A DNA stretch of 60,193 nt, from positions 1 to 60,193 of IMG/VR virus record IMGVR_UViG_3300030104_006323, one strand, 5' to 3'. Both the position numbers and the translations under genes were made by a program. This stretch comes from a virus. The notes beneath the pieces were generated by a model. That model had not been told where the DNA came from and ran no database searches. It saw only the letters and a list, made by a program, of their open reading frames with translations. This document shows, piece after piece, positions 1 to 60,193 of this stretch; within the stretch, counting starts at the first letter, position 1, and every line of letters begins with the position of its first letter.

Positions 1-43
1 CTTAAATTTTGTAAATTATTGATTTTCAATTACTTATATATTT

Positions 44-61
44 TATGACGACTATGACGAC
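44..61. promoter_or_regulatory. Tandem operator-like repeat upstream of groEL
   Basis: Two exact back-to-back copies of the 9-mer TATGACGAC. The same TGAC/GTCA core recurs at 126-154, around the primase promoter (51370-51475) and at the window end (60163-60193). This suggests binding sites for a phage regulator or replication protein. The function is inferred. Confidence 0.55.
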
Positions 62-135
62 TTAAAAGTAAAAATATATATATATAAATATATAGTAGTA
101 AAAGAAATTATATATATATAAAAAGAGTCATACAG

Positions 136-166
136 TTTGTCATTTGCGTCATTATTTGTATATTTG
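136..166 (+). promoter_or_regulatory. Flavobacterial-type promoter of the chaperonin operon, with overlapping operator
   Basis: TTG at 137-139, a 19-nt spacer and TATATTTG at 159-166 match the Bacteroidota sigma-factor consensus TTG-N17-23-TAnnTTTG. The start codon of groEL lies 25 nt further on. The -33 box is embedded in TTTGTCATTTGCGTCATTA (136-154). That element is nearly identical to one in the leader of the primase-helicase gene, so a bound factor could block this promoter. Confidence 0.8.
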
Positions 167-191
167 AAATTATCTAATTAAATTTATTACA

Positions 192-1793
192 ATGAGCAAG
201 CAAGGCTACATTCCCAAACATTTACATTTCGATTCTGATGCGAGACAAAAATTAATGTCAGGAATTGAAAAGATTTCAAAAGCAGTCAAGAGTACTTTAG
301 GCCCACGCGGTCAAACTGTAATTATAGAAACCACAGATCAATTACGAGGATTGACTGTAACTAAAGATGGAGTTACGGTTGCCCGTAGTATTTTTTTAGA
401 CGACCCTGTCGAAAACTTAGCGATACAAATAATGAAGGAAGCTTCTAACCGCACAGCTAATTCTGCTGGAGATGGGACGACTACCGCTATTGTTTTAGCT
501 GAAGCGTTTGTCAAGGCAGGTAGTAAGTATTTGATCCCAACTAACAATACCACGCAGGTTGTAAGAAATATAAATAATATAATAAAAGACATTGTTAAGT
601 ATTTGGAGAAAAACTCAAAGAAGATATCAAACAATAGTTTGTTAGATGTAGCTAAGATCTCAGCAAACAATGATGCGGAGATTGGGAAATTAATATTCGA
701 TGCTTACCAGCAAGTTGGTAAAGATGGAATCGTTACGGTAGAGAGATCTCAAAACCACGAGACTTACGCGGAAGTTACACACGGAATTAAAGTAGATAGA
801 GGTTATTCTTCAAACTTATTTATAAATAATCAAAAGAAGGACGAGTGTATATTGGAGAATGTACGGGTGCTTGTATGCGACCAGGACATTAACAACATAC
901 TTCAAATTGAAAATGTATTAAAACCGATCATTCAAAAAAATGAGACCTTGCTTATCATTGCCGACTTAGGCACGAATGTGGTAAATACACTTGCAGCGAA
1001 TGTTGTTAGAAATGGATTGAAGCTATGTAATATACCAACTCCTTCCTTTGGTTATAAGAAGCATGAGCTTATGCAAGATATTGCTTTAACATTAGGAGCT
1101 AAGTATCTATCAGAAAAAACGGGTGATGATTTATCTACGGTTTCAGAAACAGACTTAGGAAAAGCTGATAAAATTATTGTAGGTAAATCCAATTCTGTTC
1201 TCATTACGAATAATGAACCAAGCGAAGAACTTAAAATGAGAATAGCTGAGCTTAGAGTTCAGAAAGAAAATACAGAGACTCCACAAGAAAGAAAGTTTAT
1301 TGATGAGAGAATAGCAAGTTTAGCTGGAGCTATTGGATGTATATATGTTGGTGGTAACTCTGATGTGGAACTAAAAGAAAAATTTGACCGAGTCGATGAC
1401 TCGGTATGTGCTGTGCGTTCCGCACTTGAAGAAGGTATAGTTGCTGGAGCAGGACTTGCTTTATATAATGCTTCTAAAACTATAATTAGTAACAACGATG
1501 ATACTGATTATAACACTGCATGTAATATAGTTCGAGAAGCTATTGTACAACCATTAGTTCAGATCTTAGAAAATGCAGGCATCAAACCAGAAAATATATT
1601 ATCAGAAATAAATGATAACACAAAAAAGAATTATGGTTATGATGTAAAGAATGAAAAGTTTGGAGATTTATTTAAACTTGGAGTTATAGATCCACTTAAG
1701 GTAACAAAGAATGCTTTGATTAATGCGAGCAGTGTAGCTACTACAATATTATCAACTAACGCTATTATTACCCATGCCCGAGTCAAAGACTAA
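192..1793 (+). CDS. groEL: Phage chaperonin GroEL (HSP60)
   Basis: 533-aa group I chaperonin, full length apart from the C-terminal tail. The equatorial nucleotide-binding motifs are present: TKDG with the Asp52 equivalent near residue 59, GDGTTT at about 93-98, and RVDD near 400-403 with the Asp398 equivalent, followed by EEGIVAGAG. Apical-domain residues that bind GroES and substrate are partly kept (RGYSSNLF, with Tyr203 replaced by Leu). The GGM repeat tail is missing. Phage GroELs are thought to fold capsid or other virion proteins in the host cytoplasm. The gene is first in an operon with groES, behind a consensus promoter. Its last 20 nt overlap the next small gene. Confidence 0.95.
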   Translation: MSKQGYIPKHLHFDSDARQKLMSGIEKISKAVKSTLGPRGQTVIIETTDQLRGLTVTKDGVTVARSIFLDDPVENLAIQIMKEASNRTANSAGDGTTTAIVLAEAFVKAGSKYLIPTNNTTQVVRNINNIIKDIVKYLEKNSKKISNNSLLDVAKISANNDAEIGKLIFDAYQQVGKDGIVTVERSQNHETYAEVTHGIKVDRGYSSNLFINNQKKDECILENVRVLVCDQDINNILQIENVLKPIIQKNETLLIIADLGTNVVNTLAANVVRNGLKLCNIPTPSFGYKKHELMQDIALTLGAKYLSEKTGDDLSTVSETDLGKADKIIVGKSNSVLITNNEPSEELKMRIAELRVQKENTETPQERKFIDERIASLAGAIGCIYVGGNSDVELKEKFDRVDDSVCAVRSALEEGIVAGAGLALYNASKTIISNNDDTDYNTACNIVREAIVQPLVQILENAGIKPENILSEINDNTKKNYGYDVKNEKFGDLFKLGVIDPLKVTKNALINASSVATTILSTNAIITHARVKD

Positions 1794-1935
1794 AAAGTTT
1801 GTTGCTGAATACAAACAAAAAAAATTCTTAGATAGTCTATATAAAAAAAACACTATAGAGTTAGATAAATATTTCAAAGACAGTCGAAGAATAGAAAAAG
1901 GAAAAAGATTTAAATTAATTAATACTAAAATATAA
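1774..1935 (+). CDS. Small basic hypothetical protein between groEL and groES
   Basis: 53-aa Lys-rich ORF starting at an ATG inside the end of groEL, 20 nt before its stop, and read in another frame. It begins MPESKTKKFV and has a charged helical middle. No family was recognised. The overlap and the tight packing with the following genes suggest translational coupling in the chaperonin operon. Confidence 0.6.
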   Translation: MPESKTKKFVAEYKQKKFLDSLYKKNTIELDKYFKDSRRIEKGKRFKLINTKI

Positions 1936-1939
1936 TATC

Positions 1940-2071
1940 ATGCCAATACATAATTATTTATTTGAAATAGCAAGGGAAGAAAGAAAAAAAGAAGAAGAAG
2001 CAATTAAATATTTACAAAGCAGAGGCTATGTTGTTTCCAACAAAGTGAAAACATATGCAAGCAGTAAATAA
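1940..2071 (+). CDS. Small charged hypothetical protein in the chaperonin operon
   Basis: 43-aa ORF (MPIHNYLFEIAREERKK...) starting 4 nt after the previous stop. It overlaps the groES start by 17 nt. It is a Glu/Lys-rich amphipathic helix with no recognisable domain. It is probably real because it fills the only gap in the operon. Confidence 0.5.
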   Translation: MPIHNYLFEIAREERKKEEEAIKYLQSRGYVVSNKVKTYASSK

Positions 2072-2312
2072 GTATATAGTAATAAAAAAAATAACAGAAG
2101 AGTATAAAACTAAATCAGGTCTGTTACTTTCAAATGAAGACATGTCTTCGTTAAGATACCACAAAGCTATAGTTGTAAATCCAGGAACAAATGTAGATAC
2201 CGTTAAAAAAAATGATGTAATATTTTTTGACAAGGCAGCAGGACATTCTATGGTTATTGAAGACTCTACTTATACTGTGATTGAAGAAAGAGATGTGGTT
2301 GTAGTTTTATGA
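2055..2312 (+). CDS. groES: Phage co-chaperonin GroES
   Basis: 85-aa GroES/cpn10-like protein. The N-terminus NKYIVIKKI fits the first beta strand (DRVLVKR in GroES). A mobile-loop-like segment with the hydrophobic tripeptide needed for GroEL binding follows (SGLLLS), then HKAIVVNPG (GKVVAVGPG in GroES), a short roof loop with VKKNDVIFFD (GD-V-F), and a C-terminal VIEERDVVVVL (the edD-I strand). It pairs functionally with the GroEL encoded 260 nt upstream. Convergent with the minus-strand gene ending at 2307; the two stops overlap by 6 nt. Confidence 0.88.
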   Translation: MQAVNKYIVIKKITEEYKTKSGLLLSNEDMSSLRYHKAIVVNPGTNVDTVKKNDVIFFDKAAGHSMVIEDSTYTVIEERDVVVVL

Positions 2313-2756
2313 TTTGCTTTCTTTATTAATTTTTTTTATATAGTTTCTAAATACTTTATCTCTATACTTAACATCATGTTTGAATACAGGATTATTGACT
2401 GGGTTTTCAGGAATGTCCTCGCCATTTAATTTGGCATAAACATTGTTGATCATTCTTTTACCCTTATATGTAAGTTCATACAACGCAGCTTCTTTACCTT
2501 TCTTAGGTCTCCACTTATGTATCCAACCTTTTTTTATTAAATCATAAAATCTGTTATTGTTCCAAGACATAAGTTCATTGTACTCTTCAAACTTTGTTTT
2601 GTTAAATAAATGTTCGCTATATAAAAATAACATTAACTCTAATTCACCTGTAGTTATTTCATATTTACGCAGAGCCCAATACTTAATTACTTTCCAGTAT
2701 TTCAAATAATCGTGTTCGGGTTGCTTTCGTGAGCTGTTGCGAATGATAATTGGCAT
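2307..2756 (-). CDS. Winged-helix-like DNA-binding protein, candidate regulator
   Basis: 149 aa, the only leftward gene in the first 46 kb. Residues about 30-105 have the pattern of a MarR/PadR-like winged helix: ITTGELELMLFLYSEHLF, a second helix pair, FYDLIKKGWIHKW as recognition helix and turn, then YELTYKGKRMIN, the usual wing followed by a helix. The tail is basic. Its promoter overlaps that of the rightward operon at 2810 in a palindrome, so it is well placed to be a switch protein. Family assignment is by pattern only. Confidence 0.6.
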   Translation of the reverse strand: MPIIIRNSSRKQPEHDYLKYWKVIKYWALRKYEITTGELELMLFLYSEHLFNKTKFEEYNELMSWNNNRFYDLIKKGWIHKWRPKKGKEAALYELTYKGKRMINNVYAKLNGEDIPENPVNNPVFKHDVKYRDKVFRNYIKKINKESKS

Positions 2757-2779
2757 AAAATAAATTTGATTAAATTAAT

Positions 2780-2797
2780 TATCTTTGTTCAAAGATA
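2780..2797. promoter_or_regulatory. Palindromic face-to-face promoters between the regulator and the structural operon
   Basis: TATCTTTG on the plus strand (2780-2787) and the same box on the minus strand (2797 to 2790) form a perfect inverted repeat with a 2-nt spacer. Each matches the -7 consensus TAnnTTTG. Each lies 22-33 nt from the start codon it would serve (2810 rightward, 2756 leftward). Neither has a TTG -33 box at normal spacing. The two polymerases could not bind at once. Confidence 0.65.
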
Positions 2798-2809
2798 TAA
2801 TAAAATCTA

Positions 2810-2947
2810 ATGGCTCGTAAAAATGTAAGCACCTATGTTTTCCGTTCTCGTAAAAAAAGACCAGGGATTCATAGTAAAAACAGAAATACAAATCAGAAGT
2901 CAGGAAAATATTATAGCGGAACTAAATATAGAGGACAAGGTAGATGA
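2810..2947 (+). CDS. Very basic 45-aa protein
   Basis: Starts MARKNVSTYVFRSRKK; almost a third of the residues are Lys or Arg and there is one acidic side chain at most. First gene after the palindromic promoter. Its stop overlaps the next start (ATGA). It resembles a small nucleic-acid-binding or virion DNA-neutralising protein, but no family is recognised. Confidence 0.65.
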   Translation: MARKNVSTYVFRSRKKRPGIHSKNRNTNQKSGKYYSGTKYRGQGR

Positions 2948-3315
2948 GTACAAAAAAGAAAGCTATTATAGAGGGCGGAAAAAGTCTTCTTAAAAGATTT
3001 GGTAAGAAAGCAGCAGCTGGAGTCCTTGGTGTTGGTGGTGCTTTACTTAATACACAAAAAGCGTATGGTGGTCAATTAACCAAAAAACAGTTAGCTAAAA
3101 AATATAATTTTTTACCTGATGATGGAAAAGGCGGCCCACTGCCAGTAAAAAAGACAAAGATGTCAATGAGAAAACCAAAGGCAAGTATTTGTCCAGCAGG
3201 AATTGCTTGGGCAAAAAGAACATTTGATAAGTATCCGTCTGCGTATGCAAACATGGCGGCAAGTAAATATTGTAAAGACCCTAATTACGCAAAGGGTTCT
3301 AAAAAGAAAAAGTAA
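2944..3315 (+). CDS. Lys-rich protein with hydrophobic N-terminal segment
   Basis: 123 aa. Residues about 22-35 are a small Gly/Ala/Val-rich stretch (AAAGVLGVGGALL). The rest is basic. A short motif KKTKMSMRKPKAS is related to repeats in the proteins at 3562 and 6918. The C-terminal part contains CPAGIAWAKRTFDKYPSAY and KYCKDP, with two Cys that might bind metal. Small basic proteins of this style occur near structural genes of marine phages. Function unknown. Confidence 0.7.
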   Translation: MSTKKKAIIEGGKSLLKRFGKKAAAGVLGVGGALLNTQKAYGGQLTKKQLAKKYNFLPDDGKGGPLPVKKTKMSMRKPKASICPAGIAWAKRTFDKYPSAYANMAASKYCKDPNYAKGSKKKK

Positions 3316-3317
3316 TT

Positions 3318-3551
3318 ATGGCAAACCCAAATAAATGTAAATTTCAAGTATTAGGAAAAGACCCTAATGATTCAAAAAAACCAGCAAGGTTTTCTGATGA
3401 CCCTAAAGTAAAAAAACAACAGCAAATGGATTTAGCTGCATGTAGAAGGGGAAAGAGAGAAGATTTTAAAAATAGAATTAAAAATAAAGGAAATGAACTC
3501 CTTCAAAAAGTTAAGACTACAGGACAAAATTTAAACATAATAAAAAAATAA
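3318..3551 (+). CDS. Small basic hypothetical protein
   Basis: 77 aa, starting 2 nt after the previous stop. Two Cys (CKFQVLG near the start and LAACRRGKRE) and many Lys. No family recognised. Its position makes it co-transcribed with the basic-protein island. Confidence 0.65.
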   Translation: MANPNKCKFQVLGKDPNDSKKPARFSDDPKVKKQQQMDLAACRRGKREDFKNRIKNKGNELLQKVKTTGQNLNIIKK

Positions 3552-3561
3552 ATAAACAGTT

Positions 3562-4506
3562 ATGAAAAAGCCCATGTTAAACGCAATTCAAAAAGTTAGA
3601 ATGTCAACAGCTATGGCATCTAAAAAACCTAAGTTAAATCCTGGGTTTGATTCGTTACCTAAAGAGGTTCGAATGAAAATTTTAAAATCTAAAAAGCCTA
3701 AGATGGCTATGATGAAAAAACCTATGCTGCGTGGTGGAAAGTTTAAGTCTATGCCTATAAAGCCAGGTGAAACAAAAACTGAATATAGAAATAGACTTGC
3801 AGGACCTAAAGGGCCTCAAAGATATAAAAGAAAAAAGAAGGAAGAAGTAAAAGTGAAACCTAAGATGGCTATGAAAAAACCTTTAATGTCACAAGACCCT
3901 TATTATAAAAAGATTGAGAAGAAAGAAACTAAAGCTAAGAAAAAACTTACTCAAGCACAAGAAGCTTTACAAAAAGACAAGTACAACAAAGCGCGTAGAA
4001 AAATTAAAAGCGGTGCAAGAAAAGCTTATAAGTCTGGTGCGATAAGTTTAGCTGAAAGAAAAAATGTTCTTTCTGAATCTAAAAAAACTCTGAAAGAATT
4101 AAAGGATTTAAAAAAACCCCTAAAAGCATCTAAGTCAGCTACTAAATCAAAAGCTATAGAAAGAAAAGCTAAAAAAGTTATGAAGAACCCTGATAAAAAG
4201 AGTTCCCCAAGAAAAGTAAAAGCTATTCAAAAAAAGTTTAATAAAAAATACGGACCTGGAAATGTAACTGTTGCAGGTGTAAAACCTAAGAAGTCTGAAA
4301 AGAAAATAGCCAGAAAGAAAAAAGCTATTAAAAGAAAAAAAGGTGCTCTTGATAATAAAATAAGTAAAGCTATAGCAAAAGGAAAAGATAGCGTTACTAA
4401 TTCTATGTACAGAAAACAAATGGCTATTAAGAAAAAGAAAGATAAAGTTAAAAAAGCTAATTACAAAAATTTAAAAAAAATTTTTAAAAAAGTAGTACCA
4501 TCATAA
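3562..4506 (+). CDS. Large lysine-rich protein with repeated KPKM motifs
   Basis: 314 aa with roughly a third Lys and almost no aromatic residues, low in complexity and predicted mostly helical or disordered. It carries several copies of a motif of the form KPKMAM-KKP-[ML] (KKPKMAMMKKPML at about 46-58 and KPKMAMKKPLM near residue 100). Related motifs are in the products at 2944 and 6918. The composition resembles H1-like DNA-condensing proteins, which would fit a packaged or DNA-neutralising role. This is inference. Confidence 0.75.
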   Translation: MKKPMLNAIQKVRMSTAMASKKPKLNPGFDSLPKEVRMKILKSKKPKMAMMKKPMLRGGKFKSMPIKPGETKTEYRNRLAGPKGPQRYKRKKKEEVKVKPKMAMKKPLMSQDPYYKKIEKKETKAKKKLTQAQEALQKDKYNKARRKIKSGARKAYKSGAISLAERKNVLSESKKTLKELKDLKKPLKASKSATKSKAIERKAKKVMKNPDKKSSPRKVKAIQKKFNKKYGPGNVTVAGVKPKKSEKKIARKKKAIKRKKGALDNKISKAIAKGKDSVTNSMYRKQMAIKKKKDKVKKANYKNLKKIFKKVVPS

Positions 4507-4507
4507 G

Positions 4508-4852
4508 ATGCCTTTTAAACTAAAAACATTAGGACAGGTTCTTGATTTTAGTGATAAGTATTCTACTGGAGATTATATCGTAAAAGAAAAGAAACTTGGA
4601 AAATATACATTGGGTGAAATAAACCCTAATGGTGTTATTGATATTGAGAAAGATATGTCTCCTGCTTTAAAAAGAAAAGCAGTCAAACATGAACTTGACC
4701 ATTTGAAACAAATGAAAAGAGGTGAGATGAGATTTGATCATAATAATTATTATTATAGACCAACACCTTATGCTCCTATTCAAGTTATACCTTCAAGTAA
4801 AATAAACCCTCACGATAGAAATCTACCGTGGGAGCAAGATGCACATCACTAA
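4508..4852 (+). CDS. Small HExxH metallopeptidase-like protein
   Basis: 114 aa. It contains the zinc-metallopeptidase signature HELDH (His61, Glu62, His65) in KAVKHELDHLKQMKRGEM, and a C-terminal LPWEQDA whose Glu109 could be the third ligand. Such compact HExxH domains occur in phage and tailocin clusters. The downstream gene starts at TAATG, so translation is coupled. Possible roles are processing of the neighbouring basic or virion proteins, or cell-wall attack. There is no signal peptide. Confidence 0.65.
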   Translation: MPFKLKTLGQVLDFSDKYSTGDYIVKEKKLGKYTLGEINPNGVIDIEKDMSPALKRKAVKHELDHLKQMKRGEMRFDHNNYYYRPTPYAPIQVIPSSKINPHDRNLPWEQDAHH

Positions 4853-5094
4853 TGGGAGAATTGAAAAAATGGCGTGAACAAAACTGGGTACGAATAGGTC
4901 GTGACGGAAAAATAAAAGGACCATGCGGTACATCTAAAAATAAAAAAAACCCAGACAGATGTTTGCCTTTGGCAAAAGCAAAAGCTTTATCCAAAAGACA
5001 ATTAGCTAAAACAGCTCGTAAGAAAAAAAGAGAAGGTAGTAAAGGAAAACAATTTGTTGCTAATACACCAGCAGCTAAAGTAAGAAACTCTTAG
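4852..5094 (+). CDS. DUF5872-like small basic protein
   Basis: 80 aa from the TAATG-coupled start at 4852; an upstream in-frame ATG at 4828 would add 8 residues inside the previous gene. The pattern KKWREQNWVRIGRDGKIKG, then CGTSKNKK, PDRCLPLAKAKALSK, then a poly-basic tail matches a family common in marine phages and giant viruses, with two Cys and a repeated AKA-AL-K helix. Family name recalled, not searched. Function unknown. Confidence 0.7.
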   Translation: MGELKKWREQNWVRIGRDGKIKGPCGTSKNKKNPDRCLPLAKAKALSKRQLAKTARKKKREGSKGKQFVANTPAAKVRNS

Positions 5095-5098
5095 TGTT

Positions 5099-5386
5099 AT
5101 GTCTAAAAAAAATATGCCATGTAATAAACCCAGAGCATCTAACCGAGCAGGTAAGAAAAAAATGGTTAAAGGTTGTGAGGGTGGAAAAGAAAAGCTTATA
5201 CACTTTGGAGCAAAAGGATATGGACATAATTATTCATCAGCTGCAAGGAAAAGTTTCAGAGCAAGACATAAGTGCGGATCAGCAAAATCTAAACTAACTG
5301 CGCGTTACTGGGCTTGTAAAAATTTATGGGCAGGTAAAGGAGGTAGCACCAAAAGTTCTCCCCAAAATAGACAAGGAAAATATTAG
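5099..5386 (+). CDS. Conserved marine-phage basic protein with FRARH-C-ARYW-C motif
   Basis: 95 aa. MPCNKPR near the start, then VKGCEGGKEKLIHFGAKG, RKSFRARHKC, LTARYWACKNLW. This pattern with conserved Cys and aromatic residues is widespread in marine and cyanophage genomes (DUF6321-like, from memory). It is probably a small folded Cys-rich nucleic-acid or virion protein. Starts 4 nt after the previous stop. Confidence 0.7.
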   Translation: MSKKNMPCNKPRASNRAGKKKMVKGCEGGKEKLIHFGAKGYGHNYSSAARKSFRARHKCGSAKSKLTARYWACKNLWAGKGGSTKSSPQNRQGKY

Positions 5387-5394
5387 TATATTTG
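5387..5394 (+). promoter_or_regulatory. Candidate -7 promoter box (TATATTTG)
   Basis: TATATTTG 27 nt before the start of the gene at 5422. No TTG lies 17-23 nt upstream, as with most promoter boxes in the structural half. Confidence 0.45.
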
Positions 5395-5421
5395 TATTTA
5401 TAATAATTTAAAACTATAGTT

Positions 5422-5631
5422 ATGGCACAAGGTTATAATTCAAGACTTGATGAATCTTTAGGTTCCAAGCATGGAAAAAAATCTCAGTCTTTTAAAGACC
5501 GTAGAGATGAATCAAAAGCAATGTCTAAAAAAATATACGGACATGCTTATGGCGGAGATCATTCTATGAAATATGAAAAGCATTATCCTAAAAGTGTAAA
5601 AGGACATTTAGGAAAGTTAATCAGCAAGTAG
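5422..5631 (+). CDS. Small basic hypothetical protein (His/Tyr/Lys-rich)
   Basis: 69 aa (MAQGYNSRLDESLGSKHG...), hydrophilic, with KKSQSFKDRRDESKAM and a C-terminal KHYPKSVKGHLGKLISK. Preceded by its own TATATTTG box. Similar short proteins accompany structural modules in marine Bacteroidota phages. Function unknown. Confidence 0.7.
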   Translation: MAQGYNSRLDESLGSKHGKKSQSFKDRRDESKAMSKKIYGHAYGGDHSMKYEKHYPKSVKGHLGKLISK

Positions 5632-5632
5632 T

Positions 5633-5812
5633 ATGGCATTTCCACAAATTAAAAAACAAAATCGTGGCAAGTTCACTAAGTGGGCAAAGGCAAACGGTTT
5701 CAAAGATGCGTGTAGTGCAGCTTCTGCAGTAATGAAGAGTAAAAAAAAGTACTCTAAAGGTGTTGTTGAAATGGCTAACTACGCGAACAACTTTGGGTGT
5801 AAGAGAAAATAA
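5633..5812 (+). CDS. Small basic hypothetical protein
   Basis: 59 aa starting 1 nt after the previous stop (TAGTATG). MAFPQIKKQNRGKFTKWAKA is followed by ACSAASAVMKSKKKYSKGVVEMANYANNFGCKRK. Two Cys and a predicted two-helix fold. No family recognised. Tight spacing supports it. Confidence 0.65.
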   Translation: MAFPQIKKQNRGKFTKWAKANGFKDACSAASAVMKSKKKYSKGVVEMANYANNFGCKRK

Positions 5813-5822
5813 AATTAAATCA

Positions 5823-6005
5823 ATGGCAAAAGCAAAAAAGAAAGCTGCGCCAGTAAAAAAAGTCGCAGCAAAAAAAGTAACTGCGAAGGCAAAAACAAAA
5901 GAAGTAAAGGCTACTGCAGGTAGTGTAACACATTATCCTTACAAGCCTCGAAAAATTACAAGGTTGCCCTCGCCAAAAGAAGAAAAAAAATGGGAAAACT
6001 ATTAG
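5823..6005 (+). CDS. Ala/Lys-rich histone-H1-like tail protein
   Basis: 60 aa from the ATG at 5823; the frame is open further upstream but there it overlaps the previous gene. The first 35 residues are nearly all Ala, Lys and Val (KKAAPVKKVAAKKV), as in bacterial histone-like tails. The end is Pro/Tyr-rich. A DNA-binding role is inferred from composition only. Confidence 0.65.
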   Translation: MAKAKKKAAPVKKVAAKKVTAKAKTKEVKATAGSVTHYPYKPRKITRLPSPKEEKKWENY

Positions 6006-6130
6006 TAAAATTAGGATATTGGATTCAAAAAGCTTGGTGTAAACTATTATGCAAGTGGAATTGGTTAATATCTAAATTAGTAGTAAATGTAAATAACTGC
6101 CCCGTGGCAGAATGTATTTGTAAAAAATAA
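5990..6130 (+). CDS. Small Trp/Cys-rich hypothetical protein
   Basis: 46 aa overlapping the end of the previous gene by 16 nt. MGKLLVKLGYWIQKAWCKLL followed by CKWNWLISKL gives an amphipathic, possibly membrane-associated segment with four Trp. It ends with two Cys pairs (NNCPVAECICKK). No family recognised. The Cys-rich C-terminus after an amphipathic helix recalls small lysis or membrane proteins. Confidence 0.5.
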   Translation: MGKLLVKLGYWIQKAWCKLLCKWNWLISKLVVNVNNCPVAECICKK

Positions 6131-6134
6131 AAAA

Positions 6135-6305
6135 ATGAAATTAAATGAAAAGTCCCGAGGTTTGGGAGATACTATAGAAAAATTTACCACGGCTACTGGT
6201 ATTAAAAATGTAGTCACAAGAGTTGTAAAAGCAACTGGAGCAGAAGACTGCGGTTGTGGAAAGCGTAGGGATACTCTAAATCGAGTTTTTCCTTACCAAA
6301 AGTAA
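6135..6305 (+). CDS. Conserved small phage protein (GI..VV..V..A-DCGCGKRR)
   Basis: 56 aa. MKLNEKSRGLGDTIEKFTTATGIKNVVTRVVKATG is followed by EDCGCGKRRDTLNRVFPY. The arrangement of an amphipathic helix, then CxC and RR, then LN--FPY is one I associate with small proteins near tail genes of marine Bacteroidota phages. The Cys pair may bind metal. Function unknown. Confidence 0.7.
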   Translation: MKLNEKSRGLGDTIEKFTTATGIKNVVTRVVKATGAEDCGCGKRRDTLNRVFPYQK

Positions 6306-6335
6306 AGAGATTTTTAACCCTCTAAATAAAAAAAA

Positions 6336-6893
6336 ATGGCATATCCAAAAATAACCGTAAACACTGGCTTAGCACTTCAAGTTATAGCCGCAGATTCAAT
6401 ACCAATTCCTTATCCTGGCTGTCCACAAGTGACAGGAACAAATACAGCAAATACCACCGACAAGCTTGTCGATGTGGGTGCTGACTTTTCAAATGTTGTA
6501 ATTGGTGATATTGTATACAATACAGCAACTGGAACTATTGCAACAGTTACTGCAGTTGATAGTTCTACTATATTAACCCTAAGTGCTGATATTTTTCAAA
6601 ACTCCCCCAATGATACTTATATAGTGTTTCAAGGTGGGCCAATATTTGAAAAAAGAATAGAATCGTCTTCAGGGTGTTTGCTATATATTGGATCAAGCGC
6701 TACAATATCTGGAGCTGGAGATGAGTATGTAGATGTATGTGTAGACACTGTTACTGGATCAGTGCAATCTCCTAACACTGTAACATTTAAAAATTTTAAA
6801 GTAGGAAACTACTTACCTGTTCAAGTAAAAAAATTACGAGTAAATGGAAGTAGTGCTTCGATTTTAAATCAAGTTTGTATAGCGATTTGGTAA
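6336..6893 (+). CDS. Putative virion surface/decoration protein
   Basis: 185 aa, rich in Thr, Val, Ser and Gly, predicted all-beta, no signal peptide. It has ITVNTGLALQVIAADSIPIPYPG at the N-terminus and a repeated TGTIATVTAVDSSTILTLSAD type strand pattern, seen also inside the neck protein at 26769. It ends hydrophobic (NQVCIAIW). It looks like a capsid decoration or appendage protein. This is composition and context only. Confidence 0.55.
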   Translation: MAYPKITVNTGLALQVIAADSIPIPYPGCPQVTGTNTANTTDKLVDVGADFSNVVIGDIVYNTATGTIATVTAVDSSTILTLSADIFQNSPNDTYIVFQGGPIFEKRIESSSGCLLYIGSSATISGAGDEYVDVCVDTVTGSVQSPNTVTFKNFKVGNYLPVQVKKLRVNGSSASILNQVCIAIW

Positions 6894-6917
6894 ATTAATA
6901 AATTAATAAAACCTAAA

Positions 6918-7589
6918 ATGAGTAAGTTACATAAAAGTAAAAGAAGAATGGTAAAGCCCAAAGAATCAGCGGCTCCTAAAGGCGAAGGTTTAGGGAAAGC
7001 AGCAGGTGCTTTAGGTATACTTAGTAATGTTATTGGTATAGCTCAGCAGTTAAAGAAAAAACCTAAAGTTCAACAACCTAAAAAACCAGTTGAACCAGTA
7101 GCGGGTAGAGTTCAAAAACCTTATTTATCTAAAAAGAAACCTAAAAAATCTAACAAGGATATTGATAAAAAGCTGGTAACAGAAGCAGAAAAAAGTTTTA
7201 ATGTAAGAAAGGCTAAAACTCAAGGTGATAGTATTTATCTAACAAGAACTATGAGAAAGATGGGACAAGTGCCAGGAAGAGAATCATCTGCAAAACTGGA
7301 CTTTTATGAAAAGTTTGGTAAAAAGGGTGGTATGAAAAGTAAAGCTGAAATAATAAAAGCCAACAAAGAAAAATTGGCTAAAAAAAGAGCTGCTACACTT
7401 GCTAAAAGAACAAAGCCTAAAATGTCAATAAAGAAACCAAAACTAATGGGAGGTGCTTCAAAACTAATGGGAGGTGGTCAACAAAAAGGATTAAATATTG
7501 GCGTGGGGTCTGGGTTAGCAAAAATTGCTGCTCTTGGAGGCTTAGCTTATTTATTTTTCGGCAACAAAAAAAAATCAAATAAGAAATAA
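6918..7589 (+). CDS. Lys-rich protein with C-terminal membrane segment and KPKM motif
   Basis: 223 aa. The N-terminal and middle parts are very basic. Residues near 30-45 (AAGALGILSNVIGIAQQL) and about 196-214 (GSGLAKIAALGGLAYLFFG) are hydrophobic, followed by a poly-Lys end. A motif TKPKMSIKKPKLMGG plus repeats of KLMGGG occurs before the second hydrophobic part and relates it to the products of 2944 and 3562. Possibly a virion or membrane-anchored DNA-binding protein. Confidence 0.65.
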   Translation: MSKLHKSKRRMVKPKESAAPKGEGLGKAAGALGILSNVIGIAQQLKKKPKVQQPKKPVEPVAGRVQKPYLSKKKPKKSNKDIDKKLVTEAEKSFNVRKAKTQGDSIYLTRTMRKMGQVPGRESSAKLDFYEKFGKKGGMKSKAEIIKANKEKLAKKRAATLAKRTKPKMSIKKPKLMGGASKLMGGGQQKGLNIGVGSGLAKIAALGGLAYLFFGNKKKSNKK

Positions 7590-7591
7590 TT

Positions 7592-7654
7592 ATGTGGACA
7601 CAAACACACTCTTGGGGAAATAATATAAAATTTAACTATATATATGTAAAGTAA
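7592..7654 (+). CDS. 20-aa leader-type mini-ORF
   Basis: ATG at 7592 to TAA at 7652-7654, with the TAATG arrangement linking it directly to the next gene. It encodes MWTQTHSWGNNIKFNYIYVK. It may be a coupled leader peptide that sets translation of the membrane protein downstream, or chance. Confidence 0.3.
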   Translation: MWTQTHSWGNNIKFNYIYVK

Positions 7655-7965
7655 TGAGTGCGGAAAAAAATCTATCACCAGAAAGTAAGTTTACTTTAAG
7701 CTTAAAGGAAATGGTAGCAATGGCTATAGGTTTTTCATCACTCGTAGGTATGTACTTTACATTACAGGCTCAAATTCAAACAGCAATGGAATTACCCAAA
7801 CCTGAGGTAAGTTCTATTGAATTTCAATATAAGGACGAATTGGTGCGTAGCACCATTGATAATATTCAATCTGATGTAACTAACATTAAGGATGATGTAA
7901 ATGAAATAAAAGAGTCTTTAGCTAAAATGGATGAAAGACTCTACGAAATAAGTAGAAAAAAATGA
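7654..7965 (+). CDS. Single-pass membrane protein with C-terminal coiled coil
   Basis: 103 aa. Hydrophobic segment about residues 19-36 (MVAMAIGFSSLVGMYFTL), then a polar linker and a long heptad region (IDNIQSDVTNIKDDVNEIKESLAKMDERL). This is the layout of inner-membrane spanins and accessory holins. It starts the lysis/envelope cassette, and its stop overlaps the next ATG (ATGA). A spanin-like or holin-regulator role is inferred. Confidence 0.65.
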   Translation: MSAEKNLSPESKFTLSLKEMVAMAIGFSSLVGMYFTLQAQIQTAMELPKPEVSSIEFQYKDELVRSTIDNIQSDVTNIKDDVNEIKESLAKMDERLYEISRKK

Positions 7966-8297
7966 AACCATGGATAGTATTAATGTTATTTCCTATGTTG
8001 ACTTTTGCTCAAGATTTCAAAGAGGAAATTTCAATAGTACAATTTAGTGCACCATTTACAAAAGAAGCAGAAGTTTCTCTTAAGTCCTTTAAACAACATA
8101 GCACTCATACATTTAGTATTATAGAAAAAAAAGAAGTATTTGATGAAGAAAAAATCAAATACCTTCCTACTATAATCCTTTACCATAATGGTGAGGAGGT
8201 GATTAGAGTGGAGAGTGGCATTTCATTGAAGCTGCCAGAAAATACAATCGAATTAATTGAAAAAGAAATTGAAGAAATAATAGAAAGCAAATTTTAA
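7962..8297 (+). CDS. Exported thioredoxin-fold protein lacking the CxxC motif
   Basis: 111 aa with a clear signal peptide (MKPWIVLMLFPMLTFAQ). The mature part follows thioredoxin: ISIVQFSAPFTKEAEVSL aligns with the WAPWCGPC strand-helix, and YLPTIILYHNGEEVIRVESG carries the cis-Pro loop and following strand. Both catalytic Cys are replaced (APFTKEA), so redox chemistry is excluded and a binding or structural role in the periplasm is likely. It sits between a membrane protein and an outer-membrane barrel in the lysis cassette. Confidence 0.65.
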   Translation: MKPWIVLMLFPMLTFAQDFKEEISIVQFSAPFTKEAEVSLKSFKQHSTHTFSIIEKKEVFDEEKIKYLPTIILYHNGEEVIRVESGISLKLPENTIELIEKEIEEIIESKF

Positions 8298-8299
8298 AT

Positions 8300-9532
8300 A
8301 TGAAGCAATTAATAACATTAATATTTATACTATTAACTTTAAATGTATCTTCTCAAGTTATAGATACAGATAAAAAGGTAGAAAACAAAATTGTAAAAAA
8401 ATATAAAGCAAAAAATTTTTTTAAAAACCTTTACAAAGATATTTTTAAATACGCCACTGTTTATGTGGCAGGAGATATAGGAAATGCTTATGAAACTCCT
8501 TATCCTGATTATTTTATTAGAACTAATCCTGACGATTTATATGCAGTTCCACAAGTTGTGGATGAAACTGTTTATCATCCCTTTGATTATAGAGCTGGCT
8601 TTGGTGTAAGAAAATTAGCCAGATTTGATTATGAAATTAAAGGTAGAAACTACTATGATGGAACTGAAAACAATAAAGCGTTATCAGCTCCTACAGCAGC
8701 TGTTCAGGGTTTTGAGTATTTATTACATTGGGAAAAACAAAGACAAAGATCTGATGTTTTTACTAACTCAAGATATTTCTTAAGACATACTGGAAAATAT
8801 CATATAGTTAAAATAGAGCAAAGAGAAGTTGGAAATATAGATTTTAAATATCAGAGTGCCGAAGTTAGAGCTCGCCTGCCGATAGGTAAAAAATTTAGTA
8901 TCTCTGCGGGAGTTATCGCAAGAACACATCAAAAAGCTTTTGGATATAATCCAATAGAATTGTGGCTAAATGAATTAGATGAAAATGGAAACCCCGCAAA
9001 TTATTGGTATACTTTAGGATTTGAATATGGGTATACTGATCATTTCACATCTTATACAGATATTAACACTGGTAATGTTTTTTATGATTGGATATGGAGA
9101 AACCCTCAAGGTGAAATTGTAGCCTATGGTGATCGTGATTTTCGGGATCGTATATTTGGCTCGTTGATGAACGATTTTAATCAAGCTCAATGGGCGTTAT
9201 TAGATCCTTTTGCTGAGTACGCTCCTATTGTAGGTTTTGATTTTTATCACTACAAACCTAAGTATTGGATTCACTCCTATGCTAACTGGATATTACCATA
9301 TCATAAATACTTTAAGGGTAATGTCGACTTCAGCTACTTACATCGCGATAGTTGGGGGCTCGGGGGCCACAACAATTTACTGAAAGGTGAACAGTGGAGT
9401 GATTATCAAGGCGGGTTGATAGTCGGATGGAAAATAACAAAAACACTTGGTATATTCTTGGAAGGAGAATATACTAAATTTTGGGACTCTGAAATATATA
9501 ATAGTAGTGTCGGGTTAAATGTTAGATTATAA
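8300..9532 (+). CDS. Predicted outer-membrane beta-barrel protein
   Basis: 410 aa. Signal peptide MKQLITLIFILLTLNVSSQ, then a sequence of alternating, aromatic-rich strands (FEYLLHWEKQRQ, YWYTLGFEYGYT, VGFDFYHYKPKYW, GNVDFSYLHRDSWG, LGIFLEGEYTKFW) ending in a final strand SSVGLNVRL. The overall look is of a Bacteroidota outer-membrane barrel rather than a virion protein. The neighbours are lysis genes; the start overlaps nothing and the stop abuts the endolysin ATG by 1 nt. Possible roles are disruption of the outer membrane during lysis or exclusion of other phages. Confidence 0.6.
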   Translation: MKQLITLIFILLTLNVSSQVIDTDKKVENKIVKKYKAKNFFKNLYKDIFKYATVYVAGDIGNAYETPYPDYFIRTNPDDLYAVPQVVDETVYHPFDYRAGFGVRKLARFDYEIKGRNYYDGTENNKALSAPTAAVQGFEYLLHWEKQRQRSDVFTNSRYFLRHTGKYHIVKIEQREVGNIDFKYQSAEVRARLPIGKKFSISAGVIARTHQKAFGYNPIELWLNELDENGNPANYWYTLGFEYGYTDHFTSYTDINTGNVFYDWIWRNPQGEIVAYGDRDFRDRIFGSLMNDFNQAQWALLDPFAEYAPIVGFDFYHYKPKYWIHSYANWILPYHKYFKGNVDFSYLHRDSWGLGGHNNLLKGEQWSDYQGGLIVGWKITKTLGIFLEGEYTKFWDSEIYNSSVGLNVRL

Positions 9533-10008
9533 TGGAAAGGTTATCCCCACATATAACAATGGCTGAAGCTATACATTCTAATACAGCTAAAAGATTAGGA
9601 ATAGAAAACAAACCTAACCCAGAACAAATAGCGAGCATGTTAACTATTGCTGAAATGATATTTGAGCCGTTAAGAGTTTTTGTAGGTGGACCTATTAAAA
9701 TTAATTCATTTTTTAGATCTCCAGCTTTAAATAAAGCTGTAGGCGGTGCTACAAAAAACGGCAAACCTACCAGTCAACATTGTAAGGGGGAGGCGATGGA
9801 TCTGGACGATGTATATGGTCATGCTTCAAACGCTCAAATGTTTGATTGGATAAGAGCCAATTTAGATTTTGATCAAATGATATGGGAATTTGGAACCGAT
9901 GAAAATCCTGCGTGGATACATGTCTCTTATGTAGATGCGCAAGAAAACAGAAATAGATGTTTAAAAGCTTACAAAAAAAATGGCAAAACTCAATATATGG
10001 TAATATGA
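9532..10008 (+). CDS. Endolysin: M15-family D,D-peptidase
   Basis: 158 aa, no signal peptide. It has the M15 (VanY/VanX-like, PF08291-type) signature: SQHCKGEAMDLD with zinc ligands His83 and Asp90, and WIHVSY with His130 as third ligand. The upstream INSFFRSPALNKAVGG is also typical. It cuts peptide cross-bridges of peptidoglycan at lysis. The stop overlaps the start of the holin-like gene (ATGA), a standard lysis-cassette arrangement. Confidence 0.88.
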   Translation: MERLSPHITMAEAIHSNTAKRLGIENKPNPEQIASMLTIAEMIFEPLRVFVGGPIKINSFFRSPALNKAVGGATKNGKPTSQHCKGEAMDLDDVYGHASNAQMFDWIRANLDFDQMIWEFGTDENPAWIHVSYVDAQENRNRCLKAYKKNGKTQYMVI

Positions 10009-10409
10009 AAGAAATTTTAGCAAAAATATTTGGAGGAGCCGCTGGTGGTGTGGCTGATAAACTAACGGGTATAGTGGATAAATTTGTCAGAACAAAAGAC
10101 GAAAAGGCTGAGTTTGAAAAACAAATGACAGAAATTTTTATTCAAGCAGAAGCAGAACAACAAAAAAATGTAACAGAAAGATGGAAGTCTGATATGGCAT
10201 CAGACAATAAATTATCTAAATCAGTAAGACCTTTAACACTTATTTTTTTATTTGTATCTACAGTTCTGCTTATCTTTATTGACTCAGGATTTATTAACTT
10301 TGCAGTTGATGACGAATGGAAGGAACTTTTAAAAATGCTTTTGATTACAATAACTGCAGCTTATTTCGGAGGCAGGTCGTATGAAAAAGGAAGATCAATA
10401 AAAAAATAA
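10005..10409 (+). CDS. Holin-like membrane protein (GTA_holin_3TM type)
   Basis: 134 aa from the ATGA-coupled ATG at 10005. An N-terminal amphipathic Gly-rich helix and a charged linker precede SVRPLTLIFLFVSTVLLIFI (TM1, about 75-93) and LLKMLLITITAAYFGGRSYEK (TM2, about 108-128). The SVRPLT and AYFGGRSYEK sequences are hallmarks of the 3TM phage/GTA holin family. With the M15 peptidase it makes the core of the lysis pair in the inner membrane. Confidence 0.75.
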   Translation: MKEILAKIFGGAAGGVADKLTGIVDKFVRTKDEKAEFEKQMTEIFIQAEAEQQKNVTERWKSDMASDNKLSKSVRPLTLIFLFVSTVLLIFIDSGFINFAVDDEWKELLKMLLITITAAYFGGRSYEKGRSIKK

Positions 10410-10412
10410 TTA

Positions 10413-11156
10413 ATGGCAAGAATATCTACATATGTAAAAGACACGAATGTTGTCGGTGCTGATAAATGGATTGGTTCGGATTCTCAAAATAATTTTCAAA
10501 CTAAAAATTTTACAGCTCAAGATGTTGCTAATTTTATAAATAAAACAGCAGCAGAGTCACAGTTATTTAGATATCAATATGATATGATAAACCCAACTGG
10601 AAGTAATCCAAGACCTAATGAGTCAATCACTTTTGCAAACGGGGGTGCATTTAATGTTCCTTATTCAGGTATTACAACTTTTGTTTTAAGTGCCTTTGCT
10701 GAAAACACAGGTGGACTTTTAATTGATGTATCTACCTGGTATACTGCTCCATTAATTGCTTCTGATGTGTTAATAACTCAATGTGATGACATAACCCAAT
10801 GGGGTATATTTACATGGAACTCATCAGCTTTATTACAAGGGTCTACGAATTTTTATAATATAGGATTAACTTATATTGCAGGTAACGGGGGCTTAACAGA
10901 TAAAAAAGATTATTTTATATCTTTGCTACAATATAGTGGAAGCTCTGCGGATAAAAATTTTGTGAGTGCACAGCTAAGTGGTTCAGACCAATATATAGTA
11001 ACTCACAACCTAAATAAGTTTCCAGCGGTAGAGGTTAGCGAGGGCACTCCAACTAACCCAACTGATATAGTATATTGTGAGGTGGAATATTTAGATGTAG
11101 ATAGAGTAAAGCTTACATTTAATGCTAATTTTACTGGAGTTGCAGTGTTTAATTAA
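10413..11156 (+). CDS. Tail appendage/fibre protein
   Basis: 247 aa, beta-rich, no signal peptide. The N-terminus (MARISTYVKDTNVVGADKWIGSD, then a polar AQDVANFI segment) resembles that of the protein at 15989 and looks like a virion-attachment anchor. The C-terminal part contains YIVTHNLNKFPAVEVSE, a domain also hinted at by YTVNHQLGTDVMVQLYD in the next fibre. Probably receptor-binding or a fibre adaptor. Confidence 0.6.
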   Translation: MARISTYVKDTNVVGADKWIGSDSQNNFQTKNFTAQDVANFINKTAAESQLFRYQYDMINPTGSNPRPNESITFANGGAFNVPYSGITTFVLSAFAENTGGLLIDVSTWYTAPLIASDVLITQCDDITQWGIFTWNSSALLQGSTNFYNIGLTYIAGNGGLTDKKDYFISLLQYSGSSADKNFVSAQLSGSDQYIVTHNLNKFPAVEVSEGTPTNPTDIVYCEVEYLDVDRVKLTFNANFTGVAVFN

Positions 11157-11171
11157 AAAAAATAAAAGATT

Positions 11172-13175
11172 ATGGCAATAAAATATTTATCTAATGTCAA
11201 TATAGACGGAACGCTAACGCTTACCGTAAACGCAGATAGTGACTCAACATATACTGGTATAGTAGTATCAGAAAGTGGATTACTAAAATACAGAACTAAA
11301 GCACAAATTCGTTCAGATATTGGGGCTGGAACAGGATCCATGAGTTCGTTTGAAGTAGCGGCAGATACAAATACTGCAACCACGACTATAACTGATGGTG
11401 ATACTCTATCTATCTTAGGTGGTACAGGAATTTCAACTGTATCTAATCCAGACGGTACGATTACAATTTCCGCTTCTGGAAGTGGAACAATGACTTCTTG
11501 GAAGATAGGATCAACAAGTGGTACTGCTCAAGATGTAAGTAATGGAGAACAAGTAGATGTAGTGGGTGGAACAAAAATTACAGGTAGTGTTGGCGGAACA
11601 AGAACAGTAACTCTTGAGCACGATGCTCAAACTCAATCTGATTCAACCACAACAGCTTCTTTAAGTTCTGGTGGGAATTTTGAAGTACCTACTGTTTCCG
11701 TAGACTCTACGGGTCATGTTACAGGTACTGATACTAAAACTATTACTATAGGTGCTTTTGACGACTATTCTGGTTGGAAACTTGACGCTAACACTTCAGG
11801 CTCAACTCTTTCAGTAGGCTCAGGAGCAACTGTGGACTTTATAGCAAGTACAGGTATAACTCTTACAAAAGCCTCAGGACCAAAGTTAACTATTACAAAC
11901 AGCCTTCCTTTTAATAATATTGGAACAGCGGGTGACTCTGGTTCATCAACTATTGCGGATCAAGGAACAATAACTATTGCAGGAGGTACGGGTATCTCTA
12001 CGGTAGATAATGGTTCGGGGACAATAACAATTACAGCTTCAGGAAGTGGAACAATGTCAAGTTTTGACATTAGTGATGGAACAACTACTGAAACAGTAGG
12101 TAATGGAGATACAATAACCTTTACTGCTCCAGCAGCAAATGCTGCTGATGCGGGTATTTTGCCAGTTGTTTCTGCAACAGACACGGTAACGATGGATTTG
12201 AAATTAGCAAGAGTCCAAAATATAACTGCATTAGATGATCCAGATTCAGATGAGTTAATTTATTATGATTCAAACAATGAGCAAAATCAAAGAATTGCAG
12301 TATCTAATATACACTTAAATGAGTTTGGTGTACCAACTGCTGATTTAAGTATAGGTTCTAAAAAACTAACTAATGTAGCAACAGGTGTTAGTAGTACAGA
12401 TGGTGTTAACTTAGCACAAGTTCAAGCTATAGCAGCTGGAGTTGGTGTATTCCAAGGAGGATACGATGCGTCAAACGATCCAGGTTCTCCTAATATTAGT
12501 GGAAGCAGTAATATCGCGTTAGATACTGGTGACTTTTTTGTAGTTACAGTAGATGGTGATATTACATTTAGTGATCAGACGGTAAGCGTTGAAGTAGGTG
12601 ATTTAATATTCGCTAACGCTGCAATTACAGCAAGCACCAACCCTGCGTCTACAGCTTACACTATTGTATTACAAGATCAAAATATTGCTGGAGTAGGTGC
12701 ATCAGATGGAGCAACAGAAAAAGGTGTTGCTGGATTTGATAATGCTGTATTTACTGCAACTGCAAATGGATGGATTCAATTAATTGATCAGAGTATAACA
12801 GCACAAAATTATGGTAGTGCAAGTAAAACTGTCACTGTAAACTTTGATAAGTTTGGTGTTGCACAATCAGCTGCTGAACAAGATATTGACATTACAGCAT
12901 CACAAGTTAGTGATTTCTGTACGGCAGTTAGTACATGTATTGCATCAAATGAGCAGTATAGTGAATTGATAGGTACAGGAAGTACACCTACTACATATAC
13001 TGTAAATCACCAATTAGGAACTGATGTAATGGTTCAGTTGTATGATACCTCATCAGGAGATACAGTTTATGCAGAAAGTGTAAGAACAGCAGCAAACAGT
13101 GGTACAGTAACTATATCAACAAACTCAGCTATTGCAACCAATGGAGTAAAAGTATTAGTTACGAAAGTATCTTAA
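11172..13175 (+). CDS. Tail fibre protein 1
   Basis: 667 aa of Ser/Thr/Gly/Val-rich sequence with internal repeats of the form GGTGIST-V, GTITI-ASGSGTM and GNGD-ITF, typical of triple-beta fibre shafts. Residues 1-53 (MAIKYLSN-NIDGTLTLTVNAD...) are nearly identical to the start of the next gene and form a shared anchor. A globular C-terminus with YTVNHQLGTDVMVQL follows. Two fibres with a common anchor suggest alternative or stacked receptor-binding proteins. Confidence 0.75.
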   Translation: MAIKYLSNVNIDGTLTLTVNADSDSTYTGIVVSESGLLKYRTKAQIRSDIGAGTGSMSSFEVAADTNTATTTITDGDTLSILGGTGISTVSNPDGTITISASGSGTMTSWKIGSTSGTAQDVSNGEQVDVVGGTKITGSVGGTRTVTLEHDAQTQSDSTTTASLSSGGNFEVPTVSVDSTGHVTGTDTKTITIGAFDDYSGWKLDANTSGSTLSVGSGATVDFIASTGITLTKASGPKLTITNSLPFNNIGTAGDSGSSTIADQGTITIAGGTGISTVDNGSGTITITASGSGTMSSFDISDGTTTETVGNGDTITFTAPAANAADAGILPVVSATDTVTMDLKLARVQNITALDDPDSDELIYYDSNNEQNQRIAVSNIHLNEFGVPTADLSIGSKKLTNVATGVSSTDGVNLAQVQAIAAGVGVFQGGYDASNDPGSPNISGSSNIALDTGDFFVVTVDGDITFSDQTVSVEVGDLIFANAAITASTNPASTAYTIVLQDQNIAGVGASDGATEKGVAGFDNAVFTATANGWIQLIDQSITAQNYGSASKTVTVNFDKFGVAQSAAEQDIDITASQVSDFCTAVSTCIASNEQYSELIGTGSTPTTYTVNHQLGTDVMVQLYDTSSGDTVYAESVRTAANSGTVTISTNSAIATNGVKVLVTKVS

Positions 13176-13187
13176 ATATAATTAAAT

Positions 13188-15698
13188 ATGGCGATTTCAT
13201 ACTTAAGTAGCATGAGTATAGACGGCACACTAACGCTGACCGTTAATGCTGATGCCGATTCAACATACACAGGTATAGTAGTATCAGAAAGTGGATTGTT
13301 AAAATATAGAACAAAAGCTCAAATAAAAAGTGACATAGGAGCAGGTAGTGGAACAGTGACTGGAACGGGTACTGCAAAAAATTTAACAATGTGGGCTACA
13401 GGGGGAACAGGTATAGAAGATTCTCCTATTAAAACCGTTACTACAAATACCTTAAATCAAATAGTAGTCGAAGATGGTGAAAGACTAATAATTGATAAAC
13501 CTTCCTCGGTTACTTCAGGAGACCCCGCTTTTAATATATCACAAGATGGAAGCTCTAAGGTAGAGTTTGGTTGGGATGATGATGGTGATGGCTTTGGGTT
13601 TATGTACAATTATGCAGGCAACGGCCTTAAATTAGGTGCTGCTGGAAATAACCCTATGATTGAGGTTGTAACAACTTCAGGATCTGAAAGTGTTAACCTA
13701 CACAAACAATTAGAACTTAAAGACTATGGTAGTGGTACTTACACTGGAACCTCTGCTTATTATTTAATTGCAGATTCAAGTGGAAATATTATAGAAAAAA
13801 CACCTGCAGAGGTTAAGACCGACATAGGAGCAGGTAATGAAACTTTAGCTCAAGTATTAAGTAATGGTAATACAACTGGAGGAACAGATATTTCGGTAAC
13901 TAACGGTGATAAAATTCAACTTAGTTCAAGTGGGACCTCTCCTGTATCCCCTACAATTCAATTTAATAATACTAATTTTAAAATATTTTATGATATAACG
14001 GCATCCCCTGCTAATAGTGTTATTCAACATGAAAATCAAAATGGAAATTTACTTTTAAGGGCGGACAGTATTAAATTAACTTCTGGTGGTGGAACAAATG
14101 ATAAAACATATATAGTATGTGAAGATGATGCTGCTGTTGAATTATACTATGATAATTCTAAAAAATTAGAAACAGAAGATACAGGGGTTACAATAACTGG
14201 AACTTTATATGCTGATAGTGTAAGCGCTACTGGTGCTGTAGAAGGAGGAACTGTAGGTTCTACTACTCAAGATTCAGCCAATATATTTAAAGGAAGTGTT
14301 ATATCTTCTCCATCTACAAATGCTTTAGGGTTAATATTAAGAAACAGTTCTGATAATGCTATTATAGGTTCATTACTAAGAACCTCTGCGTCTACTTCAG
14401 AATTAACTACGGACACACTTAGTTTACCTGGAACTACTTCTCAATATATAAGAGGTGATGGTAGTGTTGCTACATTTCCAACTATTCCAAGTGGAGGTGT
14501 TTCGGGTAGCGGAACATCAGGCAAGGTAGCTAAATTTACAGGTAGTACATCTATTGGTGATGGAGACATCACTTTTGGAACAAACACAATAACATTAGGC
14601 GATCCAACAAGTAGCAGCACAGCTACATTATTTGTGGATACACAAAACAGAAGAGTAGGTTATAGAACTATAACTCCTACTTCAGCTTTTGAAGTAGTAG
14701 GAACAATTAACACGCAAGGATTAAATTGTAATGAACAACAATTTTTTGTAGACAAAGACAACACATATATAAAAGCTGGAGCATACGGAGGTGGTGAGTT
14801 TTTTGGAATCACAGGTTCTGAGAATCAACCTAAATATACTTATGCTGCTGGAAGTAGTGGAAAATTCGTTGAGCATAATAGAATAGAAACTATAAAAATA
14901 GAAGGAGCAGGGTTCTATAATTGGTTTACCAATGGAGTTGTTTTAATTCCAGCTCAAGGAACAAACACACTTATTATTGTAAAAGATATAATTGTATGGA
15001 AAAGTACTGGAACTAACCCAAATATGGGAGCGGTGTATTGGGGATGGTGTGAGGCAGCTTCACCAACTTCTAATTGTCAAATGTTTGGAAATAATCGTTC
15101 TTATGATTTTTGGGGAAAAATGCCTCAGGACATAGCATCTCGAGATGGAACATGGCTCTGGCAAGCTCAAAGGCCTTACGACCAACATGGCAATGAAGCC
15201 ACTGATGTTTCATCAAGATTAAATAGGCCTTTTGTTATGAGAAATTCTTCAGGCGGTCAGGTAACCTCAGGAACATTTAATGCTCCTTGGTATATACAAG
15301 TTACATATCAAAATATAAATTACATAGCGGGATTGCAAAACAATGCAGACAGAACAATCACATCCACTGGAAGTGGTCAAAATTCAAGAACTGCTTTCTT
15401 AGGTTCATCAGTAACAAACTTTAGCTCCATTTGTCCTGGTAGTCCAAATACTGCTCCAGCTGTAAATCAGAGCTATCATTTTGATAATACATCAGGTTGT
15501 AATGGTAACAATGGTTATCCTGCTTCAGGAGACAAAGTATATACATCTGCAACAGGTACAACTGTAGCATCAGCAGGATATATATTCTTGTATTCAGGTG
15601 GTGGTTCTCGATATTATATTCAGATAGGAGCCTCAGGTGTAGTGCAAGGTTCAAGTTGTACAGATAGTGTTAACGAATGTGACCAGCCTGACCCATAA
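13188..15698 (+). CDS. Tail fibre protein 2 with Cys-ended C-terminal module
   Basis: 836 aa. The anchor (residues 1-53) duplicates that of the preceding fibre. A repetitive shaft follows, with KVEFGWDDDGDGFGFMYN and other beta segments. Residues about 560-720 form an aromatic-rich globular domain (MGAVYWGWCEAASP, SYDFWGKMPQDIASRDGTWLW) likely to meet the receptor. The last 70 residues form a module ending in paired Cys (GYIFLYSGGGSRYYIQIG, SSCTDSVNECDQ) that recurs in the proteins at 28652 and 33459. Confidence 0.75.
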   Translation: MAISYLSSMSIDGTLTLTVNADADSTYTGIVVSESGLLKYRTKAQIKSDIGAGSGTVTGTGTAKNLTMWATGGTGIEDSPIKTVTTNTLNQIVVEDGERLIIDKPSSVTSGDPAFNISQDGSSKVEFGWDDDGDGFGFMYNYAGNGLKLGAAGNNPMIEVVTTSGSESVNLHKQLELKDYGSGTYTGTSAYYLIADSSGNIIEKTPAEVKTDIGAGNETLAQVLSNGNTTGGTDISVTNGDKIQLSSSGTSPVSPTIQFNNTNFKIFYDITASPANSVIQHENQNGNLLLRADSIKLTSGGGTNDKTYIVCEDDAAVELYYDNSKKLETEDTGVTITGTLYADSVSATGAVEGGTVGSTTQDSANIFKGSVISSPSTNALGLILRNSSDNAIIGSLLRTSASTSELTTDTLSLPGTTSQYIRGDGSVATFPTIPSGGVSGSGTSGKVAKFTGSTSIGDGDITFGTNTITLGDPTSSSTATLFVDTQNRRVGYRTITPTSAFEVVGTINTQGLNCNEQQFFVDKDNTYIKAGAYGGGEFFGITGSENQPKYTYAAGSSGKFVEHNRIETIKIEGAGFYNWFTNGVVLIPAQGTNTLIIVKDIIVWKSTGTNPNMGAVYWGWCEAASPTSNCQMFGNNRSYDFWGKMPQDIASRDGTWLWQAQRPYDQHGNEATDVSSRLNRPFVMRNSSGGQVTSGTFNAPWYIQVTYQNINYIAGLQNNADRTITSTGSGQNSRTAFLGSSVTNFSSICPGSPNTAPAVNQSYHFDNTSGCNGNNGYPASGDKVYTSATGTTVASAGYIFLYSGGGSRYYIQIGASGVVQGSSCTDSVNECDQPDP

Positions 15699-15709
15699 AA
15701 TTATTTTAC

Positions 15710-15717
15710 TATATTTG
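15710..15717 (+). promoter_or_regulatory. Candidate -7 promoter box (TATATTTG)
   Basis: TATATTTG 30 nt before the gene at 15748, in one of the few real gaps of the structural region. No -33 TTG at the expected distance. Confidence 0.45.
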
Positions 15718-15747
15718 TAATTATATATAACAATTAAATTTAATACA

Positions 15748-16005
15748 ATGGCAAAAAAGTTAAAAGACGAAGAATTAAAAAAAGTTCAGGACTTAAACAA
15801 TAAGTTTTTACAAACTAAAGTTAAAATTGCAGATGCAGTTTTAGGAATTTTAAAATCATCAAGTGAAGTAGATGGTATACAAGCAGAGTTCGCAGAGGTA
15901 GAAAAAGAACTAATAGAAGTTTATGGTGAATCAGCCATAATTGATTTAAGAACTGGAGAAGTAAAAGAACCAGAAATAGAAAAACCTAATGGCAAAGATA
16001 AGTAA
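15748..16005 (+). CDS. Small coiled-coil protein of the tail module
   Basis: 85 aa, almost entirely helical (KLKDEELKKVQDLNNKFLQ ... IQAEFAEVEKELIEVYGES) with an acidic C-terminus (VKEPEIEKPNGKDK). The layout resembles small assembly chaperones that sit next to fibre genes. It overlaps the next gene by 17 nt. Confidence 0.65.
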   Translation: MAKKLKDEELKKVQDLNNKFLQTKVKIADAVLGILKSSSEVDGIQAEFAEVEKELIEVYGESAIIDLRTGEVKEPEIEKPNGKDK

Positions 16006-16525
16006 CACCGTAGCGTATCCCTCAATAACTAATTTAGATGCAGCAGATTATTTAGTAATCACAGATGCCGAAAACAATCTGGTTACTAAGACTGCAACTA
16101 TTGCGCAAATTCAAGCTTTATTTGGGGTAGACACAAATGTTACTAAAACAACTATTAATACAGGATCTCTATTAACATTAGCAGATACAGCGATTACTCT
16201 TGTTCCAGCTCCAGGAGCTGGAAAAGTTCTTGATGTAATTAGCATTATGTTTTATTTAGATGCAGGATCACAAGCGTATGATTATGGCACAGGTTCTTTA
16301 CCTATAAAAATAGGTAGTGAGGAAATAGCTTCGATACCTAACAGTTCGGCTACAATCAACTCAGCTACTGATGCAGTTTTTAAACCTGAGGTTCCAAATA
16401 CAAACGAGGTTATACCTCAGAATACTGCGCTAACTTTGGGTGCACAAGCAAACCCTTCAACGGGATCAGGAACTTTATATGCCAATGTATTTTATAGAGT
16501 CTTAACAGTAGGCTCAGCATTTTAA
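15989..16525 (+). CDS. Virion appendage protein sharing the fibre-type N-terminal anchor
   Basis: 178 aa, beta-rich. The start, MAKISNTVAYPSITNLDAAD, then YLVITDAENNLVTKTATIAQ, parallels the N-terminus of the protein at 10413 and is probably a docking segment. The remainder (INTGSLLTLADTAITLVPAPGAGK...) resembles the all-beta protein at 6336. Likely a minor tail or head appendage. Confidence 0.6.
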   Translation: MAKISNTVAYPSITNLDAADYLVITDAENNLVTKTATIAQIQALFGVDTNVTKTTINTGSLLTLADTAITLVPAPGAGKVLDVISIMFYLDAGSQAYDYGTGSLPIKIGSEEIASIPNSSATINSATDAVFKPEVPNTNEVIPQNTALTLGAQANPSTGSGTLYANVFYRVLTVGSAF

Positions 16526-16529
16526 TTAA

Positions 16530-16754
16530 ATGGACATAAGAAAAATTTCTATAGGTGCAGACTATAAGTCTGGAGCAATGCACTATATTGTAGGGCAAGA
16601 TGTATTAGGGGGTAACTATAAAATTCATTTAATTCAGCATGACCATGAAAAGGACTCCTATAAAATTTGGATTATAAAAACTGAAGAAATACTTCTTTGG
16701 AAAGAGTTTAAAAATACACTACCAATATCTTTAGAATTTAATATAAACTTTTAA
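16530..16754 (+). CDS. Small hypothetical protein upstream of the packaging genes
   Basis: 74 aa (MDIRKISIGADYKSGAMHYIVGQDVLGGNYKIHLIQHDHEKDSYKIWIIK...), predicted alpha/beta. Its start is 4 nt after the preceding stop and its end abuts the next ATG. Sequences of this type (GADYK..AMHY-VGQ) occur beside terminase genes in marine Bacteroidota phages, to my recollection. Function unknown. Confidence 0.65.
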   Translation: MDIRKISIGADYKSGAMHYIVGQDVLGGNYKIHLIQHDHEKDSYKIWIIKTEEILLWKEFKNTLPISLEFNINF

Positions 16755-17336
16755 ATGCAATCACCTTATTGTTTCATAGTAAAACCCTATAATGATAGGC
16801 GTTATGATAACATTAAGTATTATGGTGATAAAAAGTTTTTTACCAGCACATCGGAAGAAGACCATACGGTTTCTACTCGCTTTGCTACTGTAGTTAATAT
16901 CCCTATAAAATATAACGGTAAAATTAAAATTGGTGATACCTTGGTGGTTCATCATAATGTTTTTAAATATTATAATGATATTTATGGTAGACAAAAAAGC
17001 GGCAGAAGTTGGTTAATTGATGACTTATTTTTAGTAGATTCACTTCAGTTTTATATGTATAAGCAAGATGGAAAGTGGTTTAGTCATGATAAGTATTGTT
17101 TTGTAAAACCTATACCTATGACACAAAAATATATTGAAGTAGCAGGTGAGTCGGAGGAGCCATTATGGGGAATATTAAAATATGGAAATGATCAATTAAA
17201 AAAATTAAATATAAATACAGGTGATAAAATTTCTTTTCAACCAAACAGTGAGTATGAATTTGAAATAGAAGGTGAGAAATTATATCGAATGTATACTAAT
17301 AATATAACTTTGAAAAATGGACACAAAAGTAATTAA
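16755..17336 (+). CDS. Tandem GroES-fold protein (putative two-domain co-chaperonin)
   Basis: 193 aa made of two halves with the same plan as GroES/gp31. First half: YCFIVKPYNDRRYDN, then TRFATVVNIP, KIKIGDTLVVHHN, LIDDLFLVD. Second half: KYCFVKPIPMTQKYIEV, then PLWGILKYGND, NINTGDKISFQPNSEYEF, EIEGEKLYRMYTNNI. Each shows the strand-1 VKP, the G-[IV]-x-x-G turn, the GD-V/I-F strand and a closing strand. It directly precedes the terminase genes, away from groEL/groES. Whether it caps the phage GroEL is inference; no hydrophobic mobile loop is obvious. Confidence 0.5.
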   Translation: MQSPYCFIVKPYNDRRYDNIKYYGDKKFFTSTSEEDHTVSTRFATVVNIPIKYNGKIKIGDTLVVHHNVFKYYNDIYGRQKSGRSWLIDDLFLVDSLQFYMYKQDGKWFSHDKYCFVKPIPMTQKYIEVAGESEEPLWGILKYGNDQLKKLNINTGDKISFQPNSEYEFEIEGEKLYRMYTNNITLKNGHKSN

Positions 17337-17592
17337 ATTAGAAATAATAAAAGCTGGTGAAAAGGCGGTCAAAGAACTAATTGATGTTGCAAAAGAAAAA
17401 ATTATCAAACCAGATATGGATGATGAATTAGCAGCTGATAGATTAAAAAATGCTGCCGCTACAAAAAAGCTTGCTATATTTGATGCTTTTGAAATTTTAA
17501 AAAGAATAGATGAGGAAAGAGATAAACTTGAGGGACGAGAAGTAAAAACTAATAATTTACCTAAAGGCTTTGCAGAATCTAAATCAAAATAG
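17317..17592 (+). CDS. Candidate small terminase subunit
   Basis: 91 aa, helical. MDTKVIKLEIIKAGEKAVKE leads to a conserved-looking core DDELAADRLKNAAATKKLA and AIFDAFEILKRIDEERDKLE. It overlaps the previous gene by 20 nt and the terminase gene by 23 nt. Position and size fit TerS, but no DNA-binding motif is evident. It could equally be a packaging accessory protein. Confidence 0.5.
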   Translation: MDTKVIKLEIIKAGEKAVKELIDVAKEKIIKPDMDDELAADRLKNAAATKKLAIFDAFEILKRIDEERDKLEGREVKTNNLPKGFAESKSK

Positions 17593-19819
17593 TTTATATA
17601 ATCTTTGTAAAGGACTTATTCCACAAAGTATTTTAACTCGTAAAAATAAAGCGAGAACTTGGCAGTATGGATATAATGAAAAATATGATATTGTTGTTAT
17701 TTCTAAAAATGGAACGATAGGAGATATTATTTTTGTATCAGGATTAAGAATTGCTTTACCAGCCGTACCCTCTAAAATATTTAAAAGGTCTGATAAAAAG
17801 TCTGAACAATATTGGGAAGTAAATCCTATACCTCCTGTTTTAAAACGAATTTCTACTATATTTCAATGGCACGAAGCTCCTTCAAATTTTAAAAATCAAT
17901 GGGTTGATTATATTGAAGAAGAGTTCAATAGAAGAGAAGAAGGTTTTTGGTTTATGAATAATGGTATACCTACTTATATTACAGGTACACATTATATGTA
18001 TTTACAATGGACCAAAATAGATGTAGGTTATCCAGATTATAGAGAGGCAAATAGAATTTTTTATATTTTTTGGGAAGCATGTAAGGCTGATAAAAGAAGT
18101 TTTGGAATGTGTTATTTAAAAATAAGGCGTTCAGGTTTTTCTTTTATGAGTTCGTGTGAAGGAGTAAACACGGGAACTATAACTAAAAATGCAAGAATAG
18201 GTATCTTATCTAAAACTGGATCTGATGCGAAAAAAATGTTTACAGATAAAATAGTTCCTATCTCAAATAACTATCCTTTCTTTTTTAAACCGATACAAGA
18301 TGGTATGGATAAGCCTAAAACAGAATTAGCTTATAGAGTTCCTGCTTCCAAAATAACAAAAAAAAATATGTTTAATGTTGAAGAAGAAGTATTGGAAGGA
18401 TTGGACACTACTATTGATTGGAAAAACACATCGGATAATAGTTATGATGGTGAAAAACTACAATTATTAATACATGATGAAAGTGGTAAGTGGGAAAAAC
18501 CTGAAAACATTTTAAACAACTGGCGTGTTACAAAAACTTGTTTGAGATTAGGAAGTAAAATTATTGGTAAATGTATGATGGGATCTACTTCAAATGCGTT
18601 AGATAAAGGTGGAAGAAATTTTAAAAATCTTTTTAATGATTCTGATTGCACCAAACGAAATGCAAATGGTCAAACCAAGAGTGGGTTATATTCTTTGTTT
18701 GTTCCTATGGAATGGAACATGGAAGGATTTATAGATAAATTTGGTATGCCTGTCTTAGATACTCCTGCTCAAGAGGTCGTTGGAATTGACGATGAATACA
18801 TTTATCAAGGCGCTGTAAATTATTGGGAAAACGAAGTTATATCTTTAAAAAATGATCCTGATGCTTTAAATGAATATTACAGACAATTTCCTCGTACAGA
18901 ATCTCACGCTTTTAGAGATGAAAGTAAACAGTCAATATTTAACTTAACTAAATTGTATCAACAAATAGATTATAATGATGGAATTATTAAAGAGCATTTT
19001 ATTACTCAAGGATCTTTTAGTTGGGAAAATGGAATTAAAGATACTAAGGTGGTTTGGAGTCCGAATAAAAGAGGAAGATTTTTTGTAACTTACTTACCTA
19101 AACGCTCACTTCAAAATAATGTTATTAGGAAAAACAATAGATACTTTCCTGGTAATGAACATTTAGGAACATTTGGTTGTGACTCTTATGATATATCGGG
19201 AGTAGTGGTAGGTAAAGGGTCTAACGGGTCTTTACATGGTTTAACAAAGTTTAGTATGGAAGAAATTCCAAGTAATCATTTTTTTTTAGAATACATAGCC
19301 AGACCACAGACTGCTGAAATATTTTTTGAAGAAGTATTGATGGCTTGCGTTTTTTATGGTATGCCTATTTTATGTGAAAACAATAAACCTCGTTTATTAT
19401 ATCATTTTAAAAATAGAGGATATAGAGGGTTCTGTTTAAATAGACCCGATAAACATTATAACAAACTTTCAAAAACTGAAAGAGAATTAGGTGGTATACC
19501 AAATACTTCAGAAGATGTAAAACAATCACATGCTTCTGCAATAGAATCGTATATAGAAAAATATATAGGATTAGAAACAGAGGGCGTACATAGAATGGAA
19601 GGTGATATGGGTAGTATGTATTTTCAAAGAACATTAGAAGATTGGGCTAAATTTGATATAAACAATAGAACTAAATATGATGCTTCAATTAGTTCTGGTT
19701 TAGCTATAATGGCTAATCAAAAACACTTATATACACCGACTAAAGAAAAGACAAAAATTAGCATTAACTTTGCAAGATACAATAACAGCGATAAAGTTAG
19801 TCGAATTATTAATAAATGA
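17570..19819 (+). CDS. terL: Terminase large subunit (crAss-like type)
   Basis: 749 aa. The P-loop region is YLKIRRSGFSFMSSC (about 182-196), a degenerate Walker A as in crAss-like TerL. Walker B is LLIHDESGKW (Asp303-Glu304). The nuclease acidic residues are plausibly Asp538 in GCDSYD and Glu603 in LCENN. It packages DNA into proheads through the portal. There is no ATG before residue 129; I take TTG at 17570, preceded by AAAGG, as start. The stop overlaps the portal start (ATGA). Confidence 0.85.
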   Translation: MQNLNQNSLYNLCKGLIPQSILTRKNKARTWQYGYNEKYDIVVISKNGTIGDIIFVSGLRIALPAVPSKIFKRSDKKSEQYWEVNPIPPVLKRISTIFQWHEAPSNFKNQWVDYIEEEFNRREEGFWFMNNGIPTYITGTHYMYLQWTKIDVGYPDYREANRIFYIFWEACKADKRSFGMCYLKIRRSGFSFMSSCEGVNTGTITKNARIGILSKTGSDAKKMFTDKIVPISNNYPFFFKPIQDGMDKPKTELAYRVPASKITKKNMFNVEEEVLEGLDTTIDWKNTSDNSYDGEKLQLLIHDESGKWEKPENILNNWRVTKTCLRLGSKIIGKCMMGSTSNALDKGGRNFKNLFNDSDCTKRNANGQTKSGLYSLFVPMEWNMEGFIDKFGMPVLDTPAQEVVGIDDEYIYQGAVNYWENEVISLKNDPDALNEYYRQFPRTESHAFRDESKQSIFNLTKLYQQIDYNDGIIKEHFITQGSFSWENGIKDTKVVWSPNKRGRFFVTYLPKRSLQNNVIRKNNRYFPGNEHLGTFGCDSYDISGVVVGKGSNGSLHGLTKFSMEEIPSNHFFLEYIARPQTAEIFFEEVLMACVFYGMPILCENNKPRLLYHFKNRGYRGFCLNRPDKHYNKLSKTERELGGIPNTSEDVKQSHASAIESYIEKYIGLETEGVHRMEGDMGSMYFQRTLEDWAKFDINNRTKYDASISSGLAIMANQKHLYTPTKEKTKISINFARYNNSDKVSRIINK

Positions 19820-22251
19820 AACAAGTAGAAGTTAACTTAAAAGCAGCTGCATTTCCAGATGAATTTGCTACCGATGCACAGAAAGATACAATGGAATATG
19901 GGCTCCAAGTTGGACAGGCTATTCAATATGAATGGTTTAGAAAAGATAATGGAGCTTGTAGGTATTTGAATCAATGGGGCGAGTTTAATAGATTAAGGCT
20001 TTATGCAAGGGGTGAGCAATCTGTCGCTAAGTATAAAAATGAAATTGCTATTGACGGTGATTTATCTTATCTTAATTTAGATTGGACACCCGTTCCAATT
20101 ATACCTAAATTTGTAGACATTGTAGTAAACGGTTTAAATGATCGTTTGTTTAAAGTAAATGCTTTTGCAGAAGATGCAATGTCGGCAGAGAAGCGAGATA
20201 GTTTTCAGAAAAAAATTGAAGGAGAAATGTTAGCTAAGCCTTTGTTCAAACAAATTGAAGAAGACTTTGATTTAAATGTTTTTCAAACCAATGAGGATGA
20301 GCTTCCAGAAAGTAATGAGGAGCTGGAACTTTACATGCAAATGAAATATAAACCAGCTGTAGAAATTGCAGCTGAAGAAGCAATAGATACTGTATTAGAA
20401 CAAAATCATTATCAGGATATTCGTAAGAGAGTGGACTATGATATAATGACTTTAGGAGTTGGAATGACAAAGCATCAATTTTTACCTGGTCAAGGTATAC
20501 AATTAGATTATGTTGATCCCGCAAATGTTGTTTACAGTTACACAGAAGATCCTTATTTTAAAGATTGTTTTTATTGGGGTGAAATAAAAACTATTCCTAT
20601 GGCAGAGCTGGTTAAAATAAATCCTGACATAACTAATGAAGATATGGAAGAGATTGCTAAATACAGCCAATCCTGGTATAATTATTATAACAATGCTCAG
20701 TTTTACGAAAACTCTTTATTTTACAGAGACACTTGTACTTTATTATATTTTAATTACAAGACTACACACACTTTTGTCTACAAGAAAAAAGAAATGCCAG
20801 ACGGTACTTTCAAAGTAGTTCAGAAAGATGACACCTTTAATCCGCCAGAAGAAATGATGGAAGAAGGAAAATTTGAAAGAGTAGAAAAAAAGATTGAAGT
20901 ATGGTATGATGGTATTATGGTTATGGGAACAAACATTTTATTAAAATGGGAGCTGGCTCAAAACATGGTTAGACCAAAGTCTGCAAGTCAACACGCTCTA
21001 CCAAATTATGTAGCATGTGCGCCAAGAATGTATAAGGGAATGTATGAATCGTTAGTAAGAAGAATGATTCCTTTTGCTGATTTAATACAGGTCACTCATT
21101 TAAAACTACAACAAGTAATATCAAGAATGGTCCCAGACGGTGTTTTTATAGATGCTGACGGACTTAATGAGGTAGACTTAGGGACAGGTAACGCCTATAA
21201 CCCTGAAGATGCTCTAAGGCTTTATTTTCAAACAGGTAGTGTGGTCGGAAGAAGTTTCACTCAAGATGGTGAATTTAATAATGCTAAAGTTCCAATTACA
21301 CAACTTACCTCTAATAGTGGTGGAGCAAAAATGCAAATGCTCATACAAAACTATAATCATTATTTAAACATGATTAGAACAGTTACTGGTTTAAATGAAG
21401 CCAGAGATGGAACTTCACCTAATCCTGATGCTTTAGTGGGTGTTCAAAAATTAGCTGCATTAAATTCTAATACCGCAACAAGACATATATTAAACGCAAG
21501 TTTGTTTATAACTAAAAGATTAGCAGAAGGTATTGTTTTAAGAACTGCAGATGTATTAGAATATTCAGAGTTTAAAAACCAATTTGCTATGCAGATCGGT
21601 AAGTACAATTTAAATTTATTACAAGATATTAAAAATTTATATCTATTTGATTTTGGAATATTCTTAGAGTTGCAGCCTGATGAAGAAGAAAGAGCTATGT
21701 TAGAAGCTAATATACAAATGGCTTTATCTAAAAACGATATTAATTTAGAAGATGCTTTAGATATCAGAGAAATACATAATCTTAAAATGGCTAATCAATT
21801 ATTAAAAACTAAGCGTAAAAGAAAAGCTCAAGCAGAACAACAGCAAGCTATGCAACAGCAAGCTAATGCTGCGGAAATGCAACAACAAAATGCGATGTTA
21901 GCTGCTCAACAAGAGCAACAAAAAATAGCAGCTGAGACTCAATCCAAAATGCAAATAAAACAAGCTGAAATTGCAATGGAAATTGAAAAAATGAAAAATG
22001 AAGCTTTGTTAAAATCTCAACTTATGCAAACTGAGTTTAGCTATAATATGCAATTAAAAGGTATTGAGCAGTCTCAAATAGATAAAAGAGAAGAGGCAAG
22101 AGAGAAAGGAAAGTCTGATAGAATAAGTCAAGCTAACACACAACAGTCTAAACTAATAGAACAAAGAAAAAGAAATTTACCACCAATAAAGTTTGAATCT
22201 ACTGAGGATACTTTAGATGGTTTTGATTTAGCAGAATTTGGACCTAAATAG
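19816..22251 (+). CDS. Portal protein (crAss-like type)
   Basis: 811 aa, as long as crAss-like portals. Order: N-terminal wing, a core with PNYVACAPRMYKGMYESLVR and DLIQVTHLKLQQVISR, the stem and crown region with VTGLNEARDGTSPNPDALVG, then a long Gln-rich coiled coil (about 670-770) and an acidic end (DTLDGFDLAEFGPK). It forms the dodecameric DNA channel at the capsid vertex. Directly coupled to TerL and upstream of scaffold and capsid, the usual order. Confidence 0.85.
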   Translation: MKQVEVNLKAAAFPDEFATDAQKDTMEYGLQVGQAIQYEWFRKDNGACRYLNQWGEFNRLRLYARGEQSVAKYKNEIAIDGDLSYLNLDWTPVPIIPKFVDIVVNGLNDRLFKVNAFAEDAMSAEKRDSFQKKIEGEMLAKPLFKQIEEDFDLNVFQTNEDELPESNEELELYMQMKYKPAVEIAAEEAIDTVLEQNHYQDIRKRVDYDIMTLGVGMTKHQFLPGQGIQLDYVDPANVVYSYTEDPYFKDCFYWGEIKTIPMAELVKINPDITNEDMEEIAKYSQSWYNYYNNAQFYENSLFYRDTCTLLYFNYKTTHTFVYKKKEMPDGTFKVVQKDDTFNPPEEMMEEGKFERVEKKIEVWYDGIMVMGTNILLKWELAQNMVRPKSASQHALPNYVACAPRMYKGMYESLVRRMIPFADLIQVTHLKLQQVISRMVPDGVFIDADGLNEVDLGTGNAYNPEDALRLYFQTGSVVGRSFTQDGEFNNAKVPITQLTSNSGGAKMQMLIQNYNHYLNMIRTVTGLNEARDGTSPNPDALVGVQKLAALNSNTATRHILNASLFITKRLAEGIVLRTADVLEYSEFKNQFAMQIGKYNLNLLQDIKNLYLFDFGIFLELQPDEEERAMLEANIQMALSKNDINLEDALDIREIHNLKMANQLLKTKRKRKAQAEQQQAMQQQANAAEMQQQNAMLAAQQEQQKIAAETQSKMQIKQAEIAMEIEKMKNEALLKSQLMQTEFSYNMQLKGIEQSQIDKREEAREKGKSDRISQANTQQSKLIEQRKRNLPPIKFESTEDTLDGFDLAEFGPK

Positions 22252-22257
22252 ATTGTT

Positions 22258-22803
22258 ATGTTTGATGATTTTAATATCACTAAATACAAACATAAAAAAT
22301 TTCCTGCTGACTTTTCTTTGAAAACATTAGGAGAAATAAAACAACTTCAATCAACTCCAGTTAATTCTTTTTACGCAAACAAATACGATAATATTAATAA
22401 TGTATTTAAAAAAATATTTGAAAACCGTAAAAGAATTTATCCAGAACCTTTAGTTCAAGAGTTAATATCTAAGAGTCAGCCATTAATTTTGAAACTTAAA
22501 AATTATCATGGCAGAAAAAGACCTTATATATTATCTAAAAATTATAATATAGATTTGAATTATGCTGAATTAAAATCTGCAAAAACGCCCTCATACCCTT
22601 CTGGTCATTCAACACAAGCAAAATTAGTAAGTTTAGTTTTGTCTGATATTTTTCCTGAAATGAAACCAGAGTTTGATAAAGCGTCAGATCATATTTCTCA
22701 GAGCAGAATTGTAGCTCGCGTACATTATGAATCAGATAAAAAATTTGGGGAGGAGTTGGGTCAAGCCCTTTATAGTCATTTTAAAAACACCCAAAATAAA
22801 TAA
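22258..22803 (+). CDS. PAP2-family phosphatase
   Basis: 181 aa with the complete three-part PAP2/class A acid phosphatase signature: Lys81-x6-Arg88-Pro89, PSGH (114-117), and Ser149-Arg150-x5-His156-x3-Asp160. No signal peptide and no clear membrane spans, so it is a soluble cytoplasmic or virion-borne enzyme. Substrates of the family are phosphomonoesters, lipid phosphates or nucleotides. It lies between portal and scaffold genes, an unusual place, so it may be packaged or act on host phosphate pools. Confidence 0.85.
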   Translation: MFDDFNITKYKHKKFPADFSLKTLGEIKQLQSTPVNSFYANKYDNINNVFKKIFENRKRIYPEPLVQELISKSQPLILKLKNYHGRKRPYILSKNYNIDLNYAELKSAKTPSYPSGHSTQAKLVSLVLSDIFPEMKPEFDKASDHISQSRIVARVHYESDKKFGEELGQALYSHFKNTQNK

Positions 22804-22815
22804 AAAATTATTGTT

Positions 22816-22823
22816 TAATTTTG
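22816..22823 (+). promoter_or_regulatory. Candidate -7 promoter box (TAATTTTG) for scaffold and capsid
   Basis: TAATTTTG 17 nt before the scaffold gene. The -33 TTG is absent; CCAAAATA lies 17 nt upstream of the box, as it does at 5362 upstream of another such box. The transcript would end at the strong terminator after the capsid gene. Confidence 0.5.
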
Positions 22824-22840
22824 TTTAAAAATTTAATCTA

Positions 22841-23980
22841 ATGGAAATAAAAGTAAAAGCAGTGGACGGCAACACTCAAAAATCAAAAGCCGAAATTGAA
22901 GAGCAGTTATTGCAAAAGCATGAAGCTCAACAAAATGAGAATCAAACTGAGGAACAACCTGAAAAGGTCGAGCCTCAAGCAGAGGTGAAAGAAACAACTA
23001 AGGAGGAAGCTCCAGTTGTAGAAGAAAAAACTCCCTCGTCAGAGTTAAATGACGAACATGTTCTTAATTTTATTAAAGAGAGATATAATAAAGACATTAA
23101 TTCTGTTGAAGAATTATTTGAAGCGAAAGAATCAAATGTAGATTTACCAGAAGATGTTAAATTGTATTTCGATTATAAAAAAGAAACAGGCCGTGGCATC
23201 GAAGACTTTTATAAATTACAAAAGAACTACGATGAAATGGACGAAGATTCTGTTTTAGCTGATTATGTTAGTATGCAAGAGGAAGGTCTTGATGCTATAG
23301 ATATTCAAGATATATTAGAGGATAAATTTTCTTTTGATGAAGAAGAAGATGAACCGAAAGATATTAAGAAGAAAAAATTAGCTAAAAAAAGAGAGCTTGC
23401 AAAAGCAAGAAAGTTTTTTAAAGAGCAGAAAGATAAGTATAAAGTTCCTCTTGAGTCAAGTGGGGGTGGATTATCTGATGAACAAGAAAACAATCTTAAT
23501 GCTTACGCGAAGATGATAGAGCAATCTAACTCTCAGAAGAGTCAAGCACAGCAGAGTAGAGAGCATTTTGAAACACTTACAAACCAAGTGTTTGGCGATA
23601 ATTTCAAAGGTTTTGATTTTAGCGTTAGTGATGATAAAACTCTTACTTATAAACCTGGTACTGCTGAAGAATTGAAGAACAAACAAGTTGATGTTAATAA
23701 TTTTGTTTCAAAATTTACTGACAACAACGGGATGATGAAAGATGCTGCGGGATACCATCGCGCTTTATCTTTAGCTATGAATCCTGAAAAGTTTGCTAAA
23801 TTCTTTTATGAGCAGGGTGTTGCCGCAACAGTTGATGATGTGGCAAGAAAGTCTAAGAATATCAATATGGATGTTCGTAGAGCCCCGCAATTAAGTACCA
23901 AAAATAGTTTAAAAATTAAAGCTGTAGGAGACACTTCAAGTGGTAGAGGGCTCAAAATTAGAAGTATTAAAAAAGTTTAA
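22841..23980 (+). CDS. Scaffolding protein
   Basis: 379 aa, highly acidic and helical, with a Glu/Gln/Pro-rich disordered N-terminal third (EEQPEKVEPQAEVKETTKEE), a middle with LSDEQENNLNAYAKMIEQS and a basic C-terminus (SLKIKAVGDTSSGRGLKIRS), the usual capsid-binding end of scaffolds. Located immediately before the major capsid gene, which it should guide into proheads. Confidence 0.8.
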   Translation: MEIKVKAVDGNTQKSKAEIEEQLLQKHEAQQNENQTEEQPEKVEPQAEVKETTKEEAPVVEEKTPSSELNDEHVLNFIKERYNKDINSVEELFEAKESNVDLPEDVKLYFDYKKETGRGIEDFYKLQKNYDEMDEDSVLADYVSMQEEGLDAIDIQDILEDKFSFDEEEDEPKDIKKKKLAKKRELAKARKFFKEQKDKYKVPLESSGGGLSDEQENNLNAYAKMIEQSNSQKSQAQQSREHFETLTNQVFGDNFKGFDFSVSDDKTLTYKPGTAEELKNKQVDVNNFVSKFTDNNGMMKDAAGYHRALSLAMNPEKFAKFFYEQGVAATVDDVARKSKNINMDVRRAPQLSTKNSLKIKAVGDTSSGRGLKIRSIKKV

Positions 23981-23999
23981 CAAATTAAAATTATAAATT

Positions 24000-25472
24000 A
24001 TGGCAGTAAATATTAGCCCTGGCTTCGACTTACAACCATCCGCTCAACAGGTTCCTGTTGAAACGAATTATATCAAAGATTTTGATTTCTTGAATCAGTA
24101 TCTACCAGATACTTACGAGAAAGAATTTGAAAGATATGGTAATAGAAGCATTAGTTCGTTCCTCCGTATGGTAGGAGCAGAAATGCCTTCTAACTCTGAC
24201 CTTATTAAATGGGCAGAGCAAGGAAGATTGCATATTAAATACAAAGCATGTACCTCTGGATCAGCAGCGGGTACAGATTCTGGAGCAGTTTGGACGATTC
24301 CAAATAACCTTACCAACTTTAACCCTGCGTTAGCTAACCCTAACACAGCAAAAGATGCTAAGAATGTTATTAGAGTTGGACAAACCGTTATGATTTCTGA
24401 TAACACACCAGGTTCAAGTTTAACAAACAAAGCGATTGTTACAGCTGGACCAACTAACGCAAACCCTAACCAGTTTACAGTAGCTTATTATGAAGCAGCT
24501 GGACAGGCTATGGCAGCGGGAGTTGCATGTGATATCTTTATCTACGGTTCTGAATTTGCTAAAGGAACTGAAGGAATGGTAGGTTCATTAGAATCTGATG
24601 ATTTCTTCTTTGACAACAAGCCAATTATCTTAAAAGATAAGTATTCTGTATCAGGTTCTGATATGGCGCAAATTGGCTGGGTTGAAGTAAGCGGTGAAGA
24701 CGGAGTAAGTGGATACTTATGGTATCTAAAGTCTGAGCACGATACAAGACTAAGATTTGAAGACTACATGGAAACAGCTTTAGTAGAAGCAGTTCCAGCT
24801 GAAGCAGCTTCAGGTGCTGGTGACTATTTACAAGGTACAGGTGCAGCTGCGTCTGTTGCTGGACTAAGTGGTTCTAAAGGTGTATTCTTTGAAGTAGGTG
24901 CAAGAGGAAATGTTTATGGTGGTGGTAATCCAACATCATTAGCTGATTTCGACAGCATTATTCAAAGATTAGACAAGCAAGGAGCTATTGAAGAAAATGT
25001 AATTTTCGTAAATAGAAACTTCTCATTTGATATTGACGATATGTTATCAACACAAAACTCTTATGGAGGTGGTGGTACATCATATGGTTTATTTGATAAT
25101 GACGAAGAAATGGCCCTTAATCTTGGATTCTCTGGATTTAGAAGAGGTTACGACTTCTATAAGTCTGATTGGAAATATCTAAATGACCCAACTATGAGAG
25201 GTGGATTAGTAGCAGGTGGTATCAATGGACTATTAGTTCCAGCTGGTTCTACTTCAGTTTATGACCAAATACTTGGTAAAAACGCTAAGAGACCATTCTT
25301 ACATGTAAGATATAGAGCTTCTGAAGCTGAAGATAGAAGATATAAAACTTGGATCACTGGTTCTGCTGGTGGAGCGAGAACATCTTCTTTGGATGCAATG
25401 GAAGTTAACTTCTTATCTGAAAGAGCAGTTTGTGTCTTAGGTGCAAACAACTTCTTCTTATTCCAAAACTAA
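24000..25472 (+). CDS. Major capsid protein (HK97 fold, crAss-like)
   Basis: 490 aa. The C-terminal sequence FLHVRYRASEAEDRRYKTW, then ITGSAGGARTSSLDAMEVNF, LSERAVCVLGANNFFLFQ closely resembles crAss-like major capsid proteins (from memory). The middle includes a variable insertion (residues about 90-190) and a glycine-rich loop. It builds the icosahedral head. Codon use is more regular than in its neighbours, as expected for high expression. A strong terminator follows 14 nt after the stop. Confidence 0.9.
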   Translation: MAVNISPGFDLQPSAQQVPVETNYIKDFDFLNQYLPDTYEKEFERYGNRSISSFLRMVGAEMPSNSDLIKWAEQGRLHIKYKACTSGSAAGTDSGAVWTIPNNLTNFNPALANPNTAKDAKNVIRVGQTVMISDNTPGSSLTNKAIVTAGPTNANPNQFTVAYYEAAGQAMAAGVACDIFIYGSEFAKGTEGMVGSLESDDFFFDNKPIILKDKYSVSGSDMAQIGWVEVSGEDGVSGYLWYLKSEHDTRLRFEDYMETALVEAVPAEAASGAGDYLQGTGAAASVAGLSGSKGVFFEVGARGNVYGGGNPTSLADFDSIIQRLDKQGAIEENVIFVNRNFSFDIDDMLSTQNSYGGGGTSYGLFDNDEEMALNLGFSGFRRGYDFYKSDWKYLNDPTMRGGLVAGGINGLLVPAGSTSVYDQILGKNAKRPFLHVRYRASEAEDRRYKTWITGSAGGARTSSLDAMEVNFLSERAVCVLGANNFFLFQN

Positions 25473-25485
25473 TAAGAAGTAAACA

Positions 25486-25526
25486 TTAATATTAGGGGAG
25501 GTATACTCCTCCCCTGATATTTTTTA
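25486..25526 (+). terminator. Strong intrinsic terminator after the major capsid gene
   Basis: Inverted repeat with left arm around AATATTAGGGGAG and right arm CTCCCCTGATATT, about 13 bp with one G-T pair, followed by a run of T (25520-25526). Confidence 0.9.
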
Positions 25527-25550
25527 TTAATTAAATTAAATTTAAATACA

Positions 25551-26309
25551 ATGAAAAAAGTAAAAGAAAAATACGCAGATAAGGCGTATAGATTATTAAG
25601 CAGAAGAATACCGCTAACTTACATGTTAGCTTCACGAAACACAAGCAGATCCCCACTATTATGGTTTGATGAAGAGAAAGGAATTAACAGACCTCTTCGA
25701 TATGCAAGAAATCAAAAGTCTCCATTTGAAGACGAACAAGATGGCAATGCAGTATTAGAACCTATAATGTTTGAGGATGGGATGTTGACTGTGCCAAGAA
25801 CCAACCAAACACTTCAAAAGTTTTTATATTATCATCCTTCAAACGGAAAAGTTTATGAGGAAATTAATAATGAAAAAGATGCAGCTGAGCAATTAGCTTA
25901 TGTTGAGCTTGGATTGGATGCGCAAATATTAGCTAAAAATTTAAAAGGTGATGAGCTAATAACTGTATGTAGAGTTTTAATGGGAGGAGCAGCCGATAGA
26001 CTGACAACCTCTGAATTAAAAAGAGATATATTGTTATATGCTAAAGATAATCCTCAAGATTTTTTAGAAACAGTTAATGATCCTATGCTTAACTTATATG
26101 GTGATGTTGTACAATTTTTTAATAATACTTGGTTAGTTCTTAAGAACCAAGGTAAAGATGTATACTTCAATCTACCAAAAAATAAAAACAAGTTATTGTC
26201 AGTACCATTTGGTGAAGACCATTACTATATAGTGGCTTCATTCTTTCAGGGTGATGACGGTGTAGAGACTTATAAACTACTTTCAAAAAAGCTAAAAAAA
26301 GATAAATAA
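25551..26309 (+). CDS. Conserved head-module protein of unknown function
   Basis: 252 aa, alpha/beta. SRRIPLTYMLASRNTSRSPL, WFDEEKGINRPLRYARNQKS, TSELKRDILLYAKDNPQDFL, VPFGEDHYYIVASFFQGDDG. The sequence has the look of a protein conserved next to capsid genes in marine Bacteroidota phages. It follows the capsid terminator, so it depends on read-through or an unrecognised promoter. Possibly head completion. Confidence 0.65.
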   Translation: MKKVKEKYADKAYRLLSRRIPLTYMLASRNTSRSPLLWFDEEKGINRPLRYARNQKSPFEDEQDGNAVLEPIMFEDGMLTVPRTNQTLQKFLYYHPSNGKVYEEINNEKDAAEQLAYVELGLDAQILAKNLKGDELITVCRVLMGGAADRLTTSELKRDILLYAKDNPQDFLETVNDPMLNLYGDVVQFFNNTWLVLKNQGKDVYFNLPKNKNKLLSVPFGEDHYYIVASFFQGDDGVETYKLLSKKLKKDK

Positions 26310-26316
26310 GGTTTCG

Positions 26317-26324
26317 TATCTTTG
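26317..26324 (+). promoter_or_regulatory. Candidate -7 promoter box (TATCTTTG)
   Basis: TATCTTTG 8 nt after the preceding stop and 31 nt before the ATG at 26356. With the terminator at 26710 it defines a monocistronic unit. Confidence 0.55.
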
Positions 26325-26355
26325 AGGTATTGTTTAACCCTTAAATTTTTTAACT

Positions 26356-26685
26356 ATGATGAAGTATTTCAAAATTAGTTTAAGTGATGCGGACCATTTA
26401 ATTCCTTTACAAAGTATATTAGGGATTGAAGTGGGGGCTGATACAGAAGTAGATATTCTTTACAATGTAAAAGGCCATGGTGCAACTGGAGCTTCTGAAG
26501 TGTTAGGTGTAAAAATCACTGCTACTACAGCAGATGATGCAGCTAAAACTAAAGAGCAATTAAATAGTATCGTTGATGCTATGGAAGATGCACTATCTAC
26601 TGCGTGGACAAAACCTTTCTATGTACTTGAGCCTAAGTATGCTGTTACAGCTATTGCTCAAATAGAAGAAGAGTGGTCTGCATAG
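26356..26685 (+). CDS. Single-gene transcript: small abundant virion protein candidate
   Basis: 109 aa; the double ATG makes the start 26356 or 26359. MMKYFKISLSDADHLIPLQS, GIEVGADTEVDILYNVKGHG, then a helical part (DDAAKTKEQLNSIVDAMEDAL) and a final strand. The gene has its own promoter box and a strong terminator, so it is expressed separately from capsid and neck genes. An abundant capsid-associated (decoration) protein is the best guess. Confidence 0.65.
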   Translation: MMKYFKISLSDADHLIPLQSILGIEVGADTEVDILYNVKGHGATGASEVLGVKITATTADDAAKTKEQLNSIVDAMEDALSTAWTKPFYVLEPKYAVTAIAQIEEEWSA

Positions 26686-26709
26686 TAATCACTAACTATC
26701 AGTTATGAA

Positions 26710-26743
26710 AGGGGCTTAAACATTTAGGCCTCTTTTTTTTTTG
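26710..26743 (+). terminator. Intrinsic terminator
   Basis: AGGGGCTTAAA (26710-26720) pairs with TTTAGGCCTCT (26723-26733) through 11 positions including two G-T pairs, followed by nine or more T. Confidence 0.9.
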
Positions 26744-26745
26744 CT

Positions 26746-26753
26746 TATATTTG
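26746..26753 (+). promoter_or_regulatory. Candidate -7 promoter box (TATATTTG) for the neck/tail operon
   Basis: TATATTTG directly after the T-run of the preceding terminator and 15 nt before the ATG at 26769. It would restart transcription for the neck and tail genes up to 35825 or beyond. Confidence 0.55.
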
Positions 26754-26768
26754 TAAAAAGATTTACGA

Positions 26769-27734
26769 ATGATTAACTCAGTTAGGAATACAGTTATGGC
26801 TGTAGCCAACAAAAATAACTACGGCTACATCTCTCCTCAAGATTTTAATTTGTATTGTTTACAAGCACAAATGGATATATATGAGGATTATTTTTATCAA
26901 TACAATAATTGGATTAATAGAGAAAACGCAAGAAGTTCAGGTACAGGATATGCAGATATTATTAAAAGTTTAGAAGAAGTAATAGACACATTTTCTGCAA
27001 CAGCTTATTTAGCACAACCAGTTGCTAACCAAAATAATCAATATAATTTACCTGCAGACTATTATTTGATAAATAAAATATTTTATTATCCCACTTTAAA
27101 GGTAAGCGGGACATCAACTGCTTTATCTGCTGGGACTCAATTAGTTGATTCAACTCAAACATTTACAACATCAGTTTCTGTAGGAGATGTATTAACAAAT
27201 ACTACAGACAATACTTCAGCATATATTACTGAAGTTAGGTCTGACACTATTTTGATTTTAAGTGAAAGCATAATGGCGGTAGGGGAAACATATAGTATAT
27301 ATGACCAGTACAATATTACAGAGGTTGAAAGAGTAAATCAAAATAAAATATTTTATTTAACAAGCTCTAATTTAACTTATCCTACTACGCAATATCCTGC
27401 GTATGTTTTAGGTGGAGCTAACTCAAACACTTCTCCTGGAGTGGTAGGTAATACAATTACCGTTTACCCAAACACAATAACTCAAGGCGGAGCTTTACAA
27501 ACTCAATACATTAGATATCCTTTAGCTCCTAATTGGACTTATTTAAGTACATCTGGCAACGATCCAATTTTTAATCCTGGTGCAGCTGACTATCAAAACT
27601 TTGAACTACCTGCATCTGATGAGCCAAATTTAGTAGCTAAAATATTACAATACATTGGTATAGAGATAAGAGAAGAAACAGTATACAAATTTGGAGCACA
27701 AGAAGAAATAACCGATACACAAGAAACAAGTTAA
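26769..27734 (+). CDS. Neck/ring (head-tail adaptor-like) protein
   Basis: 321 aa. The N-terminal helical part MINSVRNTVMAVANKNNYGY, ISPQDFNLYCLQAQMDIYED resembles ring proteins that follow the capsid gene in crAss-like phages. An inserted beta domain (about 115-190, TSTALSAGTQLVDSTQTFTT) has the same repeat style as the protein at 6336. The C-terminus is helical (EPNLVAKILQYIGIEIREE). Likely part of the ring stack between portal and tail. Confidence 0.65.
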   Translation: MINSVRNTVMAVANKNNYGYISPQDFNLYCLQAQMDIYEDYFYQYNNWINRENARSSGTGYADIIKSLEEVIDTFSATAYLAQPVANQNNQYNLPADYYLINKIFYYPTLKVSGTSTALSAGTQLVDSTQTFTTSVSVGDVLTNTTDNTSAYITEVRSDTILILSESIMAVGETYSIYDQYNITEVERVNQNKIFYLTSSNLTYPTTQYPAYVLGGANSNTSPGVVGNTITVYPNTITQGGALQTQYIRYPLAPNWTYLSTSGNDPIFNPGAADYQNFELPASDEPNLVAKILQYIGIEIREETVYKFGAQEEITDTQETS

Positions 27735-27735
27735 G

Positions 27736-28650
27736 ATGGCATATATAAATCAATATCAATATTATACAAACAATGGTAATGCACCAGAAGATACTAATTG
27801 GGGCTCTTATCAATATATTTCATTACAAGAAATAGTAAATAATTTTATGTTGATGTATCAAGGAAATCATGAATTGATTAATAACATAAATAGATTTCAA
27901 GTATTATTTTATGCTAAGCGTGGTATTCAAGAATTGAATTATGACGCAATGAAAGAAATTAAAATTTTACAATTAGATGTAGGAAATGAATCAAGATTTA
28001 TTTTACCTGCTGATTATGTAAACTGGGTAAGAATATCACAATTTAGAAATGGTATACTTTATCCTTTAACAGAAAACATACAAACAAACTGGAGCTCCGC
28101 TTATCTTCAAGATAATAATAGCAAAATTTTATTTGATCAAGATGGAAATGTTTTAATGCCAGAAGATTCTCAAGTAGATATGAGTAGAGGAAAAGTAGGA
28201 ATATATTTAAATGACAACAGTATATTTAATAATCAAGAAGGAATATGCGTAGATGGGCGCTGGTATTTTGATTATGCAATAGGCGCAAGGTTTGGTTTAA
28301 ATACTGAAACAGCAAATGTAAATCCTACATTTACTATAGATAAAAAAGCAGGTGTAATTAATTTCAGTTCATTAGGCGGAAGCGCTTCCATTGTATTAGA
28401 ATATGTATCTGATGGTATGGAGGGTGGAGATGATTCTAAAGTTAGTGTCAATAAATTGTTTGAAGAATTTATATACGCATATATTAAGTATTCTATTTTG
28501 AATAGTAGATTAGGAGTGCAAGAATATGTAGTTAGAAGAGCTCAAAAAGACAAGTCTTCTTTGCTGCGTAATGCAAAATTAAGATTAAGTAATATACATC
28601 CTGGTCGTCTCTTAATGAATTTAAGAGGTCAGGATAAATGGATAAAGTAA
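27736..28650 (+). CDS. Tail tubular / ring protein
   Basis: 304 aa. ISLQEIVNNFMLMYQGNHEL, NRFQVLFYAKRGIQELNYDA, FILPADYVNWVRISQF are typical of the gp11-like/crAss ring proteins that join the neck to the tail. Starts 1 nt after the previous stop and ends 1 nt before the tail hub gene. Confidence 0.7.
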   Translation: MAYINQYQYYTNNGNAPEDTNWGSYQYISLQEIVNNFMLMYQGNHELINNINRFQVLFYAKRGIQELNYDAMKEIKILQLDVGNESRFILPADYVNWVRISQFRNGILYPLTENIQTNWSSAYLQDNNSKILFDQDGNVLMPEDSQVDMSRGKVGIYLNDNSIFNNQEGICVDGRWYFDYAIGARFGLNTETANVNPTFTIDKKAGVINFSSLGGSASIVLEYVSDGMEGGDDSKVSVNKLFEEFIYAYIKYSILNSRLGVQEYVVRRAQKDKSSLLRNAKLRLSNIHPGRLLMNLRGQDKWIK

Positions 28651-28651
28651 T

Positions 28652-31600
28652 ATGCCAATAGTAACTACCAATTTTATCAGAGGACGGATGAATAAATCCG
28701 TAGATGAAAGACTACTTCCTCCTGGGGAGTATGTGGATGCTATGAACTTAAGGTTGGGATCTACAGAAACTACGGAAATAGGTGCGGTAGAAAACAGTAA
28801 AGGTAATACACAACTTACTACATTAGAATATATAAATATTCCATTATCTGCTACTGCAAAATGTATAGGTGCGTATGAAGACAGCGCAGAAGAAACAATT
28901 TATTGGTTTGTTCATGAAAATAATTACGATGCCAAGGGTGGAATTGTTGACATGATTGTATCTTTCAATACAAACACCAGTGCATTACGATATCATGTAA
29001 TTACAAGAAACACTCTTAATTTTGATCCTAAATTTTTAATAACAGGTGTAGAAAAAATAGAGGATTTATTGTTTTTTACTGACAACCTTAATCCTCCAAG
29101 AAAAATAAATGTACGACAAACCTATCCTTTTCCTAATGGTAGCACAGATCTCACATTAGAAGAAGATTTAAATGTTATAGTAAAACCTCCTGGTTATGAA
29201 TTTACTCCAGGCGTAGGCACTTACATTCCTTTACCCGCACCGACTTTAGATGGTATTACATTACCTGGTTCTGAAAACTATATTGAAAATAGATTTTTAT
29301 GTTTTGCTTATAGATATAGATACCAAAATAATGAATACAGTGCAATCTCTTTATTTTCTAAACCAGCATTTGCGACAGGACAGTTTAGGTTTAGTGTTAA
29401 AAATTACAACAATGAAGGAATGCAAAACAGATTTAATGCTGTAAACATTTCTTTTAGTACAGGAAGCAGTAGAGTTAAAGAGGTAGATTTATTATTTAAA
29501 GACACTTCAACAAATAATATTTATGTAATAGAAAGATTTGATAAAGAAGAAAATGGTTGGGCAAGTGATTCAATACACACCTTTCAGTTTAATAATAGTA
29601 AAATATATTCCGTATTAGGAAGCGATGAGCTTTTAAGATTATACGATAATGTACCAACTAAAGCACAAGCTTTAACTATTATGGGTAATAGATTAATCTA
29701 CGGAAATTATGTCGATGGTTTTAATATAACTAATGAAAACGGGCAAGAAATTGCTCTTAATTATTCTACAAAACTTATCAATAGAAATGTAGATTTTATT
29801 GATCTTCCTGACGCAACAATATCTAATGGTGTTAATTATACTATTGATCCAACCACAACAGTGACCGCTACAAATGCTGTCGCTGAATTTGATCTTAGCG
29901 ATATTAACGCGCAGTTAAAAAGAAACTCAGTTTTAAATTTTAGTATTACTGCTGAACACTCACAATTATCAGGAACAACTGCTGAGTCGTGTTTTCAAGA
30001 CAATGTTAATTTTACTAATGGAGTAATTACATTTGATTTTTCTGTTACATTAACCGCTGATTACAGTTCAGTATATGATTTTAGTCAGAGCTCCGATTTT
30101 AGAAATGCTATTGGAACTGAAGAAGGAGTCAATTTTCAGCCTATTGCAACAGCCAGTGATGGAGGATCTTTAACTGATTCGTTTAATAATGATTTAGCCT
30201 TACCTTCTGTTACTTGTACTTTTACTAAGACTTTAAGTAGTATTAATGACTCGACTGCTCAACAAGGGTGGGCGATTACTGCGACTCCAGGAAGTGATAT
30301 AATTAAACTTCAAATTCTTGCAATTAAATTTGTAAGTGCAGGTTCTGCTGGACCACCTGTCGTTAATCAAACAGACTTGTATGAATACTTTAGAATATCG
30401 ACTGCAAGTCTGGCGTTTACATCTACTAAAGATACTGGTAGTTTACACAGTAATAGAGATTTTGCAACAGGCATAGTTTACTTAGATGATTATGGAAGGG
30501 CATCTACAGTTTTAACTTCTAACTTTAATACAATTAGTATTCCTGCTTCAGACAGTACACGATTAAATTCTATTGAAGCCACGGTAGAAAACTACGCTCC
30601 TTCTTGGGCACAAAGATATAAGTTTGTTGTCAAGCCCAGTAAAGGTAACTATGAAACTATATTTTCTAATTTTTATTATACTGTACAAACTTCACAAGTA
30701 ACATATTTTAAATTAGAAGGAGATAATCAAAACAAAGTAAAAACAGGAGATACTCTAATCGTAAAGACTGATGTGGGCGGACCAATCACAAGAGTTGTAA
30801 AAGCTAAGGTTTTAAATGTTGAGGCTCAGGCAAGAAACTTTTTAGATGATGAGCAAGGTTTGGGTGATGACACTTTTCAATTACCTGGTTTATACATGGA
30901 AATAAAACCTTCAGGATTTAATGTTAACATTCCTCAAGATGCCATAATAGAAAATGGAGAAAAAAGTGATAAGTCTACAGGAGATGACGGAAGGTGTAAG
31001 ACTGGTGTTAATTATCCTTTGTTTACTACCGATGAAAACGGTGTAACAGAAAATTATACCATACCTGCTGGCTCTGCAATTCAAATTAAAATAAGAGTTA
31101 GTAGAGATGAAAGAGGTAATCAATGTGAGGGCTTTGAGTGGAAGTGGGAGCAAACTTTATTTTCATCTTCAGAGTATCCTGATTTTAGAAGATGGTGGAT
31201 AGGAGATCAAATAAATCCAGCCAATGCTTCACCTGGTAAAATCGAAGCGGATGGTAATATAGAAGTTGTTAATAAAACAACAGTTGGTTCCTATAGTGCT
31301 GGTGTAGGCGGTGTTACATGTACTACAGACAGTGGTCAAAATGTAAGTAGTGATTCTGTATTTTTTCAGTTTCTACAAGACACTGTTGCAGATTCAGCTT
31401 CACCTCTGGGATTAGTTGTTAAAACAAAAAAGCCTGGGTGTGCAGGGTTTCAACCTTTTTCAAGAAGAAGAAATGTAAAAGTCGAATGTGAGATTATTGT
31501 TACGCGAGCAAATACTATGATAGTATTTGAAACAGAACCGTTGGATGCAAACCCTGACATATTTTTTGATGCTTCAGAATCTTATCCAATAATAAGGGAT

Positions 31601-33457
31601 AGTGCTACAGGAAATTACTTACATCAATCTGGTAGTGCAGATGCTGATCAAAATCAAACCACATCACAACCCGCTATAGTTACATTACCTTTTATAGATT
31701 GTTTTACATTTGGTAATGGAGTAGAGAGTTTTAAAATAAATGATGATTTAGCAGGTAGAGCATTAACTATGGGGCAGCGCGTATTAGCTGTTTCAGAACA
31801 AGATTTTAAAGAAGCAAATAGATTTGCTGATGTAACTTATAGTGGTATATTTAGTAGTAATGCTGGGGTAAATAACTTAAATGAATTTAATTTAGGTTTA
31901 GCTAATTTTAAAGAATTAGAAACCAGCTTTGGTCCTATTCAAAAACTATATGCAAGAGAAACAGACATATTAACTTTACAAGAAGATAAGATAAGTTATG
32001 TACTGGCATCTAAAAATTTAATTAGTGATGCTTCTGGAGGTGGAGCTATTGTTAGCACACCTACAATATTAGGAACTCAAATAGCCAGAATAGAAGAATA
32101 TGGTATTAGTTTTAATCCAGAAAGTTTTGCGCACTATGGTGATAGTTATTATTTTACTGACACTAAAAGAGTTGGGGTAATAAGACTTAGAGGTAACAGC
32201 CAAAACGATCAGCTTACAGTTATATCTGATTTAGGAATGAGATCTTGGTTTAGAGATAATTTCCAAACAGCTTTAGATACACAAAAAATTGGAGGATATG
32301 ATCCATATATGGATGAATATGTTTTATCTACCAATAATATTAAAGTACCCGTTCCTGATGTGATATATGATTGTGGAGCAGAATTTCAAGCAGTTAGTTC
32401 ATCTGCTAATACAATTTACACGATTGATTTTGGGTCTATTATAGGAGATATGGTGGTGAATTTTTCAGTAACTGGAACAGCTATTTGTGGAATTAGTTGG
32501 AACGGAACAGCCGCTTCTTCAGGGTTAGTAACTGATTCGAGTACTACTGTTACTTTAGCCAAAACAAGTGGCTCCCCAACAACAGCACAAATCTCCGTAC
32601 AACCAAATGGTTCTGCGTCTTGGGCAGTAACACCACAATGTATTACTCCATTAAATATAACTGTATTTAAATGTGTAATAAACTCAAACATTAAAAGTGG
32701 AAGTTTAATTCATGTTGAGTATGGTTGGTCTGACACTTCAACTATAAGCCCAATAGATACAGATCAAATAACAATGGGTTCAAATGATTTAATATTTAGC
32801 TATTTCCAAAGTCAAACAGGAGTAAGATCAGTTGGTGTATACCCTTATGATGGAGCAAGTTTAAATATGAGGGTAAATAAATTAGCCACAGATGATTATG
32901 ACTGGACTTATCCAAATGATAATTTTAAGTTTTTATCTACAAATACTTTATATCAAAACAACACAACAGATGTAGCAGCATTATTGGCGGCAGCGTCAGA
33001 TATACCTAATTCCTTTGTGACGAATCCATCAGGAACAAATGTTAGAGAGGCAACGGTTACACCATCCACCAATCCAGCGTTTTCATTACCATCAGGAAAT
33101 CAATATTTATATTTAATTTATGACTTTAGATTTACCTCAGCGCAATCATTATGTTATTCAGATACTTCGGCTTCTGAAGCTTGTTGTGAATGTACTATAC
33201 CATGTACTTCGTTTTCAGCAAGTACGGTTCAGACATCTTCATCAATAGCGTGTCAGCAACCATTGACTCAAACATTTTATTATAATGGTAGTACAGGCAT
33301 AGCGATTGGTAATTTGGTCTATAGTGATTCTCAATGCGCAGGTAATGCACCAGGAGCAGGAATAAACAACCTTCCTCAAGGTTATTATAAAATAACAGGA
33401 AATGAGTATATTAGGGTAAATTCACAAGGATTAGTAATAGAAAAAACAAGTTGTTAA
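28652..33457 (+). CDS. Very large tail hub/nozzle protein (gp12-like)
   Basis: 1601 aa. The N-terminus FIRGRMNKSVDERLLPPGEY, VDAMNLRLGSTETTEIGAVE, NSKGNTQL is the start of T7 gp12-type tail tubular B and crAss stabilisation proteins. Domains follow with ALTIMGNRLIYGNYVDGFNI, an insertion, then LQEDKISYVL and HYGDSYYFTDTKRVGVIRL (beta-propeller-like). It ends with Cys-rich modules (CCECTIPCTSF, then TFYYNGSTGIAIGNLVYSD ending in TSC), like those in the fibre proteins. Forms the tail tip platform. Confidence 0.75.
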   Translation: MPIVTTNFIRGRMNKSVDERLLPPGEYVDAMNLRLGSTETTEIGAVENSKGNTQLTTLEYINIPLSATAKCIGAYEDSAEETIYWFVHENNYDAKGGIVDMIVSFNTNTSALRYHVITRNTLNFDPKFLITGVEKIEDLLFFTDNLNPPRKINVRQTYPFPNGSTDLTLEEDLNVIVKPPGYEFTPGVGTYIPLPAPTLDGITLPGSENYIENRFLCFAYRYRYQNNEYSAISLFSKPAFATGQFRFSVKNYNNEGMQNRFNAVNISFSTGSSRVKEVDLLFKDTSTNNIYVIERFDKEENGWASDSIHTFQFNNSKIYSVLGSDELLRLYDNVPTKAQALTIMGNRLIYGNYVDGFNITNENGQEIALNYSTKLINRNVDFIDLPDATISNGVNYTIDPTTTVTATNAVAEFDLSDINAQLKRNSVLNFSITAEHSQLSGTTAESCFQDNVNFTNGVITFDFSVTLTADYSSVYDFSQSSDFRNAIGTEEGVNFQPIATASDGGSLTDSFNNDLALPSVTCTFTKTLSSINDSTAQQGWAITATPGSDIIKLQILAIKFVSAGSAGPPVVNQTDLYEYFRISTASLAFTSTKDTGSLHSNRDFATGIVYLDDYGRASTVLTSNFNTISIPASDSTRLNSIEATVENYAPSWAQRYKFVVKPSKGNYETIFSNFYYTVQTSQVTYFKLEGDNQNKVKTGDTLIVKTDVGGPITRVVKAKVLNVEAQARNFLDDEQGLGDDTFQLPGLYMEIKPSGFNVNIPQDAIIENGEKSDKSTGDDGRCKTGVNYPLFTTDENGVTENYTIPAGSAIQIKIRVSRDERGNQCEGFEWKWEQTLFSSSEYPDFRRWWIGDQINPANASPGKIEADGNIEVVNKTTVGSYSAGVGGVTCTTDSGQNVSSDSVFFQFLQDTVADSASPLGLVVKTKKPGCAGFQPFSRRRNVKVECEIIVTRANTMIVFETEPLDANPDIFFDASESYPIIRDSATGNYLHQSGSADADQNQTTSQPAIVTLPFIDCFTFGNGVESFKINDDLAGRALTMGQRVLAVSEQDFKEANRFADVTYSGIFSSNAGVNNLNEFNLGLANFKELETSFGPIQKLYARETDILTLQEDKISYVLASKNLISDASGGGAIVSTPTILGTQIARIEEYGISFNPESFAHYGDSYYFTDTKRVGVIRLRGNSQNDQLTVISDLGMRSWFRDNFQTALDTQKIGGYDPYMDEYVLSTNNIKVPVPDVIYDCGAEFQAVSSSANTIYTIDFGSIIGDMVVNFSVTGTAICGISWNGTAASSGLVTDSSTTVTLAKTSGSPTTAQISVQPNGSASWAVTPQCITPLNITVFKCVINSNIKSGSLIHVEYGWSDTSTISPIDTDQITMGSNDLIFSYFQSQTGVRSVGVYPYDGASLNMRVNKLATDDYDWTYPNDNFKFLSTNTLYQNNTTDVAALLAAASDIPNSFVTNPSGTNVREATVTPSTNPAFSLPSGNQYLYLIYDFRFTSAQSLCYSDTSASEACCECTIPCTSFSASTVQTSSSIACQQPLTQTFYYNGSTGIAIGNLVYSDSQCAGNAPGAGINNLPQGYYKITGNEYIRVNSQGLVIEKTSC

Positions 33458-33458
33458 T

Positions 33459-35042
33459 ATGGCAGTACAATTCGACACATTTTATTTTGATGGTTTAAAT
33501 TTCTCAAGTGCCACTATAGTATATGATGACGCAGCGTTAACTACAGTTGCGGCAGATGGATACTATGCACAAAATGGTATAGTCCGTCAACAACTAAACG
33601 GATTGCTTTTAAATGCACAATCATGTACAACCTGCGCGACTTCATGTGATAGCTCAGTGTCTGTAAGTATTTCTGGTCAGCCAGGATACTTCAATGCTGA
33701 TATAGATGTGGGAAATACCACAGGAGCAGTGGTTGCATACTTTTATATGGGAAGCACTATACCCGATGGAGTTATCGGAACATTTAACAATGTTGCATAC
33801 AACAAGTTAACTTCTTATAAAAACCATGATACGGTAACTTTAATTGACGATCTTGGTGCAACAGTAGATTATTCAGGTATAAGCAATACTACTTCTGTTC
33901 CTGATAGAAATATTGCTACCTATGTGGGTAATGAAAATTCAAGTTTAGTAAACCTTAGTCCCCACCCTAATGTTCCTGAATATAATTTAGTGGGTGGATC
34001 TTATGTAGCTACTGGATTAACAAGAAGTATAACGGTAGTTAATAACCAAGTTGGATATGCTAAAGACAATGTTTCAACGCCTTCATCCCCAGTATTTACA
34101 ATGGTGGTTCCTAAAAATGATGCTACTGAAACTATATTTAATTTGCAAATTTTTGCACCTCTAACAGGCACAGCTTTTAGGTGGGAGGTAAAATGTCCTG
34201 AAGAATTACCTTCATTTACAGGTAGTCCTTTACAAGCATCTGATACATGTGCAACAGCTGACACAACTTATTATTTTGCACGAAACGCTACAAACACTAA
34301 TCCATTTACAGTGGACACAAACACAGTTCCTGATGTGGGTAACTGGGTATTTACAGATGCTGTAGGTAGCACATACGCGAATGATACAAGTGTTATTCAA
34401 TATATAATTGTAGCTAATACAACTGCCTTAGGAATTAGAAATGGTGTGTGTGTGAGTTCGGCTGCATGTGATTCATCTGGAGGATTGCTTTCGTATACAT
34501 CATCAGGTGTAACTAATTTCGGTAATATATGCAACGATAGCTCAGCTCCTGCATTACAGTTTACTTATTATCATAGTGGAGCAGGTGTTGGCCCAGGAAG
34601 TGTTTATCCAAGTCAAGGAGATGTTGTTTACTCCGATGCTTCTGGCACAACTTTCCTTCAAGCAGGTTACTATTATCTGTATCAAGATGGAACAGGAGAT
34701 TTTCATTATATTATAGTAGGAAATAATGGAGTCGTAACAACAGCAAGTAGTTGTTCTCCACCAACTGTACAATTTTTTAGAAGCGGAGTACAATCAAGTT
34801 GTTCAAGTTTCTGTAATGCTAATTACACTATACCTGTTCCTACCGCAACTACAACAAATGATACATACGCAAATGTTGTAGGCGGTGAAACTATTGCGGG
34901 ATCCTCAATAAATGATGGATGGTATGCTTACGCTGCATCAAGTACAAATACAGCTACTGGGACATTTAGAATAATGCAAGTAGAAAGTAATGTAATACAA
35001 GCATTAGCTGAATGCGATAATGGAATATGTCAATTACTATAA
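33459..35042 (+). CDS. Tail fibre/receptor-binding protein made of repeated Cys-ended modules
   Basis: 527 aa. It begins with a module TFYFDGLNFSSATIVYDDAA ... ADGYYAQNGIVRQQLNG ... SCTTCATSC. Further modules are around TTYYFARNATNTNPF, TYYHSGAGVGPGSVYPSQGD with AGYYYLYQDGTGDFHYIIVG, and a C-terminal one. Each ends in a Cys-containing turn. The same unit occurs at the C-termini of the proteins at 13188 and 28652. Likely a distal tail appendage whose modules can be swapped. Confidence 0.7.
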   Translation: MAVQFDTFYFDGLNFSSATIVYDDAALTTVAADGYYAQNGIVRQQLNGLLLNAQSCTTCATSCDSSVSVSISGQPGYFNADIDVGNTTGAVVAYFYMGSTIPDGVIGTFNNVAYNKLTSYKNHDTVTLIDDLGATVDYSGISNTTSVPDRNIATYVGNENSSLVNLSPHPNVPEYNLVGGSYVATGLTRSITVVNNQVGYAKDNVSTPSSPVFTMVVPKNDATETIFNLQIFAPLTGTAFRWEVKCPEELPSFTGSPLQASDTCATADTTYYFARNATNTNPFTVDTNTVPDVGNWVFTDAVGSTYANDTSVIQYIIVANTTALGIRNGVCVSSAACDSSGGLLSYTSSGVTNFGNICNDSSAPALQFTYYHSGAGVGPGSVYPSQGDVVYSDASGTTFLQAGYYYLYQDGTGDFHYIIVGNNGVVTTASSCSPPTVQFFRSGVQSSCSSFCNANYTIPVPTATTTNDTYANVVGGETIAGSSINDGWYAYAASSTNTATGTFRIMQVESNVIQALAECDNGICQLL

Positions 35043-35045
35043 ATT

Positions 35046-35825
35046 ATGTCAACTGAATATACACTAACATATAAACCAGAAAATGAGGGATGGCCTTCGT
35101 TCTATTCTTTTATACCAGAATTTATAATTGGTATGAACGCTTATCTTTATACTTTTAAAAATGGTAATTTATATAGGCACAATACAAATGACAATAGAAA
35201 TGAATATTATGGTGTAGACGGATCAACAACTCCCTCTACTTTAACAAGTGTATTTAATCCTGAACCTACACTATCAATAAAACTATTTAAAACTTTATCC
35301 TTTGAAAGTAATGCTGTATGGGATTGTACAGCTTTGCTAACAGATTTAAGTCAAGGTAATGTAGATGAAATAAATTTTGAACAAAAAGAAGGAGAGTGGT
35401 ACGCTTATGTAAGACATAATACAGGTGTAACAAATTTTGCTTTACGATATGCTAATGGTTTAGGAAATGTTTCTGTAGCGCCAACTGGACCTAATACTGC
35501 CAGAGTGTTAACAATAGGAAACACTTTAGGAAACATAGTTAATATTGGGGCTCAAATATATGTTATGGTAGGAGGAGGAACTCCTGTTGTAGCGGGAACT
35601 ATAGAGGGTATAGATAAAAACAATAACACCATAACAGTAAACGAAACTGTTCCAGTAGGGGTAACACCTGCCACTCAAGGCGACTTTATATTATTTGTAA
35701 ACAATACTATTGCTGAATCATACGGAATGAGAGGTTATTATATGGAGTTTACTTTATCTAATAACGACACAACACCTGTTGAGCTCTTTTCTGTAGGTAG
35801 TAGTGTGATGAAAAGTTTTCCATAG
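35046..35825 (+). CDS. Tail protein (crAss-like)
   Basis: 259 aa. EYTLTYKPENEGWPSFYSFI, PEFIIGMNAYLYTFKNGNLY, RHNTN is a start I associate with tail-tip proteins of crAss-like and marine Bacteroidota phages. Beta-rich, with a variable middle and GYYMEFTLSNNDTTPVELFS near the end. Follows the fibre gene by 3 nt. Probably part of the tail tip. Confidence 0.65.
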   Translation: MSTEYTLTYKPENEGWPSFYSFIPEFIIGMNAYLYTFKNGNLYRHNTNDNRNEYYGVDGSTTPSTLTSVFNPEPTLSIKLFKTLSFESNAVWDCTALLTDLSQGNVDEINFEQKEGEWYAYVRHNTGVTNFALRYANGLGNVSVAPTGPNTARVLTIGNTLGNIVNIGAQIYVMVGGGTPVVAGTIEGIDKNNNTITVNETVPVGVTPATQGDFILFVNNTIAESYGMRGYYMEFTLSNNDTTPVELFSVGSSVMKSFP

Positions 35826-35833
35826 ATTTTTAT

Positions 35834-35841
35834 TATCTTTG
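35834..35841 (+). promoter_or_regulatory. Candidate -7 promoter box (TATCTTTG)
   Basis: TATCTTTG 18 nt before the ATG at 35860. Because the box overlaps an in-frame TTG at 35839, that TTG cannot be the start if the promoter is real. This decides the start of the next gene. Confidence 0.5.
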
Positions 35842-35859
35842 TCTGAAATAGTATACAAT

Positions 35860-36393
35860 ATGCAAGACTCTTTGGTTAGAAATGAATACAGGCCTGAGGA
35901 GATTTTAAATGCTGTTCACTATCATAAAGGAATATTGTGGGATAAAATAGCTTCGTTTAAAGATCATTTAAGTTCTTTAGAGGGTGCTGCCACACATGAA
36001 TTAGGTAAACCTCAAGAAGAGTTGATGCAGGATTATTATCCACTTAAACATAATTTTGAAGGAGGTTTATATACAAGAGAAATATTTATGCCAAAGGGGC
36101 ATGTGACTGTTTCGTTTATTCACAAACAACAACACCCGTCCTTTTTAATGGAAGGTAAAGTTTCTTTTTTAAATGATGAAGGAAGAGTAGAAACTATTAG
36201 TGCTCCACATACAGTGTTTACTAAAGTGGGTACACAAAGAATATTCTTTATTCATGAAGATACTAAATGGGTATGTGTTTATAAAACCAATGCAACAAAT
36301 GTTGAAGAAGCTGAAAAAGAAATATATGCAAACAGTTACAAACAATTACCAAAAAAAATAATTAATAAAGCAATACAATTATGGCAGGAGTAA
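35860..36393 (+). CDS. Cupin-like virion-module protein
   Basis: 177 aa from the ATG at 35860 (a TTG at 35839 lies inside the promoter box). The core FEGGLYTREIFMPKGHVTVS, then HPSFLMEGKVSFLNDEGR, ISAPHTVFTKVGTQRIFFIH has the two-motif arrangement of a small-barrel cupin, including a possible metal His set. Helical N-terminus and C-terminus. Enzymatic or structural; cupins occur in tail modules of some marine phages. Overlaps the next gene by 13 nt. Confidence 0.65.
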   Translation: MQDSLVRNEYRPEEILNAVHYHKGILWDKIASFKDHLSSLEGAATHELGKPQEELMQDYYPLKHNFEGGLYTREIFMPKGHVTVSFIHKQQHPSFLMEGKVSFLNDEGRVETISAPHTVFTKVGTQRIFFIHEDTKWVCVYKTNATNVEEAEKEIYANSYKQLPKKIINKAIQLWQE

Positions 36394-37238
36394 TAGCAGG
36401 TATTGGATTAGCAACATCCCTTATAGGTTCTGGAGTAAGTTTTACTCAAGCAGCTAAAGCTAAAAGAGAACAAAAAAAAGCTGAGCGCCAGCAAAAAGCT
36501 TTGATGGAAAAAGCAAAAGAGCGTGCTGAAAAAAACTTTTACGAAACTTTGAATGTACCTATTGATGCGTTTGATAATCAATATAAACAAAACCAACAAG
36601 TAGCCGCCCAAGCATTAGAGGCTCTTCAACAAGGAGATGCAAGAAATTTAGCTGCGGGAGTAGGTGGCTTACAAGCAGCGGCATCGCAAGCAAATGAAGT
36701 AGTTAGAACAGGTATGCAGGATGCTCTTTATGAAAACAGAAAAATGAAGATGGAAGGTAAAGCAGCAATAGAACAACAACTTATAGATATGGAAGTAGGT
36801 GCTGCAGCAGACCAAGCGCAAATGGCAAGAGACTTTGGAAGAGATCAAGCAGCTGGCATACAAGGTGGTATAGCAGGTGTTGGTCAAGCTGCCCAATCCG
36901 CCTCATCATTAGTGCCTTTATTTGCTGCAGGTAAAGAAGGTAGAGCAGCAATGCAAGCTGATGAAGTATTTGGTGGACAAGAAGATCAAACTCAGGATCA
37001 ACTTAGTAAGACAGTTGATGAAGGAGGTACTGGTATGTCAAGAGCTAATAGGCTTCAAACTTTAAAAGGCTATCAATTTACACCAGCTGAAATTAGAAGG
37101 ATAAAAAGAAGTGATAACCAGTTTGAAGATTTTAAAACACTTATTGAAGGTAATGATCCAAGATTTAAAAATTTACAAACAGACATTGGTAGTGTTACTG
37201 ATATGAGTGGATTACAGAAATTACTTTACGGATACTAA
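36381..37238 (+). CDS. Internal virion / pilot protein (gp14-like)
   Basis: 285 aa. N-terminal hydrophobic glycine-rich segment (MAGVIAGIGLATSLIGSGVS), then a long Ala/Gln/Lys-rich coiled coil and a second hydrophobic stretch (AGIQGGIAGVGQAAQSASSL), then a charged C-terminus. This matches the small ejection proteins of podoviruses, which insert into the envelope ahead of DNA. It is the first of three such genes in a row. Confidence 0.65.
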   Translation: MAGVIAGIGLATSLIGSGVSFTQAAKAKREQKKAERQQKALMEKAKERAEKNFYETLNVPIDAFDNQYKQNQQVAAQALEALQQGDARNLAAGVGGLQAAASQANEVVRTGMQDALYENRKMKMEGKAAIEQQLIDMEVGAAADQAQMARDFGRDQAAGIQGGIAGVGQAAQSASSLVPLFAAGKEGRAAMQADEVFGGQEDQTQDQLSKTVDEGGTGMSRANRLQTLKGYQFTPAEIRRIKRSDNQFEDFKTLIEGNDPRFKNLQTDIGSVTDMSGLQKLLYGY

Positions 37239-37243
37239 TAGTT

Positions 37244-39322
37244 ATGGCAGAAAATGTAGATAACAAAAATAGACCAACGGGCTCTAATAAATATTCTCTT
37301 TACGCTGGTAGAGAGGAGGCAGTTAATTGGGGGCAAGTTGCCGCTGATGTAACCAAAGGGCTAACTGCTATTAGAGATCAAAGAGAAGCCGCAAAGCAAA
37401 AAATAAATGAGGATACTAATGCTGCGCTTGCAGAGTTAAGTGAAATAGCTGAAGTATCAGCACCATCCATGAACAGTCTATTAATAGACGGTTCTGACTT
37501 TTCTAAAAACACACTTCAAACTGCAATGCAAGCGGTTAGATCAGGGCTCATGGATCCAAAGGATTATATGCTTATAATGCAAAACCAAAAGGATGGTTAC
37601 AAATCATTAAGTAACTATGCTAAAAATTATGATGCTAAATATAAAGAAGGTACTGAAAGAATTAAGAATGGTGAGGCGGCTAACCTTGAGGAATTTTTTA
37701 GATCAACAGGTTTTAGTTTTGGTAATACAAAAAATAAAAAGTTATGGACTGACCCTGCAACAGGGGAGTTAGTATTAGTTGAAATGATACCAGATCCTGA
37801 TAATCCTGGTAAATTTATGATGCCCAGTAGAAAAAATAACACTGATAAGTATCAAACTCCTTCTTCGATGTTAAACTTAATTAACTATCAAGAGAACGCA
37901 AGAAATTTAAGTGAAGATGTAAAGACACTTGTTACTGGTAATTTAGCAGAGATAACAGAGTCCTTAGTAAATTCTTATTCAGTAAGATATGGGGGTGGTG
38001 CGGTTACATCATTAACAGATTTTAGACAATTATTTGAAGATGTTCAGGGTGCAGATGGAATCCCTGGTATGGAAGGTAAGTCATATGATGATTGGCTAAC
38101 TGGACAAGCTGGAGGTGTAGTATCTGATCCTAAAGCTGCAGCAGAATATTTAACAAATTCAAATTTAGGATATTCATTTACTCTGGATCCGCAAGAAGCA
38201 GCTGACGATCCAAAAAAAATATTAGTGAAGTCGGATGGTGGTCCTCCAGAATTAGAACTTACAGAAGAGCAAATGGCAGATGCAGTAGGGTTAGCTAAAG
38301 AAGCTATCAATACACAGTTAGATAGTGTCATGAAAAACTCTTCTCCACTTTCAGGAAGAACAGACCCAGTTGCAGATAGAATTAATAAAGAAGAAAAAGA
38401 AGAAGAAGACAAGCAGTTTGGTTATATAAAACAAATAAACACTATGCTTACTGGTGATACTAATGCTGCGCGTAATGAAGCACAAAACTTAATTGATCAA
38501 TACAACAGTACTCTTGAGGGAGATGAGTTGAAGAAAAAAGGTATTAGAGGTATTGTTGTTACTGATGATTCAATTATAATTACCAGAAATGATAGGTCTA
38601 CTTATGAGGTACAAAGGTTTGATATAGATGATGATGATCCTGATAATCTTAAAAGAATTAACACAGCTATATCTAAAGATGCGACAAACATATTTAATCA
38701 GATAGTTCCTGGATTAACTGATACTGTTTCTGAAGATGAGATATTAGAAAATATTAATAAAAACAACTACTCCTTTGGCGAAAGAAGAGATGTTAAAGAT
38801 GAGATATTAAACTTCAGAAGAGGTTCTAAAGATTTATCCCCAGCAGTAATTAACGAAAAACCATCAGAAGTCTTAGGAGGAAAGTCTCCTTTACAATATT
38901 TAAGAGATGACTTCGGAGATAGTACCTTTGCTGATGAAATGAAAGATGAAATTGGAAAAAGTATAAGGGATGCGTTGAGTGCTATGATTCCAACTGATGT
39001 TCTTGATATAAATAAAGACTTAGGATATAAAGATCCATTTGGATCATTTGAAGTTGACGATAGTAAAGACACTATTAAATTCTCTTTTGGTGGTGAAGAG
39101 TTCTTTATGGAATTTAGAAAAGATAAAACTCCAGAAGAAGTTTTCAATAAAATGAAAGAGGTTATTAGTAAAGGTATTTCTAATATAAACAAAAATAGAG
39201 GGGCAGATAAATTTGATGTTAGTAAAGAGCTTACTTATTCGGAGTGGGTAAAAGACACAACTGCAAACCCAGATGCAAGTAAATCGTATGCTGATTTCTT
39301 AAAATGGCTACAATCAAATTAA
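37244..39322 (+). CDS. Putative internal virion (cargo) protein
   Basis: 692 aa, acidic, mostly helical, no signal peptide. It starts with a conserved-looking SNKYSLYAGREEAVNWGQVA, with AADVTKGLTAIRDQREAAKQ further on. No catalytic motif noticed. Located between the gp14-like and the 2155-aa proteins, the position of the second ejection protein in podoviruses. Confidence 0.55.
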   Translation: MAENVDNKNRPTGSNKYSLYAGREEAVNWGQVAADVTKGLTAIRDQREAAKQKINEDTNAALAELSEIAEVSAPSMNSLLIDGSDFSKNTLQTAMQAVRSGLMDPKDYMLIMQNQKDGYKSLSNYAKNYDAKYKEGTERIKNGEAANLEEFFRSTGFSFGNTKNKKLWTDPATGELVLVEMIPDPDNPGKFMMPSRKNNTDKYQTPSSMLNLINYQENARNLSEDVKTLVTGNLAEITESLVNSYSVRYGGGAVTSLTDFRQLFEDVQGADGIPGMEGKSYDDWLTGQAGGVVSDPKAAAEYLTNSNLGYSFTLDPQEAADDPKKILVKSDGGPPELELTEEQMADAVGLAKEAINTQLDSVMKNSSPLSGRTDPVADRINKEEKEEEDKQFGYIKQINTMLTGDTNAARNEAQNLIDQYNSTLEGDELKKKGIRGIVVTDDSIIITRNDRSTYEVQRFDIDDDDPDNLKRINTAISKDATNIFNQIVPGLTDTVSEDEILENINKNNYSFGERRDVKDEILNFRRGSKDLSPAVINEKPSEVLGGKSPLQYLRDDFGDSTFADEMKDEIGKSIRDALSAMIPTDVLDINKDLGYKDPFGSFEVDDSKDTIKFSFGGEEFFMEFRKDKTPEEVFNKMKEVISKGISNINKNRGADKFDVSKELTYSEWVKDTTANPDASKSYADFLKWLQSN

Positions 39323-39323
39323 T

Positions 39324-42300
39324 ATGGACGAAAAACAATTACAATTATTATTTGAGCTCATAAAAGATGGGGGTGATCAAAGCATTGAAGATGTAGATGT
39401 TTTACAATCTATAATTGAAAACGAGGGCATAGGTGTTTTATTTCCTGTATTGCCCGAAGGTGCAGTTGAAACCCCTCAAGAATTACAAAGTCTGTTTCCA
39501 GACTTAAAAAAAAAAGATTCTTCCGACTTGTCTGGTCAAACGGAAGGTATGGCATCTCCTACAGGAATGGACTCTTTCAATGTTTCCTTGGATGCAGATG
39601 TTACTGACCCCAAAGGATTACGGTACGGAAGTAATGTAGCAAATACCCGAGAACAAGATACCGCATTAGAAAGAACCTTTGGTAAAAATTTTGTTACCGA
39701 TTTTTTTGGCGACATGTATCGAGCTGGAGCTCAAGGCTTGGGACAAGGCGCAACAGTTGATGATGCAATAGGCGCTTATATTCAAGGATCTTCAATGTCC
39801 GAAGAAGCTATACAAGATTATATAAATGCAGTTAAAGCAAGTGAAAGATCAGGAATGTCTGATGAAATGAAAAGCTTTAATAATATATACGAAAATAATG
39901 GTGGAGGTGTATTGGGTTTTATTAAAGGTGTAGGTATGAACCCCTCAGTTTTACCACAATTACTTATATCTTCATTTGCCTCCATGGCAAACCCAACAGT
40001 TGCTGCGGGAGCGGGAGTGGGTGCAGGAATAGGAGCAGCTACAGGCGCAGGAATAGGAGCGGCAGCTGGATCCGTAGGAACACCAGTAGGTTCGGCAATA
40101 GCTGGTGTAGTAGGTGCTGGTTCAGGAGCAACCTTTGGCGCGTTTGCTGGAGCAGGTGCTACACTTGAAACAGGGCTTGCATTTACAGAGTTTTTAAAAG
40201 AAGAGATAGCTGAAAAAGGATTGAAGTTTGATAACGAAGGAATCAAAGCTGTATTAGATGACCCAGTAGCTTTACAAAGCATACGAAATAGATCTGCAGG
40301 AAGAGGTTTTACTATTGGTATTATTGATGGTATAGGAAGAGGGTTAGCAGGAAAATTAGCAGGTGGTTCAATTAAAACTGCCAAGGCAGCAGGTAAAGCA
40401 ATTAGTGGAGGACAAAAAGCAAGGGCAGCCTTAGGAGCTTTAGGAATCGAAGCTGTTGCTGGAGGTACTGGAGAAACGGCAGGTCGAGCTGTAGCGGGAC
40501 AAGAAATGGATGTTGCTGAAATAGGTTTTGAAGCTATAACTGGAGTTCAAAGCGGTGTCTTTACTGTGCCAGAAGCAGTAACAGGAAGAACAATAACAGA
40601 TTTATTAGGAGTAAACAATATGGGAGTAAATGTTTTTGCTCCACCTGTTTATGGAATTAAAAATAAAAAAGGTGTTGTTCAAAAAATGTCTAAGGATGAG
40701 TTGATGAAGTTTGTGAACACTGCTAAGCCGCAGGATATCAGAACCATGCAGTTTGAAATTAAAAATGATACAGAAATACAGAAAATAATTGACGATAAAA
40801 AACAAGCTGCACAAATTGAATTAGATTTACCAGATTTTGTTCAAGGTGAAAATAGAGCCGAAATGGTAAAGTTAGAACAGGAGTTACGAAACATACAAGA
40901 CCCTGATTTAAAAGCTAACCAGATTAGAATAAAACAAATTAATCAAGAGTTAGATGCGCTTGTTGAAAAAGCACAGAACGAGTCTAAGCAAACTCCGCAA
41001 AAAGTTACTACCTTTACAGAAGAGCAAGCTATTAATGAATTGCAATCAGAGGGTGTGGAAAATCCTACCCCTGAACAAATAAAAGAAAAATTAAATGCCC
41101 TTCAAGAGTCAAGCACAGCGCAGGTGGATGTACAAGAATCTACCGAAGGTAGCCCAGCAGTGGGAGAGGGAGACGCCTCAGGGATCATTACCGAGGAGGG
41201 TCAAGCCCAAAACCAAGGTGAGAGCAAGCCTGTTGAAACGCAAACGCAAGAGGAAATAAGTGTCAATGTTGCACCATTTTTTGAAACCTCTATTGAATCT
41301 ACAACAGAGGCAAGTGGTTTAAGAAAATCTCCACAGTATAACGAATACAAACAACGACTTCAAGATATTGCAAATGATATTGGTGTAGAAGTAGAGGTTG
41401 AAGAATCAGTAGGTGGATATGTAAATGAAGCAGGAAATAAAATAAGAGAAGTTAGTAATGTAGTAACCTTAAAGAATACTACATTAGATAAAGCGGCTGA
41501 ATACGCTGCACTTACTGCTGCGTTAGCTCCTGAAGTTCAAGAGTCAAGCATTGCTGCAGAGTATACTGTTGATCAAGCTGAAAATCATAATGGTAACGAA
41601 ATAACAATAAAAGTTTCTGATAGCGAAGGTACATTCCAAGCCCTGCAAGAAGCAGGTATTGATGAATATACTTTGAGCGAAACAAAAAATTTATTATCTT
41701 TGTTGGACATCTTTGATTTTAGTGATCCTCAAAAGGATGCTAAGCTTGCAAAGTTATTAGATATATTAGACAAAAAAAATATTACCTATGAAGTCGCAGA
41801 CAAAAAAGCAATCAACTCAAGATTTATTGACAAGAAGAGCAGGCAACAGATTCTTTCAGATGGTAGACAAAGCGCCATTCAACAACAACAAGAAGGGTCA
41901 AGCCTTTATAAGAAAATCATCTCAGCGATAAACCGTGATGCTGAAAAGCAAGGAATAACTCCAAACGAATATATAAGTACACCTCGACAGCAGATAACTG
42001 ATGCTGAAGGAAACATTGTAGACCCTGACATCAAAGAAATGGTGAGGTCAAAAAGAGTACAAAGTATTATTGATGATATAGTTAAAAAAACTGAAGAGAG
42101 ACAACAGGTTAGGGACGATGGTGGAAAAACTAAAAAGAAAAGAAGAGCAAAGAAAAAAGAAACGCTTCTTCAAAATACTCTAAATTATTTACAAAACTCT
42201 AAGTTGTATCAACAGCTTGATGATGTATCTCGAGAAAGATTAGTTACTGAATTAAATCAAAAACTTGGTATAAAAATTAAGAAAGCAGCGATACCTTCAT

Positions 42301-45300
42301 TTGTAAAACCAAAAGATAAAAAGATTGTAGTCAATGAAAGAGTAGCGCTAAAGGATCAAATAAAACTTGAAGTTAAAGCTGCAAGAGAATCTGCTAAGGC
42401 TTATAAAAAATCTATGCAAAACATAGCTGCTGAAGTCAAAGGATTGCGTAGAGGAAGAAAAATTTCTACTGCACAATCAAATGCAATTACATCTCGTTTA
42501 GCTAATGTAAATCTAAATAGTAAAAAATCTGTTGAGAATTATTTAAAATTTGTAGATAGAGTATTTACTAAAGCTGAAAGTATAGAAACACTTAGATCTG
42601 CTAAAGTAAAAGCTAAGAGAGCTAAGAAACAAGTTGGTGGTAGAAAGACAGGTGGTATACCAAACGCATCCAAAGTTATATTAGAAAACTTATTTAGCAT
42701 AAATCCATTTGCTATACCTGACGAGAAGGTAGATGCTTATTTAGATTTAGTAAACCAATTCGGCACTACAAGAACCCAAGTTCAACTTAACAGAAACCTT
42801 AGAGAAAATGTTGCTATCGCAGAAGATATATTAAATGCTGTATACCAGGATGCTGAAGCTACAATAGAAGCAGCGCCAGCAGAAGTAGAAGCAAAAGAAT
42901 ATAATTTATCTCAAGCGGTGAAAGAAATAAAGCAAGATGTAATTAGAGATTCAGAAATAAATCAACTACAAGATGAGGCTCAAAAACAAGATGCCAGAGA
43001 TATACAAAAGCTTACAAGTGAAGATATTAAATCATTAGTTACTGAGAAGAAAGATGGAACTAAGGATTACTCTATGGTTGAAAAATTAAGAACAGGTAAA
43101 CAACAAATACAAAATGGAGTATTGGTAAAAGATATTACGGATATTTTGACTGAAGTAGATAAAAACAGAAGAACCAAAACTCTGGATAATTTAAAAAAGA
43201 AAAACGGTGAAAAGGTTTTAACTCAGCCAAATGAAAAAAATATTTTAGATAGAATTGTAAACTATGGAAGCTCAATTAAAGCAGCATTAAGTTCTTCTAC
43301 AAATTTTCTGGTTGACAAATTAGAAGGTCAATCAACATTTTTTATTGATGATGTATTAGGTAACTTTAATAGTAAAGCTATTTATGACAACACTATTGGT
43401 GCCATAGGTAGAGCTTATTCAAAATACAATACGGAAACTAATCTTGCATACAAAACTATAGATCAAGCAGACGCTGTTTTAGAAGGAGATGTTAGCAAGG
43501 TTAGAAGAAAATTAGGAATTACAAAAAGCACAAACAGCGTTATAGAATCAAAATATAAAGTTAGGTTATATCAATTACAAAGAGAGCATGAAGCAAATAT
43601 AGTAGATGGAAAACCTAATAGTAAAGCTCCACCAGCGATGGAGTTTGCAGACAAAACTGTAAATAATAAAAATGTATTAGATCCATACTCTAAAACAATA
43701 CTTAGAAACCTTATGGATAAGTATGGTAAAGACGGAGTGATAGATGCAAAGGCGATAGAAAAAAGTTTTACACCAGCTGAAAAAAAATATTTAAAACTTA
43801 TTGATCAGGCTAATCAAAGCTTAGCGAACAAAGCAGTTTATATTTCTGGTTCTTTACACGGTAATAAAATTAATTTGCTTAATGATTACACACATCATGC
43901 TGTATTGGATACAGATAAAAGAAATGAAGATTCAAACCTTTTAAGAAAAGAACAAAGGTTTACTAATTTACCTTCCACTAAATCTGCAACCATAGTAGAA
44001 AGAACAGCGGGTGCAAAACCTATTAGTTTTGATCCATCGTATTCTGCAAGAAGAGGTATTCAAGAAACTAATCTTGATTACTATATGACGAGAGAAGTAA
44101 GAACGGTTAGAAAAACTATAAATCAGTTAATAAAAAACGCTGAAGCATCGAACAATCAAACGGCAGTGGATGTTGCCGATGCTCTAAATGATGTGGTGTT
44201 AAATAGATTACAAACAGTATTTCAAAAATCTTTTTCTGACATGACAGTGCTGGATAAAATTGGAGGTCCTATAGCTAAAATTGGTTACTATCAATCATTA
44301 GCATCCGCTCCAAGAATGCTTGTTGAAATGGGATCTAACTTACTAATGATGGTTAAGAATCCAAAACTTGCAGCTCAATCTTTCAAAGAATATTCTGGTA
44401 TTACACTTACTAATCCAGATAGGGTAGAGATAGGAACTAATTTTTTAAATAAAGCTGGGTCAGCTGTAACACAAAAATTATATAATATAGATGAGTTAGG
44501 TGGAAAGATGGCAGACCTTAACGAATTTATTAGGCCAGATCAATCTAACTCCCAAGCAAGAAGTGAGGTGGCTAATAAAGCTTTACAGATTTTAAAATAC
44601 CTACCCTTCAAACAAACAGCTAAAGGTGTGGATAAAATGTCAGCAAGACTATTATCTTATGGAGATCAAGCTATATCAAGACCATTGTGGTTTGGTACAT
44701 TCAACAGCGCTCTACAAAAAGCAGTTAAAAAATATAACAAAGAAAGTATAGGTAATTTAACTCCTGAAGAAATAAAACTTTTTTCAGAAGGCAAATCTAA
44801 ATTTAATAGTCCTAAATATAAACAAGCTGTTGAAGCTGCAACTAAAGCTGCAGATAGAAATGCTATTACTGTAGCTTCATCTACCAATCCATTCGATGGT
44901 ATTGGTAAGAATATGATTAAACCTTCAGATTCATTTTTGAAAAGAGCTTACAAGCAAGCTAATAGATTTATGATTAGGTTCCAATTATTTGAATTTGGTA
45001 GTGCAAGACATGCAATAAATGCTTTATATAAATCAGGAGACATAAGCAAGTCAGAAGCAGCAGGATTACTTACAGGCGTTAGCATGAGAATGACAATGTA
45101 TATGGTTGGATATACCGCACTTACACAATTATTTGATGAAGAATTATTTGGAGCTGAAGAAAAAGAAGAAGATAAAGAAAAAGATTTTGCTTCTTTATTA
45201 GCAAGGCAGTTTATTGGTTCTACTTTAAGTTTAGGATTAAGAAGACAGTTAGGTAATATACCTGCAATCCCAGTCAACTTTATGATTGAACACGGAATTA

Positions 45301-45791
45301 ATGAACCATTCTTAGGAAGTATAAGAAATGGTGAAGAATATGATCCTTATAAACATTCTCTTATATTTAATCAATTAGGAAAACAAGATCTTCAAAAAGA
45401 TTTTGGATTAAATTTAGACACCTTAATTAGAATATTTGGGGGACCATATGGGCCATTAGCTAAGAGTTTATTGCGTACTGGTAGAGTAGGAAGCAGAGCT
45501 GTGTTTAATAAAACAGAAGCTGGTAGAGAAAAGAACATTGATGAGCTCACAAACAGAATGACAATAGAGGTATTAGGTAACTTAGGTCTCTTACCGTTTT
45601 ACAAAGACATTAGACGAATTATTTTAAAACAGATGTACGGGAAGTCATCAGTACCATATAAACCTATTAAACAGCCTGATAGCGAGTTTCTTGAGGACCT
45701 GGACTTTGATAATGAATATGATATGGATGGTATATATGATGAGGATCTGGATATAGAAGACATGGATTTTATGGACATAGATTTTGATTAA
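39324..45791 (+). CDS. Giant internal virion / DNA-ejection protein
   Basis: 2155 aa, the largest gene. Residues about 210-290 are a long run of Gly/Ala hydrophobic sequence (AAGAGVGAGIGAATGAGIGA) suited to membrane insertion. A disordered Gln/Glu-rich part follows, then Lys-rich helices, then about 1450-1950 with a conserved-looking helical region (TLDYYMT-REVRTVRKTIN type). The last 35 residues are nearly all Asp, Glu, Tyr and Met. No DFDGD polymerase motif or lysozyme motif was seen. It most resembles gp16-type/cargo proteins that form the ejection channel. Confidence 0.65.
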   Translation: MDEKQLQLLFELIKDGGDQSIEDVDVLQSIIENEGIGVLFPVLPEGAVETPQELQSLFPDLKKKDSSDLSGQTEGMASPTGMDSFNVSLDADVTDPKGLRYGSNVANTREQDTALERTFGKNFVTDFFGDMYRAGAQGLGQGATVDDAIGAYIQGSSMSEEAIQDYINAVKASERSGMSDEMKSFNNIYENNGGGVLGFIKGVGMNPSVLPQLLISSFASMANPTVAAGAGVGAGIGAATGAGIGAAAGSVGTPVGSAIAGVVGAGSGATFGAFAGAGATLETGLAFTEFLKEEIAEKGLKFDNEGIKAVLDDPVALQSIRNRSAGRGFTIGIIDGIGRGLAGKLAGGSIKTAKAAGKAISGGQKARAALGALGIEAVAGGTGETAGRAVAGQEMDVAEIGFEAITGVQSGVFTVPEAVTGRTITDLLGVNNMGVNVFAPPVYGIKNKKGVVQKMSKDELMKFVNTAKPQDIRTMQFEIKNDTEIQKIIDDKKQAAQIELDLPDFVQGENRAEMVKLEQELRNIQDPDLKANQIRIKQINQELDALVEKAQNESKQTPQKVTTFTEEQAINELQSEGVENPTPEQIKEKLNALQESSTAQVDVQESTEGSPAVGEGDASGIITEEGQAQNQGESKPVETQTQEEISVNVAPFFETSIESTTEASGLRKSPQYNEYKQRLQDIANDIGVEVEVEESVGGYVNEAGNKIREVSNVVTLKNTTLDKAAEYAALTAALAPEVQESSIAAEYTVDQAENHNGNEITIKVSDSEGTFQALQEAGIDEYTLSETKNLLSLLDIFDFSDPQKDAKLAKLLDILDKKNITYEVADKKAINSRFIDKKSRQQILSDGRQSAIQQQQEGSSLYKKIISAINRDAEKQGITPNEYISTPRQQITDAEGNIVDPDIKEMVRSKRVQSIIDDIVKKTEERQQVRDDGGKTKKKRRAKKKETLLQNTLNYLQNSKLYQQLDDVSRERLVTELNQKLGIKIKKAAIPSFVKPKDKKIVVNERVALKDQIKLEVKAARESAKAYKKSMQNIAAEVKGLRRGRKISTAQSNAITSRLANVNLNSKKSVENYLKFVDRVFTKAESIETLRSAKVKAKRAKKQVGGRKTGGIPNASKVILENLFSINPFAIPDEKVDAYLDLVNQFGTTRTQVQLNRNLRENVAIAEDILNAVYQDAEATIEAAPAEVEAKEYNLSQAVKEIKQDVIRDSEINQLQDEAQKQDARDIQKLTSEDIKSLVTEKKDGTKDYSMVEKLRTGKQQIQNGVLVKDITDILTEVDKNRRTKTLDNLKKKNGEKVLTQPNEKNILDRIVNYGSSIKAALSSSTNFLVDKLEGQSTFFIDDVLGNFNSKAIYDNTIGAIGRAYSKYNTETNLAYKTIDQADAVLEGDVSKVRRKLGITKSTNSVIESKYKVRLYQLQREHEANIVDGKPNSKAPPAMEFADKTVNNKNVLDPYSKTILRNLMDKYGKDGVIDAKAIEKSFTPAEKKYLKLIDQANQSLANKAVYISGSLHGNKINLLNDYTHHAVLDTDKRNEDSNLLRKEQRFTNLPSTKSATIVERTAGAKPISFDPSYSARRGIQETNLDYYMTREVRTVRKTINQLIKNAEASNNQTAVDVADALNDVVLNRLQTVFQKSFSDMTVLDKIGGPIAKIGYYQSLASAPRMLVEMGSNLLMMVKNPKLAAQSFKEYSGITLTNPDRVEIGTNFLNKAGSAVTQKLYNIDELGGKMADLNEFIRPDQSNSQARSEVANKALQILKYLPFKQTAKGVDKMSARLLSYGDQAISRPLWFGTFNSALQKAVKKYNKESIGNLTPEEIKLFSEGKSKFNSPKYKQAVEAATKAADRNAITVASSTNPFDGIGKNMIKPSDSFLKRAYKQANRFMIRFQLFEFGSARHAINALYKSGDISKSEAAGLLTGVSMRMTMYMVGYTALTQLFDEELFGAEEKEEDKEKDFASLLARQFIGSTLSLGLRRQLGNIPAIPVNFMIEHGINEPFLGSIRNGEEYDPYKHSLIFNQLGKQDLQKDFGLNLDTLIRIFGGPYGPLAKSLLRTGRVGSRAVFNKTEAGREKNIDELTNRMTIEVLGNLGLLPFYKDIRRIILKQMYGKSSVPYKPIKQPDSEFLEDLDFDNEYDMDGIYDEDLDIEDMDFMDIDFD

Positions 45792-46126
45792 TGAAATATT
45801 TTGATGAACATATATGTATGATCAATAGTTATAAACTATTAACAGGTAGAGCCACTTATGATGAGTTGTTAGAAGATGATGCAAATCCACCAGCATTTAT
45901 TTTTAATCCCACTAAACCTGTGGTGTCTATGGAGGATGATGTATATGATGTATTGATTGAATACTTTGTTGAGCAAGAAGATTATGAAAAGTGTTCAGAG
46001 CTCAGAGACCACAAGCGTCTTAATTCTTACTATAGTTTGTCCGCTCCGCTTGTAACTTATAAAAGTGGAATGCCTGCATTCCGTTCACATGGGAATCAGT
46101 TGGGAAAAAATACTTCCAACCCTTAG
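45791..46126 (+). CDS. Small protein with UVR-like motif, last rightward gene
   Basis: 111 aa, coupled to the giant gene by TAATG. The acidic N-terminal half contains VEQEDYEKCSELRDHKRL, which resembles the UvrB/UvrC-type UVR motif (EYEKAAELRD). The last 35 residues overlap, antisense, the end of the leftward gene at 46020 and look less constrained. Function unknown. Confidence 0.65.
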   Translation: MKYFDEHICMINSYKLLTGRATYDELLEDDANPPAFIFNPTKPVVSMEDDVYDVLIEYFVEQEDYEKCSELRDHKRLNSYYSLSAPLVTYKSGMPAFRSHGNQLGKNTSNP

Positions 46127-46352
46127 ATCTTCCTCTATTTATATAATAACAAAAAGCAACAGCTAACTTTCCAGATTGTTTTAAATCCGATGATTTTTTA
46201 AAATTAATTACAGCTGAGTCATCAGACAAGGGTATCACATCTTGAACTGTAAAGGTTTCTTTGTTTTGGTTGCCATCTCTATTAAAATTTGAAAACCTAT
46301 CTGCAATGGTTTGTGCAAACTTTTTAAGCTCCAACGCTCTATCTCTATTCAT
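46020..46352 (-). CDS. Conserved hypothetical protein, last gene of the leftward operon
   Basis: 110 aa. ALELKKFAQTIADRFSNFNR, FTVQDVIPLSDDSAVINFKK, KLAVAFCYYINRGRSKGWKY and FFPTDSHVNGMQAF form a well-folded alpha/beta domain. Its 3-prime end overlaps the opposing gene by 107 nt. Its start overlaps the stop of the upstream gene (ATGA). Function unknown. Confidence 0.7.
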   Translation of the reverse strand: MNRDRALELKKFAQTIADRFSNFNRDGNQNKETFTVQDVIPLSDDSAVINFKKSSDLKQSGKLAVAFCYYINRGRSKGWKYFFPTDSHVNGMQAFHFYKLQAERTNYSKN

Positions 46353-46543
46353 ATCTCATCTGTTAAGGATTGGATTAACTCCGCCATTTCTTTACATATA
46401 TTTTGAGCGTTAGCTTTTGCCTTATCGTTATCACGCTCCATTAGATTTTCGTAAAGCTCATCCACTAAGTCATGACAACTGTTGGTCACATAGTTAATGT
46501 GACTGATTGACTGGTGGTCATCTTGAGATACGGGTGGGGTCAT
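46349..46543 (-). CDS. Small helical hypothetical protein
   Basis: 64 aa (MTPPVSQDDHQSISHINYVT...), mostly one acidic helix hairpin with LVDELYENLMERDNDKAKAN. Coupled by ATGA to the next gene; 3 nt from the upstream one. Function unknown. Confidence 0.6.
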   Translation of the reverse strand: MTPPVSQDDHQSISHINYVTNSCHDLVDELYENLMERDNDKAKANAQNICKEMAELIQSLTDEI

Positions 46544-46546
46544 TTA

Positions 46547-47191
46547 TTATTTATCCATAGAATCAAGTAAAAGTTTTCCTAACGCTTCGTTTTTAGTTTT
46601 GATAGCGCGATAAATTATTCTTGATTGGGTTCGTACATTTTTCTTTTCCCCTGTTGTACTGTCCGTGCCCAAGTTTGCATACATAGTGCAGTCGATATGA
46701 AACAATGTGTCTATCTTTTTTTTGTCTGACCAGGATTTATAATTAAGTATTTTATCAACATCTTCAACAGTATACTTGCAATCTATGTCAGTCATTTTAT
46801 AAAATTTTAATTGTTTTGTTAACAGCTGCATCTCCAAATTACATAAAAAAATCCGCTCATGCAAATTTTTTATTTTCTTACTACGGCTTTCAAGGTTGCA
46901 TTTTGTAAATTCTACACCCCATTTATCAATCAATTCTATCTTTTTATATTGTAAAGAAGGGTCTTGTTTAATCATGTAAGGTAGCTCATTTATAGCGTGC
47001 ATTATCGTAGCGTGGTTTTTGTTGAAAACTTTTGCAATATTCATAAAGGTCATAAACAAAGATTCCCTCATAATAGAATACACAACTGCTCTTGCTTGAA
47101 TATGTGATAATAAACGAGAGTTGGAATAAATATCTAAACCGAAATGTTTACTTGCGGTGATCAGTAAATCTTGGATAGCTGAATCTTTCAT
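46547..47191 (-). CDS. DnaA domain IV-like DNA-binding protein (larger copy)
   Basis: 214 aa. Residues 30-70 match the DnaA C-terminal DNA-binding domain: QARAVVYSIMRESLFMTFMN, IAKVF, KNHATIMHAINEL, i.e. the AR helix and the N-H-[AS]-T-[IV] signature. The rest is a helical, charged extension with no AAA+ domain. Such proteins could bind DnaA-box-like sites in the phage origin and recruit the host replisome. A second, smaller relative lies at 53736. Confidence 0.7.
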   Translation of the reverse strand: MKDSAIQDLLITASKHFGLDIYSNSRLLSHIQARAVVYSIMRESLFMTFMNIAKVFNKNHATIMHAINELPYMIKQDPSLQYKKIELIDKWGVEFTKCNLESRSKKIKNLHERIFLCNLEMQLLTKQLKFYKMTDIDCKYTVEDVDKILNYKSWSDKKKIDTLFHIDCTMYANLGTDSTTGEKKNVRTQSRIIYRAIKTKNEALGKLLLDSMDK

Positions 47192-47501
47192 CTGTTTCTA
47201 AATTTAATTTGAGATTAATAAAATCTAAATACTCATCCATATCTATGAATTGTAAATCAGATAGAACCATTAGATAGTCATCAGGTTTTAAAATTTCAAG
47301 GATAAATGGAACTGGTTCGTCAAAGTGATAAACCAATCCAGCAACCAGGTGAGTATGTAGAGGATTAGCGGGAACATCAGGGAGATATTCCTCAATGTAT
47401 AAGGTGATAGTAAGGGATAGAGTAGGTGGTGTTTTTTCTAATGTAGAAATAAAATCATCATCTAACTCATACTCCTTTGTGTACGGTAACTTTAACTCCA
47501 T
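47148..47501 (-). CDS. Hypothetical acidic protein
   Basis: 117 aa from the ATG at 47501 (an upstream ATG at 47552 would overlap the nuclease gene by 86 nt). MELKLPYTKEYELDDDFIST, then TPPTLSLTITLYIEEYLPDV and NPLHTHLVAGLVYHFDEPVP. Overlaps the gene before it by 35 nt and the one after by 44 nt. No family recognised. Confidence 0.6.
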   Translation of the reverse strand: MELKLPYTKEYELDDDFISTLEKTPPTLSLTITLYIEEYLPDVPANPLHTHLVAGLVYHFDEPVPFILEILKPDDYLMVLSDLQFIDMDEYLDFINLKLNLETDERFSYPRFTDHRK

Positions 47502-47709
47502 GCGCTTTAAGTTCTTCAATTCTATATTCTTGTAATTTAGAAATTTTCCCATTTGCTTTTTTAACTTCTATGAACTCAACATCAGAGTTATTAGGTATGG
47601 CTATTAGATCAGGTATACCATTTTTATTGGTAAGTTTTAATTTAATAACATAATATCCCATCGCCTCATACTGCTTAATTAATTTGGCTTGTATCTGCTG
47701 TTCCGTCAT
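47467..47709 (-). CDS. VRR-NUC domain nuclease
   Basis: 80 aa, a minimal VRR-NUC (PD-(D/E)XK) domain: an N-terminal helix with EQQIQAKLIKQYEAMGYYVI, then KNGIPDLIAI with Asp34, VEFIEVKKANGKIS with Glu48-x-Lys50 and the Gln60 helix. Stand-alone phage VRR-NUC proteins are structure-specific nucleases that often partner an SF2/SNF2 helicase, as here with the overlapping upstream gene. Confidence 0.85.
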   Translation of the reverse strand: MTEQQIQAKLIKQYEAMGYYVIKLKLTNKNGIPDLIAIPNNSDVEFIEVKKANGKISKLQEYRIEELKAHGVKVTVHKGV

Positions 47710-48946
47710 CGTTTAAAGTTACTAAATCTTTCTTGAAATGACTCAGCGTATAATCTTTCTTCTTAACAACAGCTTTGTAAATTTGTTTTTCTATACCAGT
47801 TTTAGAAAAAATCCAATATATTTTATTATACAACCTATCTTTGGTTGTCATTCTATCTCTTGACTGCCAGTAACTTGTAGCGCTGAAATCAATATTATAA
47901 TACACCAAGGCTTCTGCTTTTCGTAAGCTGATTCCTTCTCTTCCGCTTACAATTTGTAGAGCAATAGACTTATTAGTGGTATTAAATTCTTCTAAAGTTT
48001 CACAAAGAGAATTACCAAATTCATCTTTCAAGGCTTGGAGTTCTGCTTTAAACTTATAAAAGATAGCTATCTTTTTACCTGCAAATTTTTTCATTATGTA
48101 TGTAGCTTTTTTATGACACAACACCATGCTGTTACCACTTTCAAACTTAATGGTTCCTGAACTCATTTGGTGACTTTTAATCATCAGCTTGACAGGAGTG
48201 TCAGCAAGTATAACTTCAGAGTCTCCTTTGATTACACGATCTTTTGATAAGCGCTTCATTAAATCAGTTACACCACCACAGATATCAACAAACAAAATCT
48301 GTTCATTGGTTTGAACTTTAAAACCCGCTTGGTTTTGAGTAAAGGATATGGTATACTTTTTCATGGCTTTAAGTATGTCCTCCCTACCGTGTGACCAGTC
48401 ATTGTGAGGTATTCCATTTATTATTTTTTTCTTGACATCCACATAGTTTCTTGCAAACTGATAAAAGTTTTTACAATATTCAAAAGGATTATTATAGATC
48501 CCACACACCTGGTGATACATCTGACTGTAAGATTCAGGCGTAGGTGTCCCAGATAAAAGCAAAACTCTTGGGTGATGTATATCAATTAACCTTTTAATTT
48601 GTTTACTTCTTTTGTTTTGTTTTGGGAAAGCTCCTATGGTATGAGCTTCATCAATAATTAAAAAATCATAGATTGTCTCATGAGACACTTTGTGTAGTGA
48701 CTCATAGTTAATAACCAATAACTTAAAGTTACCCTGAAGCTTTTGCATGTCATCCTCAATACTGGATATAGCTTTCTTCTTTGTAACAAACAAAACATTA
48801 GTAGCTTTTAATCTTTGACAGATGCTAAGACTGGTAAGGGTTTTACCAGTCCTAACTTCCATTGCTAAATAGCAAAAACCATAGCGTGTTACAAGGTCAG
48901 AACCCTGTGTTACAATCTGTTTTTGATATGGTCTAAGTTTTATCAT
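47675..48946 (-). CDS. SNF2-like SF2 helicase/ATPase
   Basis: 423 aa. Motif Q and I (LRPYQKQ, MEVRTGKT at 29-36), II (DEAH, 99-102), III (LLLSGTPTPES, 131-139) and, in the second RecA lobe, V/VI (QIVSGREGISLRKAEALVYY, then YWQSRDRMTTKDRL). Shorter than cellular SNF2 proteins and typical of phage replication modules, with VRR-NUC as partner. The start overlaps the primase-helicase stop by 1 nt. Confidence 0.85.
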   Translation of the reverse strand: MIKLRPYQKQIVTQGSDLVTRYGFCYLAMEVRTGKTLTSLSICQRLKATNVLFVTKKKAISSIEDDMQKLQGNFKLLVINYESLHKVSHETIYDFLIIDEAHTIGAFPKQNKRSKQIKRLIDIHHPRVLLLSGTPTPESYSQMYHQVCGIYNNPFEYCKNFYQFARNYVDVKKKIINGIPHNDWSHGREDILKAMKKYTISFTQNQAGFKVQTNEQILFVDICGGVTDLMKRLSKDRVIKGDSEVILADTPVKLMIKSHQMSSGTIKFESGNSMVLCHKKATYIMKKFAGKKIAIFYKFKAELQALKDEFGNSLCETLEEFNTTNKSIALQIVSGREGISLRKAEALVYYNIDFSATSYWQSRDRMTTKDRLYNKIYWIFSKTGIEKQIYKAVVKKKDYTLSHFKKDLVTLNDDGTADTSQIN

Positions 48947-51351
48947 CAGAATGGAAAGTCTTGTTGTTCATCGAGCTCAGATTTATGTCTGAATCTTATC
49001 CACCTGGCTTGCATATCCCTTCCTTCTTCTGGTGGACAACCATAATGAAATAAAGAAAAAGCAACAAGCCATTTAGAAAACCTAACTCTGGATACACTCA
49101 TCTTAGATTTAGGGGCAAAGTCTGGGTTATCTTCCACAAAATCCTGATACAATTCATTCTTCGGCACCTTACCTTCTGGTTTTAATTTATCATGTATAGG
49201 ATTATCTCCTATAACTCCACACCATTCTATAAACTCATGACAAGTTTCAGCTGATAGCTTTCTAATTTTTAAATTGACAAACTCACTCTTCATTAATCCT
49301 TTTTCTAAATACAACTGCAAGCATTGTATCATGTAGTTGTCAAACTGACACCACTCTTCATCATTCCAATCTCCAAACATAAGTTTACCAAATTCTTCTA
49401 ATGGAGTGTAATCTTTATTATAGTGATGAGCCAACTCAAGTTCCCACTTTCTTCTTTCAAACGATGTACCTTTACCTTTAATTGCATAGTTAGTTGTGAT
49501 AGATATCTTAGGAGATTTAGCAAAAGGTATTTTAATCGCGTCTTTGTTTTTCTTTTCAAGAGTCAATCCTTCTGTTACGACAGAAAATAATCTTTCAAAG
49601 TCAAAGTGTTTCTTTACATCATCAAAGCAAAGTATCTGAGTATCAGCACTAACTAATTGGTAGGCAAATGATCTTTCAAAATTAAAAGACTTACCATCAA
49701 TAACAACAACCTTCTTCATATGGCTTAAACCATTAACCCACAAACCTTTACCACTTCCTCCTTCAGGGTTGTCTGATATCATTTCATCATTCAATATAAC
49801 TGCGGGACAGTAAGCTAAATTTTTCCAACCATGCAACATGTAGCCAATAGTGGATCTCATACTGTTTGTTCTTTCATCTGAATTACCACAAATGTTTTGT
49901 ATAAATTTTTGGTAATCACAATTAATACTTTGACACAATGCAAAGTCTCTATCTATCACATGATCCTTCCAAACATAACCACCTAAATCTAAATAATCTA
50001 TTTGTTTTATATTATTAAATGTAATTTCAACTGCGCAGTTTCGGTAATATAAATATGATGTGGTTTTTTTATCTTCGATAAAGTAAACATCTATTGAAGA
50101 CAACAAGGTTAAAAACTCTTCACGAAAATAGCGAGTATGTTCTGCAAAATAATTATATACCGCAAAATCATCTAACTCTAATAAGTAATTTAGTATATAA
50201 TCTTTAATTTCTTTTTCAGATGTATGATCAATTAAGTTGTTTGTAACTTTTACAAATACATAATTTTTGCTACCCTCTGGACAGAACTTATAAAAACCAT
50301 TCTCTTCTAAAAAGTTTTTAAAAGATACATGAACAATTTTTATTACACCTTTTTCATTCTTTGTCCAGAATTGGTGATTGCTTTGTTCTTCTTCTAATCT
50401 ATTGATAACATTTTCTACCAAGTTAGGCTCAAGATCAGTAAGCTGTGTTCGTAATTCTTTTTTAGAAACACCTCTTTTTAATTTATGTTTGATCATGTTT
50501 ACCTTTTCATCATCTTCATAATACTTGGTGCCAAAATTTTGTACTTGTGCATAAGCAGAATCTATGGTTCTTTTTATTTCACTTTTCTTAAATGTTGATG
50601 TTTCAAATCCATTAAGGACATACTCGGCTAAAGTTTTAGTAACTCCATAATCATTGAAAGCTGAAGCTAAAACATAAGCATTGTTATTTCTTTGACCCTC
50701 AATCATTGGGTATTTTTTTTGCCACCACTTAACAAGAATCTCTACAATTTTATTCTCATCTGTTATAGGAATGGTTTGAAGATCAACATTCTTAATAACC
50801 TCATTATACTCTTTTTCTTCTTGTCTATCCCATACACTTGCATTTTCGTTTATATGTATAAGTGGATCATAACTTTCGTAGCAAACCCTGGATACATTTT
50901 TACAAGTCTTGTCAAATTGTGGAGATTTAAAATGCTTTTCTAAACTATTAAAGTAGCTTACATGATTGTCAGGAAGAGGAGGTATTTTAACTATTGCTTT
51001 TAAACCTTTACCTGATGGAGATATAAATACTGAATAAACATATTTGTTTTTAGACAGTCTTTCTTTTTCTTGTAACAAATCTCTTTGTGTATCGTAGCCA
51101 TCGAAATCTAAACAGATTAGACCACTGTGTTGGCTTAGAGATTTATCGTTTCTTTTTGTAAACTTACCACTAAAACATATAGCTGGAAGCTTTTGTTTGA
51201 GTGAGTTAATTTTTTCTTTATCTTTTTCTTCTCTTATTTTTTTTACTAAATCCTTGGAAGCTCCATCTTTTATTCTTTCCAGAATAACCAAAGCGCTACG
51301 GTAAAAAGGCTGTGATGTTACTTTTATATCTTTAAATATTGTTATTTCCAT
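48946..51351 (-). CDS. Primase-helicase with BT4734/VirE-like N-terminus
   Basis: 801 aa. Residues about 75-125 (HSGLICLDFDGYDTQRD, KYVYSVFISPSGKGLKAIVK) are the BT4734/VirE N-terminal domain, a primase-polymerase-like fold common in Bacteroidota elements. A primase-C-like helical part follows. The C-terminal half is an SF3-like helicase: Walker A GGSGKG (531-536), Walker B ILCFDDV (573-579), sensor ISITTNY. It ends in an SSB-like tip, EQQDFPF. The main replication protein; first gene after an operator-flanked promoter. Confidence 0.85.
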   Translation of the reverse strand: MEITIFKDIKVTSQPFYRSALVILERIKDGASKDLVKKIREEKDKEKINSLKQKLPAICFSGKFTKRNDKSLSQHSGLICLDFDGYDTQRDLLQEKERLSKNKYVYSVFISPSGKGLKAIVKIPPLPDNHVSYFNSLEKHFKSPQFDKTCKNVSRVCYESYDPLIHINENASVWDRQEEKEYNEVIKNVDLQTIPITDENKIVEILVKWWQKKYPMIEGQRNNNAYVLASAFNDYGVTKTLAEYVLNGFETSTFKKSEIKRTIDSAYAQVQNFGTKYYEDDEKVNMIKHKLKRGVSKKELRTQLTDLEPNLVENVINRLEEEQSNHQFWTKNEKGVIKIVHVSFKNFLEENGFYKFCPEGSKNYVFVKVTNNLIDHTSEKEIKDYILNYLLELDDFAVYNYFAEHTRYFREEFLTLLSSIDVYFIEDKKTTSYLYYRNCAVEITFNNIKQIDYLDLGGYVWKDHVIDRDFALCQSINCDYQKFIQNICGNSDERTNSMRSTIGYMLHGWKNLAYCPAVILNDEMISDNPEGGSGKGLWVNGLSHMKKVVVIDGKSFNFERSFAYQLVSADTQILCFDDVKKHFDFERLFSVVTEGLTLEKKNKDAIKIPFAKSPKISITTNYAIKGKGTSFERRKWELELAHHYNKDYTPLEEFGKLMFGDWNDEEWCQFDNYMIQCLQLYLEKGLMKSEFVNLKIRKLSAETCHEFIEWCGVIGDNPIHDKLKPEGKVPKNELYQDFVEDNPDFAPKSKMSVSRVRFSKWLVAFSLFHYGCPPEEGRDMQARWIRFRHKSELDEQQDFPF

Positions 51352-51369
51352 TAGATTATATTCTGTTTT

Positions 51370-51475
51370 TTATGACGAGAATGACAAAGTAAAGTAATAA
51401 TATAGATATAGATAAATATAAAATCAAAATTATTGTGTCAGTCTATTAATTGTATTTGAGTTTGTCATAGTCAGC
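51370..51475 (-). promoter_or_regulatory. Promoter and operators of the primase operon
   Basis: On the minus strand, TAATTTTG (51432 to 51425) fits the -7 consensus, with no -33 TTG. Downstream in the leader is TTTGTCATTCTCGTCATAA (51388 to 51370), matching 16 of 19 positions of the element over the groEL -33 box. Upstream are more TGAC units (CTGACTATGACAAA and GACTGACAC). Confidence 0.55.
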
Positions 51476-51513
51476 ATAAAAGAGGGGCAGGAGTCAACCA
51501 CGAAACCGCCCCT
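51474..51513 (-). terminator. Intrinsic terminator after the SSB-tailed gene
   Basis: Minus strand AGGGGC (51513 to 51508) and GCCCCT (51488 to 51483) pair around a 19-nt loop and are followed by CTTTTA. It separates the early genes from the primase operon. Confidence 0.65.
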
Positions 51514-51543
51514 AAATTATGCACACCTTTCGGCTTCCAAAAT

Positions 51544-51831
51544 CTAAAAAGGAATATCGTCAACAGGACTCTCCTCTTTTGTTTGAGGTTCAGGAACAAA
51601 TGTATTTACTTGCACCGAATGAGTTTTCCCATATTCGTCTGTCTCCCTTTTCTTCTGCACCTTTATGGGTGCCCATGTTTCCATGATACCAGTCTTATTG
51701 TTTTTAATTTGCTTTCTAAACTCCTGAGGAATACGAGAAAGACAAACAAAAGCTTCGACTAAATTACCATCAAACTTCTCTACACCATTACCAATGTAGA
51801 TTGGATCTGAGTTTTTTGAATTATCATTCAT
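51544..51831 (-). CDS. Small protein with SSB-type C-terminal tip
   Basis: 95 aa. YIGNGVEKFDGNLVEAFVCL, SRIPQEF, WAPIKVQKKRETDEYGKTHS, VQVNTFVPE suggest a small beta fold. The last residues, ESPVDDIPF, match the acidic DDxPF tip by which SSBs recruit replication proteins. Located between recombination and primase genes. It may be a minimal single-strand binding protein. Confidence 0.6.
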   Translation of the reverse strand: MNDNSKNSDPIYIGNGVEKFDGNLVEAFVCLSRIPQEFRKQIKNNKTGIMETWAPIKVQKKRETDEYGKTHSVQVNTFVPEPQTKEESPVDDIPF

Positions 51832-52009
51832 TGTTTAACAATTTAATATTACGCTCCAAAATATTAACAGCATTTAGAATGGTTTTATCCCTTTCCTCTT
51901 TGCTCATATAGATAGTTGGAACTTCTATCCATAATTTTTTATCATCTAATTTAAGTTTTCTTTTAAATAAATTAAAGAACTTCCGTAAAGATGTAATCAC
52001 TAATGTCAT
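51824..52009 (-). CDS. Small basic-then-acidic hypothetical protein
   Basis: About 61 aa if it starts at the ATG at 52009, 38 nt inside the exonuclease gene; other in-frame ATGs lie at 52018 and 52039. LRKFFNLFKRKLKLDDKKLW, then MSKEERDKTILNAVNILERN. Overlaps the next gene by 8 nt. Real reading frame likely, start uncertain. Confidence 0.5.
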   Translation of the reverse strand: MTLVITSLRKFFNLFKRKLKLDDKKLWIEVPTIYMSKEERDKTILNAVNILERNIKLLNNE

Positions 52010-52769
52010 GAGTTGCATGATCACTGAAAAATTTTTCATATATTTTAATTGCTTGTTTAACTTTAGTTTCACCAGAAAAAATAAACTCTTCACTGCATGG
52101 TGAAAATTTTATTGTTCCTAATTTTTTATCTATTGCTATAAACAACATAGGTTTATCAAATAATTCTTGATATATATATGCTTGACTATCATAGCAATAA
52201 GTCATACTTGAATGGCGAAATTTAGATATGTCGCTACTTGTTTTAAGATCAACAACAGCTCCATGAGGATAATGCCATTCTTGTATATTACCTTCTCTAT
52301 CTTCTACAAGAACAGTAAAAGGATTATCTACAAGGACATCACATTTGCCTTTAAACATTTGTCCATGTATTTCTTTTATGTTTGGAATTTCATATTCAGC
52401 TCCAGTAATAATTTCAAATACAGAAATATTGGTTATTAATGTTTCAACTAAATGATCCATTCTTTCTTTTTCTTTTTGCAACATTACATCATAAGTTTCA
52501 ATGTCATGTTCCATGAGATAAGACTTATAAGCATTTGTGTTTCGAGAAGAAGAATTAAATACAGGTATAGTACCTATCTTTTCTGGCTCCAATATCTTTG
52601 TATGAAAGTATCTACCCTCAAGTAATGGAAGAGTTTTAATAGTTTGATTAAATTTAGTTGGTTCATAAAGCAACTGCCTTATATTAGAAGCAGATAAAAA
52701 CTGCTTACCAAACTTACCATAATACTCTGAATCATCTTGAAGCTTTTCAATTATCTTCTCCCTATCCAT
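51972..52769 (-). CDS. PD-(D/E)XK exonuclease (RecE/lambda-exo functional analogue)
   Basis: 265 aa. Motifs: EGRYFHTKIL (His56), KGKCDVLVDNP (Asp144), AVVDLKTSSD (Asp174-x-Lys176) and the QAYIY helix (Gln196-xxx-Tyr200), in the order of PDDEXK_1/RecE-like nucleases. It would resect double-strand ends to load the annealing protein encoded immediately upstream. The two genes overlap by 8 nt. Confidence 0.8.
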   Translation of the reverse strand: MDREKIIEKLQDDSEYYGKFGKQFLSASNIRQLLYEPTKFNQTIKTLPLLEGRYFHTKILEPEKIGTIPVFNSSSRNTNAYKSYLMEHDIETYDVMLQKEKERMDHLVETLITNISVFEIITGAEYEIPNIKEIHGQMFKGKCDVLVDNPFTVLVEDREGNIQEWHYPHGAVVDLKTSSDISKFRHSSMTYCYDSQAYIYQELFDKPMLFIAIDKKLGTIKFSPCSEEFIFSGETKVKQAIKIYEKFFSDHATHDISDYIFTEVL

Positions 52770-53343
52770 TGATCGCTTTTTTAACTTTGGTTTTAACAGA
52801 TGGAGTTATGTTATATTTAGTTGCGAGTTTATTAATGATCCACTCTAACCCTTTGTCTTTGTTCTTAGCCACATATAACATTATTTTATCCCAGTTATCT
52901 GATTTGATATCCAGAGTTACATGTTTTTGTACCGCTTTAACATTGTCGTTTTTATTTAAACGAGCTGTATCCTCTCCAATCCAAAGAGATAAACCTAATC
53001 CGTGCATAGCTATTGCCTTTGCTGTTGCTCTTTGTATAGCATTGTTTACATCAAAAGATGTAAGCTTAGTAAGAGGAATAGATCTATTTGAGTTATCAAG
53101 AACAGGCAGATAATCTATGTGTTCCACATCATTTATCACTATACCTACTTTTACATTAGCAAACTTTCCATCTGTAAAGTAAGGCATACCTACTTCATTT
53201 TCATATACTATTCTGTTTGCTGTTGGGTACTCTTGCTTTACATAATGCCAAGCCCAAGCCCAAGAAAGATAATCGAATCTTCCCTTTTTTTCTACTTTAT
53301 CTTTTACAGATATACTGCTTAATTTGTTATATACATTTTCCAT
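52762..53343 (-). CDS. Single-strand annealing protein (DUF1071/Sak3-like)
   Basis: 193 aa. FDYLSWAWAWHYVKQEYPTA, GMPYFTDGKFANVKVGIVIN, FDVNNAIQRATAKAIAMHGL, GLSLWIGED is the DUF1071 pattern, an Erf/Rad52-like recombinase family. With the adjacent exonuclease it forms a Red/RecET-type recombination pair for replication through concatemers and repair. The C-terminus is helical and basic (KTKVKKAING). Confidence 0.85.
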   Translation of the reverse strand: MENVYNKLSSISVKDKVEKKGRFDYLSWAWAWHYVKQEYPTANRIVYENEVGMPYFTDGKFANVKVGIVINDVEHIDYLPVLDNSNRSIPLTKLTSFDVNNAIQRATAKAIAMHGLGLSLWIGEDTARLNKNDNVKAVQKHVTLDIKSDNWDKIMLYVAKNKDKGLEWIINKLATKYNITPSVKTKVKKAING

Positions 53344-53344
53344 A

Positions 53345-53734
53345 TTATAAATTATTAAATTCTGTTTTTAAATTTGTGTATTTGTTGAGTAAGTTTTCTC
53401 TTCTCGTTTTTAAATTTTGAATGTGCTTATCATTCTTTCTGGTGTTTAATTCAGTTTTAATTTTATTTTCTATTATGTTAAGCTTATGTAAGCAATTCCC
53501 CATACTGACTTGCATACACCCTTTTTTCCAACCAGAAGATAAAAAAAATTCATACTCTTCTGGAGTACATTCTTTAAAATAATCCCCACCTTTACCCATA
53601 TTTAATATCTGTACCTCCTCAAATTGCTGAATTTTTACACCTCTACCAATAACAGACACACCCTTAGGTAATATACTTTTAATACTTTTGGGATCCTCTA
53701 AAGCTTGTTTCATAATATCAGCTCTTGTGAACAT
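53345..53734 (-). CDS. Early hypothetical protein with coiled-coil C-terminus
   Basis: 129 aa. The N-terminal half (KGVSVIGRGVKIQQFEEVQI, ECTPEEYEFFLSSGWKKGCM) looks like a small alpha/beta domain. The C-terminal half is coiled coil (LHKLNIIENKIKTELNTRKN). One nt from each neighbour. Function unknown. Confidence 0.65.
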   Translation of the reverse strand: MFTRADIMKQALEDPKSIKSILPKGVSVIGRGVKIQQFEEVQILNMGKGGDYFKECTPEEYEFFLSSGWKKGCMQVSMGNCLHKLNIIENKIKTELNTRKNDKHIQNLKTRRENLLNKYTNLKTEFNNL

Positions 53735-53735
53735 T

Positions 53736-54047
53736 CTATACTTTTAAATTTTGTAATTCGATTGTGTTTACAATAGCTTTATAATCTTCATCTTGCTCTA
53801 CCATAAGTTTCGCTTTTTTATATCCATGTATTATAGTAGAGTGGTTTAGATCGCAACCATGTGAAGCCATGAATCTTTGAATATAAGAAACTCTAATAGG
53901 TCTTTCCATACACAAATAGTAAAGCATTTGTCTGGCATCTACCAAATCTCTTCTTTTGTTTTTGTTAAACATCTCATCTAAATTTAGATGAAATTGTTTT
54001 GCTACTGCATTGGCGTAGCTGTCAAATATATTTTTATTATAACTCAT
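53736..54047 (-). CDS. DnaA domain IV-like DNA-binding protein (small copy)
   Basis: 103 aa consisting of little more than a DnaA C-terminal domain: DARQMLYYLCMERPIRVSYI (the AR helix), then a longer loop, then LNHSTIIHGYKKAKLMVEQD (the H-[AS]-T signature helix). Second such protein in the phage after the one at 46547. Candidate origin-binding or regulatory protein. Confidence 0.7.
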   Translation of the reverse strand: MSYNKNIFDSYANAVAKQFHLNLDEMFNKNKRRDLVDARQMLYYLCMERPIRVSYIQRFMASHGCDLNHSTIIHGYKKAKLMVEQDEDYKAIVNTIELQNLKV

Positions 54048-54397
54048 TATTTAAACTCTTTTAATTTTTCTTGCTTACTTTTAATTAACTTTTCTTTAAT
54101 AATATTTTCTTCTTTACGAATTTGCACAAGTAGAAGAATTAAATATCCTGTAATATCCCTAACAGTATCAACCCCACTTTCATCTTTCATTGGATCGCTA
54201 CCTATATGCTGAATAGATAATTTTTTTATTCTACTTAACTTGTCATCAATTCGCGCAAGTAAACCTTCCTTTGCAGAAAGTTTACTAAAAATTTGAGGGG
54301 GGTTATTAGCGGTGTCTCCATACGCTTTATTTTTTTCAATAAGTAGCATAACTACTTCTCGACCTACCTCTTTAATTAATTCTTGTGTTGTTTTCAT
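54047..54397 (-). CDS. DUF1599/Nmad1-like nucleotide-related protein
   Basis: 116 aa. KNKAYGDTANNPPQIFSKLS, LLARIDDKLSRIKKL, VDTVRDITGYLILLLVQI fits the DUF1599 (nucleotide modification-associated domain 1) pattern, a MazG-like all-alpha fold in phages with nucleotide metabolism or base modification. The acidic ExxE/D residues of a metal-binding helix are partly visible (RIDDKLSR, DTVRD). No other modification gene was recognised. Confidence 0.75.
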   Translation of the reverse strand: MKTTQELIKEVGREVVMLLIEKNKAYGDTANNPPQIFSKLSAKEGLLARIDDKLSRIKKLSIQHIGSDPMKDESGVDTVRDITGYLILLLVQIRKEENIIKEKLIKSKQEKLKEFK

Positions 54398-54534
54398 ATT
54401 GTAAATACTTTATATATTAAGCAGACAAAAACAAAGATCATTAAAAAACTTATCATGATCTCCATAAACTTATAGGTGTTTTCAACTTTATGTTGAGGTC
54501 TGCCTTGTCTATATTTTTTATCTTCCTCTGTCAT
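54394..54534 (-). CDS. Small single-pass membrane protein
   Basis: 46 aa. Hydrophilic start MTEEDKKYRQGRPQHKVENT, then one membrane span (about 27-43, IMISFLMIFVFVCLIYK). Coupled by ATGA overlaps on both sides, which supports it. Early membrane protein of unknown role. Confidence 0.6.
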   Translation of the reverse strand: MTEEDKKYRQGRPQHKVENTYKFMEIMISFLMIFVFVCLIYKVFTI

Positions 54535-54683
54535 TGAACTGCAATACCTGAAGAATTAAATATAACACCATGCTCTGCTGAGTTTACCCATTGTCGAGCT
54601 TCATCAATAGATTTGGTTTCCCTTACTTCATCTGGCTGTTCTCCGCCATAAAATAATTCTACTCTATATGTTGTTTCTTTCAT
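54531..54683 (-). CDS. Small early protein (KETTYRVELFYGGEQ)
   Basis: 50 aa, beta-alpha-beta style: TTYRVELFYGGEQPDEVRET, KSIDEARQWVNSAEHGVIFN. Stop overlaps the next start (ATGA). Preceded by the structured spacer 54694-54765. Function unknown. Confidence 0.6.
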   Translation of the reverse strand: MKETTYRVELFYGGEQPDEVRETKSIDEARQWVNSAEHGVIFNSSGIAVQ

Positions 54684-54693
54684 AATTTTATTT

Positions 54694-54765
54694 TAAAAAA
54701 GGTGGCTGATTATATCCTGTGCTATTATCATTTAGGGAATATTTATAGGACTATCCCCACCACCT
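54694..54765 (-). ncRNA. Structured intergenic RNA with terminator-like end
   Basis: On the minus strand, AGGTGG (54765-54760) pairs with CCACCT (54705-54700) followed by six T. Inside is a second hairpin GGGGATA/TATTCCC with a 10-nt loop. TCCT in that loop could pair with AGGA further on, giving a pseudoknot. It lies in one of only three long spacers of the early operon, just after a stop codon. It may be a terminator/attenuator or an unclassified regulatory RNA. Confidence 0.45.
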
Positions 54766-54780
54766 GTTAACATAAACTAA

Positions 54781-54996
54781 CTATATGAATAACGGAGCCT
54801 CCTCTTCAGAATCTCCACTCTGAATCGGTTTGTTGTTAGGCTCACTATCTTTAATATTTTTACCCCACGGAATAGGAGGAAGCTCTGGTCTTAGCTTCTC
54901 TTTTTTATCCTTTTCATTTACACTTAAAGGAAACAAAGAATCCAGAAACTTATCGAAAACTTTGTCTTGATATTGTAGTAATTTGTTGTATTTCAT
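54781..54996 (-). CDS. Early hypothetical protein
   Basis: 71 aa. Helical start (MKYNKLLQYQDKVFDKFLDS), then a Pro/Lys/Glu-rich disordered half with RPELPPIPWGKNIKD and an acidic end SEEEAPLFI. Function unknown. Confidence 0.55.
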   Translation of the reverse strand: MKYNKLLQYQDKVFDKFLDSLFPLSVNEKDKKEKLRPELPPIPWGKNIKDSEPNNKPIQSGDSEEEAPLFI

Positions 54997-55026
54997 TTGA
55001 CTTAATTTAATTTAATTATACCAAAA

Positions 55027-55191
55027 TTAATCTTTTTGTCGCAATTTTGCAAACAAACTGACAAATTTATACGCCTCATGGCTAAATAAATATTTTTTCT
55101 CGGTAGGATTATAGTAAGAATAATTTTTATCCTCTACTTTTACAACCTTGTTGCCAGTAGCTTTAGATCTAAATTCAAATTCGTATTCCAT
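55027..55191 (-). CDS. Small early protein (MEYEFEFRSKATGNKV)
   Basis: 54 aa from the ATG at 55191, 1 nt after the upstream stop; longer in-frame starts would run antiparallel to nothing but overlap the upstream gene by over 100 nt. Beta-rich start and a helical end EAYKFVSLFAKLRQKD. Function unknown. Confidence 0.6.
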   Translation of the reverse strand: MEYEFEFRSKATGNKVVKVEDKNYSYYNPTEKKYLFSHEAYKFVSLFAKLRQKD

Positions 55192-55192
55192 A

Positions 55193-55498
55193 TTATTTAT
55201 CTTTTGAGATTTCATATTCAAAATTAGAATCATCATTACATTCATGACATGGAGTAGTATATGCCATATCGCAGTAATAATCTGAATGCCATATCTCTCC
55301 CTCTCCACCACAAGTTTCACATGGCTTTACATATTCAATTAATTTTTGACAAGTTTCGTTTCTGAAGAAAAGATCATCTTCTTCATCTATGTATATTACA
55401 TCTCCAGTATCTCCATTGAGAGCCATGTCTCCTACTTTTATTTCTCCCTCAGAAATAATATATTCGTTGCCAAAACCATCTTCATAAATTTCACTCAT
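55193..55498 (-). CDS. Zinc-ribbon/DnaJ-type Cys protein
   Basis: 101 aa. An acidic beta-rich N-terminal part (MALNGDTGDVIYIDEEDD) and a C-terminal CETCGGEGEIW ... CDMAYTTPCHEC. The CxxCGGxG and CxxC pairs suggest a DnaJ-like zinc-binding hairpin. Likely a small early host-interaction or RNA-binding protein. Confidence 0.65.
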   Translation of the reverse strand: MSEIYEDGFGNEYIISEGEIKVGDMALNGDTGDVIYIDEEDDLFFRNETCQKLIEYVKPCETCGGEGEIWHSDYYCDMAYTTPCHECNDDSNFEYEISKDK

Positions 55499-55701
55499 TA
55501 CATTCTTAATTTTATTTGTGAATAAACAATATTAGTTAATCGTTCAGCATCATGAACATCAATGTCATGACCAAATTCATCATAAACATATTGCATCAAG
55601 TCTAAGTTATCTATAATAGTATCAGCGCAGTTAATTACTTTGTCTCTGCAGTTTTCTATTACTTTTGTTTTATTCTCGTGTGTATTTAATTTTACTTTCA
55701 T
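55498..55701 (-). CDS. Small early helical protein
   Basis: 67 aa (MKVKLNTHENKTKVIENCRD, KVINCADTIIDNLDLMQYVY, DEFGHDIDVHDAERLTNIVY). Shares its translation-start region with the gene at 55734 through a 26-bp repeat. Function unknown. Confidence 0.55.
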   Translation of the reverse strand: MKVKLNTHENKTKVIENCRDKVINCADTIIDNLDLMQYVYDEFGHDIDVHDAERLTNIVYSQIKLRM

Positions 55702-55720
55702 AATTCTTCTATTTCATTTT
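55695..55720. repeat. 26-bp direct repeat, copy 1 (other copy 55937-55962)
   Basis: Identical 26-mers begin at 55695 and 55937, 242 bp apart. Each covers the first codons and ribosome-binding leader of a minus-strand gene. The second copy is also the coding end of the gene at 55940. Confidence 0.9.
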
Positions 55721-55733
55721 ATTTTATTTTAAA

Positions 55734-55943
55734 TTAATTTTCTATGTCGTATAAATTTATATGGGCAAACTCTTTAGCAAACTCCTCATAAGTCATTGTT
55801 TGCTTTTTAGAATTTTCTTTATCTGTCAACATTGCCACAACACGATTTGAATAAAACAAAATCATGGTTTGGCAGTCTTGTAGATCTGTTTTCCTATCCC
55901 ATTCATAATAACAATAGGCAGTAAATAAGTATTTGTCTTTCAT
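55734..55943 (-). CDS. Small early hypothetical protein
   Basis: 69 aa. YLFTAYCYYEWDRKTDLQDC, MILFYSNRVVAMLTDKENSK, TMTYEEFAKEFAHINLYDIE; alpha/beta. Start overlaps the upstream stop (ATGA). Function unknown. Confidence 0.6.
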   Translation of the reverse strand: MKDKYLFTAYCYYEWDRKTDLQDCQTMILFYSNRVVAMLTDKENSKKQTMTYEEFAKEFAHINLYDIEN

Positions 55944-56104
55944 AATTCTTCTATTTCATTTTGTACTTCATCAATCTTATCTAAGATTGGCTGAATTAAA
56001 TTAATTGTTTCATGGTCGTCATCACTTCTTACCAAACTCATTACTCTACTATAAGCTTCATCTAAAATGCTTATTGCTTGTTTTATTTCTTGTGTTTTAC
56101 TCAT
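55940..56104 (-). CDS. Small early helical protein
   Basis: 54 aa: a helical hairpin MSKTQEIKQAISILDEAYSR and LIQPILDKIDEVQNEIEEL. ATGA overlaps with both neighbours support it. Function unknown. Confidence 0.6.
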   Translation of the reverse strand: MSKTQEIKQAISILDEAYSRVMSLVRSDDDHETINLIQPILDKIDEVQNEIEEL

Positions 56105-56421
56105 AATTGATAAAATAATCTTGTTTCTCTTTGATGATCAAACGCTATTGCCTGTGCCTCTAACCTATCTTCAGGACTAACACAAACAAATTTTCTGTGC
56201 ATAAATACATTGGAGGAATTACCCCAAGTTGTTCTGTATTTAATTTTTTCTTTCCTTAATTTTTTAATGAAAGATTTTATTTCAGCTTCTGCAACATCAG
56301 ATGGACAAGGAGAATCCTCAGTCATGCCTGTATAATTGCAACCAGCAATCGCATTGATTGGCTCAAGATAACCTCTCCAGCCATCAATTCTTATGTATTT
56401 AGTTTTAGTGGTATTTATCAT
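56101..56421 (-). CDS. Early conserved protein (IRIDGWRGYLEP)
   Basis: 106 aa. KYIRIDGWRGYLEPINAIAG, DSPCPSDVAEAEIKSFIKKL, YRTTWGNSSNVFMHRKFVCV look like a folded alpha/beta domain that I associate with early regions of several marine Bacteroidota phages. Function unknown. Confidence 0.6.
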   Translation of the reverse strand: MINTTKTKYIRIDGWRGYLEPINAIAGCNYTGMTEDSPCPSDVAEAEIKSFIKKLRKEKIKYRTTWGNSSNVFMHRKFVCVSPEDRLEAQAIAFDHQRETRLFYQL

Positions 56422-56430
56422 TCTTTTGAT

Positions 56431-56628
56431 TTAATGGTTTATATTATTTAGAAATACAACACTATCTAAAATGTTGTTGGTTTCTGAGTCAAACAAATCT
56501 TCTTCAAGATGATTTAATCTCATCACTTCAGAATCGTTATTGAATCTATAATTTATGTCGCAGTTATCAATGTTTCCATGTTCTGCTTCTAAGTTTTCAA
56601 TAATTTTTTTAAGGTCTTTAATTTTCAT
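56431..56628 (-). CDS. Small acidic early protein
   Basis: 65 aa (MKIKDLKKIIENLEAEHGNI, NDSEVMRLNHLEEDLFDSET). Overlaps the upstream gene by 4 nt. Acidic, helix then beta; could bind a host enzyme. Function unknown. Confidence 0.55.
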   Translation of the reverse strand: MKIKDLKKIIENLEAEHGNIDNCDINYRFNNDSEVMRLNHLEEDLFDSETNNILDSVVFLNNINH

Positions 56629-56849
56629 TCTTTTGATTTTAAGTTATACTTTTCCATTGCAACTATATCAATGGCTTCAAAGATAGTTTGATATACTGAT
56701 TCACTGCTCAAAGCATCATTTAAACATTCCCAAGCAGTATCATCATCACACTTATAATTCATCTGTACATCATCAATATGCCATAAGCTATCAACATATC
56801 CTTTTTCTTTTAATTTATCTCTAAGTTTTAATGTTTCTTTATATCCCAT
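56625..56849 (-). CDS. Small acidic early protein
   Basis: 74 aa. ETLKLRDKLKEKGYVDSLWH, IDDVQMNYKCDDDTAWECLN, DALSSESVYQTIFEAID. Acidic, helical. Its leader (CATTCTTTTGATTT on the plus strand) resembles that of the next gene downstream. Function unknown. Confidence 0.55.
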   Translation of the reverse strand: MGYKETLKLRDKLKEKGYVDSLWHIDDVQMNYKCDDDTAWECLNDALSSESVYQTIFEAIDIVAMEKYNLKSKE

Positions 56850-56860
56850 AATTATTAATT

Positions 56861-57208
56861 TTAAATAGAATTTAATCGTATACTGTATGCGCTTTCTAAT
56901 CTTTTTTGATTTTCCTCGTAGCTAACATACGCCCACTTATCATCAGAATAATAATGATTAGTTAATTGATGAAAATATTTTTTTAACATCTCACTAATTG
57001 AAACTAACCGCTTATCTTCTTTCCAATTCTCTATGTTGCAGTCGCTACAAACTCTGCCCAACATTCCACCACCTAAGTAGTTTTGATATGCTGTCATTTT
57101 ACCATTGGGATATTCCCAATCCGCAAGAGATATCTCAATCCCCCCACCGCGTGAGTTATATTTTTCTCTTATAATTGCTTGCTCTATTATTGTATTTGTG
57201 TTTTCCAT
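56861..57208 (-). CDS. Early hypothetical protein with Cys pair
   Basis: 115 aa. IIREKYNSRGGGIEISLADW, EYPNGKMTAYQNYLGGGMLG, RVCSDCNIENWKEDKRLVSI, then a helical C-terminus. Function unknown; a possible family of early phage proteins. Confidence 0.6.
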   Translation of the reverse strand: MENTNTIIEQAIIREKYNSRGGGIEISLADWEYPNGKMTAYQNYLGGGMLGRVCSDCNIENWKEDKRLVSISEMLKKYFHQLTNHYYSDDKWAYVSYEENQKRLESAYSIRLNSI

Positions 57209-57232
57209 AATTCAAATTTAAGTTATTTTTAT

Positions 57233-57373
57233 TTATTGTGCAACTTTTGTTGACAAAAAGTTTATTTCAATCTGTTCTCCAACCTTATATTTAGGAGAAA
57301 TAAGTTTTTTTAATCGCCTTAATTCTCTGGCTTTTCTAACCGCATACATGATCTGATATTCTTTTCTGTGCAT
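57233..57373 (-). CDS. Small basic early protein
   Basis: 46 aa (MHRKEYQIMYAVRKARELRR, LKKLISPKYKVGEQIEINFL). Basic helix followed by a short beta end. Linked by TAATG to the upstream gene. Possibly nucleic-acid binding. Confidence 0.55.
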   Translation of the reverse strand: MHRKEYQIMYAVRKARELRRLKKLISPKYKVGEQIEINFLSTKVAQ

Positions 57374-57678
57374 TACCATATTAAATCTAAATATTCCATT
57401 TGTCCTTTTTCATAAGGAACAGAAGCTATTAAATAATTTAATCTGTTTACATAATGAAAGCCCTGAACTATATATAATTTATCATCTACCTCAATTAATG
57501 TCCAGATAAATTTATCATCATGTTTTTTTACATATTCTAAATCCCTACCATATGTCTCAAAGTATTGCGGAGAGCCACCGCATTGAGCTTCTGTTTGCCC
57601 CTCTTTATATTCAGGGTGTTCCAAATGATTATATATTGGTTTATATTTGTCGTAAAATAAATCGCTGTTTTCTGTCAT
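57373..57678 (-). CDS. Early hypothetical protein
   Basis: 101 aa. GGSPQYFETYGRDLEYVKKH, KFIWTLIEVDDKLYIVQGFH, YVNRLNYLIASVPYEKGQME. Two nt from the upstream gene. Alpha/beta, function unknown; the YIVQGFHYVNR pattern is seen in early proteins of related phages, from memory. Confidence 0.6.
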   Translation of the reverse strand: MTENSDLFYDKYKPIYNHLEHPEYKEGQTEAQCGGSPQYFETYGRDLEYVKKHDDKFIWTLIEVDDKLYIVQGFHYVNRLNYLIASVPYEKGQMEYLDLIW

Positions 57679-57680
57679 AG

Positions 57681-57878
57681 TTATTGATTTTTTAATTCTG
57701 TTTCTTTTTCAAATTGCGCGTGTCTTTTCCAATAAGAAAAAAACATTTCAATTTCTTCAATATCTTTTGCAAATTCTTTTTGTTGACCTCTTGCATAAAT
57801 ATTATCTATTATCTCGTTTACATGATGCTCTACTTTTTTCAAGTCATCAATTAAAAATCCTTGTAAATTTTCGTCCAT
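57681..57878 (-). CDS. Small acidic helical early protein
   Basis: 65 aa from the ATG at 57878, whose leader (ATAACTATGG) matches that of the gene at 57678; an upstream ATG at 57938 is possible. MDENLQGFLIDDLKKVEHHV, YARGQQKEFAKDIEEIEMFF. Function unknown. Confidence 0.55.
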   Translation of the reverse strand: MDENLQGFLIDDLKKVEHHVNEIIDNIYARGQQKEFAKDIEEIEMFFSYWKRHAQFEKETELKNQ

Positions 57879-57972
57879 AGTTATTTGTTTAATTTTAAAA
57901 TAATTAGCGTGTGATTTCTCGGACAATTCCATGCACATAGTTTTTTTATACTTGTCGCACTAATCATTTTAT

Positions 57973-58134
57973 TTAATTTAAAGGTTTATAATCCTCATCA
58001 AGTGGATTTTCAAAATCTCTTATAATTTCAATAGGAACTAAAATAATTTCTTTGGTTTCTTTATGTTCCCAAATTTCTAATTCTCCACCTACTTTGGTAC
58101 AAGAATATTCGTAATCTTTTTTATCTATTTTCAT
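57973..58134 (-). CDS. Small early protein
   Basis: 53 aa (MKIDKKDYEYSCTKVGGELE, WEHKETKEIILVPIEIIRDF), beta-rich. One nt downstream of the next gene. Function unknown. Confidence 0.55.
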   Translation of the reverse strand: MKIDKKDYEYSCTKVGGELEIWEHKETKEIILVPIEIIRDFENPLDEDYKPLN

Positions 58135-58135
58135 T

Positions 58136-58450
58136 TTATCTAAATTTATTATTAATTAATACTTCTTTGATTTTTTCAATTTTGAGATTTATCATATCAA
58201 TTTGGAAATACATTTTATCTTTATGGTGTTTCCAATTTGGAATTTTTTTGTCGTTGTCTCTATGAATATATGACCAGAGGCGCGTTTCTTCCTGTTGTAA
58301 TTCAATTAATTCATTGACTAAAAATTCTCTATTATCTTTGCTCAAAAAATTTTGGTCTTTTAACCACATTAAATGGTCTTGTTCTTCTTGCTCAGCTTCA
58401 GCTTCTGCCTTTTTGCGCCAAGCTTCTCTTTGTGATTCTGATATTTTCAT
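58136..58450 (-). CDS. Early coiled-coil protein downstream of the ribozyme
   Basis: 104 aa, nearly all helix: KISESQREAWRKKAEAEAEQ, LMWLKDQNFLSKDNREFLVN, ELIELQQEETRLWSYIHRDN. Its 5-prime leader is the hammerhead ribozyme; after cleavage the mRNA would begin 19 nt before this ATG. Function unknown. Confidence 0.65.
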   Translation of the reverse strand: MKISESQREAWRKKAEAEAEQEEQDHLMWLKDQNFLSKDNREFLVNELIELQQEETRLWSYIHRDNDKKIPNWKHHKDKMYFQIDMINLKIEKIKEVLINNKFR

Positions 58451-58463
58451 TTTAATTAATTTA

Positions 58464-58518
58464 AGTTAAGACCGCGCTTGGTGGCGCGGTTTCGGACTTC
58501 AGCCCTCATCAGTTAACT
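58464..58518 (-). ncRNA. Type I hammerhead ribozyme
   Basis: Minus strand, in order: stem I strand AGTTAA (58518-58513), core CTGATGA (58512-58506), stem II GGGC-TGAA-GTCC (58505-58494), core GAAA (58493-58490), stem III CCGCGC-CACCAA-GCGCGG (58489-58472) closed by the A58490-T58471 pair, cleavage base C58470 (GTC context) and stem I return strand TTAACT (58469-58464). Every conserved position of the hammerhead consensus is present and all three stems pair. Predicted cut is between 58470 and 58469. Confidence 0.92.
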
Positions 58519-58520
58519 AT

Positions 58521-59087
58521 TTAAGCTTTTTGGAAATTCTCCAATCTTTTAAGTTTTTCCGCGTTGGGTAAAGTGTCCCAATCACTTGGCTTTTCCCAGT
58601 TTGGAATTTGACTTTTCATTGTAGCAAATACAATTTTCTCTTTGTATTTAATCTGATCTGAAACGCTTTCTTTATTAGTCGATAGGTCTCCCAATAATAA
58701 AAATGTTTTCGCCATATTTAAAGCAGGATTTTTTGGCTCTGGCTTATCATCTAAAATTCCCTGATAGTCAGAATAAAATATTTTATTTAATTCCTTTGTT
58801 TTATAAGTACCTTTATTAATTAGGTCTTCAAGCTCATCAGTACTTAATTTAATAGCGTTTGCCCTGTCAATTTTCCAACTGCATTGAGTCATCTGCTTTG
58901 CAGTAGATGAGGAGTAACGGCTTTTATTTTCGTACCATTGACCGCCTACGCTGACAAATACAGGATAATAACCATATGACCTGACCACATACGCCCCCTT
59001 TTCAAATTCTGCGCTTAAATTGTTTGCCTGAAATTCTAATTTTTTAGCTACATATTCCGCGCTGTTTTTATTACTTATTCTATCCAT
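58521..59087 (-). CDS. Early conserved protein (DUF8033-like)
   Basis: 188 aa. YVVRSYGYYPVFVSVGGQWY, ENKSRYSSSTAKQMTQCSW is a pattern of a small domain found in many phage and plasmid early genes (family name from memory). The C-terminal part is helical (IPNWEKPSDWDTLPNAEKLK). Its stop codon is 3 nt from the ribozyme, so ribozyme cleavage would define the 3-prime end of this mRNA. Possibly a host-takeover or anti-defence protein; not shown. Confidence 0.65.
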   Translation of the reverse strand: MDRISNKNSAEYVAKKLEFQANNLSAEFEKGAYVVRSYGYYPVFVSVGGQWYENKSRYSSSTAKQMTQCSWKIDRANAIKLSTDELEDLINKGTYKTKELNKIFYSDYQGILDDKPEPKNPALNMAKTFLLLGDLSTNKESVSDQIKYKEKIVFATMKSQIPNWEKPSDWDTLPNAEKLKRLENFQKA

Positions 59088-59102
59088 TTTATTTAATTTA
59101 TG

Positions 59103-59158
59103 TTATACAACGCCAACCCCTAAGGGCTGACCGCGTTGGGCTTAATGCCTGTTTATAC
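59103..59158 (-). ncRNA. Structured leader/spacer RNA of unknown class
   Basis: On the minus strand the spacer folds into a small hairpin GGC-ATTAA-GCC (59149-59139) and a larger one CAACGC/GCGTTG (59138-59108) enclosing CAGCCC-TTA-GGG(G)TTG. These are bounded by TATA and AAC/GTT pairs that reach into the preceding stop codon. It is GC-rich against an AT-rich background. Not recognised as a known riboswitch or ribozyme. Confidence 0.45.
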
Positions 59159-59377
59159 TCGCCCAAACGAGTTTTTAAATTCCTCTATGTATAAGTTTAT
59201 TAACACATAGAACAGGAATACTTGGAACGCTAAGATTAACCCAAACACCCCAAGCGCAACGAATCCCTCGATTTCTTTTGCAACTTCCCACATCATGCGC
59301 ACTGCTGAGATTAAAACAACTGAACAACACGCGCCCAGAATTAGAACTTGAATTTTTTTTGCTATTGAATTTTTCAT
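59153..59377 (-). CDS. Two-span membrane protein, first gene of the early operon
   Basis: 74 aa: basic start, span 1 about residues 10-27 (VLILGACCSVVLISAVRM), span 2 about 40-62 (ALGVFGLILAFQVFLFYVL), basic end. First gene transcribed from the strong leftward promoter, so expressed immediately on infection. Candidate superinfection-exclusion or host-membrane protein; inferred from position only. Confidence 0.65.
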   Translation of the reverse strand: MKNSIAKKIQVLILGACCSVVLISAVRMMWEVAKEIEGFVALGVFGLILAFQVFLFYVLINLYIEEFKNSFGRV

Positions 59378-59407
59378 ATTAAGTTTATTTAATGTTTATA
59401 ATTAGTA

Positions 59408-59437
59408 CAAATATAGTATAATTCTTTATATAAACAA
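59408..59437 (-). promoter_or_regulatory. Strong flavobacterial promoter of the early operon
   Basis: On the minus strand TTG (59437-59435), 19-nt spacer, TATATTTG (59415-59408), the same box and spacing as the groEL promoter. It drives the leftward early genes with about 30 nt of leader. Confidence 0.85.
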
Positions 59438-59439
59438 GC

Positions 59440-59859
59440 CTATAAATAAAAAAATATTTACTTGCACCTGACGACACGCCTTAACTTGCTGAGAGTCAAC
59501 GACTTATGATTGAAAAAAAATATAATTTATTTTATTATTTGTTTTGTCTTTTGTTATTTCGCTGAGGGATAAAGGGAAGGTTTCTTTTATTTCTTTAAAA
59601 TAATTTTGTGAAACGAGGGAAGGTAACCCCCCAAACAAACAACAAGAAACCCCAAACGATAAACGACAAAGGGCGCAGAGCTTAGAGCTTACGCGGTTCG
59701 TAGGTGTGCGCTGAACCGCCACAGAAAAAGCTAAAAACTTTCGGAAAAAAAATTTAAAAAAATATTTCGTGTCGCAAAAAAAATCACTTTTCCTTTTGGG
59801 GGTAGCAATCGTATAGTATAGTATTATCCTCAACCCCCAGATAACTAAAAAAAAATTAT
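59440..59859. other. Non-coding divergent control region, possible origin
   Basis: About 420 bp without a credible gene (an open minus-strand frame 59504-59908 has odd composition and crosses the gene at 59883). It contains TGACGAC and GAGTCAACGAC near 59467-59505, a GC-richer segment 59668-59725 with direct repeats AGAGCTT and a hairpin GCGGTTC (59693-59699)/GAACCGC (59713-59719), long A/T tracts 59733-59790, and GGGGGT/ACCCCC arms (59799 and 59834 areas). A replication origin, packaging site or small RNA is possible. Confidence 0.4.
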
Positions 59860-59867
59860 TATCTTTG
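59860..59867 (+). promoter_or_regulatory. Candidate -7 promoter box (TATCTTTG) of the last rightward gene
   Basis: TATCTTTG 15 nt before the ATG at 59883. It rules out the in-frame TTG at 59865 as start. No TTG at -33. Confidence 0.55.
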
Positions 59868-59882
59868 ATAAAAATTAAAGCT

Positions 59883-60092
59883 ATGTATAAAGATCCAAGT
59901 ACAAACAACTATGTAGACGGCCTGTATATTAAAGACGGTAGGTTAATTAACGACAGACCTCCAGGAGAGTCAGGCATAGCAAGAGCAGCATCTATAAAGA
60001 GAGCTGTAAAAAATGATAGAAAAATAAATCAAATAGCTGAGGGCATTCAACTTGCTGAAGACAAGAAGAACTTCAATCAGTTATATTTTTAA
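59883..60092 (+). CDS. Small hypothetical protein with its own promoter and terminator
   Basis: 69 aa: MYKDPSTNNYVDGLYIKDGR, LINDRPPGESGIARAASIKR, AVKNDRKINQIAEGIQLAED. Hydrophilic, helical C-terminal half. It faces the early operon and precedes the chaperonin region if the genome is circular. A control protein is possible; no family recognised. Confidence 0.65.
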   Translation: MYKDPSTNNYVDGLYIKDGRLINDRPPGESGIARAASIKRAVKNDRKINQIAEGIQLAEDKKNFNQLYF

Positions 60093-60133
60093 AAAAACAA
60101 ATTTCCCTATTTGTTCTGTTTTGATTTGAGTTG

Positions 60134-60165
60134 AAAAGAGTTTCTTAAGTGAAGCTCTTTTTTTT
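60134..60165 (+). terminator. Intrinsic terminator
   Basis: AAAAGAGTTTC (60134-60144) pairs with GAAGCTCTTTT (60151-60161) over 11 bp with one G-T pair and a 6-nt loop; T-run to 60165. Confidence 0.9.
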
Positions 60166-60193
60166 GTCATATATATGACGACTTTATGACGAA
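60163..60193. promoter_or_regulatory. Operator-like repeats at the window end
   Basis: The perfect palindrome GTCATATATATGAC (60166-60179) continues into TGACGACTTTATGACGAA. It uses the same TATGACGAC unit as the tandem repeat at 44-61, suggesting that both window ends belong to one control region. Confidence 0.6.

Follow-up and report, generated by a model that had tools for sequence, protein, structure and literature searches.

The stretch of DNA analyzed here (the window) comprises 60,193 nt of a viral genome, positions 1 to 60,193 of IMG/VR record IMGVR_UViG_3300030104_006323. Among named phages, its terminase is closest to that of Elemovirus (45% identity), followed by Cellulophaga and Tenacibaculum phages of the Pachyviridae and Pervagoviridae (32 to 37%); in uncultured records, terminases up to 93% identical are found. 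The crAss-like label given to the virus in the initial annotation is not supported, since the only crAss-like match has 25% identity and covers 40% of the terminase protein, compared to 45% identity for Elemovirus. A GroEL homologue (PHROG 5725) is encoded at 192–1793 on the plus strand and is also present in MW202828 and in record G026. Collinearity with record G013 extends over the 46–54 kb part of the window; past it, the small-gene region is unconserved. No DNA-level relatives of the early region were detected among named phages.

The small-gene region contains three consecutive minus-strand genes, whose early expression we infer from the position of the cluster beside replication genes (Table 1). 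The 188-amino acid gene has no relatives in IMG/VR or in the phage collection, and its AlphaFold model, built without an alignment, was unusable (pLDDT of 36.5). The 104-amino acid protein had neither a PHROG match nor a Pfam match above the cutoff. A hammerhead ribozyme lies between these two genes: the stop codon of the 188-amino acid gene (58523–58521) is separated from stem I by 2 nt, and the ATG of the downstream gene, at 58450, is located 19 nt past the predicted cleavage site. A candidate ribozyme of a second class, Pistol, is found on the other side of the 188-amino acid gene.

Table 1. Features of the ribozyme-containing region in the order of transcription (coordinates are those of the window).
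Feature	Coordinates	Strand	Details
74-aa membrane-protein-like gene	59153..59377	−	ORF; weak Pfam membrane matches below the cutoff
Pistol-class ribozyme candidate	59106..59172	−	RF02679, 67.6 bits, E 3.5e-10; immediately precedes the 188-aa gene
Upstream gene, 188 aa, function unassigned	58521..59087	−	ORF; between the two ribozymes
Type I hammerhead ribozyme, complete	58464..58518	−	Loops close stems II and III; stem I is open
Stem I	58513..58518 with 58464..58469	−	AGUUAA (58518–58513) with UUAACU (58469–58464); 6 Watson-Crick pairs
Core CUGAUGA (C3 to A9)	58506..58512	−	Every base matches the consensus
Stem II, GGGC-UGAA-GUCC	58494..58505	−	NNAA tetraloop; 4 pairs, one of them G-U
GAAA (G12 A13 A14 A15.1)	58490..58493	−	Every base matches the consensus
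Stem III, CCGCGC-CACCAA-GCGCGG	58472..58489	−	6 GC pairs; minimum-free-energy fold agrees
U16.1	58471	−	A15.1-U16.1 pair (58490/58471) adds 1 bp to stem III
C17, cleavage-site nucleotide	58470	−	GUC triplet; predicted cut 58470/58469
Leader of the downstream mRNA after the predicted cut	58451..58469	−	19 nt, AU-rich (from sequence)
Downstream gene, 104 aa	58136..58450	−	ORF

Read on the minus strand from 58518 to 58464, the element consists of the consecutive segments listed in Table 1, from the 5′ strand of stem I to its 3′ strand, the latter also forming the first 6 nt of the 19-nt leader. The hammerhead core (C3 U4 G5 A6 N7 G8 A9, G12 A13 A14 A15.1, U16.1, and H17) is present in full, and the three helices of 6, 4, and 6 + 1 bp surround it in the type I layout: stems II and III end in loops, and stem I is the open one. 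The sequence, stems, and intergenic position given in the initial annotation are thus accurate to the base. The minimum-free-energy fold returned precisely these three stems; the folding stability as such was unremarkable (z of −1.9).

The bare pattern CTGATGA..GAAA..GTC was present in 16 of 100 shuffles (0.16 expected per window), and on its own, it would not convince. A strict descriptor that requires the three stems gave one hit in the window and none in 300 dinucleotide-shuffled windows. A search of the whole window with Rfam at gathering thresholds returned Pistol but no hammerhead. The best subthreshold score was that of RAGATH-1-hammerhead (RF03152; 25.8 bits versus a cutoff of 56.3), whose 5′ hairpin is poorly paired here, and Hammerhead_HH9 (RF02275) scored 15.6 bits versus a cutoff of 52. 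The initial annotation had held that such a miss would speak against the ribozyme, but the same cutoffs are blind to this viral class: 12 loci with clear viral hammerheads likewise yielded zero Rfam matches at gathering. The Rfam miss on the window is therefore no evidence against a hammerhead.

A first set of viral sequences was collected with the pattern CTGATGAGG..CCGAAAC..GTC, which leaves the pairing of stems I and III free. Almost all pattern matches with a stem III (108 of 112) also formed a stem I, 6 or 7 pairs long. Two covariance models were built with the window excluded: R1 was trained on 21 of these viral sequences, and R2 was built on sequences from a further search, aimed at the tetraloop form. 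They scored the window element at 47.1 bits (E of 1.6e-11) and 51.8 bits (E of 3.8e-14), respectively, scores that combine sequence with structure and reveal homology to other hammerheads. Covariation is seen in each of the three helices in both sets, with scores of 0.81 in the R1 set (0.16 when shuffled) and 0.89 in the R2 set (0.19 when shuffled); stem I covaries although its pairing was not imposed by the collection pattern. Two further model matches in the window were rejected as chance: an R2 match at 58849–58801 (E of 0.007), which lies inside the 188-amino acid gene and lacks GAAA, and an R1 match at 3385–3420 (E of 0.06).

In total, 272 distinct viral copies of this hammerhead class were found, and several contigs hold two to four of them. 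In 257 Gb of prokaryote genomes, the near-identical pattern matched 41 times, with the stems kept at 8 loci only, so the class is essentially viral. Being missed by current Rfam models, it is overlooked by annotation pipelines. A 6-bp stem I is the rule (198 of 234 copies). Stem II comes in two forms, one of 13 nt, mostly with a U-N-A-N-U loop, and one of 12 nt with an NNAA tetraloop. The base on the 3′ side of stem I was left unspecified in every search pattern, yet it follows the form of stem II: U is found at +7 in 77 of 78 tetraloop copies and A in 129 of 133 copies of the 13-nt form, which also carry A at −7 in 132 of 133 cases (counts uncorrected for kinship of the sequences). The window copy, with its UGAA tetraloop and U at +7 (58463), conforms to this rule. 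Such an association is the trace expected of a tertiary contact between loop II and stem I and suggests two docking forms, although it is a statistical one in sequences whose kinship was uncorrected. With a loop and flank that obey the class rule, the same geometry as in related phages, stems not reproduced in any of the 300 shuffles, and an E value of 3.8e-14 from a model blind to the window, the possibility of a chance match to a simple motif, which the frequency of the core pattern and the lack of an Rfam model at cutoff would favor, is already refuted as far as sequence allows. We consider it practically certain that 58464–58518 is a real hammerhead.

The position of the element with respect to neighboring genes was compared with that of the 228 viral copies that have sufficient flanking sequence, random GTC sites, which are mostly intragenic, serving as the null. 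The upstream stop codon falls within −21 to +10 nt of stem I in 200 of the 228 copies (null of 9.3%), the next ATG lies 15 to 40 nt past the cut in 148 (null of 8.7%), and a stop in or beside the ribozyme is combined with a 15- to 40-nt leader in 130 (57%, compared to a null of 2.2%). A sharper argument than this null is the clustering of leader lengths at 20 to 30 nt, the mode of the viral class, together with near-zero slack on the stop side. In 137 of the 228 copies, the ribozyme itself supplies the bases of the stop codon; examples are U4G5A6 of the core (offset −10), a UAA ending stem I, and a UAG formed with the conserved A−7 G−6. The window fits the placement rule, its stop lying just outside the ribozyme. 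Far from being unusual, as the initial annotation had it, this placement is the commonest among the collected viral copies, and hammerheads that flank single phage genes had been described by Perreault et al. 2011 (PMC3088659). Of the two targets considered in that annotation, self-cleavage of mRNA agrees with the data, with the cut mostly 20 to 30 nt before a start codon and a same-strand neighbor absent in only 3 of 163 non-spanned copies. The same strand data disfavor processing of antisense or concatemeric RNA. Strand, leader length, and stop-codon overlap all argue for mRNA, rather than antisense or genomic RNA, as the target.

Related phages were also examined for hammerheads; a descriptor covering all three hammerhead types gave zero matches in 13 Mb of shuffled sequence. 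The variable small-gene region still bears hammerheads in G013 (two of type I) and in G026 (one of type I and, by eye, one of type III). Elemovirus has one of type I and a candidate of type III, G025 has a type III candidate, and a further carrier is Cellulophaga phage phi19:3, with a predicted cut at 21775/21774 on the minus strand. The hammerheads of G026, G013 (both copies), phi19:3, and Elemovirus have the same geometry as that of the window. None was found in the near-complete relatives G017 and MW202828 or in the more distant phi38:1 and Gundel_1; the hammerhead is therefore inessential to the family. Type III candidates in the same phage group are located at ~36.6 kb (−) in G025, at 12328 (+) in L383, and at ~1493–1540 (+) in L367; in these, the downstream message would keep the ribozyme body at its 5′ end. 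We also observed a conserved unannotated 21-amino acid ORF (MRAI..FL.ELA..CP.ETKW) immediately upstream of the hammerhead in Elemovirus and G026 (L356:1577–1642 and, in L201, just before 10553), whose UAG stop is formed by A−7 G−6 of the ribozyme.

All 68 Elemovirus records contain the hammerhead. Among isolates ~98% identical over the hammerhead region, stem II exists in two compensated versions that differ by a two-pair swap: GAC/GUC in elemoE and elemoA_7-9A and GGU/ACC in elemoB, elemoC, and elemoA_1-5B. The pairing kept through this double change provides good evidence that the RNA is under selection, as judged from the aligned isolates. In a hybrid version, GAC faces ACC and two pairs are broken; elemoD and elemoF were assigned to it by alignment, and elemoE_10-3D by identity score alone. 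The hybrid isolates are viable, which shows that an intact stem II is not strictly needed for growth. The idea that the Elemovirus copy as such has decayed was rejected, since the isolate alignment confines the broken stem II to elemoD and elemoF (with elemoE_10-3D added by identity). An antisense gene annotated across the Elemovirus hammerhead (KNV13_gp34, NC_055855.1 14105–14212) and its equivalents are probably spurious.

The Pistol candidate upstream of the 188-amino acid gene scores well above the family cutoff (34.5 bits) over model positions 1–68. The stop codon of the 74-amino acid gene lies inside its 5′ hairpin (stop offset −20). Cleavage in this family occurs before the last five consensus positions, and the cut thus predicted at 59111/59110 would leave a 23-nt leader. 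A C is found just before GCG where the 17 other viral Pistols compared all have A; its activity is therefore uncertain, and we judge the chances of an active and of an inactive ribozyme to be about even. As far as the sequence tells, the 188-amino acid gene is bracketed by ribozymes of two classes, the Pistol candidate and the hammerhead. Such a bracket is rare, and a general pattern of the two classes sharing a genome was rejected: Pistol was found in 0 of 94 hammerhead records and this hammerhead class in 0 of 14 Pistol records, while the positive control of the Pistol search recovered 15 of 15. According to Harris et al. 2015 (PMC4604425), ribozyme classes are often found in association with particular phage genes and with further ribozymes, so the nearness of ribozyme classes is known in general. 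Elsewhere in phage contigs, Pistol pairs occur 0.4 to 2.4 kb apart (L204, L209, L215, and L205). Rfam also reported, in Pistol-carrying viral contigs, a tmRNA model match of 81 nt only (L207:10544–10624, −) and a group I intron (L208:3984–4337, −).

Hammerheads as processors of phage mRNA have already been proposed: in Perreault et al. 2011 (PMC3088659), hammerheads that flank single phage genes are suggested to process long transcripts. These phage and prophage elements resemble that of the window in core, intergenic sense-strand site, and proposed mRNA-cutting role, and several copies may occur per transcript; the phages are different, and the Pistol candidate on the same transcript is a feature of the window. 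The same text describes the HHphage element of the HF1/HF2 haloviruses, located 13 nt before a start codon of an early polycistronic transcript, where an early-mRNA 5′ end was mapped within 3 nt of the hammerhead cleavage site. HHphage has a variant core and an archaeal halophile host, while the window core is fully consensus. RAGATH-1-hammerhead (RF03152) shares the hammerhead core and a short open stem I with the window element but has its own 5′ hairpin and linker, which the window lacks. From the Pistol family (RF02679; Harris et al. 2015, PMC4604425), the window candidate departs by the C in place of the A invariant in the 17 viral Pistols. The Elemovirus hammerhead is, like that of the window, a type I element on the sense strand with a stop codon at the ribozyme; its stem II is of the 13-nt subclass and A occupies both −7 and +7, whereas the window copy is of the tetraloop subclass, and its leader is about 30 nt long.

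These data are best explained by a type I hammerhead that acts in cis within the sense strand of an early-type polycistronic phage mRNA, which it would cut in infected cells (a probability of roughly 0.8). This reading builds on observed sequence, structure, covariation, strand, position, and recurrence; cleavage in the infected cell, the chemistry of the ends, and an effect on stability or translation are predicted from hammerhead chemistry and position. The RNA would fold cotranscriptionally and then be cut at 58470/58469. The 188-amino acid message would acquire a 3′ end shielded by stems II and III and bearing a 2′,3′-cyclic phosphate, while the 104-amino acid message would begin with a short unstructured AU-rich 5′-OH leader of 19 nt. 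Stem I being short and AU-rich, the products would part after cleavage. The lifetimes and translation of adjacent genes within this rapidly changing cassette of small genes could thereby be uncoupled, a role that can be likened to that of a dedicated processing endonuclease site. Counting against this reading, only 14 of the 18 consensus hammerheads tested by Perreault et al. 2011 (PMC3088659) cleaved in vitro, several relatives have no hammerhead, and Elemovirus isolates with the hybrid stem II still grow. The flanking genes, moreover, are unconserved and thus single out no gene as the one regulated.

The frequent overlap with stop codons brings up a more elaborate version, in which a ribosome finishing the upstream gene keeps the ribozyme unfolded, so that cleavage occurs only between ribosomes and message separation is coupled to upstream translation. 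Consistent with such gating, the upstream stop lies inside the ribozyme in 137 of 228 copies, often at U4G5A6 (offset −10) or as the A−7 G−6 UAG, and in the window, the stop precedes stem I by 2 nt. The window stop itself is nevertheless outside the ribozyme, UGAUGA of the core would in one frame halt any entering frame, and the overlap may reflect economical packing; we regard gating as rather unlikely. A stronger form, in which stop codon and ribozyme would be one unit, sharing their very bases in most copies, with the terminating ribosome gating cleavage and the polycistronic message being split by a readout of upstream translation, and with two ribozyme classes doing so on both sides of one gene in the window, appears to us unlikely. 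The bracketing of one gene by two ribozymes could also be read as a device for circularization. Cuts by Pistol and the hammerhead would free the 188-amino acid message with 5′-OH and 2′,3′-cyclic phosphate ends, a substrate for an RtcB-type ligase that would join them into a circular mRNA. Although copies paired around genes are also seen elsewhere (L057, L064, and L105; Pistol pairs in L204 and L209), no complementary ends that could hold the termini together were seen, the window Pistol has a nonconsensus core base, and Perreault et al. 2011 (PMC3088659) sought spliced or circular products and found none; circularization is thus highly improbable. Finally, the hammerhead could be a decayed or neutral passenger, brought by a small gene cassette and now idle, as its sporadic distribution, the unconserved flanking genes, and the viable Elemovirus hybrids with a broken stem would allow. 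Against this, the window copy is free of core or stem defects, and pairing is kept by compensatory change both in very similar isolates and across the 272 copies, which makes an idle element quite improbable.

To the proposal that hammerheads process phage mRNA, our analysis adds a placement rule, a loop/flank rule, cultured relatives with a built-in mutant, and a mixed Pistol-hammerhead bracket. We found none of the four described in the literature searched, whose coverage lacks most subscription journals and bioRxiv, and the accessible part of Perreault et al. 2011 (PMC3088659) contains no placement rule relative to stop or start codons. The placement rule is a specific prediction open to 5′-OH RNA sequencing. 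The role of self-cleaving ribozymes in phages has been a question since their discovery there, and it is made testable by cultured carriers, phages grown on Flavobacterium sp. BAL314 (Elemovirus) and on Cellulophaga baltica. In Elemovirus, near-isogenic isolates differ in stem II, which they offer in two compensated versions and as a hybrid with two broken pairs.
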